DNA of 64,000 bases, taken from positions 47,579,176 through 47,643,175 of the forward strand of contig NC_080046.1 in assembly GCF_012489685.1 (NCBI RefSeq), read 5' to 3'. A program made the position numbers and the translations under genes. The stretch's first letter is position 1; each line of letters starts with the position of its first letter. Positions 1 to 64,000 of the stretch are shown one piece after another. Source of the DNA: Lotus japonicus (lineage: Eukaryota; Streptophyta; Magnoliopsida; Fabales; Fabaceae). The notes beneath the pieces were generated by a model, which was given only the letters and a program-made list of their open reading frames with translations, did no database searches and was not told the origin of the DNA.

Positions 1-2403
1 ATTTTTATAGGAAACATTTCTTTACCGTTTGTATGACATGTGATGTGATTAATATTTTGTGGATTGATTGTGTTTCATGATCCCTGAAATTAAACATGTA
101 GTTTTCATATGTGTCAATCGAAGTTATTGTTTACTTCAAGTATTCTGGATGATTATTAGTTAAGGTCCCTTCCATAAGAGTAATTGCTGAAATCTAGGCT
201 TTCATGGTAGCACAAGAAATCTTGGCCTATTAATCTCAATGTTTTTCAAACTTTGTCAAGTATAGTTGAGCTCCGCCGCCTCCAGAGGCAATTCCCGGCG
301 AAGTTTCTGGCAAACCTCCGTGAAAACCTAGATGCTTGACCACAAGTGGGGAATGGAGAAAGGTCTCGGCTTATGCCCTGGTGCTAGTCGTGCTGATCCA
401 GATTCTGGTGATGCCCTCTCTTCCCGTCTCATCTCATGCAATCCACATCAACCCAATTTTCCAGATCCAGATAAAGTCGTGTGGGAATGGGTTCTAGGTG
501 CTCCTAAGGTTGGTTTTTCTTTGTTATTTGCAAGGTGTTGACTGGTTTTAATTTGTGCTACCTCTTCATATTTATTTACCTTTTGTTGCATATGCATCTA
601 CTTCAGGGAACATGGGTTTGTTTCAATGGGAGTGCGTTCTGATGGATCTTATGGTATCCAACATGGTCTCATTTACTATTTTCCAGTTACATGTGAGAAA
701 GGCGTATGGAATATTGTACCAGGTACATTTTTTACTTTGTATTATGTAGCTAAGATTTGAATTTCTCTCTAGATTTTTAGCAAGTGCCAAATGATTTCTA
801 AAGTTTAATATCAATTGATCGAATTGATGTAAAAACACTTTCATCTCAATTCTTGTGCAGGGGCCTCCAATGATGGATGATTCCAAGGAAGAGGAACCGA
901 GGAGTGAAAAGGAAAGTGAAGTAATAGCTGAAACAAATGAGAAGTTATCATTAATATTGGATTTGGGGGAAGGTGGTGGTGGTGAGTTTGGTTGATGGTG
1001 GATATGATGGTAGTTTGGCTGAAAGGGATAGGTCTATGTTCTTGTTTGCTGGGTTGTTCTTGGTTGGCTGAGTTTCCATATAAAGATGATGAAGATTCTT
1101 AATTGAGTTTTTTAATTTTTTTAAAAAACCATGAATTGTTCTTGGTTGTTTACTTTGTATGATGAAGATTCTTACTCATAAACAAGTTTTTTGCTTTATT
1201 TTGTGACCCATGTATATGTAATCTTTGTATTGATGACATTAGGCACAGTGATTTTTAACCCGATCAAATTTCAAATATCTAATGAAGATGATGTATGAAG
1301 ATGAAGGTACATACGTGTTGTGCACTTCATCTATGGTTCCTCTTGCATTTTTCCTCTATAAAAAGGCTTCATCTCCATTTTTTTCTTGCTCATCGGCCCC
1401 TTTGCCCCGCCCTCCCTCACTGCCGGAGACATCCCTGGCACCATCGTCCCTTTTGTTGGATATTAGAGTAAAAATTGTTGTGCCGTGGCAAGCCACTGTC
1501 ACTGTCCTGAAGCAAAATTTTGGCGGATTTCGGTGCAAATCTCAATTGCCGGTTTTGCTCCCAAGGTTAAAACAACTGCGATCTGACTCGTGCATTCGAG
1601 ATAAAAACGCGATGGAGCCTTCATAAAATATTACCCAAAAAATTAAGAAATAGAATCAAGAAGAGCAATCCAAGAAATGAGAAAACACCTTTTTTCTTTC
1701 ACGTTTCTTCACCCATCTCCAGGTTCCCATCATAAGCAAAACAAAGGAGGATATATAATCAAAAGCATTAACTCTCATAGTTAATACTCATAATACTAAT
1801 TAAAGGCCATTAATACCATTGATTCCTTTTGCTGTTACATATTCACACGTTGACTTGGTGCTATATCATCAATTTAGGAAGATTGATAGTGAAAATCCAT
1901 GTAAGTAAATGAGCAAAAATCAAAGTTTAATAAATTTGATTTTCATTATTTCACACATTTCCCCGATGTAAACCCCACCGACGCCGAAGACAACCAGAAG
2001 ACTACCCCACAGCGGTGGTCCAGGTCCCGCAGATCGGAGGAACTTACCACTCCCCTGGCCCCACGGACGACATAGATTATGGCAACTTTTTGTGTTTTAT
2101 GGCATTTTTTTCCAATTACGGAACTACCCCTGGATTTTGAAAGGGATTTTAAAATCATTAAATAAAGATTATGGCAACTTTTCAATTTGCATTCACGAAA
2201 ACAGTATGCGTGATTGAGGTCTATGTTTTGCAAGCCTCCAATCACAACCTACAAAATAAGTCTCATGCATTCATGAAAGCGATGAAAGAAGCATAAATAA
2301 TAAGACTGTGTATGTAAGGGCAATTTAATGTGTACTGATGCAGTTAAACGTTATGCTTAGCTGCAAATTGTAAAGCTGGCGGATTTTTCTAGATATTTTC
2401 TCA
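1..2403. repeat. Left arm of a 2.4-kb inverted duplication
   Basis: This segment is the near-perfect reverse complement of 8455-10857. Both arms are 2403 bp by my boundary reading and differ by only a handful of substitutions (for example near 210, 633 and 1449). The left arm starts at the window edge, so it may extend further, and it stops exactly at the N gap. It carries a broken malate dehydrogenase fragment (about 480-930) and several short open frames I do not recognise. Either a recent inverted duplication or an assembly artefact would explain it. Confidence 0.93.
480..930 (+). pseudogene. Cytosolic malate dehydrogenase fragment (left copy)
   Basis: The stretch around 608-720 encodes residues typical of the C-terminal part of plant cytosolic NAD-malate dehydrogenase: [25 protein letters not shown], then W-x-IV before a donor at about 721. 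An upstream piece ending EWVLGAPK before a donor at 509 fits the preceding MDH exon (WVLGTPKG in the family). Relative to the family the second exon has about four extra bases just before VSMGV, so the frame is broken. The active-site and NAD-binding parts are missing. I read it as a non-functional fragment; the same fragment is on the minus strand in the right arm. Confidence 0.6.
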
Positions 2404-2503
2404 NNNNNNNNNNNNNNNNNNNNNNNNNNNNNNNNNNNNNNNNNNNNNNNNNNNNNNNNNNNNNNNNNNNNNNNNNNNNNNNNNNNNNNNNNNNNNNNNN
2501 NNN
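2404..2503. other. Assembly gap of 100 N
   Basis: A run of exactly 100 N separates the end of the left inverted-repeat arm from the start of a second copy of the 14892-16712 segment. A round length of 100 is the usual placeholder for a gap of unknown size, so the order and distance of the flanks are not proven by sequence. Confidence 0.98.
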
Positions 2504-3140
2504 TTAGGCGGTGCATTTGGGCTAAGGACAATAGTACTCGAAGTTGGAATTTAGTCCTTGGAATGAAATTGCTTGTCCTAAAGAGGATGGGGGTCTTGGC
2601 ATTAGAATTACTCACAAGAATAATGTGGCTTTTGCTTGGAAAATGGTAGAAGATCTCCTTCGTGGGGATCAAAAATTCTGATGCAAGTTATCTCACATAA
2701 ATACTTGTTCGGAGACACTGTCCTCGAAGGTACCTTTAACAAAGGTGATTCATATATATATGGCGTGGGATAATGAAAGTGAAGGATCAATTGGCTCAAG
2801 GATTTGGTCCTCATCTCGGCATAGGAGACTCCTCCATTTGGTATCAAAACTGGTTGGGGTACAGGGAAGCTATGTCATAAAGTTCCTTTTGATCACATTT
2901 CAGATATTCAATTAAGGGTGGCTAACATATGTGTCAACAGAAGCTGGAATCTTGATGTTCTTTATACCTCGCTGCCGCCCAGATATTAGCAATGCTATTT
3001 TGCATGTTAAGGTGCCATCCGAGAATGCTGGTCCTGACAGAATTCAATGGAAAGCGACCCCTGATGGAAATTATACGACAGTTTCATCTTATCAGTTCAT
3101 GTCCGGCGTTGGAACAATTGATGTTCGCGGCAGAACTAGA
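2504..3140 (+). mobile_element. LINE (L1-type) reverse transcriptase 3' fragment, left copy
   Basis: In shifting frames this encodes the region after the catalytic core of a plant L1-type LINE: RRCIWAKDN, then CPKEDGGLGIR, then a piece running through GIGDSSIWYQNW. Those words are characteristic of the zf-RVT part of plant LINE ORF2. It is broken by frameshifts and is a dead fragment. A cleaner copy is at 14262-15490. Confidence 0.8.
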
Positions 3141-4325
3141 ACCACAAGCAGCAGCAGCGACGATGAAGGGAGCATGGATAGGAAGAAGAAGAAGAATAGA
3201 GCATTAGTTGCATGCACAATGCAATGAGTAGCAGTTGAAGGAGAAGATGGAAGTAGTGGGGGAAGAAGGTGAATGTGTGGTGGGAGAGGAAAGTTAATTT
3301 ATTTGAAGGCTTAATTGCACTTTTGGACCCTCACCTTTCACACTTGTGAGAGAATGGTCCTTAAAGTAAGAAAATTACTTTTTTTGTCCCTCACCTATAC
3401 AGACGTTTGCATTTCAGGTTTTCCATCCACTTCCATCCAAATTTTAACATTTTTCAGATTTTAAAAAAAAAATTAAAAATAAAAACCAGAACTTTAATCA
3501 ATTATTCATCATCTTCAACCATCTTCATCCATTCTTCACCATCTTCAAACAAAATTCCCAGAAGAAAAAAAACAGAAAAAATGAAAAAGGCACCATCACC
3601 CAATCAACCATCTTCTTCCACTTCATGAAAACAAAAACACCAAAAATCCAACTCACATCAGTTGTCATCAGAGGTAATACAATTTACAGTGCAGAAGTGA
3701 GAATTAGACAGTAAGTGCTGACTTGTTTCTCTCACAGAAGACACAACAAAGCATGGCACATCAATGAGGGTATGCTTATACAATCTGTTACTTTCAAGAG
3801 AGTACTGTCTATTAGTTTTAGCCAGATATTGCTGCTTTTTTTTCCCTTGATGTAATCATGTAACCCAGTTGTTTCCTAATTCTGGTTTCCATACTGGTGT
3901 TCATTTTCTTATTGTACTTTTGTTATTTTTGATAGTCATTAGTAAACTTGTGCTTAAAAAAATGGGTTTTCTCATGCTATGCCAGCTAGGAAGTGAAGTG
4001 AACATCAATACCTGAAAATTGAAATATAAACTCCAATGAAGAAAGAAAAATAGAAAAGGAGAAGTTTATTGCATTTTTTTCAACACACCTACTACTACAT
4101 TACAAGACTACAAGTTATACTAAACACATTTTGGATATTGCTTAAGCAGGAACCCAAGCAGAAAAAGCATTCAGAATACGCCCTTTCCATCCCTGCAAAA
4201 CCCACTTGCCATCCTCATCCACTACAAAATCTTTATGATATTCCCTCTTTACCATTGCTTTGGCTTGTTTCACCAGCTCAGGATCCAACTTTATTTGCTT
4301 GAACGTCATCCCTAAAAACAGCTCT
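2504..4325. repeat. Direct duplicate of 14892-16712 (left copy)
   Basis: Starting immediately after the gap, this segment matches 14892-16712 in the same orientation. It holds the 3' part of a LINE reverse transcriptase frame and the left half of a Pack-MULE. In its first 500 bp the left copy has several one- or two-base insertions or deletions against the right copy (near 2558, 2632, 2684, 2757, 2860 and 2980), all breaking the LINE frame; further on the copies are almost identical. The match ends inside the MULE, which is complete here but truncated in the right copy. Confidence 0.92.
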
Positions 4326-4426
4326 TCTCCTTCATCTTCTTCCTTTCCTCTAGAGCAACACAACACTGGAAATGCAACAGCTCCACCTGATTCACTCTCA
4401 CTGGGAAAAGCTCCACCCTTTATCAA
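4142..4426 (-). CDS. Unidentified 94-aa frame captured in the Pack-MULE
   Basis: An open frame on the minus strand whose C-terminal half looks like a real protein: MTFKQIKLDPELVKQAKAM, then a charged stretch with VVDEDGKWVLQGWKG and an end AFSAWVPA. I do not recognise the family. The N-terminal part is low complexity (Ser/Glu-rich). It sits inside the Mutator-like element, head to head with the Sec14 fragment, so it is probably a captured fragment of a host gene. Expression is unknown, and the truncated right copy of this element retains only part of it. Confidence 0.4.
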   Translation of the reverse strand: MIKGGAFPSESESGGAVAFPVLCCSRGKEEDEGEELFLGMTFKQIKLDPELVKQAKAMVKREYHKDFVVDEDGKWVLQGWKGRILNAFSAWVPA

Positions 4427-4604
4427 CCTGCCTCACTCCCTTCAGGCTCAAACACATCCTCTTCAATTGATCCATCGCTGCAACCCCACTAGAATCCATC
4501 GCTGCAATTCTTAGGGTTTCTGACTTTCAACCCCAATTGAATCCATCGCTTCAATTCATAGAGTTTCTGACTCTGACGGATCCCAATTGAACTCCTTCGC
4601 AACA

Positions 4605-4784
4605 ATGTCTGGCCCCCTCAATCGATTCGGCCGCGTCAGCTCTGTTTCCATCAAAGATGTCAGAGACGTCAACGAGCTTCAGGCCGTTGATGCGTTCTGC
4701 CAATCCTTGATCATGGACGAGTTGCTCCCACAAGCATTTGATGACTACCACATCATGTTGAGGTCTCTGTTTCCTCTTTAGCAT
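4605..4784 (+). pseudogene. Captured N-terminal fragment of a Sec14-like (SFH) phosphatidylinositol transfer protein
   Basis: The frame begins MSGPLNRF, like plant Sec14-homologue (SFH) proteins, then jumps to GRVSSVSIKDVRDVNELQAV and ends with MDELLP..DDYHIMLRSL before a stop. In the family the same words sit just ahead of the CRAL-TRIO N-terminal helices (usually followed by FLKARKF). The basic linker between the first eight residues and GRVSS is absent, and everything after the first helices, including the whole lipid-binding domain, is missing. The 59-residue product would not be a lipid transfer protein. Its place inside the MULE identifies it as transduplicated host sequence. Confidence 0.75.
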
Positions 4785-5191
4785 AGCAAAATGATATGTT
4801 TGAAGCTACTGTTTTGAGAGAGAGATTAGGGTTTAGTTCATGTTGGTGGTGGTGGAGGCTAGGGTGAGGTTGGTGGTGATGGCGGCTAGGGTTGGGGGTG
4901 GTGGCAGCTAGGGTTGGGGTGGTGTGGTGAATGAGATTGAGAGAAGAAGATCTGGTGAATGGGATGAAGATATGAATTTTTCTGGGTTCCTCTTAATTAT
5001 AATTATAATTAATTTTTTAAATTAATTTTATGGAATATTCCGTTAATTTATTAACAAAATTGGATGGAAAACCAAAAGTGCAAACATGTGTAAACGTCAG
5101 GGATGATTTTTGTAATTTTCTTACTTTAAGGACCATTCTCGCACAAGTGCGAAAGGTGAGGGACCAAAAGTGCAATTAAGCCTTATTTGAA

Positions 5192-5660
5192 ATGGAAGTG
5201 TGGTGTAATAGGGGTAATATAAGAAAGTAAATATTAAGTTAGGACATTTTAATATTTTATTATTTTTAGTGTGGTATCCCTAGTAATTAAAGTGAGGGAA
5301 TTGTTAAAGACACCACCCTCATTTCTTCGGACACCACACCAAAATTAAAAAAAAAAATCAAAAGTACCCTTTTTAAAATTTTCGCTCGCACTTTAAAAAA
5401 TGCGTTGGAAACGCACTTTAAAAGGCTTCAGATGCTATTTGTATGAGCTCTTCAATATATGATTGTGGCGCCATTCGTATGACTGATCAGAAATTATTTT
5501 GATCAGTAACTGTTGATCAGAAATAACTTTGATCAGAAGTTGTCTTCATCAGAAGATGACTTGGTCATGTGAAAGGTTTCTCATCAGAAGTTGACTGATG
5601 AAAATCCCACTAACTGACATTAAAGTGACAAGTTACCTTCCCAAGGTAACTTGAGCAGCC
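5192..5660. other. Intergenic, remnant of Copia spacer
   Basis: No gene is visible. From about 5440 there are repeated TGATCAG and CAGAAG words of the kind seen in the pol-env spacer of the Sirevirus at 63.2-63.6 kb. This suggests the remnant at 5660-6240 continues upstream in decayed form. Confidence 0.4.
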
Positions 5661-6240
5661 ATCACCCACGTGTGATTTGATGTTAATCATTACAATTCTT
5701 GGAATTGCTCCAAAAATTAATTACCCATAATTATTCACTATTAATTGAACGGTCATTAATTTTTTTTGGTAACTTCAAAAGTTATTTTTACACCTTATCA
5801 ATCCTCACGTTCTCTCCCACTACCACACATTTCAAAATTCAAAATCTCAAGAGTTTTTGTCTTTCTCTCTCCAAACTCTCTCTCACTTATTCTCTGCAAC
5901 CAAAACTCCTATTCATCATCCTCTTCCTTCATCCTTCACTAAATGAATACTAATCAAGAAGAACTTGTAAAATTCTTCAACGCCTACATGGCTCAACAAG
6001 AGGGATCTCAAGTTGACTCCGCCTCTCAGGCTCTCATCTCTGCAGCCTCTCCTCAAGCAAAGGAGGCTATTGATTTTGTGCTAAATCCAGAACACATTCT
6101 CAAGAGGCCTTCTTCCATCCATTGCAGTATCCCTGCTTGTGATCTTCTAGTTCTTAGAGAGTTGCGAGTGGATTTCAATAACTTTTCTGCTAACCAGATG
6201 GACATCATTGAAGAAGTGCGTTTCCAGGGCTGGATTGTAG
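5660..6240 (+). pseudogene. Remnant of a Sirevirus envelope-like ORF, 5' end only
   Basis: A pyrimidine-rich leader (5810-5940, many TCTCTC and CATC runs) precedes an ATG at 5943. The frame contains LRELRVDFNNFSANQ and EEVRFQGW, which line up with LAEWRFDLDNLATNG and EVQAQGW in the envelope-like protein at 61095-63188. Homology stops near 6235, where unrelated sequence begins; the frame then runs on to 6389 without recognisable content. It is a truncated start of the same gene type, not an active gene. Confidence 0.55.
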
Positions 6241-6706
6241 ATCGACCGACCTTGAGTAATTGTAGATCGGCCTGCCTTCTCATCAAAGTCGGCCTGCTCT
6301 TAGCCAAATTTTGTGCGGTACACTTCTCTACTTCGAAATTCATGCTTCAAGGCCTTAAAACAATGTTTTTCATGTTGAAAGTCATCTAAATAAGTATAAG
6401 AACAGTATCGGGGAGCCCATAAACCTTAGAATTGAAGTTCTGGAAAATTTGAATATGAGCTCGCCGGAAAAGACTATCCTGCGGCGGTGCTCGCGGCGGC
6501 GGCCTTCGCCGGAGGTGAAATGGCGGTGGATTATAGTTATCTTATCTCCCAGGAGTACGACGCTGGTCGTGGTTTGTCAAACAGAGCTCAGACGAGGGAG
6601 AAAAATGCGATTGAAGTTGATGATCTTCAAATGAACTAGTGGCTAATATTCTAATTAATAGTTTAGTAATATTTAAAAAATATCGTGATCGTTCGAACAT
6701 CGCAAC
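6241..6706. other. Unassigned sequence between env-like remnant and hairpin
   Basis: It contains short open frames with no recognisable family and a GC-richer patch (6470-6560, CGGCGG runs). I see no promoter, RNA gene or repeat boundary that I can support. Confidence 0.4.
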
Positions 6707-7503
6707 CTACTAACAGTCAACTTTCTAACTAAGCGACATCCGTCTGCATCCACAAAATGGCTGCTTCTGTCAGTAGTTTCTCCGCTCGAACATCGCATTG
6801 CCCAACGCTTCTCAGCGCTCCTTCTCCGCCTTCTCGTAGTCAACCACTAATGAGCGAAGGGGTTAAAGAGACAACAAACAAGAGAGGGGTGAGAAGCTAT
6901 TCAACACAATCATGCTGGAGAATAACATGATATAAATGAGCTTCACACACAATCAACACCAAGGAATATGCAATGCAACATGTTTCCCTAAATTCCATAT
7001 CGACTCTTCTACATGATATGCATGTGGGCCCATGCGGGTCATACGACTTTTCCCGCCAACTCAGAAAGCCGTCGGGAACGGTGCACGACAACAACTACGC
7101 CACTTCTTGACCGACATGATGATCATCAGGGGGCCTGCGGAGTGACTAGGCTCGCGATGGAAAAGTCGAATGACCCGCATGGGCCCAAAATACATAACAT
7201 GTAGAGGAGTCAATGTTGAATCTAGGAAAACATGTTGCATAATATACTTGTTGTTGTTGATTCTGTGAGAAACTCATTTATATCATGCTATTCTCTTCTT
7301 GATTGTGTTGAAAACTTCTCACCCTCTGTTGTTTGTTGTTTCTTATTTCTCTCTGCTCATTAGTAGTGGATTATGAGAGGATAGCGAAGGAACGCTGAGA
7401 AGCGGGTACGAAGCGTCGAGCTGAGGGGCTACTAGCAGAAGCAGCCAATTTTTGTTGATGTAGATATATGGCGTTTAGATGGAGAGCTGACTGTTAGTAG
7501 TTT
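6707..7503. repeat. Long imperfect inverted repeat (about 350-bp arms)
   Basis: The left arm, from CTACTAACAGTCA (6707), is matched by the right arm ending TGACTGTTAGTAG (7500). The correspondence continues inward through GGCTGCTTCTG, CGCTTCTCAGCG, ATGATATAAATGAG and GGGCCCATGCGGGTCAT to an unpaired centre at roughly 7060-7160. I estimate arm identity at 80-85 %. No transposase and no convincing target duplication are present. If transcribed through, it would fold into a hairpin several hundred base pairs long. It could be a foldback transposon or a hairpin siRNA locus. Confidence 0.8.
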
Positions 7504-7739
7504 GTAAGATAGTTAAGGGTCATGAACCTTTTATCAGCTCGTCGTAACTGGCATGTGAGGTTCGGTTCACTCCCTTCCCTTACAGGTGTTGTTTTGCTAG
7601 GGTTCTACCTTTATGTGTAATGTGAAATAACTTAATGATGCATATGTATAATTATCTTGTTTAATGTTAAAGTGTTTGATGAAAATCTTTTAGTTATGCA
7701 AATTTGTAATTAAGAAAATGTCTTATTTATCAAATGTCT

Positions 7740-8012
7740 CTGTGTACGGGAAAGGGGTAAGTCGGGTCGCCACATATCACACTAACAAATCTCTTTCATA
7801 TTAAAATAATTAAATATTTTATACTTTTTCTTTTATATGAATATTATTATTATAATATAAAATTAATATTAATTATGTATATTCAAAACATAGTTTATCA
7901 TTTTATTATAGAATTATAATTTTATAAACAAAAAATACTAATACTTATTAAAATATTTTATTATATTTTTTGATATATTTATTACCTGTGCATTGCACGA
8001 GATACTTACTAG
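7740..8012 (+). mobile_element. Probable Helitron 3' end
   Basis: The sequence near 7987-7999 (GTGCATTGCAC) forms a short hairpin. It is followed nine bases later by CTAG (8009-8012) and a host T, matching the 3' rule of plant Helitrons (hairpin, short spacer, CTRR, then T). The AT-rich sequence upstream fits a non-autonomous element, but I could not fix its 5' TC end; 7740 is a guess. Confidence 0.45.
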
Positions 8013-8454
8013 TTGTAAAATATTTTAAGGGCTCAAGAAACCAACTAATTATGATCAAAAGGAAAGCAAAATCTTAACTATAATGTTTGTAAGCCAAATC
8101 TCTAGAAGCTACTTTACCTTCTGCTGGTTTGAGGAGAACAACCTGAAATAGCCACTTAGGTAATTCAAAATTTTGAGACAAACATACTCAGCTCCAACAA
8201 CAAACAGGTAATACTAAATAAGTTCAACTGCAATATATGCCTCTAACATGTACCTTAGGAAGTTCAATGAAAAGAGGTAGAGGGAGGCATTGGCAAAAAA
8301 TCAATGTATAGTTCTACAAAAAAGATACATTTGAACAAATATAACTCCCAATTCACCAAATGATAATTCAGCTATTTCGTATCAATTTCTCAAACATCAG
8401 CTCCATCAGATGATATTAGAAAAACATGTTATCAATTATCAATCTTGAAAAACA
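8013..8454. other. Intergenic spacer before right inverted arm
   Basis: AT-rich sequence with no open frame or RNA gene that I can support. It is the part of the unique flank that the left arm would need if the duplication were complete, and it is absent there because of the N gap. Confidence 0.5.
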
Positions 8455-10857
8455 TGAGAAAATATCTAGAAAAATCCGCCAGCTTTACAATTTGCAGCTA
8501 AGCATAACGTTTAACTGCATCAGTACACATTAAATTGCCCTTACATACACAGTCTTATTATTTATGCTTCTTTCATCGCTTTCATGAATGCATGAGACTT
8601 ATTTTGTAGGTTGTGATTGGAGGCTTGCAAAACATAGACCTCAATCACGCATACTGTTTTCGTGAATGCAAATTGAAAAGTTGCCATAATCTTTATTTAA
8701 TGATTTTAAAATCCCTTTCGAAATCCAGGGGTAGTTCCGTAATTGGAAAAAAATGCCATAAAACACAAAAAGTTGCCATAATCTATGTCGTCCGCGGGGC
8801 CAGGGGAGTGGTAAGTTCCTCCGATCTGCGGGACCTAGACCACCGCTGTGGGGTAGTCTTCTGGTTGTCTTCGGCGTCGGTGGGGTTTACATCGGGGAAA
8901 TGTGTGAAATAATGAAAATCAAATTTATTAAACTTTGATTTTTGCTCATTTACTTACATGGATTTTCACTATCAATCTTCCTAAATTGATGATATAGCAC
9001 CAAGTCAACGTGTGAATATGTAACAGCAAAAGGAATCAATGGTATTAATGGCCTTTAATTAGTATTATGAGTATTAACTATGAGAGTTAATGCTTTTGAT
9101 TATATATCCTCCTTTGTTTTGCTTATGATGGGAACCTGGAGATGGGTGAAGAAACGTGAAAGAAAAAAGGTGTTTTCTCATTTCTTGGATTGCTCTTCTT
9201 GATTCTATTTCTTAATTTTTTGGGTAATATTTTATGAAGGCTCCATCGCGTTTTTATCTCGAATGCACGAGTCAGATCGCAGTTGTTTTAACCTTGGGAG
9301 CAAAACCGGCAATTGAGATTTGCACCGAAATCCGCCGAAATTTTGCTTCAGGACAGTGACAGTGGCTTGCCACGGCACAACAATTTTTACTCTAATATCC
9401 AACAAAAGGGACTATGGTGCCACGGATGTCTCCGGCAGTGAGGGAGGGCGGGGCAAAGGGGCCGATGAGCAAGAAAAAAATGGAGATGAAGCCTTTTTAT
9501 AGAGGAAAAATGCAAGAGGAACCATAGATGAAGTGCACAACACGTATGTACCTTCATCTTCATACATCATCTTCATTAGATATTTGAAATTTGATCGGGT
9601 TAAAAATCACTGTGCCTAATGTCATCAATACAAAGATTACATATACATGGGTCACAAAATAAAGCAAAAAACTTGTTTATGAGTAAGAATCTTCATCATA
9701 CAAAGTAAACAACCAAGAACAATTCATGGTTTTTTAAAAAAATTAAAAAACTCAATTAAGAATCTTCATCATCTTTATATGGAAACTCAGCCAACCAAGA
9801 ACAACCCAGCAAACAAGAACATAGACCTATCCCTTTCAGCCAAACTACCATCATATCCACCATCAACCAAACTCACCACCACCACCTTCCCCCAAATCCA
9901 ATATTAATGATAACTTCTCATTTGTTTCAGCTATTACTTCACTTTCCTTTTCACTCCTCGGTTCCTCTTCCTTGGAATCATCCATCATTGGAGGCCCCTG
10001 CACAAGAATTGAGATGAAAGTGTTTTTACATCAATTCGATCAATTGATATTAAACTTTAGAAATCATTTGGCACTTGCTAAAAATCTAGAGAGAAATTCA
10101 AATCTTAGCTACATAATACAAAGTAAAAAATGTACCTGGTACAATATTCCATACGCCTTTCTCACATGTAACTGGAAAATAGTAAATGAGACCATGTTGG
10201 ATACCATAAGATCCATCAGAACACACTCCCATTGAAACAAACCCATGTTCCCTGAAGTAGATGCATATGCAACAAAAGGTAAATAAATATGAAGAGGTAG
10301 CACAAATTAAAACCAGTCAACACCTTGCAAATAACAAAGAAAAACCAACCTTAGGAGCACCTAGAACCCATTCCCACACGACTTTATCTGGATCTGGAAA
10401 ATTGGGTTGATGTGGATTGCATGAGATGAGACGGGAAGAGAGGGCATCACCAGAATCTGGATCAGCACGACTAGCACCAGGGCATAAGCCGAGACCTTTC
10501 TCCATTCCCCACTTGTGGTCAAGCATCTAGGTTTTCACGGAGGTTTGCCAGAAACTTCGCCGGGAATTGCCTCTGGAGGCGGCGGAGCTCAACTATACTT
10601 GACAAAGTTTGAAAAACATTGAGATTAATAGGCCAAGATTTCTTGTACTACCATGAAAGCCTAGATTTCAGCAATTACTCTTATGGAAGGGACCTTAACT
10701 AATAATCATCCAGAATACTTGAAGTAAACAATAACTTCGATTGACACATATGAAAACTACATGTTTAATTTCAGGGATCATGAAACACAATCAATCCACA
10801 AAATATTAATCACATCACATGTCATACAAACGGTAAAGAAATGTTTCCTATAAAAAT
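8455..10857. repeat. Right arm of the 2.4-kb inverted duplication
   Basis: Reverse complement of 1-2403 with a few substitutions and no obvious large indel. This arm sits in continuous sequence on both sides, so it is the more trustworthy copy. It carries the malate dehydrogenase fragment on the minus strand (about 9930-10380). Confidence 0.93.
9930..10380 (-). pseudogene. Cytosolic malate dehydrogenase fragment (right copy)
   Basis: Mirror copy of the fragment at 480-930. Read on the minus strand, it shows WVLGAPK before a donor near 10349, then the VSMGV and [11 protein letters not shown] words at about 10140-10250, then a donor and a diverged last piece (PPMMDDSKEEE). The few extra bases before VSMGV are present in this copy too, so the frame break predates the duplication and is not a sequencing slip in one copy. 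Confidence 0.6.
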
Positions 10858-11507
10858 GAAGACTCAGCAAGATCACTATCTCATTTTGAATGTCTTCTCG
10901 AGAGTTTTGCTAAACATGTCTTTTAGGAGGAGGTGATTAATACTGAAAGATAGTTGGTGTCCGGTCCGGGCCAGTGAATAAGTCATCTAAATAATATGTT
11001 CATCATCTAAACAAAGTACCAAGTCTGTGTAAATCTTAAACATGTGGAATCAATTTAGAATTTCTAGCACACCAACCAGTAAGGAAAATGATTGTGAAAA
11101 TGCATGGTTTAAGATATGAACTACAACTATAGAAGGTACGGTAGTGTGCTCTTGGAATGCTGATGACTTGTGCAAGGACAATGCAATTTCATTCAACTAG
11201 TTGATTAAGTGGTCCTATTTATCTTCTATTGTACAAGTGCATAATTATCATATGAAGACGAAATGAGAAGAAAGAAAGGGCACACATAGACAGAAGGAAA
11301 ATGATAGGCAAAATAGTAGTCAAAATAAATAGATAGAGAGAAAACAAGATGCAGCCACTCAACATTCAGGGAGGGCACAAAAGGCAATAAACATCAAAGC
11401 ATTAAACTAAACTTGCCCCTATTCATAAGATGATAAAGAATGAAATTCTACTCAGATTTGGGTAGTTCAACTTATAAAAATATTAGGGAATCCGCAGGCA
11501 GCAAAAC
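10858..11507. other. Intergenic, 3' side of the 11.5-kb gene
   Basis: No gene recognised. It contains the presumed 3' untranslated and downstream sequence of the minus-strand gene at 11508-12767. No repeat boundary is evident. Confidence 0.5.
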
Positions 11508-12767
11508 TCAGAGAGGTTTGTGATGCTCTGGGAGAGGAGCACATGCAGTTTGCATCAACTGCAATGGTGGCTTGATCCAGCAGTTGCCCACAATTCCGAA
11601 ATTCTGGGACGGGGGCCGCGGCTGTTTCCTCATTCTATAACCCTCCAAGGAAGCTAGCTCACTGTTGGACCTCATGGCTAGCAAATGAGAATCTTGGGCC
11701 TCCATAGAGTGCAACCAAGCGAGTCTCTGATTTAATTCATTCCACTTGTTTAGGGGCCCCTCATCATCAACCTGGGAGAAGTTGTTGATGATTTCTTGGA
11801 GAGAAGTTAGTCTGGAGTTGGTCAACACTGCTGACAATTCATCTTCCTTCACCAGCATGTCCTTCAACCTCATCAACCTATTTAAGTGGTTCAGCCTCTG
11901 ACACAAGATGGAGGTGGGCACCTGAATCTCCATCTCCTCCGTCGAACTCAACCTGATGAGTGTCTGATATAATTCATTCCACTTGTCATGTAATTCATTC
12001 CATGTGTTGCGCCAGCCCTCGTCAAGGGGAGGGGGCTGGGAGGTCTCTTGGGAGAAGGTGTTGAAGATGACATGAACAAGGAAGGAAGTAAGTCCAGAGT
12101 GGTTGTTGGTCACCATCTCCTTCAACCTCATGACCCTATTGAAGGTGTTGAGCTTGAGACACAAGACTTTCAACGTCTGACACAGCAAGGTGGGGTTGGA
12201 GTTGTAGCTTAACTCCATCCTCCTCAACCTCTTGAGTTCGATATATTTACTCCACCGCTCATGCTTATACAATTCAATAGACTTGTTTTGCAGCCGCTCC
12301 TCCTCATCATCATCGGAACAGGACATGATTACCTCTTGGAGACGAGTTAGTCTGGAATTGGCCAACTCCGCTGACATCTCATCTTCCATCACCAGTATAT
12401 CCTTCAACTTTACCAACCTATCCAACCTGTTTAAGTTCCAAGAGATGATTTCCGGAGGCAAGTTGGGGTTGGAGAGATTCTCGAGATTCTTGATTGTCTC
12501 ATTTATAAAAGCTTGTCTGGAATTGATCTTCTCCGATAAGAGTCGAGCATCAATAGCGCATCTATCCCTGAAACTCAATAAACTCACAGATAACTGCTTC
12601 CACTTTTCCGATGAGGGTTTCATTATACCTACTCGTCGGGGAAGGGTACAGTTGGAATTGGGGCCGCCATCGACGACGCTGCTGGAGTTGGAGTTGAAGT
12701 TGAAGGTCGAACAGAAGCGGCGAAGCAGAAAAGGGCTTCTTCTCAGCCGAAAGAGGAGGAGTGCCAT
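11508..12767 (-). CDS. Unknown protein with predicted mitochondrial presequence and three internal repeats, 419 aa
   Basis: An intact, intronless frame. I chose the ATG at 12767 because it starts MALLLFRLRRSPFLLRRFCS, an arginine-rich, acid-free amphipathic N-terminus typical of mitochondrial presequences; an in-frame ATG at 12842 would add 25 residues without that character. After residue 105 the protein contains three related units of about 55 residues (roughly 111-165, 206-262 and 292-345). Each has a core like LNRLxRLKDMLV, an acidic patch, SRLTxLQEI and ends NKWNEL-like. The units are leucine-rich and probably helical or coiled-coil, and pairs of N-R-L-hydrophobic words recur. I do not recognise the family. 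No catalytic motif or membrane segment is visible. An antisense frame at 12232-12798 is a shadow. Confidence 0.7.
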   Translation of the reverse strand: MALLLFRLRRSPFLLRRFCSTFNFNSNSSSVVDGGPNSNCTLPRRVGIMKPSSEKWKQLSVSLLSFRDRCAIDARLLSEKINSRQAFINETIKNLENLSNPNLPPEIISWNLNRLDRLVKLKDILVMEDEMSAELANSRLTRLQEVIMSCSDDDEEERLQNKSIELYKHERWSKYIELKRLRRMELSYNSNPTLLCQTLKVLCLKLNTFNRVMRLKEMVTNNHSGLTSFLVHVIFNTFSQETSQPPPLDEGWRNTWNELHDKWNELYQTLIRLSSTEEMEIQVPTSILCQRLNHLNRLMRLKDMLVKEDELSAVLTNSRLTSLQEIINNFSQVDDEGPLNKWNELNQRLAWLHSMEAQDSHLLAMRSNSELASLEGYRMRKQPRPPSQNFGIVGNCWIKPPLQLMQTACAPLPEHHKPL

Positions 12768-13102
12768 AGCTGAATCAAGATTTTTTTTTTTGTTGTGAAA
12801 ATTTGCTGAATCAAGATTTGAGGATTCAGCTCCACAGAACATATATTTATTAGGTTATTTTTTATTTCTAGACAATATCTACTCTCTCTTTTTTTTTTTT
12901 TTATAAGCATTTAGATATTCTCTTATCTTATCTTCTTTTCTTTTTTTAATTGTTATCTTTTTTTTGGATTTGAAAATTTAGCTCGAGATAACATATATAT
13001 TTATTAGGTTTTTTTTTATTTCTAGACAATATCTAGTTTACTTCTACAACAATTTAGATATTCTGTTTTTTAATAAGCATTTAGACATTCTTTTATCTTA
13101 TA
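12768..13102. repeat. Upstream region with a degenerate tandem repeat of about 145 bp
   Basis: The words ATATTTATTAGGT, TTTATTTCTAGACAATATCTA and ATAAGCATTTAGA-ATTC occur at 12843-12935 and again at about 12987-13095, separated by T-rich runs. This lies just 5' of the minus-strand gene at 11508-12767 and may include its promoter, but no TATA element stands out from the AT-rich background. Confidence 0.55.
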
Positions 13103-13784
13103 CTAGTATAAATACCTGTACCTGGTACGGGAGCACATAAGTTACATATATTAATTAAATATTATGAATATGTAATTTTTAATTTTTAATAATGTTTTCT
13201 ATTAAAAGTAAAATTACTTACAATAATAAGAAAATAAATTTAGTGGAACTTTTAATATGATGATATGAGTTAGGTTTAATTACACATTTAAAAATTAAAA
13301 TACCGGTTCCGTAATATATTCATATTGATTTTTGCATAAATTAATCAATAATATAAAAAATCAATAAACTATTTCTATTTAAAGCCTTGAAAAATCGGAG
13401 GGAAGATGGAAGAACAAGATAATAACGTGTGGCAGAAGCTTCTAGAAAAAAAAAAAAAAACTTCTTTTATATAATATAACTAGTATTTCTCTATCAAAAG
13501 TAAATTTACTTACAATAATAAGAAAATAAATTTAGTGAAACTTTTAATGTGATGATATGAATTAGGTTTATATTACACATTTAAAAATTAAAATACTCGT
13601 GTCATAATATATTCATATTGATTTCTGCATAAATTCATCAATAATCAATAATATCAAAAATAAATAAAATGTTTCCTTTTAAAACTTTGAAAAAATGGGA
13701 GGGAAAATGGAAGAGCATGTGAATGACACGTGGCGGAAGGTTCTAGAAAAAAAAAACCTTCTTTTATATAATATAATAGATAGA
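13103..13784 (-). mobile_element. Non-autonomous Helitron, tandem double copy
   Basis: Read on the minus strand, the element begins TCTATCTATTATATTATATA (5' end at 13784). It ends with a GC-rich palindrome (around 13116-13132), a short spacer and CTAG (13106-13103). The host bases are A before the 5' end and T after the 3' end, as expected for Helitron insertion between A and T. The interior consists of two related units (about 13103-13479 and 13480-13784), each ending in TTCTTTTATATAATATA, with an internal CTAG at 13479-13482. No RepHel gene is present. Confidence 0.68.
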
Positions 13785-14261
13785 TTTTTGTCTTTTTTAA
13801 TTATTCATTCTTTTTTTTGTGAAGTGGAGGAGCTTGGCCCCGAAAAACAAAAAAACACTACAATGCAAGAGCACTGAGGGAGAACAAAGCCTCAATAGTG
13901 TCTTGATACAAAAGACTACGACATTTTGTAAGAGGGAGGTGCAAATCTAAATACCAAAATTTACACATGCACGCTCCTAGCTAAACAACCAATCACGACA
14001 TTAGCTTTACATGGGTGTACTCAGGAACTCCACCTCAATATGAGTCGGGATACTCCGATGGATGAACCTGACCAACTCCTAGGAAAGAATAGTATTAGCC
14101 TCCACCGAGTCACTCTCACCAATCACCTTGGGGAGATTATCTTTGACAATGACCGCACTCCGAATAACCCACAATTGGGTCCTCCATCGACGATGACGGG
14201 ATGGGGTGAGATTTTTAATGTTCCGCTATTCGGGTACTTAATGATGAGTGGGGCGTTCAAG
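13785..14261. other. Repeat-derived sequence, possibly a reverse-oriented LINE 3' end
   Basis: A T-run at 13808-13818 followed by sequence resembling an antisense LINE 3' end suggests a minus-strand LINE tail, but I cannot name motifs with certainty. A short plus-strand frame (14040-14300) has no recognisable domain. The forward LINE fragment begins at about 14262. Confidence 0.35.
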
Positions 14262-15490
14262 AGGCTAGTATATCCATCTCGTGGAATGGAACTAAACTAG
14301 CACCGTTCAAGCCACAAATAATACTTCGCCAAGGAGACCCATTGTCCCCTTATCTTTTCGTTCTATGTATGGAGCATCTAGCCATTCAGATTCAGAAGCT
14401 GGTATGAGAGGGTGCTTGGAAGCCGGTACGAATTACAAATGAAGGTATTGGCATTTCACATCTTTTCTTTGCGGATGATGTCTTACTCTTTTGCCAAGGT
14501 AACAAGGCGCATATTAAGCTTGTTGCATATACTCTTAAGGATTTTTGTGATGCTTCTAGGATGAAAATTAACCTTGAGAAATCCAGAATGTTTTGTTCTA
14601 CTAATATGGACAACACATTGCAGCATGAGCTTTCTAGCATCTTGGGGATCACTAGAGCTAGTAACTTGGGGAAGTACATTGGGTTGCCAATCTTGAAGGG
14701 TAGAGTGACACGGGAAAACTTTGCACCTATCATTGATAAAGTAAATACTCGATTGGCCTCTTGGAAGAATAAGTTGTTAAATAGATCTGCTAAACTGTGC
14801 TTGGCTAAATCGGTTGTCTCCTCTCTTCCGATTTATGCTATGGAGGCCCTTTCGCTTCCTAACTCCATATGTGATTATATTGATAAAAGCATTAGGCGGT
14901 GCATTTGGGCTAAGGACAATAGTACTCGAAGTTGGAATTTAGTCCCTTGGAATGAAATTGCTTGTCCTAAAGAGGATGGGGGTCTTGGCATTAGAATTAC
15001 TCACAAGAATAATGTGGCTTTGCTTGGAAAATTGGTAGAAGATCTCCTTCGTGGGGATCAAAAATTCTGATTGCAAGTTATCTCACATAAATACTTGTTC
15101 GGAGACACTGTCCTCGAAGGTACCTTTAACAAAGGTGATTCATATATATGGCGTGGGATAATGAAAGTGAAGGATCAATTGGCTCAAGGATTTGGTCCTC
15201 ATCTCGGCATAGGAGACTCCTCCATTTGGTATCAAAACTGGTTGGGTACAGGGAAGCTATGTCATAAAGTTCCTTTTGATCACATTTCAGATATTCAATT
15301 AAGGGTGGCTAACATATGTGTCAACAGAAGCTGGAATCTTGATGTTCTTTATACCTCGCTGCCGCCAGATATTAGCAATGCTATTTTGCATGTTAAGGTG
15401 CCATCCGAGAATGCTGGTCCTGACAGAATTCAATGGAAAGCGACCCCTGATGGAAATTATACGACAGTTTCATCTTATCAGTTCATGTCC
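14262..15490 (+). mobile_element. LINE (L1-type) ORF2 fragment: reverse transcriptase and zf-RVT
   Basis: Beginning near 14262 the frame shows SISWNGTK, then RQGDPLSPYLFV, then the catalytic FFADDV (14463-14480), then KINLEKS, YIGLPI, SWKNKLLNRS.KLCLAKSV, and further on CPKEDGGLGI and the GIGDSSIWYQNW region. This is the order of plant L1-type LINE ORF2 from the palm domain to the zf-RVT domain. A stop follows QIQKLV (about 14402) and another follows GDQKF (15068). The endonuclease and the N-terminal half of the RT are missing. It is a dead, 5'-truncated copy. The last residues to 15613 (SSSSDDEGS, KKKKK) are not LINE-like. Confidence 0.85.
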
Positions 15491-16712
15491 GGCGTTGGAA
15501 CAATTGATGTTCGCGGCAGAACTAGAACCACAAGCAGCAGCAGCGACGATGAAGGGAGCATGGATAGGAAGAAGAAGAAGAAGAGAGCATTAGTTGCATG
15601 CACAATGCAATGAGTAGCAGTTGAAGGAGAAGATGGAAGTAGTGGGGGAAGAAGGTGAATGTGTGGTGGGAGAGGAATGTTAATTTATTTGAAGGCTTAA
15701 TTGCACTTTTGGACCCTCACCTTTCACACTTGTGAGAGAATGGTCCTTAAAGTAAGAAAATTACTTTTTTTGTCCCTCACCTATACAGACGTTTGCATTT
15801 CAGGTTTTCCATCCACTTCCATCCAAATTTTAACATTTTTCAGATTTTAAAAAAAATTAAAAATAAAAACCCAGAACTTTAATCAATTATTCATCATCTT
15901 CAACCATCTTCATCCATTCTTCATCATCTTCAAACAAAATTCCCAGAAGAAAAAAAACAGAAAAAATGAAAAAAGGCACCATCACCCAATCAACCATCTT
16001 CTTCCACTTCATGAAAACAAAAACACCAAAAATCCAACCCACATCAGTTGTCATCAGAGGTAATACAATTTACAGTGCAGAAGTGAGAATTAGACAGTAA
16101 GTGCTGACTTGTTTCTCACAGAAGACACAACAAAGCATGGCACATCAATGAGGGTAAGCTTATACAATCTGTTACTTTCAAGAGAGTACTGTCTATTAGT
16201 TTTAGCCAGATATTGCTGCTTTTTTGTTCCCTTGATGTAATCATGTAACCCAGTTGTTTCCTAATTCTGGTTTCCATACTGGTGTTCATTTTCTTATTGT
16301 ACTTTTGTTATTTTTGATAGTCATTAGTAAACTTGTGCTTAAAAAAATGGGTTTTCTCATGCAATGCCAGCTAGGAAGTGAAGTGAACATCAATACCTGA
16401 AAATTGAAATATAAACTCCAATGAAGAAAGAAAAATAGAAAAGGAGAAGTTTATTGCATTTTTTTCAACACACCTACTACTACATTACAAGACTACAAGT
16501 TATACTAAACACATTTTGGATATTGCTTAAGCAGGAACCCAAGCAGAAAAAGAATTCAGAATACGCCCTTTCCATCCCTGCAAAACCCACTTGCCATCCT
16601 CATCCACTACAAAATCTTTATGATATTCCCTCTTTACCATTGCTTTGGCTTGTTTCACCAGCTCAGGATCCAACTTTATTTGCTTGAACGTCATCCCTAA
16701 AAACAGCTCTTC
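14892..16712. repeat. Direct duplicate of 2504-4325 (right copy)
   Basis: Matches the segment after the N gap. It ends at CAGCTCTTCT (about 16712), inside the Mutator-like element, which therefore lacks its right half and right terminal repeat here (element part 15686-16712, preceded by the same TTATTTGAA target word). The sequence then switches to ACAACAATTTAGATATTCTG, which also occurs at about 13046. Confidence 0.9.
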
Positions 16713-16746
16713 TGATGTACAACAATTTAGATATTCTGTTTTTTAA

Positions 16747-18258
16747 GGGTGAATGGTCACTTTCGTCCCTAAAGTTACAGGCGTCGGGCAATATAGTCCC
16801 TATTCTTTTGAAATGTCACTCGTAGTCCCTAATGTTTAAAAACGTTGATCACGTTCGTCCCTTGGTTCAGTTGGTTGGATCTCGTCAGTAAACGTTAACG
16901 ACCAATGTGATTTGGCATGTTAAGTGCCCATGTGGACTTTCCACGTGGATTTGAATATTAATTTTTTTTTTAGAAACTTCAATTTAGTCCCCGGCCAAAA
17001 TCCTAAATCAGAAAAGCTTCAATCTTAAAGTTCAATATATATCATCTTCATCCTCAATCATTTTCATCTTCACCAGAAAGAACCAAGAATCCAGAAAGTT
17101 TGTTCTTCACAGCGGAAAAAGGCAAGCAATGAAACAACAAGGCAAAACCCAGATTGAAGAACATTGCTCTTAATTTAGTTCCCACTTTTGGTCCCTATTA
17201 TACTATATTCAGTCCAATGCATTCAAACACAAGCCAGATGATACTAACTGCGATCTCCCATATTTAACCAATGCACTTCCCCTATTTACATTCCATGATT
17301 TCACAAAACCATACATCAAAAAACTGAAAAATACACATTTTTCAGCACTTAGCAATACCCTTAGTAGTGAATTTCATAATCAAGCATCTTCATCTCTCAA
17401 AATTAGAACCAAATGGAAATTTGAAAAAAAAATGGTAATATTTACAACTAAAAAACTCTGCCCACAGGAACAATTATTCGTCGTTTTAGATTGAGGACAA
17501 CCACCACTCGTCCCCCCACCCCTAGTCAGTTGCTGGAGAACAGCCACCACCACCCGCCACCCCATCGCCCAACCCCCAACCCCCTATGGCGAACTACCAC
17601 CACTGCCCCCCACCGCCCAAACGTAACCCAACCCCCATGGGTTGCAAGAGGTCAGGGACAGATCTTATTGGATGTAGACAAATCTGCAAAACCCTTCATC
17701 AGTTCAGGAAGAAGACCCCCACTGCCCAAACGTAACCCAGCTCCCATGGGTTGCAAGAGGTCAGGGACAGATCTGAATGGATGTTGACAAATCTGCAAAA
17801 CCGTTCATCAGTTCAGGAAGAAGAAGAAGAAGCAGCTTCGAGGATTGTACTGAGGATCTGGACGGATTTGGTCGATGTCCCTGCCAAATTTGCTTAGTCC
17901 TCCACAAAAATGAAAAATTCCTCTTTTCTAATTTGTAATATTTCTGAAGTTTGGCTTGAAAGGGAGGAAGGAAGCAAGAGAAGCAAATGCACAAATTGAA
18001 GTATTCTAGGGTTCTTACTTGCAGGGACTAAATTGAAGCTTTTAAGTTTCTCCCAATATTTAAATCCACGTGGAAAATCCACATTGACACATAACGTCCC
18101 AAATCACCTTGGCCGTTACCGTTCATTGACGGGATCCAACCCAAGGACGAACGTGATCGACGTTTTTAAACATTAGGGACCACGGGTGACATTTCAAAAG
18201 AATAAGGACAAAATTGCCCGACACCTGTAACTTTAGGGACGAAAGTGGCCCTTTACCC
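16747..18258. mobile_element. Mutator-like non-autonomous element with about 200-bp terminal inverted repeats
   Basis: The left end (GGGTGAATGGTCACTTTCGT) and the right end (ACGAAAGTGGCCCTTTACCC) are inverted copies. The pairing runs on for about 200 bp through GTCGGGCAAT, TTCTTTTGAAATGTCAC and TCCACGTGGATTT. No transposase is visible. The interior has a direct tandem repeat with a period of about 109 bp (17610-17830; the unit includes GGGTTGCAAGAGGTCAGGGA). Unlike its neighbours, this element has no recognisable 9-bp target duplication, so one flank has probably been rearranged. Confidence 0.78.
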
Positions 18259-18412
18259 AATTGTATTCGCTTGAATATTTTTGCCTTAATATTCAATGAA
18301 TTCCATATTTTATGTAAAAATGTCCAGGAGAAAATATGTGCGGGCCCCACCCTATTTATTCTTTCATCTCTCCATATTTTCGTATCAACCAAAGCGAAGA
18401 AAGAAATATTAG

Positions 18413-20225
18413 GGGTCTATTTGGTTACAGTTTTATTTTCAGTTTTTAAAACAATTTTTAGAAAAATAATTTTCAAAGAAGAAAACATGTTAAAGGGTAA
18501 ATAGCCAAGTTGGTCCCTAAATGTGTCAGCCGCCTTCAAGTTAGTCCCTAAACTTCTAAAATGCATCCCGTGGTCCCTGAATGTGGCAAAACACATTCAA
18601 GTTAATCCTTGGGGTTAAATTTGTTAACGGACGTTAACAAAATCTTTTTTTTATATTTTTTTAATCCAGTTGGACTGCTTATGTGGAATTGGAATGTTAG
18701 GACGTCAAATTAGTCCCTGAATATGGGAAACTAGTCCCCAAATTAATCCCTTTTCATTCTTCATAACCTTCATCTTTATCTTCATCTTATCTTCATCTTC
18801 AAATTCAAACCCACAAAACCCAGAACCTTCAAATTTGAACATCATACCCTTCAACTCACAAAACTTTCAAACCTACAAAACTTTCAAACCTACAAAACTC
18901 AAAACCTTCATATTCCTCCTTCCTCTTCTTGTCTTCTTTGTTGATAAAAATCAAACCTTTGTTCCCTCTTGTGTTAGAGAAAGGTTTGATTCCCAAAAAA
19001 TCCATAATTTCATTTTCAAAGATGAATATATTGCATACCAAATCTGGATATCCATTAGATAAATCAAAACAATAGGAATCCATAACCCAACATAAATCGT
19101 GTTTCCATTTTTAATAAACTCATGCCATTGATATTCAACATCCTTAAGCTGCCCTTGACCCTTGATGGAGCAATTATTAGTTGAATCTGTAAAAAGTAAC
19201 TAAAGGAAAAAAAATAATTATCTTCCTATTCCAGAAAGAATTGAACCCAGAACCCATAAATATTGAATCCAAAACCCATGTTCCCCTCTATTTTCTGACT
19301 CATAACCCATACAAAATTCAAATTAAACCCAGAATGCCAAAACCTAGGAAAATTGAATCCATAACTCATTTCCCCCAACAACAACTTCATCCATATCTAC
19401 AAGCAAAGGTTTGTGGGGGTTTTAGATCTGATGTTGATGTTGAATACGGTGGTGGTGCAATCTGGATGAGCGGCTCCTCTTCTAGCGGTGGTGGTGCGAT
19501 CTGGATGAGCGACTCCTCCTTCGCTAATTCCTCTTCTAGCGGTGGTGGGGGTTCGTCATGAGTTGGATTTAATTTGGGGAGTGAGGATTTCACATGGGGT
19601 TGCTGCTGGTTCTTTTCGGTTTTGTGGGTTTTGGGTTGTGACTTTGCTGAAGCACCAACCAATTTGGATTTGGAAGCAGAATGGGAGGAGGTTCTGGTGT
19701 GGTGATGAAGATGGTGAGAGGATGAAGATTAATTTAGGGTTATAGTTGTTTTATTTACTGGAGTTTTTTTCTTATTTATTTAACTATTTTATTTTATTAA
19801 TTTTTTGACTTCAAATGCCACATAAGCTTCAGCTTTCACAAAAAAAAAATCCATGTCAGCATTCTGTTAACGTCCGTCACATTATTTAACGCCAGGGACT
19901 AACTTGAATGTCTTTTGCCATATCTAGGGACCGGGGGATGCATTTTAGAAGTTTAGGGACTAACTTGAAGGCGGCTGACACATTTAGGGACCAACTTGGC
20001 TATTTACCCCATGTTAAATGACAGTTTTTCAACATTTAGAAAGCTGATATCTGAAAACTAAAAACAGAAATTGAAAACATCTTTGAGCTATTTTAGTTTT
20101 TCAGTTTTAAAAACTGAAAATGAGAGTTATTTTCAAAAACAGTTTTTGAAAACAGGTCATACCAAACTGGTTTTTAGTTTTTAAAAATGAAAACTGTTTT
20201 GAAAACAGGAAACAAACAAGTTTTC
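18413..20225. mobile_element. Older AT-rich MITE, split by a nested element
   Basis: Sequence 18413-18494 (TTTGGTTACAGTTTTATTTTC start, many AAAAC/GTTTT words) and 20010-20225 (ending AAAACAGGAAACAAACAAG) look like the two halves of one palindromic MITE, with similar inverted ends. The Mutator-like element at 18495-20009 has inserted into it, with the target duplication in MITE sequence. The outer borders are approximate. Confidence 0.45.
18495..20009. mobile_element. Mutator-like non-autonomous element with 9-bp target duplication
   Basis: Ends GGGTAAATAGCCAAGTTGGT and ACCAACTTGGCTATTTACCC are perfect inverted copies, extending with few mismatches for about 150 bp through GCCGCCTTCAAGTTAGTCCC. 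The flanks carry a perfect 9-bp duplication, CATGTTAAA (18486-18494 and 20010-20018). The 1515-bp interior has no transposase and only short frames. The repeated GGTCCCTAAA/TTTAGGGACC wording is shared in style with the other two Mutator-like elements in the window. Confidence 0.88.
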
Positions 20226-20380
20226 TTTGGTCCATTTTCTCTTCTCTTCCTTTACTCTCGAAACAAACAAGCACAAGAGAGATATGAATAGAGGAGAGAA
20301 GAAATTATTAATATAACGAGGGATGCCATAGAAGAAGAAAATAGATATCAAGAAAAACATAATAAAATTGGGACGTAAAA

Positions 20381-20924
20381 GAGCATGTTCAATGCAAGAT
20401 TGCTAGTTGGGTTGCTTAAACACTATTCTGGTGGGTCTAAACTGCCACATAGGATTTAAACAACCCAAACATAATTCGCTCAAACCACGGTTGCTTATTT
20501 TACTTTTGTTTGGGTCTCACTATACCTCGTATATTTATATTATTTCAAGATAATGATACTATCTAAGTTCTTGAATGAAAAAGAAAATATTTTTTTAGTG
20601 AAAAAACAAGAAGAAAGAGAATAAACAGCCGTTGCTTAAATTTAAGCAACCAGACTATCATGTCATGTTGCTCCAAAATAAGCAACGTTGCTTAAGTACT
20701 CAAACTGAATTAAGCAATGTTGAGTATATTTTCTCTTTCACTCAAGTGTCATGACCTTAAAATAATATAAATATATGAGGTATAGTGGTACCCAACCAAA
20801 AGTAAAATAAGCAACCATGGTTAGAGAGAATTCTGATTGAGTTACTTAAATTCTACGTGGCAGTTTGAGGCCACCAAAATAGTATTTAAGGAACCCAACT
20901 AGCAACCATGCATCAGAGATGCTC
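20381..20924. mobile_element. MITE with inverted ends, 5' of the bZIP gene
   Basis: Left end GAGCATGTTCAATGCA and right end TGCATCAGAGATGCTC are related inverted repeats. Pairing continues through TTGCTAGTTGGGTT, the CACTATACCTC/GAGGTATAGTG words and AAGTAAAATAAGCAACC. The element is about 544 bp with no coding capacity. The target duplication is not clear. It ends some 360 bp upstream of the start codon of the CesA-HY5 fusion gene, so it may contribute to or disrupt its promoter. Confidence 0.7.
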
Positions 20925-20937
20925 TAAGAGAAATAAG

Positions 20938-21280
20938 AGTGTCAAGAAGTCAAGATATCAGCAAAAATGGTTAAACACTTCAGCCAGCCCAGCACCATAA
21001 ACATGGTCCCCATCTATATTCCTCACAGCCAACCTCACCCGTCCGATGTGAAAACAAATCCAACGGTCCAAAACCCTCCACGATCTCACCCATCAACCTT
21101 TGATTAAGAAAACTCGACATGGCTCACATTGCTCCACGATCACTATTTCTCCATCGTCAGATCTTAACCAGATCCAACGGCCACCATTGCGCATAGAAGC
21201 ACCAAACATGGCAGCGGGAACAACTGAAAAAGAGAGACAGAGACACACAGTTGAGCTGGCTAAGACTTCGCAGAGAGAAA
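20938..21280 (+). promoter_or_regulatory. Promoter / 5' leader of the CesA-HY5 fusion gene, with upstream ORFs
   Basis: This stretch is less AT-rich than its surroundings. It contains at least two upstream ATGs: 21119, opening a 25-codon frame closed by TAG at 21194-21196, and 21208, opening an out-of-frame reading that overlaps the main start at 21281. I cannot locate the transcription start, so it is uncertain whether they are in the mRNA. A weak TATA-like word lies near 21013 (CTATATTCC). Confidence 0.4.
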
Positions 21281-24200
21281 ATGGATCAGCATGGTGGAGT
21301 TGCAACTGGGTCGCATGAAAGAAACGAACTTGTTCGAGTTAGACACGGTTCTGATCATGGGGTTTGTGATTCTCAGACAAGCTTTTGATTCAACATTTCA
21401 GTTCATAGGATTTTTAATGATGTTTTTTTTTCTGGGTCGGGGAGTTTTGTTCTTACAGTGTTTGTTTGACTCTAAAGTTTGGATCTTTTTGCTTGTAATG
21501 GTAATGGGTCATAGGAGTTTTGTTTGTTCTTCTTCTTTTCCTTGCTTTATACAACTAAACATTTTTGAAGTTTTATCCTTTGGTTTGAAAATGTTTACAG
21601 TGTCATTGATTTAGTTAGGATGGTTGGATGTTGATATCTCATGTTTGATCTCTTGCTTGTACATTCCATTTGACTGATGTTTTGCTATTCATGGTTTGAT
21701 TGATGCTTTTCTATTGATGACTTGAATCTGAAGTTTCTCTTTGTTGGAGGGTGATTGGGAGGGGATTTGATGCTTTCTCTTGTTAAAATTTGTAATTTGA
21801 TGCATGGATTTCAAATCAAACTATTGGTGCTTGTTGAAAATTTAGAGGTTTGGAAGTGGGATAGGCTATGTAGGAGGCTTTGTTCAGGGATTTGGAACTG
21901 GGTAGATAGACCTGTTATTGTAGTTTGGAGTCTAGTAGCATTGATAAAAACTGCATAATTGCTGTAATCGATTGCCGGATCCTGATACATTTCATCGCTA
22001 ATTTTTATGACATTTTTTTAAGGATGAAATCTAATTTCTTTGCCATTCTAATTTGTGTGGATGGGGCATGTCTTTTTTACTTGTAATCTTTTAAGAAATT
22101 GATCTGGATAGGCTTACTTAATGCTTATATAATTCTTATGGTGTGTTTGGATGAACTGCTTAATTGTGCTTTTATGTCAAACAGCATTTATAAACGCTTA
22201 TTTGAGAATTTATTAGAATCTAAAAATTTATATGTCGGAATGAGCTCTTATTAAGAAGTTATTCTAAGAAGCTTATCAAAATAAGCTAAAAAAAGCTTGT
22301 TGGTAGGTCATAAGCTATTTTATAAGCTTAATGAAAAACTTCCTTTGGTGCTTATTCTTTAAGATAAGCTCTTCCAAATGCATCCTAATTCTAACTTGTA
22401 TTATTTTTTCGTGTTATGCAGTCCAAACCCGTAAAGAATTTGAATGGTCAAATCTGTCAAATATGTGGCGAAACTGTTGGCCTAACAGCCAACGGCGATA
22501 TCTTCGTTGCTTGCCATGAGTGTGCTTTCCAACTTTGTCATCCTTGTTATGAATACGAGAGAAATAATGTGAGCCCATACTGTCCCCAGTGCAAGACTAG
22601 ATACGAAAGTCACAAAGGTTAGCTTGCGCATACAGGTTATTTTGGTTTCAGTCTGTTCCTCGTCAAAATTTGCAATGAACAAGATGAATTTGGTTTGCAG
22701 AGAGTTCTCAAATGGAGGGAGATGATGATGATGATGATGATGAAGATGATGTCGATGATCTAGAGAATGAGGTCAAGTATGGTCAAGGAAATAGAATGAA
22801 GGCAAGGCTTCAATGGGAAGAAGATGCTGACCTCTCTTCATCTTCTGGACATGATTCTCAAATGCAAAATCCTCATCTGACAAATGGGCAGCTGGTAATT
22901 TATTAAACTGGTTTTTACACTCTCAACTTGGATAAACTCGCAAGTGTACTGGCAAAAATGTGTGAACTTACTTATAGACTCAGGATTAGTTCAAATTGCT
23001 CAGACTTAGTAAAATTTGAACGAATTTGAGTGAAGTTTGAAAATTATGAAAACTTTGGTAATCTTTATCGACTTTTTCACTTTTAATGCTGTGATACTCA
23101 TGTAATTCATGTAATAATTTATGAACTTCATTCACAGCCTACTGGTAAATAATTCTCTGCTCATATTTGGTACTGCATTTTGCTTTAATATACTAATATT
23201 AACTAACTTTCTTTTTATGGCCAGATGTCTGGTGAGAATCTATGTGCTACTACATCAGGTCCTATGGGTCAATCCAAAAAGGTTCAGTCACTTCCATATG
23301 TTGATCCAAAGCAACCAGGTATGGAGTTAACTTGAAGTGATGGTAGCAGATCACATTTTATGGTTAGGGTAAATCCTAAAGTGAAAATATCTTTTTATTA
23401 CCATTCCTCTAAGAGTTTTAAACCTATCAAAGAATTTTAATTTTTTATTGAAATTTATTTAAAGATTAGTAAAGGAAATGCTCTTTCTTTATGAAAGCTA
23501 CACTTTTCTTTTCTGATGCATGATACTTATATATGAATTTAAACCAATTAAAATCAAATTATGAATGACCCAATTTGGTAGCTGATTGTCTAGCATAGAA
23601 TGCTCATGTGTTTAATTTTGGTGTCCATGTCTTGTGGAGTTTCGTAGTTTTCTTGTCCAGGATATCTCTGAGGCTGTGACCTCTAGGAGTGTTTCCTTTC
23701 TTTGGGACTTTGCCTCTCCATATCATGAAAAAAGATCGTTTTTCAATTTTTAAACTCTAGACTTGAGAACTGATATCTTACTTTTTGTATTTCAAGTTTT
23801 CTTGTTATTTATGTTATATAGTATATGAGTTAGACTTTTTTTAGTTTGAAATTTTTTCCCATAAAAATAAAAAATCAACATGAATTAAAAAAACCTATAA
23901 ACTAGTGTTGGTTAGTAGAAATAATGATTAAGTCGCTAGCCTCACTATGATGTGGATGTTTGTCTTGAACAAGATTACTTCCTATTGATGATACATGTGG
24001 TGCACCAAAAAAGGGATAATGAATAAGTCACTTGACACAATTAGTGTTGTGTTGACAGTATCAATTACTTGAATCAATGTATCCTTCCTGTTGTGTTGTA
24101 TTCACATAAGTAAATAAAATATTTACTGGGATTTGAATTTTTAATGACTTTGGCATAATCCAGGTCTTGAGAGTGATGAGGAGATCAGAAGAGTACCGGA

Positions 24201-26636
24201 GTTTGGAGGTGAGTCTGCTGCCACTTCAGCTTCTCGTCCTGACACTGGTTCAAATCCTGGTCCAGAGCGTGTTCAGGGAGCAGGGGAGGGTCAAAAGAAG
24301 AGAGGGAGAAGCTCAGCAGACAAAGAGAGCAAGCGGTTGAAGAGGTATGTATGTAAACTTGGTTCGTCTAGTATCAACTCTAAACCCTTTTTCCGGGGAT
24401 TAATTCATTGCTTTTTGTAATTTGTTTCACTGAGTGGGTGTAAAAATGATAATTAGGCTACTGAGGAACAGAGTTTCAGCTCAGCAAGCAAGGGAGAGGA
24501 AAAAGGCATACTTGACTGATTTGGAAACAAAAGTCAAAGACTTAGAGACGAATAATTCAGAGCTCAAAGAGAGACTTTCCACTTTGCAGAATGAGAATCA
24601 AATGCTAAGACAGGTATTTCAAATTTGCACATTTAATCATTGTTAGGAATGTTATATAAAACCATTATTGTTTTCACCCAATAGCTTTAACTTTTGGTGC
24701 ATAACAAAGTATCAGAGTCTCTATGCCAATTAACCAAGTGGTGTGGAGATTTAATCCTTTTTTGACACGATATATGTGGGTTTGTGTATTATTCACACTT
24801 CAAGCCCACTTAGGCTATTGTGTGGAGTGTATTTAAAATATAATATAAAAAACATGGGTACGTTTCCATCTAATAGCTTAATAAGCTTTTGTGATAGTTA
24901 ATTCATGACTATTACCATCCTATCATCGTCACGCTATCATGATATTATTGTTCTTTGAATGTATTGAGCTGATTTATCTTTGATGAAGTTAATACACCTA
25001 AACATTTTAAGATCGCATTGTCATTACATCTTATTTATTATTCACTTGATTACTCTAAACTATGATTTAGAAAGGGAAAAAAGGGCATTCATGTTATATT
25101 ATCCATGATTTACAACCATCAATATCAGTTTAGATAGGAATTATGTATAAGACAATTAATATACTTAAAAAGTGCTGGTTTGAGTGGAAGAGACTCAGGT
25201 CCTTTTATCATTTGGCTTTGGGTTTGATACTAAGACTCATGTGTATGAGAAAAAATGCTACTGGGAGGAGTCCCCGCCTCTAATGCTTGATTGTTAATCT
25301 TTCATCTACTACTACTAGGGTGGGAAATACTTGAGAAACCAAAATAATATGCATATGGGAAGCCCGTTGATCAATTACTGATATTACCTAGTATTTTAAA
25401 TCTTATTCTGTTTACTGGGCAAAGTATAACATAAAAGATGGGTGGTGAATATGCCCATACTTGTCTCTGAGCATCACACACCTCCAATTCCATATTATGT
25501 CAAATGGTTAATGTCAGTGTCAGTGGTTGATGATGAATATCGTAATGTGCTCTTGTCTGCATGTGTTGATGTTTATTTTTTTGTTGGCTTTTGAAATTTT
25601 TGGATGGGTGCAATGAATATATACCATATGCTATTCTTTGGGGGTCTGGATGATATCTTAAACTTGAAATGGCATTAGTTCGATTAAATAATCTCATGTC
25701 AAATGACCTGTGTTGCACGGGTACGGGTACGGTACCCGGTACGGGTACGGTATTGGGTACGCGGTACGCGATTTTTGAAAAAATAGGGGTACGGGTACGT
25801 TAGATATATGCATATTTTTTTAAATATAATATATAATAAAATATACATAATATTTAAATATAAATAAATTATGCAAAAAAAAAGGCAAAATGTCGTCGTT
25901 TTGAGCAGGAAAAAAATATATAAAGGCCAAAACGACGTCGTTTTGAGCCAGAAAAAAAAAAAGGGGGCAAAACGTCATTATTTTGAGCCCAGGAACCTTT
26001 TTTTTTTTTTTTTGGAACGGGTAGGTACCGGGTACGTACCCACAGTGTACCGGGTACCGGGTACGTACCCGGTACGGGTACGCGGCCAAAACAGCCGTAC
26101 CCATGCAACAGAGCAAATGACACTATCCTGTGAAATTTCGTGTCTAAATGACTATATCTGTCAGCATAATTGTCAAAAAGTCTCACCTATTTAATAGGCA
26201 TAAAAAAAGAGATAGACACGAAATTTCAACACTGACTTCACGAGATGACTTCGATGTGACATCAGTTATACACCCTCCGGTCACATATATAAGCAAAAAA
26301 CAACATTTTAGGTTCATTCAATAAATGATGTATCTAGTAATGAATGTGTGTAAATTGAGCTTCTTTTTTTTGGGGATTGGTGATTTCCTTGGAAAGCTCT
26401 CAACTACACTTGTTTTGAAGTGAATGAAATAAATCTAAAATATGAGCTGTCAGCTTGATGTCTATGCTTGTAATTGTTCCTTATGTGCCCATACCAGACC
26501 ACATTTGGTGGGACCCTGTATCTACTGTTCTCTAGCCTTATTGCCTTTGTTTATATTTCATTGCTCTTTGCAGATATTGAAGAACACTACAGCAAGCAGG
26601 AGAGGGAGCAATGGTGGTACCAATAATGCTGAATGA
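21281..26636 (+). CDS. ASTRAY: ASTRAY/LjBzf-type transcription factor: CesA N-terminus fused to HY5 bZIP, 321 aa
   Basis: Predicted exons: 21281-21361, 22422-22617, 22701-22894, 23225-23318, 24164-24344, 24457-24613 and 26574-26636. All have GT-AG borders and one continuous frame. Residues 1-188 read as the N-terminus of a cellulose synthase: [13 protein letters not shown], an eight-cysteine zinc finger (C39, C42, C58, C61, C66, C69, C81, C84), an acidic run (100-116), and [14 protein letters not shown] and LPYVDPKQP. From 189 it is HY5: [14 protein letters not shown] (COP1-binding type, VPEFGG at 199-204), basic region with N253-x7-R261, leucine heptads at 271, 278, 285, 292 and 299, and the ILKNTT tail. 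Known role: ASTRAY in Lotus is a light-signalling bZIP that restrains nodulation. Nuclear, DNA-binding via ACGT cores. Orthology to ASTRAY rather than a paralogue is inferred; the domain content is certain. Confidence 0.92.
22141..22390. mobile_element. MITE-like insertion in intron 1 of the fusion gene
   Basis: Ends GGTGTGTTTGGATG and TTCCAAATGCATCC resemble Tourist-type inverted ends. The interior has inverted AAGCTTAT/ATAAGCTT words. It lies wholly in the 1060-bp first intron. The target duplication is unclear. Confidence 0.45.
25708..26113. mobile_element. hAT-like MITE in intron 6 of the fusion gene
   Basis: The 406-bp element starts CTGTGTTGCACGGGTACGG and ends CCGTACCCATGCAACAGAG (17 of 19 inverted matches). 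It is flanked by a perfect 8-bp target duplication, CAAATGAC (25700-25707 and 26114-26121), as for hAT elements. Both ends are built of tandem GGTAC/GGGTAC words. The centre has three degenerate copies of a unit like CAAAACGACGTCGTTTTGAGC, spaced about 50-60 bp. It lies in the last intron (24614-26573) in a region that is otherwise spliced out. Confidence 0.85.
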
Positions 26637-29177
26637 ACTTATCACAAAAATGGCAGAGGAAACTTAGAACTGGAGTAAATATGGAGAGAGTAAATTAAAT
26701 TAGCAAAGAAAAAAAAAGAAGTTAATTAATTTTGATGATTTTTTGTAGGGGTGAATGTGGATATCATGAAGTAAAGGATGAACTATAAGACATGCTTTTA
26801 TACTAAAATAGTGTGTTCTTATGTCAAATTTAATTGTTTATATACCCCTCCTTTTTTTTATGGCGATCTATCTTACAATTCTAGAAGTATACCGAGGTTT
26901 ACGGTATAATTTCACTATTGTTGGGATATTATTCGGTTAATGTTAGGTTTAATTGCACTTTTAATCCTGTAAGTTTTGACTACGTGTGATTTTAATCCCT
27001 TGAAGAATTCCTATGGTTGGAAAGTAAGATGACCTATAGTTCTTATGTTGAACTCGAAACCTGGTTCAATATCTAGCTTGCCCAAAAGTCGAGTGGAAGA
27101 TGATCTTGACATTGTGTCTGCCACGTCTATCCTAAGCAGTGTTGCTTCTAGAGGGCATATCTTAAGTTTTAGATCTTTGAATTGGATGGGGTTTCAACGA
27201 ATGTAAAGCTTGTATCCAGGGCTGCAGAGAGACCCTAGGAAAATTCTTCCATTACGAGGGTCAAATTGGACGTGCAAGTTCAGTAACATTAACGCACAAT
27301 TCTACTAGATTATCTGGACAATAATTTACTCATATCAAGTCTGAATTGACTGTAGTAAAAAACAATTTACTCCTTATGGGCCCAAAAGCATATGTCAATG
27401 ATTAGAAAGGCACAAGATCCAAGATAGGACGTAGTCAGTACTATAGACAGGAATATGATAGCTAAGGATCTTTTGTCACTTACGTCATTCAAATTCCAAG
27501 TGTTTTGCCAATTGTGGTTGTAGCTATATTCTTGCTGTTTTCATCTTTGAGTTTTGCCCATGATGATGGGTTGCTAAACTCCAATTTTATGGTTTTAATC
27601 TTCACTTGTATGCAAACTTGAGATTTTGTTCTTATTATTATATTTCTTCTTGTTAATAAACTTGATAAGTTATTTCTATATAAGTTCTGAATGTGTTTTT
27701 TCACACCAATTGAACGAGTTTGAATGCATATTCTATTTTAATTGTTTATCTCTAATAGTTGGAATCATTGATAGAATTCCTTTTTTTTTCTTTTGATAGG
27801 CATTGATAGAATTCTTAAATTTGATAAACAAATGAAGCAATTGTGGATTTCATTAGTCAAAGAATTTAATAGCGATTGATTATTAGTTTTGAGAATTCCG
27901 GGATATAAGATTGTTTTTATACTTTGAATGGGTGATTGTCATTTTTTAACTTGAATAAATTGAACCCTTGCTGAGTAAAGAATTACAAATTTCTAACTTG
28001 CAATTGTGGTTAGGGTTCAACCCAAAGATTCCAACAAGTTAAAAAATGTGTTTTGTGATTGAGGAATGTTTGATGCATTTGAATGTTTGATTCCTTGAGG
28101 ATGGCGTTTTCTCTTATTAATTTTAAGATCCCTTTTTATTATTCTGTTTTCAGCTACAACCAAACCTCCCATTAACTTTCCTTTCATGTGCTCGTTTTTT
28201 TTTTTTCCATTTTCTTTTCACTCTTATTTCGATAAATCTTCCACTGAGTTTTTATGAGAATGATTCTGAGAAATAAAAAACCTTCACGGCTTGATCCCAT
28301 ATGGCTTTGTTATTAGTATGCAGTCTTCTCGAAATTACACTTCATGACAACAAAAAAACTTAGAAATTTCTGTCAAATCCTAATTTCACAATGTCATGTT
28401 GGCGCTCAACTGAAAATATGCTGCAAGGAAAGAAAGCATTTCTTAAGTAAAATTACAGCATTATAAGTTTATAACCACCAATCCAGGGGTTTATCCAATT
28501 CTTGGGGGTCAGTTGCAACTTGTATTACATTAATTTTCCTTTTTTTTCTCTCCTTAAAAAATGGTGTCTAGCAAGAAAAAGGTTCCAAGGAAACTCTCCC
28601 ATCCCTTTTCTTTCCCTTTATTCAATGATTGGCAAGAAATTTGTAGTTTTCTTATTGCACCATATCTTTTGTTTCTCAGACTAAACAGATAGAGAATGAT
28701 TAAAGATATGGCCTTTTTTTCTATTTAGTTTTCTGCTTCAAGCAAACATACCCAAACGTACTGGAAAGTGGAAACTACTAAACATTTTAAAGCATGTTCT
28801 ATAGAAATTTTATTGCTGTGTGCCTGTGTCCTATGCATTGAGACTGTAGCACACATTTCAACAACACTAGTACTACATTCATAACTAATTGCACAATTAG
28901 TGCATAAATCTCTTTGCAACATCATATATTTATAATGTATTTAGATCTAGTGGCTTGAAGATGAATTTTGATGTTCATAACACAGTTACAAATAACGGTA
29001 TTAGATGTAGTAGTTTTTGATATACATGAATATGAAAGAAACAATGCATTAAAACTAGAAATACCCCAAATATGTTGTTCATATTCAAAAGAGTGCAAAA
29101 GGGTATAATATGTATTTTATTTTTACAGAAAACCTGAATGAGCAGAAATGTAAATAGTGACAAGAATTGCTTGTGAC
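26637..29177. other. Intergenic between fusion gene and AGT1
   Basis: It contains the 3' untranslated part of the fusion gene, a short remnant resembling a Mutator-like terminal repeat (26945-27000, TTTAATTGCACTTTTAATCC) and otherwise AT-rich sequence with only short frames. No RNA gene or conserved domain is seen. Confidence 0.5.
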
Positions 29178-32100
29178 TTAAATCCTGGAAGGGATCATAG
29201 GGATAGTGTTCTGCAAGTATGCACTGGCAGCAGCAACTCCACTTCCAAGCTTTACAGGATAACCCACATCTTGGAGAATCATCTCTACACCAGCAAGAGC
29301 ACCCAAGAGTTGCAACTGCAAAATATTTAAGGATCTAAATTAAAAACATCATACTTTTGAAGCATAAGATACAGATTAACTACTTCTACTTTTTAATGTG
29401 TAACGGTAATGTTGCTGTCATGTGACAACATTACTTGTGGAATCAGTCTCTTGCAAAAATGTAAGGTAAAGCTGCCTGCCTACATTAGATCCATAAAGTG
29501 TACCTACCACTCCCTTGGCCTCGCGCATAGCAAAAGATTTATAGCACCGGGTTTGCCCTTTTTTAATAAGTCAAATATTTTGAGGGTTTACATGTATTGA
29601 TTATCCAATGGTTACTTTTCATTTGACTTGAGGACTGCGTTTTAAACTTCAATTCAAACATCCATTTCACTGCAAGAAATCCAACCTATGTTCCAAGAGA
29701 ATAGAATAGCCAAACTCCACCCAAAAGGCAAACCAAAACAATGTGTCTGTGGCAGTTATATCCATGAATATGATGCTGATGGGAGTTTGGGAAATTAACA
29801 TTACCTCATTCAAGTTTCCAAGATGTCCAATTCTGAAAACTTTCCCAGCAACCTTGTTTAGTCCCAGACCTAAGCTCATATTGTATCTCTTCCATGACCT
29901 TTTAACTACTTCAGCACCATCAATGTAAGGAGGAACAACCACAGCAGTCACTGTGTCACTGAACCACTCTTCCTTTTGGGTGCAATTCTTCAAACCCCAT
30001 GCCTCAACAGCAATTCTGTATTTAGCATATTGAGGACCTATCAGATTCATGCATTTTCTTAAACATGTGAAAGTTAAATCTATTATCAACATTCACAGTC
30101 TTTTGCTCACTTGTCAATAACTAGTATATTTTCTAAGAATGATTTCAACAAGCAAATAATGCCTTACCTGGTTGCTTTACCTAAACGTTTGTGCCTTGCA
30201 AACACATTTTCAAGTCCCTCCTCAAAAAGCAGATCAAGAGCTGTTCTGAGACCATACAGCAACTGAATAGAAGGAGTGTATGGCCAATAGGTTCCCATCT
30301 CGTAGAACTTCAGGTAGTCCTTCCAGTCAAAGAAAACTCTGAGTGATTTAGCATATTTTGAAGCCTCAAGAGCTTTAGGGCTTGCACACACAATTCCCAT
30401 CCCGGTAGGAAGGGAAAGGGCTTTCTGGGAGCCAGTTATGGCCACATCTACTCCCCATTCATCCATGCGGAAATCGAGAGCACAAATGGAAGACACTCCA
30501 TCAACAATGAGGAGGGCTGGATGATTGTAGGCATCTGAGGTTCCAAAATACAATGTTAGAAGCCATTTCATAAACACAATGAGTATAAAAACACCAACAT
30601 TAAGAATCCAAATTGTTTGAGCGATATGTTTTTCAATTTTGTTCTATTTTTGTTTTCAAAAGCTAAAAACTGTTTTACAAGACAATAATCAAACCAGACA
30701 TCAGTATCCAAAGGCTGCTGGTTGCAAATGATTTGATGCATTTGCAGACCAGGAAAAGGCACTAAGAAAAACATAGTCATCAAAGAATAATAAAAGTTAT
30801 GTCAATTTACAAATGTAGATAATCATTGTAAAGGCAAACATTATTTTGGGACCTAAAACACAGCACTTAGAGTCCAAAAACAAACAGATATTACAGGACA
30901 AAAGAAAATAAACAACATCTTAAACAGCAATTGATCATCAAATGTCCAAAAACAGTTATTTATAAGAATTGTTCATTGAGCAATGGAACTGAGAGCATTT
31001 GTCTACAATTACAACTAGGAACATCCAGTACAAATACAATTCAATTTTGTGACTCTGGCAGTTTATAGAGAATAAAGGATCGTATACTGTACAGGATACA
31101 TGAGTAAAAGCTATAATTTAAGACAAGTAGATGACATGCTCACCAAGGAGTTTTCTCACTTTGGACAAGTCATTGGTGACCCCAGTTGCTGTCTCATTGT
31201 GAACAATGCAAATTGCCTTAATAGTGTGTGCAGAATCTGAAGCAAGTTTTGATTCCAGAACATCAAGATCGGCACCCCGGCCCCATTCACTTTCGACAAC
31301 ATCAACATTGAAGTTAAGGCGTTGCTGCTGATCAATCCAAAGCAAACTGAACTGGCCAATCAGGAATGATACAGTGCGATCCCCAGGAGACAGTGTGTTT
31401 GTCAGAGCACTCTCCCAAGCACCAGTACCTTCACCAAATGAAAAAGGATTTATTTATAACAAGATAACTATAACCAAGTGAAAAGCAAATTATTTGTTCT
31501 TATTGGACCAACCTTATGCAATAAGTTTATTCTATGATAACCGAACTTATTCTATTGATATTCAAAACACACACAAAAGAGCAAGAAAGATACTAAGCAA
31601 ACAAAAAACAAACACACACAATTCAACCACTACTCTAGAATATCCAATGAGAATTCTGCAGTCAAGTTCCATTTAGTAAAATTTCAATCCTCAAATCAAG
31701 GTCCTAATATTGTATGTAGTCTAAGGACTAAGATGCCGTTTGGATATGGACAAAAAGAGCAGCTAGAGAGAACACTAGATAAGCTCCAATAAGTGCTTTT
31801 TGGTCCGGATCCTAAATAGAACATGAATGATAGTGAGTTGATTAAGCATGTACTTGGATGCATCTAAGTGTTAAGTGGACATCATCCTGAAGATTAAGGG
31901 ACAGTGTCTAATTGATTTTATGAGACTAAAACTACTCACATGATACAATAAACAATTTGGCTTGTACATGTAATTATGTAAACAATACCAGTTGTAGGGA
32001 TAAGAAATGGTGTTCCAGTAGTAGTCTTGAAAATCTTCTTGACATCCTCAAGCAGAGTTTTTGTCAAAGCTGGAATCGCCGGAGCACGGTAGTCCTCATT

Positions 32101-32193
32101 GTTTCGGTTCATAGCCCGAATAACCTGTTCAGGGATGTTAACTGGCCCTGGAACAAAGAGATGGTGTCTTCCTGGTGCATTAAAATAGTCCAT
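29178..32193 (-). CDS. AGT1: Serine:glyoxylate aminotransferase (peroxisomal), 401 aa
   Basis: Predicted exons: 32193-31989, 31428-31144, 30534-30168, 30015-29805 and 29315-29178, with GT-AG borders, phases that agree, and total 1206 bp. The 401-aa length equals that of Arabidopsis AGT1. It is a class-V PLP aminotransferase that converts serine plus glyoxylate to hydroxypyruvate plus glycine in photorespiration. Visible: N-terminus MDYFNAPGRHHLFVPGPVN, the substrate/cofactor segment GTPFLIPTTGTGAWESA across intron 1, CIVHNETATGV, DGVSSICALDFRMDEWGVD, the PLP lysine in TGSQKALSLP (K201), GLGLNKVAGKVFRIGHLGN, and a C-terminal SRI that acts as a type-1 peroxisome signal. There are no stops or frameshifts; the gene looks fully functional. 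Confidence 0.96.
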
Positions 32194-33450
32194 TTTCCCC
32201 TGTTTGAAAATTCAACCTCTTTGAATTCAAGCAAATCTTGGCTTTCCTCACCAAAGAATCACCTCTGCAAAATCCATTATAAAGTTTGTGCATTTAGTAC
32301 TGAATTGTTTTATCATTTCATGGTTGAAGAAATCTGTAACTGAAAGTTGGTCATAAAGTTTGTGCATTTAGTACTGAATTGTTTTATCATTCCATGGTTG
32401 AGGAACTCTGTAACTGAAAACCCCTCAACTATGTTCACTACATGATGAATTTGAAAATTTAAGCTCCCTTTAAATACTCCTAAATCTAGCCTTTGCAAAA
32501 AATTTCATGCTAATTAGAAAATTAGAACTTAAACGAGAAATACCAAAATTATAATTCAGATTGCAACAAAAATTACACAGTATGCTAAAACATTTATATT
32601 GTGATTTTTACAATTCAAGGATAGACTTTTCAAAAGGGAAAATTGCAGAAAGTGATTTGCTCCATCAGAATGATTTTGTGATGTTTGTAACCAAAAAGCC
32701 TAGTTGAAAACACATCTTGGACCACTAACACCTCCTCCTTTTTTAGCTGAACTTTACATGAAGGAAAAAAAACACAATCCCTAATATGTTGGTGGGAAGA
32801 ACAAGAGAAAACAGCTGCACTGGGCTGCAATTTCCACAAGAGGAATATAACATGAAGAAATATTTTTCTGCCTACTAACGGTCTCCACTTGATTTTCCTT
32901 CAAACAAAGCCAATTTTATATTTATTGGAAAGGACATCACAAAAAACATGAGTGGTATATCATTCACAACAAAATAAAATACTGAATTAGAAGAAACACT
33001 CTTATAGCATGTTCGGTTTAGATTATTTTTCCTCGGAATCAATTCTAGCAACCCAGAAGCTCCTCACATAAGTTTCTCACCAGAATTAATTTTAGTTTCA
33101 TAATCAATTTCACAAGGATTTACAAAGATGCTTAGAACACTCAAATTTAACACAGGCCAAAGTTAGCTAATAGCTACATATGATATGATAAAAATGATAT
33201 ATGTGAAGCATGAAAAGAGAATAAGTGGATTTACTTGGAGAGGAGAATCAGTGGAATATGGCAGAAGGAAGGATGAACTGTGTCAGTGCTATCTGCACTT
33301 AGCAGAACCTTATTATATAATTGGAAGTGAAAAAAATCATTTTTTATAATCAAGAAGGCGGGAGAACCAATCAAATGCTATGATGGGGCCAAGTCAGGAC
33401 ACAAGTAGCAGATAAGAGGGAGAAACTAGGCTGAGAATGGATAAAGATTG
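32194..33450 (-). promoter_or_regulatory. AGT1 promoter and 5' leader, with probable leader intron
   Basis: On the minus strand a TATA-like word (TTATATAATAAG, near 33310-33321) lies about 1.1 kb before the start codon. A plausible donor (CCAA-GTAAAT, near 33233) and an acceptor (TTTTGCAG, near 32266) would define a leader intron of about 970 bp. Further upstream is a GATAAG I-box (near 33410), common in light-regulated photosynthesis genes. Within the putative intron is a direct repeat of period 74 bp (32281-32422, unit AAAGTTTGTGCATTTAGTAC...). The splice sites are inferred from sequence only. Confidence 0.5.
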
Positions 33451-35809
33451 TTCTCATTTCCACATCATATGAACACATGTTCAAACCTTCATCTCTCACA
33501 ATTTATCTCTTGTTCAATTTTCTTGCTCCTTCATTTTCTTTTAATTTTTTTATAGATACTAGTTTTTATCATATTATGATATCACTTATAAGCACCTTTT
33601 ATTGGATAATAACATTAGAAGTTAACATTAGACAAAAATTCATTACTTATTTCTTCTGACTAAAATCAACATTAGAAGTTTTAGTATTTTAAAATTCTCA
33701 AAAGTTAGATTTAAAAATGAAAGGTGAATTGAAACCTTCACAATGTACTAAGTGTGAAAATCTGAAGTTATGTGCATTGAACTTGATATGACTAGAAATA
33801 AATAATGAAAGAATATTTTACTGCCATACAATTTTGGGAACTCTGAAGTTTGAGGCTGAGAAAGAAATATGGAAGATAAAGAGATAATGAAAATATCAAC
33901 CACACTTTACTTGTGGCAGATGAAGCCACACTCTAATCTATTTTGTATTCATGTGGATTCCTTTTCAATGTTTGGCAGTATCCCCCAAAGTTTTTGGTAG
34001 CAGTCACAGTAAGGAGAGTTTCTCATGTATATTTATTCTTCAGCTTTTGTTTTCTTTACTACTTTTTCCCTAACACCTTCACTCTCTCCTTTTTTCAAGG
34101 TCTTTGCTGAAAAATTTGATACATGTTTTAGGAGATTGACATAAAAAAAATCAGGAGAGATGTTTTATCCTTTTAGGAGTATATCAATCTACGATTTTTT
34201 TGAGCCACTTAAATTTTTAATAAGAGATAAGATTTTCCAAATATGGTCATAAGTGTTCATCTATGGTCTCAATCCCTTGGTGAAAAAGCCCAAATAATCA
34301 CATTAAGAAACATCAATCCCCTGGGTAGAACTTAATAGAATCATGTACTAAAAAACAAGAATATCACCTAGTCACATTGCAGCAACACCAACCACTGTGC
34401 CAAGGTGGGCCCTTCATAGATCACGTTTTTTTTTTTGTCAAAATAGATTACGTTTTTGTATTCATGGTTTTAGGCTTATCAAGAGGTGTGTTATTTTTTC
34501 AATTCAATGGGCTGACCCATGGTTGGCCCTAACCCACATGACCATTTAAGCTTTTAGCATTTTCTAAATTTAAAGCCCTTTTTTTTTACTATAAGATAAA
34601 ATTACTTTAACTAAAATAAAGTTTTTTTTTTTTACATCAGAAAAGATAAATTACATCCATTTGGGATTGATCTCGAGACCTTCCCATCCCCAAGTGACCC
34701 CCAACCCATATATCCTACAACTCTCACCATTTAAGATATTCTTTGAGGACAACTAAAATAAAGTTTGATAAAACTAAGTTTAAAAAAATGAATTTGTGTT
34801 TAAGAATGATGCATAATAGTAAGTTTTATAAAATGAATGTTGTTTAAATAATACAGTGAAATTATTTTTAAGGATATTATTACTAAAATAGACATCAGAC
34901 AGTAAATATAAAATAAATAGAGTTTTAAAATGAGTAATATTGTAAATGAATATTTAATACATTTTTCTTAAAAAAAGTATATATAACTTACTTTTTTCTA
35001 AAAACATTATTTAAATCTTGAAAACATACTTTCATTTTATGGAAAAATACTCAAAAGAAACGGCAAATGTTACGGCTAACACTTTTTTTTTATGGAAATG
35101 ATAAATAATGAGAACCAAACGGGCTCTTAATCACATTTTACACAAGTGAATTATAAATTAAATAAGTTCTATAATGCTTTACATTATAATTTTTTATTGA
35201 ATGAATGTGTAAAACTTATTTACACTGTCAGTGCATAGAAATTAATCTCTAAATTTAATGTTTAGATTAGAGGTTGGTGTATTGTTAGTGTAAATTTTAT
35301 TTAGATCGTAGTTCAATTGAATTTCACCAAACCAAGGAAATATATTTTTGTTTTAACTAAGATTTAATTAAATGTATTATACAAATTCTTGATGATAAAG
35401 TATAACTCGTTTAACATTAATTCTACCTTTCCCGTGCACTCCAACTGTAATGACTTTTTTCTTGTGCCTACGAACATACAATAGTATGTTTGAAAATTAC
35501 CCTATAATGGATTCTAAAGATAAAATCAATTATGAGGAGAACATTTATAAGTAACTTTTAAATGGAAGAATTGATTGTAAATAAAATAAGTTGAGTTTTT
35601 TCACCCCATTGCAGAGCTGAGTGGTAATAAAGTAAAAGGGTCAAAAAAGAAAAAGGAATATTCAGAATTCATGTGACAATTTTGTTTGGAAAATTAAATA
35701 CCTTTTAACCAACCCACAATATGAACACAAACAAACACATGTATATTGACTTACAACTTTTTCATTTTAACTTGTCCCTTTTTTTTTTGGTTTTCTAGAT
35801 CACTGCATT
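33451..35809. other. Intergenic between AGT1 and the receptor kinase gene
   Basis: AT-rich. I found no gene, RNA or complete element. It contains T-runs and short palindromic AT sequences only. The last few hundred bases include the 3' untranslated region of the minus-strand kinase gene. Confidence 0.5.
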
Positions 35810-38800
35810 TCAAATGTGTTTTGGTTGCTTTGCTTGTGCCAGCATTTCAACCACTTCCCTCATGGTTGGTCTCTCCACACTGTGTTCATTAACACATAAC
35901 ATGGCCACAAAAAACACTTGCTCTGCTTCATCTAAAGGAATGTGACTTAGCCTCTCATCAAGGATCTTCATCACCATCTCTTTGTTCCAATTAGTTTGCA
36001 TCTTGGTCCATTGAACAATGTCTAGTCCTTCTTCCTCAAAGTCCCCCACTGGTCTTCGCCCTGTAATGAGTTCTAGCAGCACCACTCCAAAGCTATAAAC
36101 ATCACTTTTCTCATCTACTTTCAATGTGTATGCATACTCTGCAACATAAAGTCAAATGAATTAAAAATATGCTACCTTTCACTACTTTTGCTCCACAAAT
36201 AAAGTAGCCATGACAGTATAATAATCTAGATATTTCAAAAGAAAAAATGGTACCTATTATAAAAATTTGACAAGTAAAAGAGTTTAAGGTAGGAAAATTA
36301 GCCTAACATTATTTTATAGATAAAGAAGGGGAAAAGCTTCATTTCAATTCTCCCAAGTAATAAATTAAATTGTTAATATCCTAGTTATGTCTTGTGTGGT
36401 AGTGCCTTTGAAGTCTTCATTTTTTTTCTGGGGTTTTGAGAAAGTGAATCTTAGATCCCAATCACAAACTTTGAGGGGAAAAATATATGCATTTGGTTAG
36501 TGTGCATTTTGATGGCTGAGGATGTTAAAGATATGATTAGGAGTTCTGGTCAAAAAAGAACTTGTTCTGGTAAAAATCAGGGGTTTGTAGTTTCAAGGCA
36601 TGCAAGCAAAGGCACTTACTCAGTTCGCATGAAGAAAAAGCTGAAAGAACTTCCTTTGTGTTAGTGGAGCATTTGCTCAGTCTAGGAAAAAGAGCAAGTA
36701 CTTGCTAGTTGCTACATTGGTGAAGGTGAGAAAAGAATATTTTTTCACAAAAATAAATGAAAAGTATATTTAATCCATGGAACATTTTGCTATCAATATT
36801 TGATTTTGGATGTTAAATTGAAAAAAAAAAGCCCTGAATTAACCATTATTGTTGTTGCATGCTAGGATTTTTACTCATTTCACTTTTTCAAATCAGCAAT
36901 CTAAACATTAATGCCCTCTGAACTGTTTTTTTTTTTTTGGGATGGTAGGTAATAATGTCTCTCATGAGTCATGAACTTGAAGTTGGTGATGCAATTGCTA
37001 ACCAATTAGATTAAGAAAGAAGTTATAATATAATTGAAGTAATAATCACTTTTCAAACTATCTGGCTTTTTAAATTGAAGTACCTGGAGCTATGTAGCCA
37101 TAAGAACCAGCAATGGAAGACATGCACTCTGAAGTCCCAGTATCTTGCATGAACTTGGCAAGCCCAAAATCAGCAACATGAGCCTCAAAATCAGAGTTCA
37201 ATAATATGTTGTTTGACTTCACATCCCTATGGATTATCAGAGGGGAACAATCATGGTGCAAATAGCAAAGCCCTTTTGCAGCTTCTGTGGCTATTTTCAG
37301 CCTAGTATCCCATTTCAGAAACTCACCCCTCTTCCCATGCAACACTTCACCTAAGCTTCCATTTGGCATGTAATCATAAACAAGCAAATTGGTCTCTTTG
37401 TTTGAACAAAATGCTAGCAACCTCACAATGTACCTGTGCCTGATTCTACCTAATGTTTTAATTTCTGCTGAGAGGCCATTGTCATGAGAAGAGCCTTTGT
37501 TGATTCCTAATAACTTCTTCACTGCAACTTCCTCTCCATTTGGCATGGTTCCTCTGTACACAACCCCAGCTCCACCTCTTCCTATGACATTGCTTTCCTT
37601 TATGCATCCCACAATGTCTTCACTCCCATATTCCAGTTTCTGAAATGATGTTAGCTTCCATGAATTGGAGTGTTTCCTTGCTTTTCTGCTCTTGATGATG
37701 GCTAAGGTTGCAAACACAAATGAACATCCCAACAATGCCAATGCAAAAAGAAGCTTGAATTTCCCAGGGACTACTCCAGGTTTTGCACTTTGAGATTCCA
37801 TTGCTGTTGTTGAAGAAAGGTTGCATGGATTGAACTCATATCCACATAGCTGAGGGTTAGCCACAAAGGATGTTGAATTAAAGATTGAAAATTGCCCTCC
37901 TTCAGGTATTGAACCTGAGAAGTTATTGTGAGAGAAATCTGCTGAAGTTAAACCCTTCATGGTCCCAAGTTCCTTGGGAATGCTTTGATTGAGGTGGTTC
38001 AATGAGACATTAAGATAATTTAGTATAAGAATTTGAGTAACTTGAATTGGGATAGGGCCTAATAGCTGGTTTTGGCTTAAATCTAAGTATGTGAGTAAGG
38101 TACAGTTACCTATCTCTGGAGGAATAGTACCTGAAAAGTTGTTCATACTCACATCCAACTTGATGATGTTTTTCAATCTCCCAATATCTGGTGGAATTTC
38201 ACCTGAGAATCTGTTTCCACTAAGCTGAAGAATTTGCAAGTTGGGAAAGTTTCCTATTGAAGCTGGCAGAGAACCTGATAAGTTATTGTTTGATAGAATC
38301 AATTGTCCAAGTCTGGAGGGTGCAATTGCCTTGCTTGTTTCTTGTGGAATTTTACCACTGAGATAATTGTTCTGCAGTTCCAAAAGAGAGAGCTCAGGCA
38401 AGTAAAGGAAACCATGTGGAAGTGAACCAGTTAAGTAGTTTTGACCCAAACGAACTCTTTGGAGTGTGTAGCATTGACCAAGTTCATCAGGCAAAGATCC
38501 AAACAGAAAGTTTCTCAGCAAGATCAAAATCTGCAGCCTCTTTCCACTGCATAGAGATTTTGGGACTAGTCCTGTGAGCTTGTTTGTTGAAAGGTCAAGC
38601 TCAGTTAACCTTCCATTGTGTCCAAGCTTTGGAGGAATCACTCCAGTGAAGTTGTTCTGCCAGAGCTTCAGCACCTCCAGTTTAGGTAGCTCAGCAATGA
38701 AATGAGGGATTTCTCCATGGAAATTGTTGATGAAGAGGTTCAAGAGGGTGAGTTCTTGAAGGCCTGAGAACTCATAAGGGATGTCTCCTGTTAGCTTGTT

Positions 38801-39652
38801 GACTGAAAGATCAAGATTTTTCAAACTAGTCAAGTTTCCTAGCTGAGGTGGGATTGATCCTGTGAGCTGATTAGTTTGCAAGAAGAGTGTGTCTAGCTTG
38901 TAGAGTTTTCCTAACTCAGCTGGAATTGAACCATTCAAGCCACAGTTTGCAAGGTCTAAATGAACCAAGTTGATCAATTCACCAAATTGAGGTGGGATCC
39001 CACCTTCAAATTGATTGTAGTATCCCAATAAAAGATGGGTAAGGTTAGTGAGATTCCCAATCTCACTTGGTATGAAACCACTCAAATCATTTCCTGCAAG
39101 AGACAGAAAGTTGAGCCCCCTCATTTTCCCATAGCTTGGAGGGATTTTCCCAGAGAAGTAGTTCCCTCCAAAATTCAAGTGCTTGAGCCATGGGAGTTGA
39201 ATCACACTCTCAGGAAGTGAACCATTGAACTCATTGTTATAAGCATCAAGAACCTCAAGCTCCTTCAAGTGTGAAATTTCCCAGCTCAAGTTTCCACTGA
39301 ACATGTTGTTAGACATGTTGAGGAATCTCAGGTTTGGTAACCTATGAATACCAGAAACTGAACCAGAAATGTTTAAATTGGATATGTCAAGTGATGACAC
39401 CACAGAAATGTTATTATCATGGTCACACTGAATGCCATGCCATGTGGTGCAAAGGGACAAGTAGTTAGAGATTTTCCAACTGCTCAAAGAAGAGTGGTTA
39501 GCAGCTTCAAAACCTTGTTTGAGAGAAACCAATACAGAAGCTTGGTTTCTCAGAGAAAGAGGAAGTGAAGAAACAGAAGCAGGACTAGTAGTGAGGAACA
39601 GAAAGAGGAAGAGGAAGCAAGTGATCACAAAACTGAAAGAAGGAGTGGCCAT
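35810..39652 (-). CDS. BAM3: BAM3-type LRR receptor kinase (CLV1 family), 965 aa
   Basis: Exon 1 is 39652-37084 and exon 2 is 36138-35810; the 945-bp intron splits the kinase APE motif (CCA-G/AG), the usual position in CLV1/BAM genes. I chose the start at 39652 because it begins a signal peptide (MATPSFSF, then a leucine/phenylalanine-rich core); the in-frame ATG at 39742 lacks one. Order: LRR N-terminal cap with CTTWHGIQC, about 20 LRRs (including [17 protein letters not shown] and HLDLANC), paired cysteines CGYEFNPC, transmembrane 634-653, and a kinase with GRGGAG (691-696), K712, HRDVKSNN (D810) and DFG (828). All key residues are present, so this is an RD-type active kinase. Family role: perception of CLE peptides at the plasma membrane (BAM3 binds CLE45 in root phloem). 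Closest in wording to Arabidopsis BAM3; the orthology is inferred. Confidence 0.95.
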
Positions 39653-41024
39653 AACTGGTTTAGATAGAGGAATGAAAGAGCAATGAGAACATCTCAACTC
39701 ATAGAGCTTAAAGTTATAGTGAATATACACTAGAAGATACAAAGAGAGTGATGAAGGTAAAGGGAGCCAACAGCATCAGCATCAGCATCCAATGTACTCT
39801 TTTTTTCTCTTCTTCTTTCCCTCCCTCTACACTTTTTTTTCTTTTTCTTCTTTAGATTCACGCACACACTTACACACACTACTTACTTTCACTTTGGTGC
39901 CATCTTTAGCTTTTAAAAAGCAAAAGCAAAAGCAATGTGTGTTCGGATAGAAAATGGATAACCACAGACAGTTTCATCAACCAATTAATGTGTCGGTTTT
40001 TCAGACCAGTTTCATTCACCATTGTCCTTTGCTTTTCTTTCCTTTGATTTATGAACTTTGAGCGGGTCCAACATGACAGTTGATTCAGATTTGGAATCTT
40101 CATTAGTGGAGCTGAGGGGATATATATGATTAAACCATCTATGGAGATTTTAAAGCATCAATCGTGGGAAACAATAAAGCTTCAACAAGAGTTTTTAGCC
40201 TATTAATTGCACTTCAACTTTTTATTTCTGGTTTTTAGGAGGAGGGTTGGAAGAGGTATGTAGAACCCTATATTTGAACCGGTCAAGTTCGGCACTCAAT
40301 CGACATACTAGTTTTTTTGTGTGATTTTGAACTACTAGTAATGTGCATTGTCAAAAAGACAGCTATCAGGAACTAAAACTTGGAATCTGTTTCTTAAAAT
40401 TACATTTTGAAATTCCAAGTTTTGGTTCTTAAAATATATTTTCAAAAGCACATTTGGGGAATCGGTTATGAGTAGGTTTTTTTTATAAAACTTAACACAT
40501 TATTGAAAGTTTTTTACTGCTAGAACCTGCATATGTCAATTGAATGTCGATACTTCATGTGAGGTTTACAAATATTTTCCTAAAAAAATAACTATATTAA
40601 GTATCTATATTGACATTAAAATTATTCCCTATAAATATATGTATCTTTTTCTTAATTATTACATCATTTACATGTATGTTGTATTGTAGATACCCTAGAA
40701 CTACCCAAACTTATGACTAATTCAAATTGGTCAATGGCATTATCAACTGTGGCAGTATTGCAGGAAGCCAAGCTCGGCATGCTTCAAGACAAAGCATAAG
40801 AGTTGAGGAATTGATTGCTGAATGTGTTGGTCCCATTCTGTGAATAATTTGTATTGTTTTGGGTGGTGGGTTTTAGGGCCCATTTCTGGCACCAAGCCAC
40901 TGAAAAACAAGTACTTTGGGTACACGGTCTTGACCCCCAAAAAAAAGTACATCATTGGTCTGTTTTTCGACCAAAAGAGGTACCTCAATTGTTTGTTTCA
41001 CTTGAAAAATTAAGGCTATAATAT
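39653..41024. other. Receptor kinase promoter and intergenic
   Basis: The first few hundred bases hold the 5' leader of the kinase gene, with CT-rich stretches on the plus strand (39790-39850). No clear TATA element is assigned. The rest is AT-rich with short frames only. Confidence 0.45.
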
Positions 41025-41797
41025 AAGAGGCTCTAGGCATTAAATTTCCCACCCCATCAACCAATTTCCCACCCCACTTTAAAGTGTGGATTATCCTTAA
41101 TGCCCCAGTTTTTAATACATTCCAGGATTTGTAATCCCGGAACCCATGTTGAGTAGCATTCCGAGAATTTAAATCCTGGAATATTCCAAGATTTCTTTTC
41201 CGGAAGGGTCTGGGAATTTAAAATCCGGAATGCTACTCAACATGGCTTCTAACGATTTAAATAAGCCTATTTTAGTGATACGGCGGAAGTCGTACTAGGA
41301 TTGCAAGTGTAAATCCTAAAAGAAAAGGTTTCTAGAATCCACCAGAAAGGGAATTAGCAAGCGCTAAAACCCTAGAAAATACACTGGAATCCACCAGAGA
41401 AGAAGAGAAAACTCTTGAATTTTATTATCAATCAAAAACTGAATTAGGCTATGCCTTACAAGTGCTTAAATAGGAAAAGAAAATATCCTAACAGAAAAAT
41501 AAATAATATCCTAAAAGATCCTAATTGAAAATAAAAGATTCTAATTGAAAATAAATAAGTTCCTAACCAAAAATAAATAAGATCCTAAAAGATCCTAAAT
41601 ACAAATAAATAAAATTACTAAAATTATCCTAAAAAGCTCCTACATCATTTAGAGTTCCGGAAAATAAATCCCGGAACTAAAATTCAACATTCAACTTCTT
41701 TGTGTTCTGAAAAATTGAGGGTATTTTGGGGTTTTAAAAAATTAGTTGGGGTGAGAAATTTAATGGGTGGAGTGAGAAATTTAACATCCAATGCTCT
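41025..41797. mobile_element. Probable MITE-like element with an inserted repeat
   Basis: The ends GGCATTAAATTTCCCACCCC (left) and GAGTGAGAAATTTAACATCC (right) are related inverted repeats. Inside, CATGTTGAGTAGCATTCC (41143) and GGAATGCTACTCAACATG (about 41228) form a long palindrome with repeated GAATTTAAATCC words. A roughly 370-bp block (41270-41640) interrupts the symmetry and looks like separate repeat sequence (TTTTATTATCAATCAAAAAC, repeated GATCCTAA words). Borders are approximate and I see no clear target duplication. Confidence 0.4.
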
Positions 41798-43380
41798 AAT
41801 GTCTACTGGTTAAGGTTTAATTTTCATATTGAAAAATATTTCAAAGTGGCAAAGCAGAAAATAGAAAAATACAAAGTAGATTGCTATGATAAAAAAAAGA
41901 CCTTAATAAGGATCATAGATCCATGACAAAGAAATGATTAGTTTAAATTCTATATGTTTGATTCCCCTTAAACAATGTGTTTATATTGAGTTGTGTGTGG
42001 AAAAAAAAAACAGTCAAGATGAGTTAAAGTTTTTTTATTTCTATTTTAGTTTTCTGAGTTTAAAAGCAATTTTCAGAAATCATTTTTAAAATATGTTTTT
42101 CAAAAATAAAATTATTTGAATAAGATGTTTTACAATGTTAAAAAAACTACAAATTGAAAACTATATATATATATATATATCTTGATGTTTTGAAATTTAT
42201 TTTAAAAATAAAAAAATAAAAATTGTTTTTAAAACATGTTATGACAAATAATTTTTTTAATTTTTTCAGTTTTTAAAAATGGAAAACAATTTTTAAAATG
42301 TAAAGAAACAAGACCTTAGACCCGTCATACAACTACAAGCAAATAAAAGATGTCATCATATTTGCTCTGAAAATCTCATTATGGAGACTTCCTTCACCCA
42401 CCTCATGTTTATATACCCCAATGTGGGAGAGGATTCAGAGGAAGAGATGATTGTGGCATGGTGGACTTTGTTTATAGGACTTTATTTCATAGTACTTTTT
42501 TGTTTTGTGTTTCAAGGACTTTGTTTTATACTTGGAATAATGGGATCTACATAGACGACTTTTTAAAAAATAATCAAAATTTTGTTAGACAACAGGGGTA
42601 GATTGGTTATTATTTGGTGATAAATTGTATTTTCTACGGGGGAAAATAAACCTATAGGCTATAGCCACTTTTTAGTATATTTCAAAGTTCCAAATTAGCT
42701 AAAAAAATTCAGTACTAGTATGGAGAATTTGATACTCCATCCACATGTCACCTACTTATATATGGTAAGTTATTTGTGTTTTTTAATTTTTTTAAAATGG
42801 AGAGTTAATTACCACTGATTTTGCATTAGAGGAGTGAAGAGTGTACAGCAGGAGTACCAAAGGTTTTCTTGAATTATAGCAAATGATCAAAAAGTATATC
42901 AAACATGTCAACCCCCTACCCCAGCCAAAGAAGAAATTTATAACAGGCATGCTATGCTGTGTTGTAGTTGCACCTTTATGATGTTGATGTAATCCCTCTC
43001 ATGTATTCATTAGGTTTCAACCTATTCATGTGTTTTTTTCTTCATTCGAAAACCAGAGCACTGTGTGGGCTCATGAAAAGTAAAAGTTAAAAATAATTAA
43101 GAAGCAAGGGCCATATTTTTTATAAAAAAATATTTAAATGTAAGTTTATTTATTAAAGTGCATATTTGTGCTTAGATTTTTATATATTAACATAAATTAG
43201 GATTTATTTTAAGTTAAATCAATAGTTAATTGGAATTCTAATTGGGCTTTCAGTGCATTGTCTTCTTTCATTGGAACTCAGTCATATGTGTTCACATTTC
43301 ACAACGTAAAAAACAAAAAAGCATCGAATATGTCGAGATTGTTATCGTTAAATAAACTATTTCGAGTTAATACTTCAACA
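41798..43380. other. Intergenic, AT-rich, with low-complexity MITE remnants
   Basis: It includes AT-rich sequence with an (AT)n run at 42162-42181, within a palindromic AAAAC/GTTTT stretch (42030-42310) of the same style as the MITE at 18413. No gene is recognised. Confidence 0.45.
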
Positions 43381-43452
43381 ATCAGAGTGGCGCAGCGGAA
43401 GCGTGGTGGGCCCATAACCCACAGGTCCCTGGATCGAAACCAGGCTCTGATA
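43381..43452 (+). tRNA. tRNA-Met initiator (anticodon CAT)
   Basis: The 72-nt sequence folds as a standard cloverleaf. The acceptor stem ATCAGAG pairs with CTCTGAT, with A as discriminator. The D arm is GCGCAGCGGAAGCG, the anticodon arm GTGGG-CCCATAA-CCCAC has CAT at 43413-43415, and the T arm is CCTGG-ATCGAAA-CCAGG. The A at the start and the ATCGAAA loop (no TTC) mark plant initiator tRNA-Met, as opposed to the elongator type. It has no intron and no encoded CCA. A T-run at 43473-43479 serves as Pol III terminator, and CAA triplets sit just upstream, as is usual in plants. Confidence 0.97.
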
Positions 43453-44120
43453 ATAAGAGAGGCTTCCACTACTTTTTTTATATTATTTTGCTTTTCCAAC
43501 TTTATAACACATTAAAACCTTTTTTCATTAATTTCAATTACTATTCCATAACGTAAAATAAAATTACAATTCCATGATTTGTAATTAATAAAAATATGAA
43601 AAATAAATTTTTTGTTGAATATACATAGCAGTTTACCACTTAGAATTTTTTTTGTTGAAAAATTATATGCACAGGCTAGTTTTATTTATATCTCAAAGAA
43701 TATATAATAGTCCTGATACTAATAATCAGATATTTTTCGTCAATTATAAATTTAATTCATTCAACATATTATATTATATTAAAACCATAAAAAAGAAATA
43801 CATTACGAAGCTAACAAATACGATAAAACTCTTGAATGCTAAATTGCCAATTAGCCTTGAAAAAATATATATAATAAAGGCTCAATTGCATTCTCAATTT
43901 TAGTGTTCGAGTGATTTGGCTGCCCCTAATTTTTTTCACTTGATTTTAGTGAACTTGGAAGAAATAAGTAAGTTATGCAGACTAAAAGAAATCACTAGGT
44001 TGAAACAATCGTTGAGAGCATGTTTGAGAGGGGATAGGAACCGTGGTAAAATTACTTAGTTGCTTCCAAAAGTCAAGTTGATCACATGTTACTCTATAAA
44101 CATTCAACAAATTTAGTAAG
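43453..44120. other. Intergenic after the tRNA gene
   Basis: AT-rich. It contains the Pol III terminator and no recognisable gene. Confidence 0.5.
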
Positions 44121-44250
44121 ATTGTTGTCTTAATTGTGTATATGCTGATGTTGATGATCTTATTTTGAGAGGTGATGATAACTTTGAATACAAAAGTTTG
44201 AAAGAGAAGCTTTGCAAAGTTTTTGAAATTAAGAAACTTGACCCATTTCA
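44121..44250 (+). mobile_element. Decayed Copia reverse transcriptase fragment
   Basis: A short stretch translates with frame changes to IVVLIVY, then YADVDDLILRGDD and LKEKLCKVFEIKKLDPF. This resembles the catalytic YVDD(I/L)I(L)TG and EFEIKDLG words of Ty1/copia reverse transcriptase, with the YVDD box disrupted. No LTRs can be assigned. It is a small dead fragment. Confidence 0.6.
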
Positions 44251-46755
44251 GTCATAAAAGAAACTTGACCTATATATGGGGGAATAATAACTATTTGATG
44301 ATAAACTTATAATTTTTCAATTATTACAAAATTTGGCACCTACAATGAAAATTTGGCACATAATGAAAGTGATGAATAGTTGTTATTCAACAATTGAATT
44401 GACAAAAGATATTTTCTATGAACTATGAAAGGACTGGAGATCACGAAGCTCGGGATCTCGCAGAAGATCGTAGTCATATGTAGGTGCACATAAAAGAATT
44501 GGAATCCATTTTTTATGGTCCTAACTCAACATTGACGCAAGTGTGTTCACTTGAACCCCCATACAAATATATAACACATTTATTTATTTTTAGATTACAT
44601 TGCACTCAACTTCCAAGAGCAACGTATAATAGACTTGAGACATCAAACACTTTATATAAAAAAAAAATAGTTTAGATTCAACCACATAACATGATTGATG
44701 AACTTTCATGACATAATATTTGATGATCATTTGAGTAGTGTTTTGTTGTCAACATGTAGCCCGACAAAAAATTCATTTTCATTATTTATATGCAAAGAAA
44801 CAACTACATGTCCCAGCTTTCTAATCAGTGACTGATCTAGAATTTTTTTGTTGTGATGGCAAAATATAACTATGAATTTGTCGCACTGAAAACATAAATA
44901 TATTACCATCACTTTAATTTGGTAGAAAATCACGTAGGAAGAAACAACTTCTCTTCACTTTTACGGTTGTGGAGCATAATTTTGGTATCAACATATTTTT
45001 TCACTGCAAGAGCTGGGTGACACATGAGTTGGGGAGGAAATAAGAAATTTGTTGAATACATACCCAATCTTTGCCACACACGTTCCGGAACTTGATACAA
45101 AAATTTGGGATAAAAGCTATAGAATTATTTTGAGTGATAAAACTCAATTCACTCCTATCTCACAAATCATAATAGTAACATTAAATTATAGGGCTTATAA
45201 TTTTTTATTAATAAAATAATTAAGTTTTTGCTCCCACATTAGTGTAATAACACTCTTGTTCATATCATCACAAACAAAAAATTAGCTTTGCCCCCACAAT
45301 AGTATATGGGAGTCTGTTTTTGGAGTTTGTTGTGTGGAGTTGTGGGGGCATTTTCAATTCGTAGGAGCAACATATAGTAAATAGTTTACTAGCCTAATAC
45401 ATCGTTGGTTCATTATATAAAGTTTTTGTAAAATTTCCATGGGGGCATTTGCCCCCAAGCCTTATAACATGCATCTGTCATTGTTTTTAACACCCCATTT
45501 AAATAGTCACCTTTAATTTTTAACATACAACTATTTTAGTGGTGAGGGAGGGACAATATTCCAATCAATATGTCGCATTGCATGCATTGTCTAACATGTA
45601 GGTATGTGAGGAGCAATGTGCTAGTCAAAATTGCGATTTGCATGCATCGTTTGACGTGTAAATGGTTCATGGGAAAGAAGTTAGTCAAAATGGAGCATTT
45701 CATTCAACTTTCCATGTGGTCGGTTGACCGACGACCGCACATAAAGCGCCAAATGAGTTGAAGCTTTGCAAAAAATACATCCATATCACCACCCCAGGGG
45801 CAAAAATGTCCACTTAAGAATTTTTGTTTTTTTACACTAGTATGGATTTATTTGATTTTTAGTATTTATGTTGGTTAAAAAAACCTAGAAGTTTTATCGG
45901 GTTCAATCTCCTAACTGAATTAAGCATGATGAAATAAGGGTATATATGTTCATCTGATGCAGTGTCTAAGAGAAGCCCTCAATCAATTTTTCAGTTTCAT
46001 ACACAATAAGAAAAATGATTAAAGCTACAAAAATTAGGGTTTTGACCTGCGAGTATGACCCGACAACTTCTCTGAGATATAAGAAAGAAATCGTTCAATT
46101 TTCAGGCATCTGAACCACAATGATGCGATTAAGAGAAAGCTTATATTAATATTTGAAATTGTTTGCTAGGTCAAAAGATCTTTTGTGATTGTAAATTTCA
46201 CTATTACTAGAGTAAAATTCTTTTGTTCCGCTCTTTCTTTTGTCTCAAGTAGATAATTATGAATATTTTATGGTATGCGACGCTCCTTTCATGAATCTCA
46301 ATTGTCCAATTTGGTTTGTGTTCAAATTCAAATTATGCTACCTAAGAAATAATTCTTGTTTGTTATGATATTTATCACACTTAATATGATTGATTTATCA
46401 TCAGGGATATTCGCCACTTCCTTAAGATTTCATTGATTACAGAGGTTGCAGAGAATTTGTAGGGTGTTACCTAGTTCAATCCAATATTTCTTATTTCTCT
46501 TGATATTTATTTTCTCTACATATTTTCTTAGGCCTAGACCGTATGAGAATCCACAGTCAAAGGCTCTTAGTGAAGTGTTATGGGTCCATTATATTGCCAC
46601 AAATCCACAAACAAACAATCATGTAACAATTCATTTAGAATAAAATTTTGCACACTAATGTTCATCGCTTCTTAATTAGCATAAAATGCTATACAGTAGA
46701 ATTTCATAACATAACCCACAATTTTATTACAATGAAATGCTTTATCATATGATAT
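44251..46755. other. Intergenic, no supported gene
   Basis: Only short frames. A degenerate direct repeat of about 66 bp lies at 45560-45700 (TGCATGCAT..GT.TAACATGTA-like words). I see no RNA gene or complete transposon. Confidence 0.45.
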
Positions 46756-47935
46756 CTAACTAGAAACATTCACAACAATTAGACTTCGCACATTATGGAT
46801 GCTATCTAACCAGACAAGTAATGAGATGAGCACAATTCCCTTTGGTAGTTTCTCACCAATGATGTTGACCACAAAATACTTGTTCTCATTCAATAATTTT
46901 AAGGAAAATGTCTCAATTTGGCAACACAGTTGTTGTGTAATTGGAGGTTGCAGTCCCAACATTTGTGATTGTTCTATGAAAGACATCACTTAAAGATGTC
47001 ATAGGCTCAACAACAACAACAAGTGTAAGATGATTATAATTCCTCACTAAAGATCCATCACGAGCTCGAGAGCAAGAGATACTTTCTCCAAATATGATTT
47101 TGATTGTTTGATTATCATATCCCAAATTGCACAACAATTGCACATAGTCCTCCTTATGAATGTCATATATAAGGCCAAGATCAAGAGCTTTCTCAGGGTT
47201 ACCATGCTCTGACCTATAAGCACATTCACCAATTTGATCCTCATTATTAGAACCATTTGTGGGTCTTGTTGTGGTCATGATGGCAGGTTTAATTGTTGTT
47301 GGTGACCAATCCAAGTGAAAAGATTTCACGAAAGCAGCTATTGCAGCATCATGAGGATATGACATAGAGGTTTAAGGTAATATGTTATACTGTACAGATC
47401 TGGTGTCTTGAGGAATATGAGAGGGTGAAGAATTTGAAGGGTAGGCAGTCAAGATCTATAATCCAGGAGCATTAATATATAGTTTGAAAATTTATGGATT
47501 AGCCACCATTGGGGCAACATGATGTTCAGTTGTCTCACTACTGAGGATTTTAGTTTTTCGATTCTCTGGTGATGTCGCATAAGCTTCTACAACAACATAC
47601 TCATGCGAATACAATTGCACAAATGGAAAAGGAGAAACTTCAGTTGTGGAATCAGCTCCATCCTCACTGTGATTAGATATCGCTTGGATTACACCACGTG
47701 TTCCATTAATATACGCTTCATAAGGGCAAGCCTCATTATGATCACAAAACGGAATTTTACCTTTGATTGATTCTTGTGATTGTTGCATGATGATGGGGAA
47801 TTTGGTGCCATTTGAAGGGGTGGTGTTGATCGAAATCCCAGTTAAAGTTTCTTCATTCCCAAGAACCACCTTGTCGACGAACTTACGACCAATGGTTCTC
47901 GCTGCAACCGAAAGTACCTTGTCGACGAATTTATC
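46756..47935 (-). pseudogene. Subtilase pseudogene A, C-terminal half
   Basis: Read on the minus strand from about 47935 this follows a plant subtilisin-like serine protease (S8): FVDKVVLGN..TLTGISINT (protease-associated insert), then GKIPFCDHNEACPYEA, then HVAPMVANP, APG..ILTAYPS, TSMSYPH around the catalytic serine (usual TSMSCPH), VKSFHLDWSPTTIKPAIMTT and the fibronectin-III-like tail ending VVNVSS before a stop. In-frame stops and frame changes lie near 47490, 47445 and 46915. The N-terminal half with the catalytic Asp and His is missing. It is not functional. Confidence 0.85.
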
Positions 47936-48065
47936 TCTATCTCTTTGTGTGCACGTATGCGTGCAACGTGCGTGTGGCGTAGCTATATGTGTGTGTGTGT
48001 GTGAAATATCACTTATTTCAACAGTAATTATCGTTAAGTTATTATATTTAATATTATTTTATAAA

Positions 48066-48110
48066 GTAACTCATTACTACAATGATGTACACTCATTACT
48101 ACAATGATGT
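48066..48110. repeat. Short tandem repeat, 22-bp unit twice
   Basis: The unit ACTCATTACTACAATGATGTAC occurs twice in direct succession, just upstream of the start of subtilase pseudogene B. A (GT)n run lies nearby at 47986-48001. Confidence 0.75.
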
Positions 48111-48162
48111 ACAATTTTTATGGTCAGTCATATATACACATTGTCAAATTCACTCAATTATA

Positions 48163-49776
48163 ATGGCCAAGCATGTGTCCAAGACCAACTTTGTTTCCTG
48201 CATCTCATTAATTATTACGTACATACTATTTTCCTTGTCATGTGAACCTGCTGATCAAAATTCAACACATCCCATAGGGTATACGCAAGGTTTTAAAATT
48301 GCGGTTGTGGTCGCGTTGCGATTTTCGCGATAACGAATATTACGGTTGCTGAGATATGTGTTGCGGTGTGAATGGATCACAATTTTTCACAAATTATGTT
48401 AAAAATTTCATAATTTAAGTGAAAAAATTATATTATTTATAACTTATATTATACATCACAAAAATAACTTATAAACTATACAATAACTCATACTTTAAAA
48501 AAAAAACTCATATTATGTATTTCAAAATTTCATAAGATGTTAAAAAGTAGACAAAATAATTAGAAAATGATAAATATGAATAAATTACATAATTACACAT
48601 TCGATTAATACCAGGTCACCTAATTATGGGTAAATCTATTAATGATTCGACCAACACCGTAAGAAAAAAAAACATATCAATTAACCAAACAACGTAGTTC
48701 ACATGATTTCCTCAACCAACCAGATTAAATCACACGGATCATGGCCATAAATTTTGGGAGATAAGAAAATAAAAATATAAAAAAATAACAACCCAAGACC
48801 CACTTTACCAAATCAAAGTCTCTCTCCCCTCTCAACAAGTCAATAACCATCGTAAATATTTTCAGCAGCAGAGTAGGTCGGCCTCTTTCTTTCCTCTCCT
48901 TCTCTCCCAAAGAAATAAAAAAAAGCCACAGATCCCATGGCCAAACAACATATCTGAAGAGATTTAAGGGTGGGTTATGGTTACTTTACCTCACCACCTC
49001 ACCTCAAGGACGAAGATGGTGAAGAAGAGAAGATTGAAGAGCGTCATGGGCGGTGGTTCTGCGCTTGTCGGAGCACGACGATGGTCTCGTCTAACGGTCT
49101 TAGAAAGCTAGAGGAAGATAGGAACTCAAGAAGATAGAGGTCTCAGAGCCGGAGGAAGTTAGGAACACGTTATTGGTTATGAAAACAAGAGTTTTGGGCA
49201 AAACATATTGTTACAGTAAAATTGTTGTTACAAGGCTTCTGTTGCGAATGATACACTGTTACGTCGGGGACGATACATGTGATTTCGATTAGCTCCAAGA
49301 AACCGTTTCGTATCGGTAACGATAGTCGCCAATACCCTTACATCTCTGGCGATATTTGAATATCGTTCCGATATTTAGAACCTTGGGTATATGGGCTTAT
49401 TGCCGACCACACCATCATATTCTCCCACCTCCCACTATCTCACAATACTGCAACAAGTAATGGCTAGCAATGCTTCCTTGATATGGAGCTACACTACAAT
49501 CTTCAATGGCTTAATGGCTTTGTTGCTATGCTGAGTAATCAAGAAAGAGACCAACTAAGCAAGATGGAAGGTGTTGTGTCTGTTTTTCCAAGAAAACCTA
49601 TGCACACACAAAAAACAAAATCTTGGGACTTCATTGGGCTTACTCGGTACCTTAAAAGAAGTGACTTTGAGAATGACATTGTGATTGGAGTCATTAACAC
49701 TAATATCTAGCCAGAATCACAATCATTTAGTGATAAAAATGATCAACCTGTTCCCATGAAGTGGAACAACGTACAC
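48163..49776 (+). pseudogene. Subtilase pseudogene B, N-terminal part, split by a hAT-like element
   Basis: It starts at an ATG (48163) with MAKHVSKTNF and a hydrophobic signal segment. It is interrupted at 48286 by a 1.1-kb insertion and resumes at about 49386 with the propeptide (YMG-like, Y.TIFNGL) and KMEGVVSVFPRK, then DFIGL and the equivalent of the catalytic Asp segment (IGVINTNI followed by a stop, where functional copies have DTG). The frame shifts several times, and homology ends near KWNN at 49770. It lacks the His and Ser regions. Pseudogene A, in opposite orientation next to it, carries the complementary C-terminal half. Confidence 0.85.
48286..49385. mobile_element. hAT-like non-autonomous element inside subtilase pseudogene B
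   Basis: The inserted 1.1 kb begins CAAGGTTTTAAAATTG and ends TATTTAGAACCTTG, imperfect inverted repeats. It is flanked by GGTATACG and GGTATATG, an 8-bp target duplication with one change. The insertion interrupts the subtilase frame at the position equivalent to the VYMG motif in the intact-looking relative at 51560. No transposase frame is evident. Confidence 0.72.
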
Positions 49777-50600
49777 TGCAATCGAGAGGGGATCTTGTCT
49801 TCTCCTTATGGGTTTGGTTCGTTGTTGGGAGAAATTAGGTTTTTAAGGGAGAGGGGATGGGAATTAGTCTTTGTGTGTGGTCATGTGTGAGTGTGTTTTA
49901 TGGATTTGTATTCGTTTTCCATTTTTTGAGTGAGTATGATATGAGGATAAAGATGAAGGAGATGAAGTCGCTTGTAAGATGAAAAAGAGGACAAAAATGG
50001 TTTTGATTTCTAAGCTTTTAATTTTATGGGTTTTGGGTTTAATGATAGAGAAAATGATGAAGATGATGGAAGAAGAAGATGGAGATGATGAATTTTCTTA
50101 TTATTATTTTTTTAATTATTTTTTTGGTTTAATACATATTTGTCCTAAAAAACTTAATTTTTTTGACGGAAAACTGTCTGGGAACTAAAACTTTCGATGG
50201 AAGGTAGCGTCGGGAAGGAAAAATACAATTTTTAAAGTTTAAGGACCCTGATCGCACATATAGATAAAGTGACGATCAAAAATGCTATTAAGCAAAAAAA
50301 AATACTAAACCTTTTAGCCTTGTCATGACTAATGGCATACCTCAAACCTTTTAGCATTTCTCTTTTTTTGATTACGTTAATGAAAGTTGTTTCTAACCAT
50401 ATATAAAAATAAAGCATTTAATATTATTAATTAATTTTATCTCTTAATTGATTTTGACATTGATTTCTTTATAACTATTAAGTTTAAACAGTTATTTATT
50501 TAAATTATTCATATATTTATAGCTGTATAGTTTAATATGAATCATTTTATATTAAAATTTTAAAACCTTCTTTAGGTTAAAGTTGTAAAAGTCAAACTAA
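49777..50600. other. Intergenic, possible Mutator-like remnant
   Basis: No gene. Sequence 50110-50290 (TTTAATACATATTTGTCC, GGACCCTGATCGCACA, ATGCTATTAAGC) resembles the terminal wording of the Mutator-like elements, but I cannot find a matching opposite end. Confidence 0.35.
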
Positions 50601-50875
50601 GGCCCCGTTTGGAAGAGCTTATTTGAGTTTATCTGATAGCATAAGTTCTTATGTCAGTGTTTGGGAGAGCTTATGCAAACAACTTACAGCCTACCATAAG
50701 CTGTTTTGAACTTATTTTTATAAGCTATTCAGGATAACTTATGAAAAAGAGCTTATGCTTATATATAGCTTATTTTCAATTTATTTCAATACATATTTTT
50801 AAAATAGCTTATGAATATGCGCTTATGTCATAAGCGTCATAAATGCTTAATTAAGCTGTGTTTCCAAACGGGGCC
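50601..50875. mobile_element. Tourist/Harbinger-like MITE
   Basis: A 275-bp element with ends GGCCCCGTTTGGAAGAGCTTA and TTTCCAAACGGGGCC, flanked by the 3-bp duplication TAA on both sides. The interior is rich in AGCTTAT/ATAAGCT inverted words and has no coding capacity. TAA (TWA-type) duplications fit PIF/Harbinger-derived MITEs. Confidence 0.8.
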
Positions 50876-50878
50876 TAA

Positions 50879-51466
50879 AGCTATAATCAAAATAGCATCT
50901 TCCTTCATGACAAAAAAAGTCATAGTATTAATTTGGGGATTTGTTTTTGTTAATTAAATTAGAGTTTTTTTTTACAGTAATTGGTTTTATTTTTGTTAAT
51001 TATATTAAATTTTTTGATGTGTTATTTAATTTTTTTAAAATCCACCTAATCATCATTAACATAGTTAGCAGGTCAAATCATCACTCGCCAGAGTACCGGG
51101 CTCCGATGGGGACTTGCTCCATACGTTTTACCTAATGGATGATCTTTTGCAAAATGTTTTACGGTGATGGACCTAGTTCAAACGGCAAGACAAACACAAG
51201 GACCGATTTGAGAATCAAGCCTTAAATTAATATAATGTTTAATATTATTAATTAATTAATTTATCATAATTGTTGATTTCAACATTAAATTCTTTATAAT
51301 ATTTTGTATATTATATTGAATGTAGCATTTAAAACTTGTCAAAATAAAAAAATCTCTTGTAACAAAAAAATCAAAGTGTTTAATTGTAAAAAAGATGTGT
51401 ATATATTCGCACCGGAGTGGGTAGTCATTGTGTAGCATTCACTCTCTTTATTTGGAGAACCATTGC
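50879..51466. other. Intergenic upstream of subtilase pseudogene C
   Basis: AT-rich apart from a short GC-richer block (51075-51125). No gene or element border is supported. Confidence 0.4.
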
Positions 51467-54035
<2,569 letters not shown>

Positions 54036-54094
54036 AAAATCTTATTTTGATAATAACAATTTTATAGTAGAAGTTTCATTGAAAATTTAACTAC

Positions 54095-55489
54095 TGTTGA
54101 AAGATTTTTTTACCACTCTACGTTGAATCTCTCAAGAATCAATTGTAGTATAGTAAAGGGTTTTGTCGTATCCACAGGGAGGTGTAATACTTATGCCGTT
54201 CAATAGCTAACGGACTTAAATGATGGTTTACAAATATATTGGGTGTTTGTTTAAAAACATAAAAACATAAATAAAGAAGATAAAAGAGTTGGATTCACCA
54301 AGGTAGATAGTTTTGCTGAGATTAGAGTTTCGTTGTCTGACCTCTATGTATTCTATTGATTCACATACAAATATAGTTCTATGAAATTGATTCCTCCCAC
54401 CATTTCTTATCTTACTACCCAGTCCCCCGGCGTAGAAGATTATCAACTCAGCTATATTAACCCTCAATCCCTTGATCGATTAACAATAGTGAGTAGCATT
54501 AAGCATGGATGTTTGAATGGACTAATGATCTAACCCTATCCCTAGACCTTAGAATCATTAGATGATTTTACCTATTTCAGGTTTAAATAGCTAGTTCCCA
54601 CCATCCTATTAAACCTAAATTCATGTTCTAGGTGATCAATCCAAAACAAGCATAAAGCACAAGGTAAAATCATTGAATCATGGCAAAGATACATATGATT
54701 AACTCTAGTTCAGACTCAAGAACGTTTGAGTTCCCTACACAAGTTTGAATCAATCAAAATACCCAAGGGGATCAACCTAAGATATAGCATGAAGCAAAAG
54801 AGAAAACCATTGATTCTTTAACATAGAAACATCAAATTTGCATGAAAGGAAATCAAATAGATTACATGAGCATCAAAACAACTAGTTCTAATCCCAACAA
54901 ATGAGAAATTAGCTATCCATTTCCATGGATAGCTTTACAATCATAAAAGAGAAGAAGAACGATGAAAAACCGAATCCGTGACGGTTCCCCGGCGATGAAA
55001 CCGGCTCCAAAGCCTTCTCTCTAGCCTCCTAGACCTTCCTTGATGATCTCCTTCAAGTTCTCTCTGTTTGGGTTCTGTTCTAAGTCTCCAAAATCGAGTT
55101 TTTTTTTGAAACTGAAGAAAAATCCTTTTATAATGATTTCTGCATCTGTGCAGAGTGTTGGGCGCCCCTTTATGGGCGCTGGGCGCCCAGTTACTTCAAG
55201 GTTGGGTTTCTGGAACCGCCATAGGCGCTGGGCGGCCACTGACAAGCGCTGGGCACCTTGATGATCCAAAAATTCTTCAAGTCTCATGAAAATATACATT
55301 TTTCCTTGAGAACTTAGACCCTACATCAAAATTTGAGAATATAATCAATCATAAAACACATTTGAGCTTAATTCTCAATCAAATAACAAATTCCAATCAA
55401 GATGAGGAGAACTAATAAGGATTTCTCATGAATCACTTAAGATAAGTGCCTAAAATGAATTCAAATATACGTAAAAATGGCACTTATCA
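54095..55489 (-). mobile_element. 3' LTR of a Gypsy-type element (minus strand)
   Basis: On the minus strand the LTR would start TGATAAGTGCCATTTTTACG (55489), directly preceded by a G-rich polypurine tract (TTGGGGGGAGT, 55490-55500). It would end near ...CTTTCAACA at 54095, after a segment reading CCCTGTGGATACGACAAAACC. That layout is typical of plant Ty3/gypsy LTRs. No second LTR is in the window. Borders are inferred from TG..CA and the polypurine tract. Confidence 0.65.
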
Positions 55490-57729
55490 ACTCCCCCCAA
55501 CTTAGCACTTTGTTTGTCCTCAAACAAAAGGTAAAGACTTTAATCAAACAAGCATGACTAAAACTTTTTCAAAGCTCAATTTGCAAGATTTCACAAAGAT
55601 TGAATCAATGATTCAAAAGAGAAACATGATGCCCACAAGAGAATGCATAACATTAATACAACTACTTATTCAACCTAGAACTCAATAGACATACAATCAA
55701 TTACTCTTGATCAGGGAATCACTCAATCAAGCCAAGATATAGCATGTAAATCAGGCAAGGTCTGTGTTTCACTCATATGCATCACTGAATCACAGAAGTC
55801 AAGATTGTTACCTGTCTCTTCAATCATCAAAGTCACATGTGCAATCAAGGATCACTAAGGACTTTTAAAGGTTGTAACGAGGCTAGGCTTCAAAGAGTTT
55901 GGTTTTTCAAGATATGCAAAGAAACTCAACAAGGAAAGAGATCAATCACACTTCACTTCACTCCTCTCAACTTGCTTCAAACCAACTCTCATTCACCATT
56001 TTCAATTCAACTCAACCCTTTGTTTTTCATCAATCTCTTCTTTATTCTCTTTTTGTTCTTTTTTTTTTCTTTCTCTTTTTGCATTTTTTTTCTTTGGAAG
56101 CATGCACATATTTGACAATATTTACAAAGAGATTGGATTCAAATCACATAAAAACTTTAGCACAAAAGCCTTCTCCCCCCAACTTGCAAACAACCCACAC
56201 TAAGAATGCTCTCTTTGCTTATTAAGCTTAGGAAAGTCATTGTTTTTCTTTTAGGCTTAAGGGTCATAATCATGAACAAAACACAAATCTTCAAATTTCA
56301 GGCTCAAAGGGGTAACAAATGGATTTTAATTGGCATAGGTAGGCTATTTGGCTAAGTAGCTATATATACAGAACAAAACATGCCTTGATCCTTTCCTAGA
56401 AATTCCATGCAACCAATGTTTGTAAGAGACTCAAACAAAGTTAACCATATAATTCAGTGATGTTCTCTCAACTCACAGTGTATAGGAACACTCCCTCACA
56501 GGCTAAAAAGTTTCAAATAACCCTGATTTTCAAGTAATTTTCATGTTATGCTTCAAGAATTCCAAGTAAATCATGCAATCATATCAAGTCATGGTATCAA
56601 TGAGTGCAAGCACAATTTCAATCATGGAATCATTCATTTCCGTACCATATATCAAGCAATTCTTACAATAGTCATGCAAGTATTGAAACAGTCAGAGAAT
56701 CATGGAAATCCGAGACACAAGTGCTATATATAAAACTATACTATTAAAAAGACACTAAAAACAAAGTGAAAAGGACTCCCTCATGATGTGAATGCTTTGA
56801 ACCCAAGCTCTCTACTTATATCATTGATCTCTCTCTCCCTCCATGAGAATTGGACTGTCCTCAGGCCAAATTGTATGATTCTTTTGTTAATCTGCCTTAC
56901 AGTCACTGGAAAAACATATTAGAGTTCAAGGGATAAATGAGAAAATAAAAGCATTGAAACAATTCCAACCCTAGTCCATATGAAAATAGACTTAAAGAGC
57001 TTTCCATAGAGTGGTCATTTGCTCAAATCCGATAAGAATTGAAGAAGTTATGCTCGTTTGAAGAAAAGAGTGTAGTGTTGTCATTGAGATATCGCTGAGC
57101 ACTCTCTGAGATGCGCTGAGCGACCTGCAGCAGTGTTTTAGGCCGCTGGACGGCTTCTGAGGCCCGCTGGGCGGCCTATACCAGTAAAAAAAACAGCAAC
57201 TCTCAACATTTACCACCAAATCCTATTCTAAGCAAAATTATCACCTTTTGTTCTTCATCAAAACCATCTAAGTGATCATTAAAACCTGTAGCAATGGATT
57301 CCAAACATCTTTTTCATTCAAATCTCCAAAATCTAAGAATCAAATTGGCACATGTATCCAAAACTCAAATTCTCTTTAATCACAAGTGAACATACCAAAA
57401 TGTGAGATTTAAACTTTTCAAGCAAACCAATTGATGTATTCACACTCATTTGTCATTTGAAACATGTTCAGACCTTGTGATTCAACATCCATGCCCAATT
57501 TATCAAAAATTCACACTTCTAGGCTTCAAGGGCAAGTTTTCATGCTTTTCACAACTCAAAATGTCATATTTTGATGTGATCATTTCTAGAACATGCAATT
57601 CACTCCAAACACATACAAAGGCCCTCAGAAACTTGTGCATAACTTAAGATTAGAAATTGAAGCATATTTAGCACATAAGTCATTTCAAGTTCAAATATGG
57701 TCAAATTTCATTAGTTCACAACTCAATAC
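55490..57729 (-). mobile_element. Internal non-coding region of the Gypsy element, interrupted on its upstream side
   Basis: Following the polypurine tract, this sequence has only short frames. It is rich in the wording seen before LTRs of large plant Gypsy elements (GTTTGAGGACAAACAAAGTG on the minus strand at 55510; a similar TGAGGACAGTCC near 56850). No gag or pol domain is visible. At 57730 the LTR of a Copia element begins, so the Copia element inserted into the Gypsy interior. Confidence 0.55.
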
Positions 57730-58937
57730 TGAAGGTATAAAAAACGGTAGTAAGGGGGGGTTTGAATAACGTTTTCAAGATAAAGCTTCCACCTTAAAGA
57801 TTTTGACAAATCTTTCGAGAACTTAAGTGCTAAAGATAAGAGATAGAAAAGCACACAAGGATTTTATCCTGGTTCACTTGATAAATCACTCAAGCTACTC
57901 CAGTCCACCCGTTAAGGTGATTTCTTCCTTCTTAGAATGAAGGCAATCCACTAATCAGGTAAGAGTTACAACTGCACTTGAAACCTACAAGTGACTAACA
58001 ATTACACTGACTTAGCTCACACTAAGATTCACTCTCTTAGTCTTCTCTAGGATCCGATCAACCTTGATATCCTAAAGGAACTAAACAAACTGTTTATCAA
58101 AGAATTGTTTACAAGAGATTTGCTTCTAAAAAGCTAATAGTAAACACAATGAATTTCAGATGAAAGAAAGCTTAGAAGAATTTGAATTTGTCTTGCGCGT
58201 ATGTGAATGCTTCTAGACTCTTCTTTCAGTCTTCAGCCTCTTTTTATACTCCAAGGATTAGGGTTGAATGTTGCATGGGAAATGCTACCGTTGGAGGGCA
58301 ATTCTGGAAAATCCAGCTTCTGCTGTGTCTGAGACTGTTAGGTAGGTCGTCAGGAAGGTACAGTTGCTTTTGTACTTGGATAGCGACTTGACCTTAAAAC
58401 CTAGGAGACTTCTGATCAGGGGAATGCTTCATGTTGGAACTTGTGAAGCCGGTTGATCAGAGTCAGAGGGAAAGCCCAGATCCTCTGACCATTGTATCTT
58501 CTGATTCTGAACTCAGAGGGAAGTACATGGTCTTCAGAGTATCTAGCTTCTGAACATCAGAGTTTTCACTATTCAGCTTCTGGATCTTCAGAGTCTTCTA
58601 CACCATCAGAACATCTGAACCTTCAGTGTTTCTTGGTTATCAGACTTTCTGGATTTTCAGAACTTCTAGTGACTGAGTCCATATCAGAGTTTGTATAACT
58701 TCAGAACTTCTGAAGCTTTTCCAATGTTCATACTGAACATGGTGAATGCGAAAGCGTTGCTTGGGGCATTCTTTAAGTACAGTGCTTCTGATTTGTGTGA
58801 GATTGAGTAGAGGTCAGAGCCTGTAAATAGCACACTCAGAAAAACACGTTAGAGTACCATAATTGTTCATATCAAAAGGTTAACTTGTAATCATCAAAAC
58901 ATAGAGTTGTACTACTAGATCAAAACTTGATCTTACA
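57730..58937 (-). mobile_element. 3' LTR of the Sirevirus-type Copia element
   Basis: On the minus strand the LTR starts TGTAAGATCAAGTTTTGATC at 58937, immediately after the polypurine tract AAAAAGGGGGAGAT (58938-58951). It ends ...TTTTATACCTTCA at 57730 (TG..CA). It is about 1208 bp. It is rich in TCAGAA/TTCTGA words and resembles the solo LTR at 52303-53542. The 5' LTR lies beyond the window. Confidence 0.85.
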
Positions 58938-58951
58938 ATCTCCCCCTTTTT
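58938..58951 (-). other. Polypurine tract of the Copia element
   Basis: On the minus strand AAAAAGGGGGAGAT directly precedes the TG of the 3' LTR. This is the primer site for plus-strand DNA synthesis in LTR retrotransposons, and it fixes the LTR border. Confidence 0.8.
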
Positions 58952-59642
58952 GATGATGACAAAACTAAGATTTTTGATGAACAATTCTTAAACAATAAAC
59001 TGAATTCACTCAGAGTTTAGGGATATAGAATGAAACTTATCCTGATGTGAATAGTTTAGTTTGCCCAATCTGAATTCAAGTCACTGCTTGATTCTGAGCT
59101 TAGCTCCCCCTGAATCTAATACTTGATGAAAACGTTAGTAAAGTCTAGATTCTGAGCTAAAAAATATAAGAGTTCAGAGTGAAAATTTTATGACATAGAT
59201 AAATAAGAATGATCAGAGCGCATAAGTTATCAGAGTCAAACTAATATCACTTCAGAAGAAGTGAAATGTATTCCTTGTATTTGCCCAGTGACACATCTAT
59301 GGTCATAAAGGTGGAACTCTTAAATTCTCCAAAAGAAAAATAAATCCCACTAACACATCTTACACATCAAAAACTGGATGTACTCCCCCTTTTTGTCATA
59401 AGCAAAAAGTGTAGGGTGTGAAAAACTTAGCTTGAAGTACAAGGTACTCCCCCTTAGAGAAGGTCTAAGTTTTAAGAAAATTAAAACGATGCAAGAATCA
59501 GAGTTAGGCGAATTAAAGAGAAGAGTTAATGCACAAAAAGAACGTTTACCACCGGCCAAGGGAGTAAAGACAAGGGTCAGTTACCAAGAACTTAACCTCG
59601 AGAAACTGTAGGAGCATTAACTTTCAGAGAGAAAGTGAAGCC

Positions 59643-59650
59643 TATATAAA
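59643..59650 (+). promoter_or_regulatory. TATA box of the antisense gene
   Basis: TATATAAA at 59643-59650 is a strong plant TATA match, 55 bp before the ATG at 59705. Transcription would start near 59675-59680, leaving a leader of about 25-30 nt and excluding an upstream ATG at 59654. Confidence 0.6.
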
Positions 59651-59704
59651 GCAATGGAGAAGGGGGTAAGCTTCACAACTCGAGCAATATCATAACAGAG
59701 AAAA

Positions 59705-60097
59705 ATGGCATCAAACATGATCGCATTAGAAGAGCTGAGAAAGAGAGCCTTTAAGGAGGACTTGTTCCTTAACATTAGGCATCCAGAGGGTACAACAACC
59801 ATCTCAGAGCTAACACGGACACTGCTGGAGGAGGACCTGCGTCCAGAGTTGAAGAAAGACTTGAGGGAATTTCTTGCCTTCGTGGAGGAAGTGCAAGAAC
59901 TCAGCCAGCTTGAACTAAAGCTGCTGGAAGAGAAAGAAATTATAGAAAAAAAGCTCAAGACTTCAGAAGAAATTCTGGAGAGGGATGAGCAGATTGTCAA
60001 TCTTAACAACATCCAGTATTCACTGGATCGTCTGGAGAGGGAGAGGTCAGAGCAGCGCCAGGAGTGCAGAAGAATGAGGAGGGATCCTCCATTCTAA
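59705..60097 (+). CDS. Antisense coiled-coil ORF carried in the Copia element, 130 aa
   Basis: An intact frame on the strand opposite to the retrotransposon genes, between the 3' LTR and the envelope-like ORF. The ATG has a good context (AAAAATGGC). The protein is very charged: MASNMIALEELRKRAF, then LTRTLLEEDLRPELKKD, then a long Leu/Glu/Lys-rich stretch (about residues 55-115) predicted to be a coiled coil, ending RMRRDPPF. It has no membrane segment, signal peptide or catalytic motif. A TATA box (59643) and an AATAAA signal (60148-60153) frame it as a complete small transcription unit. I do not recognise the family. It could be an element-encoded accessory gene or a captured host fragment. 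Confidence 0.55.
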   Translation: MASNMIALEELRKRAFKEDLFLNIRHPEGTTTISELTRTLLEEDLRPELKKDLREFLAFVEEVQELSQLELKLLEEKEIIEKKLKTSEEILERDEQIVNLNNIQYSLDRLERERSEQRQECRRMRRDPPF

Positions 60098-60147
60098 GAT
60101 TTTTAGGGAAAAGAAGAACGTGTATGATGTAAATGCAGTTTATTATG

Positions 60148-60153
60148 AATAAA
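60148..60153 (+). terminator. Polyadenylation signal of the antisense gene
   Basis: AATAAA lies 51 bp after the stop codon of the antisense ORF, in the right orientation, followed by a T-rich (AT)n stretch at 60178-60193. Confidence 0.5.
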
Positions 60154-60296
60154 GAAAATTTTGCAAACATAATGTCAGATATATATATATATGTATGATG
60201 TGCACAAATAAATAACGGAAAGACAAGACAAAATAATAAAAAAAAACGTAAAGAGAGTAAGACTAGGGTAAGAAGAAAAACGAAGAGATCCTAAGA

Positions 60297-61094
60297 CTAG
60301 GGTTTAGCAGATCGACGCAGAAGTTCCATCATCATCTCCTTCATGTCTATGAGCATAGACTCATGAGTATCAAGTCTTTGTTCCATGATGTCGAGTCTGG
60401 ACGAGCTTGACTGAGTAGAGCTGGAAGGAACATTCTGAGCAGCTTGAGGAGCTGGAATGGAAGCAGAAGCAGCAGGAGTAAACACTACTGGTGCAAGTGC
60501 TTGGCATCTAAGAGCTTCAGCCTCAGCTTCAAGTCGTTCTGCCTCTAATCTGGCTTGTTCAGCTTGAGCTGCTGCTTGACGTGCAGCTTCTTCTGCTTGT
60601 TCTTTCTTTCTTTTGGCTTCTTCAATAGCTTCAAGTAGCTTATGTCTTTGTTCTTGTTCATGAAGAGCCACCCTTCTAGCAAACCTTTGTTTTGCAGCCT
60701 CGATCCTCTGACTTCCCTCTGCATTCAGGAGCTGCATCATAACTGGAACTTGAGCCACTAGCCAAGTGCTCAGACTGTTCCACTCTTCAGCCACATATTC
60801 AGCATTCTCGCTTAGGTCAGTCTGACCTTGCACATTGCGTAGCTTCAATGAAGCTTCGTGATGGAAAATATTGATGCACTCAGAGAGAGATGTGGGTCGG
60901 AGGTGAGTGTAAGGAATTATAGAGAGGTTGGTTTCAGGAGAGGCTGGGTGATTGCTGCTGTGAGCTTCAGAGGCACCTTGAGGAGAGCCAATGTTAAAGG
61001 AATGAACATGAGGTTCAGAGGCTCCAAGGTGTGGTTCAGAAGTTTCAACCCGAGGATGGGGTGATCTAACCGAGGAGTGGTTAGACACAGATTG
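60297..61094 (-). CDS. Envelope-like ORF, C-terminal coiled-coil part after the in-frame stop
   Basis: It continues in the same frame as the upstream ORF after a single TAA (61095-61097). The segment has a Ser/Pro/His-rich start (SVRSPHPRVE, GASEPHVHS), then a region with ECINIFHHEA and EEWNSLSTWLVAQVPVMMQLLN. A long Ala/Glu/Gln coiled coil follows (EEAKRKKEQAEEAARQAAAQ), then a short C-terminal helix (MEQRLDTHESMLIDMKEMM). A C-terminal coiled coil is a known trait of Sirevirus envelope-like proteins. Separate initiation is possible but no good ATG lies at its start. The function of these proteins is not established. Confidence 0.6.
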   Translation of the reverse strand, partial: QSVSNHSSVRSPHPRVETSEPHLGASEPHVHSFNIGSPQGASEAHSSNHPASPETNLSIIPYTHLRPTSLSECINIFHHEASLKLRNVQGQTDLSENAEYVAEEWNSLSTWLVAQVPVMMQLLNAEGSQRIEAAKQRFARRVALHEQEQRHKLLEAIEEAKRKKEQAEEAARQAAAQAEQARLEAERLEAEAEALRCQALAPVVFTPAASASIPAPQAAQNVPSSSTQSSSSRLDIMEQRLDTHESMLIDMKEMMMELLRRSAKP

Positions 61095-63188
61095 TTATGG
61101 TTCGGGGTCTGGTTGAACTGGCTCTTGTTGGTCAGGGGCAGGTTGAGCTTGTTGAGCCAAAGGGTCTGCCTCATGTAAAGGATTGGCCAAGATAGGTTCA
61201 TCTGGGTCTACTAGACGTTCAGGTCTAGGGTCAGGATATCTCCTAGGGCTTGGACAAGTGAGATAATACTCTTCTAAGGTAGACACCTTTTCTTTTCTGA
61301 CCTCCATGAATTTTCTAATGGATTCAGAGTTGTTGGAGGGAGAAGAGTCAGCAACATTAGTTGGGAAAGATACAGGTGTATAGGCTGTGGAAGAATCTGT
61401 ATCTGTGGTTCTGGGAGCCAGACTTTCTGATGCTCTTGGGACAGAGTGATCAGAGGTTCTGGGTCCAGGTTCTGTTTGGTTGGGCTCTGGTTGTTCAGGG
61501 ATGATGGGTTCAGGATTTAATGGGTTATACTGGATGGTGATGGGTGAGGTTGGTTTATCAGGCCTAGATGGTTGGTTCTGGAGCAAATTCCAGAGAGGTG
61601 CTTCAGTTGGAGAAGGTTGAAAAAATGAAGACCTTGGGGAATGTGGTGGAGAGGTGGTTTGTGCAGCTGGTTGGGACTCAGGAATGGGAGTGAGTGGATT
61701 TGAAGAGTGTTTGAGCATGGCTGAGATGGGGAGTGCATCAAATAAATTCAAATCATCAACAGAAGCAACTGCAGACTTACTTGATTGTTCTGATGATCTT
61801 GTCACTCTGGCAGGAGTTTCAATCCTTCTGATCACTTCAGCAGCTGGTTCCACCCGAGTAGGCTTCACCACAATTCTGACCTGCTTCTTCTTCTTCTTGG
61901 GAGAAGGAGGACCATCCTCATTATCACCATCCTCACCATCATCTGGCTTGCTGGTTTCATCATGTTTTCTCTTGGATTGACCAGCCTTCTTCCCTTTGGT
62001 CAGAGGGACATCTGATTCCTCAGAGGATTCTTCTAGGATCATCTTCCTCTGAACCTTCTTCTTGAGAGGAGAATCAAGCTCTGGTGCAGGAGGCAGCATT
62101 CTGTAGAATTCATCAACATCAATCTCAAAGCCTTGATTCCTCAAATCCTCAACAAAGCACCTGATTGCTTCAGGGTTGTCTGCCTGGGTCCACACAGGAA
62201 AGTCATTCAGAGGGACTCTTCTTTTTCTGATTTCAGAAGATGTGTCTTCATGGGTAGGAGCAATCTTCTTCTTGACCAGACCCATTTTCTTCAGAGAGTT
62301 TGCAGTGAAGACATCACTGACAATGGTGATCAAATCCTCTACGCATCCAGCATTGACCAGATCTTGAATAAGGCCACTCTCAATGAAGAGATCAGACAGC
62401 AATCTCCCAAAAGGGATATACTTGATTGCGGACTTGATGGAAGCAGTAGTCCTTGACTTCCTGATACATTCCTTCAGGTAAGAGAACAAGAAGAAAGGGA
62501 GGCAGAGTTTCCTTTTGTCTTGGATGAAGACTAGCATTGCCTTCTGGCAGAAATTGATGTAATCTGGGGAACTGCTCTTTGGCCTCTGGTTGATGCAGTT
62601 CAGCAGAATTTTGTGCCAGATTCTGAGCTTGGGATGAAGATCCATCACTTTGTAATTAGTCTTGCCCGGTTTGTAATTGGTGTACAGGGCCTTGTTGGTC
62701 TCATTCTTCGTTTTGGGTTTCAGCTTCGATTCAGTGAATTGGAAACGATACCCACGAGCAGTTTCTGCACCCAGCAGATTCACGAAAGACTTCTCTGTAA
62801 TTATGATCTTCCTTCCAAGAATATGAGATACCACCTGAGTATCATCGCAGTCGGCATGCTTCCAGAATTCCTTGATCAGTTTGTCATACACCGGTCCTCG
62901 AAGCCTGTTGAAATAATTTTCCCAACCTTGAGCTTGGACTTCAGGACGAAGATCATACCCATTTGTAGCAAGATTGTCAAGGTCGAATCTCCATTCTGCC
63001 AGTACTTGAAGTTCCTCAGGAGCATATACGCAGTGAACGGCACAGCCCCGTTCTGCAATCGGAATAATCTGCTCTTGAGCTTGATCTTGAACAGGAGCTT
63101 CAGGACCCAATTGGCCTGTAGCTTGACCCACTACCATATGAGGGAACTGGGTTGCATCTGCAGTATCTCTTCTGGTTTGTCTCACCAT
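61095..63188 (-). CDS. Envelope-like (plant transposon protein domain) ORF of the Sirevirus, 697 aa before the stop
   Basis: I chose the ATG at 63188 (MVRQTRRDTA), which follows a CT-rich leader; an in-frame ATG upstream at 63371 would add a low-complexity tail. Residues about 40-250 match what I recall as the 'putative plant transposon protein' domain: VYAPEELQVLAEWRFDLDNL, EVQAQGWENYF, VYDKLIKEFWKHAD, ILGRKIIITEKSFVNLLGAE. Then come basic and acidic tracts (KKKVQRK, EESSEESD, PSPKKKKKQVRI, nuclear-signal-like) and a Pro/Ser-rich tail. It lies downstream of pol, as in Sireviruses. The ORF closes with TAA at 61095, and the same frame stays open for a further 265 codons. No clear membrane anchor is seen. 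Confidence 0.75.
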   Translation of the reverse strand: MVRQTRRDTADATQFPHMVVGQATGQLGPEAPVQDQAQEQIIPIAERGCAVHCVYAPEELQVLAEWRFDLDNLATNGYDLRPEVQAQGWENYFNRLRGPVYDKLIKEFWKHADCDDTQVVSHILGRKIIITEKSFVNLLGAETARGYRFQFTESKLKPKTKNETNKALYTNYKPGKTNYKVMDLHPKLRIWHKILLNCINQRPKSSSPDYINFCQKAMLVFIQDKRKLCLPFFLFSYLKECIRKSRTTASIKSAIKYIPFGRLLSDLFIESGLIQDLVNAGCVEDLITIVSDVFTANSLKKMGLVKKKIAPTHEDTSSEIRKRRVPLNDFPVWTQADNPEAIRCFVEDLRNQGFEIDVDEFYRMLPPAPELDSPLKKKVQRKMILEESSEESDVPLTKGKKAGQSKRKHDETSKPDDGEDGDNEDGPPSPKKKKKQVRIVVKPTRVEPAAEVIRRIETPARVTRSSEQSSKSAVASVDDLNLFDALPISAMLKHSSNPLTPIPESQPAAQTTSPPHSPRSSFFQPSPTEAPLWNLLQNQPSRPDKPTSPITIQYNPLNPEPIIPEQPEPNQTEPGPRTSDHSVPRASESLAPRTTDTDSSTAYTPVSFPTNVADSSPSNNSESIRKFMEVRKEKVSTLEEYYLTCPSPRRYPDPRPERLVDPDEPILANPLHEADPLAQQAQPAPDQQEPVQPDPEP

Positions 63189-63631
63189 TTTGGAGCGGTT
63201 GAAGGTTTTGGGTAGAAGATGAAGGTTGAAAGATGAAGAGAGAGCGAGAGAGAGAGATCGAGGGTAAACGGTTTTGAAAATACAAGAGAGAGAGAGTAAA
63301 AACCGAAAGTGAAGGAGATCGTGTGTGTATAGTGGGTTTTGACAAATAACCGTTGTTGATTCAAAAAGCAATTTAAAATCAACGGTTGAAAATTAAAGAT
63401 AGATAGTAACAGTAAATACACATATCACACACAGGAGAGAAGCACATCTACACGCATCATGACAGACTGTCACACGGGCACAAGGAACTATGCATCAGAG
63501 ATACTGACACACGTGTTACTGTCTCAGCTTCAGAGTCAGTACCAATGGGTACACACACTCTGATTGAGTTACCTTCTGGACTAGACATCTTCTGATCAAG
63601 AAGTATCATAGTCAGAGGTTCTGATCCATCT
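63189..63631 (-). other. Pol-env spacer of the Sirevirus
   Basis: Non-coding sequence between the end of pol and the start of the envelope-like ORF. The last 150 bases before the ATG are CT-rich (CTCTCTCTCTCGCTCTCTC on the minus strand), with a weak TATA-like TATACACA near 63327. The rest contains TCAGAAG/CTTCTGA words shared with the LTR and with the remnant near 5500. Confidence 0.5.
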
Positions 63632-64000
63632 TCACTCTGGACAAAAGTCCATGTTCAGATTTTTCAGAATAAAATTAAATCTATCCTCTGCTAAGGGCTT
63701 TGTAAAGATATCTGCCCATTGATGGTCAGTATCAACAAACTTCAGAAGAAGTACGCCCTTCTGTACATAATCTCTAATAAAGTGATACTTTACCTCAATA
63801 TGCTTTGCCCTTGAATGTAGGATAGGATTCTTACTCAATGAGATTGCAGCAGTATTATCACAATAGATTGGGATATTGCTCTCAAGGATCTGGTAATCCT
63901 CCAGCTGATGTTTCATCCAGAGCATCTGAGTGCTGCAAATTGCTGCTGAGATATATTCTGCCTCTGCAGTGAATAGTGCAATGGTTGATTGTCTCTTGCT
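63632..64000 (-). CDS. Copia pol, RNase H C-terminal end (partial)
   Basis: The frame is open to the window edge and reads STIALFTAEAEYISAA, CSTQMLWMKHQLEDY, IPIYCDNTAAISLSKNPILH, RAKHIEVKYHFIRDYV and ADIFTKPL before a stop at 63632. These are the standard words of Ty1/copia RNase H at the C-terminus of the polyprotein (the AEAEY and CDN..A catalytic segments are intact). Protease, integrase and reverse transcriptase would lie beyond 64000. The absence of stops suggests a young element. Confidence 0.95.
   Translation of the reverse strand, partial: SKRQSTIALFTAEAEYISAAICSTQMLWMKHQLEDYQILESNIPIYCDNTAAISLSKNPILHSRAKHIEVKYHFIRDYVQKGVLLLKFVDTDHQWADIFTKPLAEDRFNFILKNLNMDFCPE

What the first reader, a model, noticed from the sequence alone, without database searches (positions are those of the whole stretch)
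21281..26636. A HY5-type light regulator whose first half is the N-terminus of a cellulose synthase
Seen: residues 1-188 carry an ordered set of cellulose synthase words ([14 protein letters not shown] start, zinc finger with eight cysteines in CesA spacing, DDVDDLENE acidic block, [21 protein letters not shown]), and residues 189-321 are HY5 from the COP1-binding motif to the C-terminal tail. Known: ASTRAY/LjBzf-type proteins of legumes are described as RING-finger plus acidic region plus bZIP. Inference: the 'RING and acidic region' is a captured CesA N-terminus. In CesA proteins this zinc finger mediates dimerisation, so the bZIP may have gained an interface with CesA subunits or a new homodimer, and loss of HY5's own N-terminus may alter its phosphorylation control.
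Basis: partly seen in the sequence, partly recalled or inferred. Interest (0 to 1): 0.88.

Follow-up and report, generated by a model that had tools for sequence, protein, structure and literature searches.

The report
Legume HY5 with cellulose-synthase front half
In the pea-and-bean branch of legumes the light-response regulator HY5 carries as its first half the front end of a cellulose-making enzyme, apparently joined exon-to-exon from a gene that sits next door in several other plants, and the most tightly preserved piece of that half is a short acidic stretch rather than the zinc finger.

Summary
Confirmed. Seven exons at 21281-26636 encode a 321-aa protein, 320/321 identical to a Lotus japonicus HY5 record. 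Residues 1-188 are a CESA1-class cellulose synthase N-terminus (E 2.6e-74); 189-321 are HY5. Homology switches at intron 4, where CESA1 exon 4 ends and HY5 exon 2 begins. The fusion was listed from 17 papilionoid genera and has one origin; Senna, mimosoids, Bauhinia and Quillaja were listed only with plain HY5. So this is the papilionoid HY5 (ASTRAY/STF1 type), not an oddity of one plant. New here: HY5 and CESA1 have neighbouring gene tags in Bauhinia, Juglans and Buddleja, share a contig in Actinidia, and are run together in a Hevea model (HY5 then CESA1), so the capture was probably local, by tandem duplication with breaks in two introns; 12 other species do not show the linkage. Constraint shifted: the finger relaxed (eight Cys kept in 19/20), while [16 protein letters not shown] (131-146) became nearly invariant and the stretch around it lost basic residues. 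The serine aligned with AtHY5 Ser36 is kept. I favour an acidic regulatory module over a CesA-dimerisation interface; that is inference.

The parts
21281..21361 (+). Exon 1, aa 1-27, corresponds to the CESA1 N-terminus
   Evidence: tblastn of CESA1 proteins matches 21281-21361
22422..22617 (+). Exon 2, aa 28-93, CesA-type zinc finger with eight Cys
   Evidence: Pfam zf-UDP 29-105; CESA1 tblastn 65-75% identity; Cys table
22701..22894 (+). Exon 3, aa 93-157, acidic tract (GAT repeat at 22721-22759) and the conserved block 131-146
22814..22861 (+). Codons of residues 131-146, the near-invariant block [16 protein letters not shown]
   Evidence: translated; conservation
23225..23318 (+). Exon 4, aa 158-189, CESA1-derived up to DPKQP plus the first base of the Gly189 codon; Lotus lacks most of the (P/S)DTQSV(R/Q) stretch that most other fusions keep
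23319..24163 (+). Intron 4 (845 nt, phase 1): the junction between the CESA1-derived and HY5-derived parts
   Evidence: CESA1 matches stop at 23317, HY5 matches start at 24163
24164..24344 (+). Exon 5, aa 189-249, HY5 exon 2: [14 protein letters not shown]1-binding motif and start of the basic region
24457..24613 (+). Exon 6, aa 249-301, basic region and leucine zipper
   Evidence: Pfam bZIP_1
26574..26636 (+). Exon 7, aa 302-321 and stop, HY5 C-terminal tail

Best explanation
This is the HY5 gene of papilionoid legumes (ASTRAY/LjBzf of Lotus, STF1/2 of soybean, LONG1 of pea; names partly recalled). SHOWN: its first four exons are CESA1 N-terminal exons and its last three are HY5 from exon 2 on, joined at an intron where both parents have a border; one origin, before genistoids, dalbergioids and mirbelioids split. 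No plain papilionoid HY5 was among the named hits listed, so the chimera seems to have replaced HY5. INFERRED (likely): HY5 and CESA1 were head-to-tail neighbours (HY5 upstream); a tandem duplication with one break in HY5 intron 1 and the other in CESA1 intron 4 makes this chimera while leaving both parents whole, and puts it behind the CESA1 promoter; plain HY5 was then lost. INFERRED (function): the protein works as a COP1-controlled, nuclear, ACGT-binding bZIP as HY5 does; the CESA1 part serves as a regulatory arm. The strongest candidate for its working piece is the acidic, Trp/Ser-bearing stretch (aa 117-146), most simply an acidic activation or phospho-regulated docking segment, with the zinc finger as a folded, relaxed protein-interaction module.
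For: Gene structure and one database protein across both halves. CESA1 and HY5 homology. Borders: Ilex and Ipomoea CESA1 models that run past exon 4 read ...DPRQP-G..., as the fusion does; a Populus HY5 model that keeps an intron reads ...KEG-intron-MESDEE. Fusions listed from 17 genera; plain HY5 from Senna, Prosopis, Neltuma, Acacia, Bauhinia, Quillaja; lineages of seven genera looked up. N-half tree: fusions one clade 100/100, legume CESA1 plus fusions 95.3/92; C-half tree: fusions 96/100, Fabales with fusions 92.3/98 (trees; supports read by split). Separate Arachis origin rejected, AU p 1.9e-11. Neighbours: Bauhinia tags 024301/024302, Juglans 026161/026163, Buddleja 0135600/0135700, Actinidia same 425-kb contig, Hevea model DUF4666-HY5-CESA1. 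Shifted constraint and charge. STF1 C-terminus rescues Arabidopsis hy5 (PMC10146240, passages). COP1 acts on STF1/2.
Against: AU tests do not exclude an N-half from outside rosids (p 0.195) or outside eudicots (p 0.113), nor choose between sister to legume CESA1 (0.454) and nested in papilionoids (0.525); the C-half is unresolved among legumes. Neighbourhood rests on locus tags and contig lengths read by eye; 12 other species with both genes listed have them on different contigs, Arabidopsis included, and in Cajanus and Arachis the fusion and CESA1 are on contigs of different length. What lies upstream of HY5 is not constant: Buddleja, Morella and Acacia models join other genes to it. No further CESA1 exon, HY5 exon 1 or DUF4666 gene was found in the 64-kb window, so the old order is not preserved here. 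STF1's C-terminus rescuing hy5 means the N-half is not needed for HY5 action in Arabidopsis. No activity of the N-half was measured. Charge and conservation counts use related sequences and reflect one shared ancestral shift.
Confidence: 0.72

Rival explanations
1. CesA-interface model: the zinc finger gives the bZIP a new homodimer or a contact with CesA subunits, coupling cell-wall synthesis to light signalling.
For: All eight Cys kept in 19 of 20 fusion models, the exception being a model with a gap there; sequence relation to 1weo E 5.9e-31; CesA finger dimerisation recalled (Kurek 2002, not read).
Against: Finger identity 0.80 among fusions against 0.93 in legume CESA1; mean K+R in the finger 6.2 against 10.0; ASTRAY used as a nuclear marker.
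Confidence: 0.15
2. RING ubiquitin ligase: the finger recruits an E2 and makes legume HY5 ubiquitinate itself or a partner.
Confidence: 0.08
3. Retained passenger: the N-half has little function of its own; what mattered was the promoter swap to CESA1 control, and the N-half stays because it carries the start codon.
For: STF1 C-terminus rescues hy5; finger, exon-1 and exon-4 parts have relaxed; Lotus deleted part of exon 4.
Against: Block 131-146 is about as conserved as the bZIP (0.95 and 0.96) and more than in CESA1; of 173 windows of 16 residues only those starting at 130 and 131 show such an excess.
Confidence: 0.2
4. Gene-model artefact: two neighbouring genes wrongly joined, as in the Hevea model.
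For: Such joined models exist.
Against: Order here is CESA1 then HY5, opposite to Hevea; no other CESA1 exon in the window; 21 of the first 22 hits, from 17 genera, carry both domains, with one origin; ASTRAY was amplified from Lotus cDNA (passage); STF1/2 were followed by immunoblot in soybean (passage).
Confidence: 0.01

Closest known systems
ASTRAY/LjBzf of Lotus, STF1/STF2 of soybean, LONG1 of pea
   Same: This is the Lotus member: CesA-type finger, acidic region, COP1 motif, bZIP. A soybean record named 'TGACG-motif-bin...' (P0014, Q39896) is among the fusions; STF1 is spelled TGACG-motif-binding factor 1 in PMC10146240. No pea protein was among the hits shown by name; LONG1 is recalled.
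   Different: The review seen calls the extra part a RING-finger motif (PMC8801436); none of the papers seen states the CESA1 origin, the exon-exact junction, the neighbour origin or the constraint shift.
Plain HY5 (Arabidopsis AT5G11260 and other angiosperms)
   Same: HY5 from exon 2 on: [11 protein letters not shown], bZIP, tail; S36 kept as S192, L137 as L292.
   Different: HY5 exon 1 (MQEQATSS...KE) is replaced by four CESA1 exons.
CESA1 cellulose synthase
   Same: N-terminal 188 residues, zf-UDP finger, and the exon borders that could be inferred.
   Different: No catalytic or transmembrane part; basic residues lost and block 131-146 fixed in the fusion.
Chimeric genes made by tandem duplication with breaks inside two neighbouring genes (general knowledge)
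   Same: Proposed mode of origin; parents survive.
   Different: Here a transcription factor was rebuilt with an enzyme's N-terminus and then seems to have taken over the parent's role.

Membership tests
HY5 (group H bZIP) | bZIP domain of HY5 type | tested here: met
   bZIP_1 E 1.7e-14; zipper match to HY5 2oqq
HY5 (group H bZIP) | COP1-binding motif with ESDEE...VP | tested here: met
   E191 S192 D193 E194 E195, V199 P200 invariant in 23 sequences
HY5 (group H bZIP) | HY5 exon-1 peptide (conserved in plain HY5; not a defining feature of group H) | tested here: not met
   Nothing better than E 1.7 in the window; replaced by CESA1 exons
Legume RING-bZIP HY5 (ASTRAY/STF1/LONG1) | finger + acidic region + HY5 bZIP in one protein | tested here: met
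   320/321 to a Lotus HY5 record; the published ASTRAY accession itself was not fetched
Plant cellulose synthase (CesA) | N-terminal zf-UDP finger | tested here: met
Plant cellulose synthase (CesA) | catalytic domain (Cellulose_synt) and transmembrane region | tested here: not met
   no Cellulose_synt match in the protein; no CESA1 match in the window outside exons 1-4 at E up to 1
RING-type E3 ligase | E2-dependent ubiquitin ligase activity | not testable with these tools

The most novel reading that the evidence does not exclude
Papilionoid HY5 carries a built-in acidic activation domain, refined from a linker of CESA1 (aa 117-146: basic residues lost, [16 protein letters not shown] fixed), under a promoter inherited from CESA1. 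HY5 elsewhere depends on B-box cofactors for activation; the legume form would be partly free of them and expressed where walls are built, including roots, which would help explain why a light regulator controls nodulation in this subfamily.
Probability: 0.22. Interest if true: 0.85.

Novelty: new variant of a known kind. Interest (0 to 1): 0.62.

Why it matters
HY5 is a central light regulator in plants, and in soybean and pea it is described as HY5 with a RING-finger motif. If the extra half is a CESA1 N-terminus, then work on it as a RING ligase may be misdirected, several public records named 'cellulose synthase A catalytic subunit 1' are really HY5, and the gene's promoter may be CESA1's. 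It would also be a clear case of a transcription factor rebuilt by exon-exact fusion with a neighbour and then replacing its parent across a large subfamily. It makes testable why legume HY5 acts on nodulation.

Tried and rejected
Tried without result: further CESA1 exons in the window (none at E up to 1 with four CESA1 proteins); HY5 exon 1, DUF4666, and the genes joined to HY5 in Buddleja, Morella and Acacia models (nothing better than E 0.55); flanking genes for synteny (aminotransferase class V, LRR kinase, subtilase pieces, transposon protein; 5 of 10 reading frames had no Pfam match; none matched a HY5 neighbour seen elsewhere). The genome search on the window's own assembly did not complete, so the Lotus CESA1 locus and any plain HY5 were not checked directly.

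Considered and dropped: an Arachis CESA1-like decayed model (P0065) whose contig length equals that of a fusion (P0021) as a relic of the event; in the tree it is a recent Arachis copy. BIN2 control through CESA1 Thr157 (site recalled; the review passages seen say only that BIN2 phosphorylation inactivates CESA1): the T is absent in Lotus and replaced in Canavalia, Cajanus and Gastrolobium, and missing in the A. hypogaea model. Grouping of the fusion C-half with the CESA1-linked Bauhinia HY5 copy: support only 70.7/54 and not separated from alternatives. My trees as printed were rerooted in a way that shifts support labels along one path; the supports in this report are the ones recomputed by split. 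The structure comparison says only RING-like.

Selections before counts: trees and per-site work used 20 fusion proteins (the window's and 19 of P0002-P0022; P0014 and P0021 were not entered) and 31 CESA1 (30's 120 listed, plus P0065). averages dropped P0015, P0016, P0022 (17 fusions; 7 legume, 23 other CESA1); its Cys table used all 20. One search dropped P0015, P0016, P0019 (17). One search dropped P0016 (19). P0065 was left out of all three. The block 131-146 was picked after seeing the alignment.

Print: no paper seen states the CesA origin (ten searches; open-licence library only). Not held and not read, looked up by recalled ids: Nishimura 2002 PNAS, Song 2008 (45), Sanchez-Rodriguez 2017 (46, 68), Weller 2009 (69), Wang 2021 on SPA and HY5 (71); any of them may have noted it.
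Full report
WHAT IS THERE. The + strand at 21281-26636 holds seven exons with GT-AG introns and a 966-nt reading frame. The 321-aa product is 320/321 identical to a Lotus japonicus record (P0001, I3T931; E161 here, G there), so the window is very probably Lotus, and one database protein spans both halves. Pfam finds the CesA zinc finger zf-UDP (4.3e-35) and bZIP_1 (1.7e-14). Against solved structures, residues 2-188 match a cellulose synthase along 2-192 at 2.6e-74, and 265-305 match the HY5 zipper. That cellulose synthase, 8vhz, is by far the best match of Arabidopsis CESA1 (2263 bits, next 1761), so the class is CESA1.

AN EXON-EXACT JUNCTION. tblastn of CESA1 proteins ends at 23317 and tblastn of HY5 proteins begins at 24163; exon 4 ends at 23318 and exon 5 begins at 24164. 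The Gly189 codon is split 1+2. Protein models that seem to read into introns suggest that both parents have a border here: CESA1 of Ilex and Ipomoea reads ...DPRQP-G... and then unrelated residues (P0024, P0028), an Arachis fusion isoform ...SKQP-G... (P0030), Populus HY5 ...KEG-extra residues-MESDEE (P0041). Border 3/4 agrees too: extra residues after NGQ or its equivalent in fusions P0016 and P0030 and in CESA1-like P0065 and P0086. So whole exons were joined, with the breaks inside introns. The parents' own genomic DNA was not seen.

DISTRIBUTION AND AGE. Of the first 22 hits (120 of 490 listed), 21 carry both domains and one (Medicago) is a truncated model. They come from 17 genera: Lotus, Spatholobus, Canavalia, Abrus, Psophocarpus, Cajanus, Glycine, Clitoria, Trifolium, Lathyrus, Flemingia, Gastrolobium, Vigna, Lupinus, Cicer, Arachis, Medicago. 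Lineages of Gastrolobium (mirbelioid), Arachis (dalbergioid) and Lupinus (genistoid) were looked up, all Papilionoideae; Senna and Neltuma are Caesalpinioideae, Bauhinia Cercidoideae, Quillaja another family of Fabales; the others are placed from general knowledge. A Vigna mungo hit without the finger (P0023) starts inside exon 3 and is a fusion fragment. A search with Senna HY5 listed 120 of 1084 hits: the plain HY5s among Fabales are from Senna, Prosopis, Neltuma, Acacia, Bauhinia and Quillaja; the named papilionoid entries (Psophocarpus, Spatholobus, Cajanus, Flemingia) are fusions. A few listed hits are unnamed, and the 964 unlisted hits were not seen. A review gives four group H genes in soybean, STF1/2 as HY5 and STF3/4 as HYH (PMC10146240, passages), which fits replacement of plain HY5.

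TREES. On 191 columns the fusion N-halves form one clade (100/100, SH-aLRT/UFBoot) that joins legume CESA1 (95.3/92); legume CESA1 alone as a clade has only 24.6/67 (tree, supports by split). On 132 columns the C-halves form one clade (96/100) within Fabales (92.3/98) (supports), unresolved inside it.

NEIGHBOURS. By locus tag, HY5 and CESA1 lie one or two tags apart in Bauhinia (L6164_024301/024302), Juglans (F2P56_026161/026163) and Buddleja (Bualt10G0135600/0135700), on a contig of the same length (425 kb) in Actinidia rufa, and on a contig or chromosome of the same length in Typha, Eleusine and Tetracentron. Carya has both on chromosome 7 (217500 and 216500), but in different assemblies. 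A Hevea gene model runs DUF4666 start, HY5 exons, CESA1 exons in that order (P0199), and a Dorcoceras model joins DUF4666 to HY5 (P0085); models from Buddleja, Morella and Acacia join other genes upstream of HY5, so only the HY5-CESA1 side looks constant. Against: 12 species with both genes listed have them on contigs of different length (Hibiscus, Rumex, Arabidopsis, Rutidosis, Tripterygium, Camelina, Gypsophila, Trapa, Cannabis, Urochloa, Smallanthus, and Digitaria, where one contig is only 0.34 Mb), and in three the contigs are too small to tell (Drosera, Colocasia, Artemisia). Listings show only some copies, and this comparison was made by eye on the tables. In Cajanus and Arachis hypogaea the fusion and CESA1 are on contigs of different length. 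With HY5 upstream of CESA1 a deletion cannot give CESA1-HY5; a tandem duplication from HY5 intron 1 to CESA1 intron 4 gives HY5, chimera, CESA1. The geometry fits, resting on one Hevea model for the orientation; no array was seen, and the Lotus window keeps no trace.

WHAT SELECTION KEPT. All eight Cys are present in 19 of 20 fusion models. Mean pairwise identity, fusions / legume CESA1 / other CESA1: finger 0.80/0.93/0.84; exon-4 part 0.64/0.91/0.69; block 131-146 0.95/0.73/0.74; bZIP in fusions 0.96. In matched taxa (Cajanus, Lupinus, Arachis) the block is 0.94, 0.94, 0.88 in fusions and 0.62, 0.50, 0.79 in CESA1. Among 173 windows of 16 residues, two (starting at 130 and 131) reach the excess over other CESA1 seen at 131-146; random 16-site sets reach it in 21 of 100000 (sites are not independent). 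In 117-146 mean K+R is 1.3 in fusions against 4.6 and 3.5 in CESA1, net charge -4.0 against -0.3 and -0.5. The block was chosen after seeing the alignment, and the taxa share one ancestor, so these are descriptions, not independent tests.

HOW IT PROBABLY WORKS. As HY5: the COP1 motif, the serine that aligns with Ser36, and Leu137, needed for BIN2 contact (PMC7101348, passages), are kept. In soybean, STF1/2 are more abundant in cop1 mutants (PMC9141786, passages), and the STF1 C-terminus rescues Arabidopsis hy5, so the HY5 half suffices for HY5 action there. B-box proteins are rate-limiting cofactors of HY5 (PMC8801436, passages). An added acidic Trp/Leu/Ser segment under strong constraint therefore suggests activation or phospho-regulated docking. 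This step is inference. The predicted model has a RING-like finger, mostly low confidence between 92 and 232, and a long bZIP helix (239-312), mean pLDDT 59.5.

VERDICT. The probable local origin and the constraint shift are the new points.

Noticed in passing
window 1-2403 and 8455-10857: Perfect inverted repeat, two arms of 2403 nt at 100%; the first arm ends exactly where a run of 100 N begins (2404-2503), which smells of an assembly join rather than biology.
   Followed up: partly
window 20380-20925: Foldback element (181-nt arms, 83% complementary) about 350 bp upstream of the start codon; its right arm holds CTACGTGG, which fits the HY5/STF1 C/G-box HBACGTGD quoted in PMC5049392 (passage). 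Such a match is expected about once per kb by my rough estimate.
   Followed up: partly
window 25710-26110: Insertion in intron 6 with GGTAC-rich inverted ends and CAAATGAC on both sides, MITE-like.
   Followed up: no
P0002, P0004, P0006, P0007, P0012, P0013: Public records of legume HY5 fusions are named 'cellulose synthase A catalytic subunit 1', evidently because of the fused N-half.
   Followed up: yes
P0199 (Hevea), P0144 (Salix viminalis): A HY5+CESA1 joined model, and a CESA1 protein labelled 'X-BOX TRANSCRIPTION FACTOR-RELATED', may both reflect neighbouring genes confusing annotation.
   Followed up: partly
window 35813-39775 (-), 30167-30643 (-), 46916-47371 (-), 51390-51818 (+): Flanking genes: LRR receptor kinase, aminotransferase class V, subtilase pieces (the 35813-36151 frame was read by eye as kinase).
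   Followed up: no
window 43381-43452 (+): tRNA-Met (CAT).
   Followed up: no
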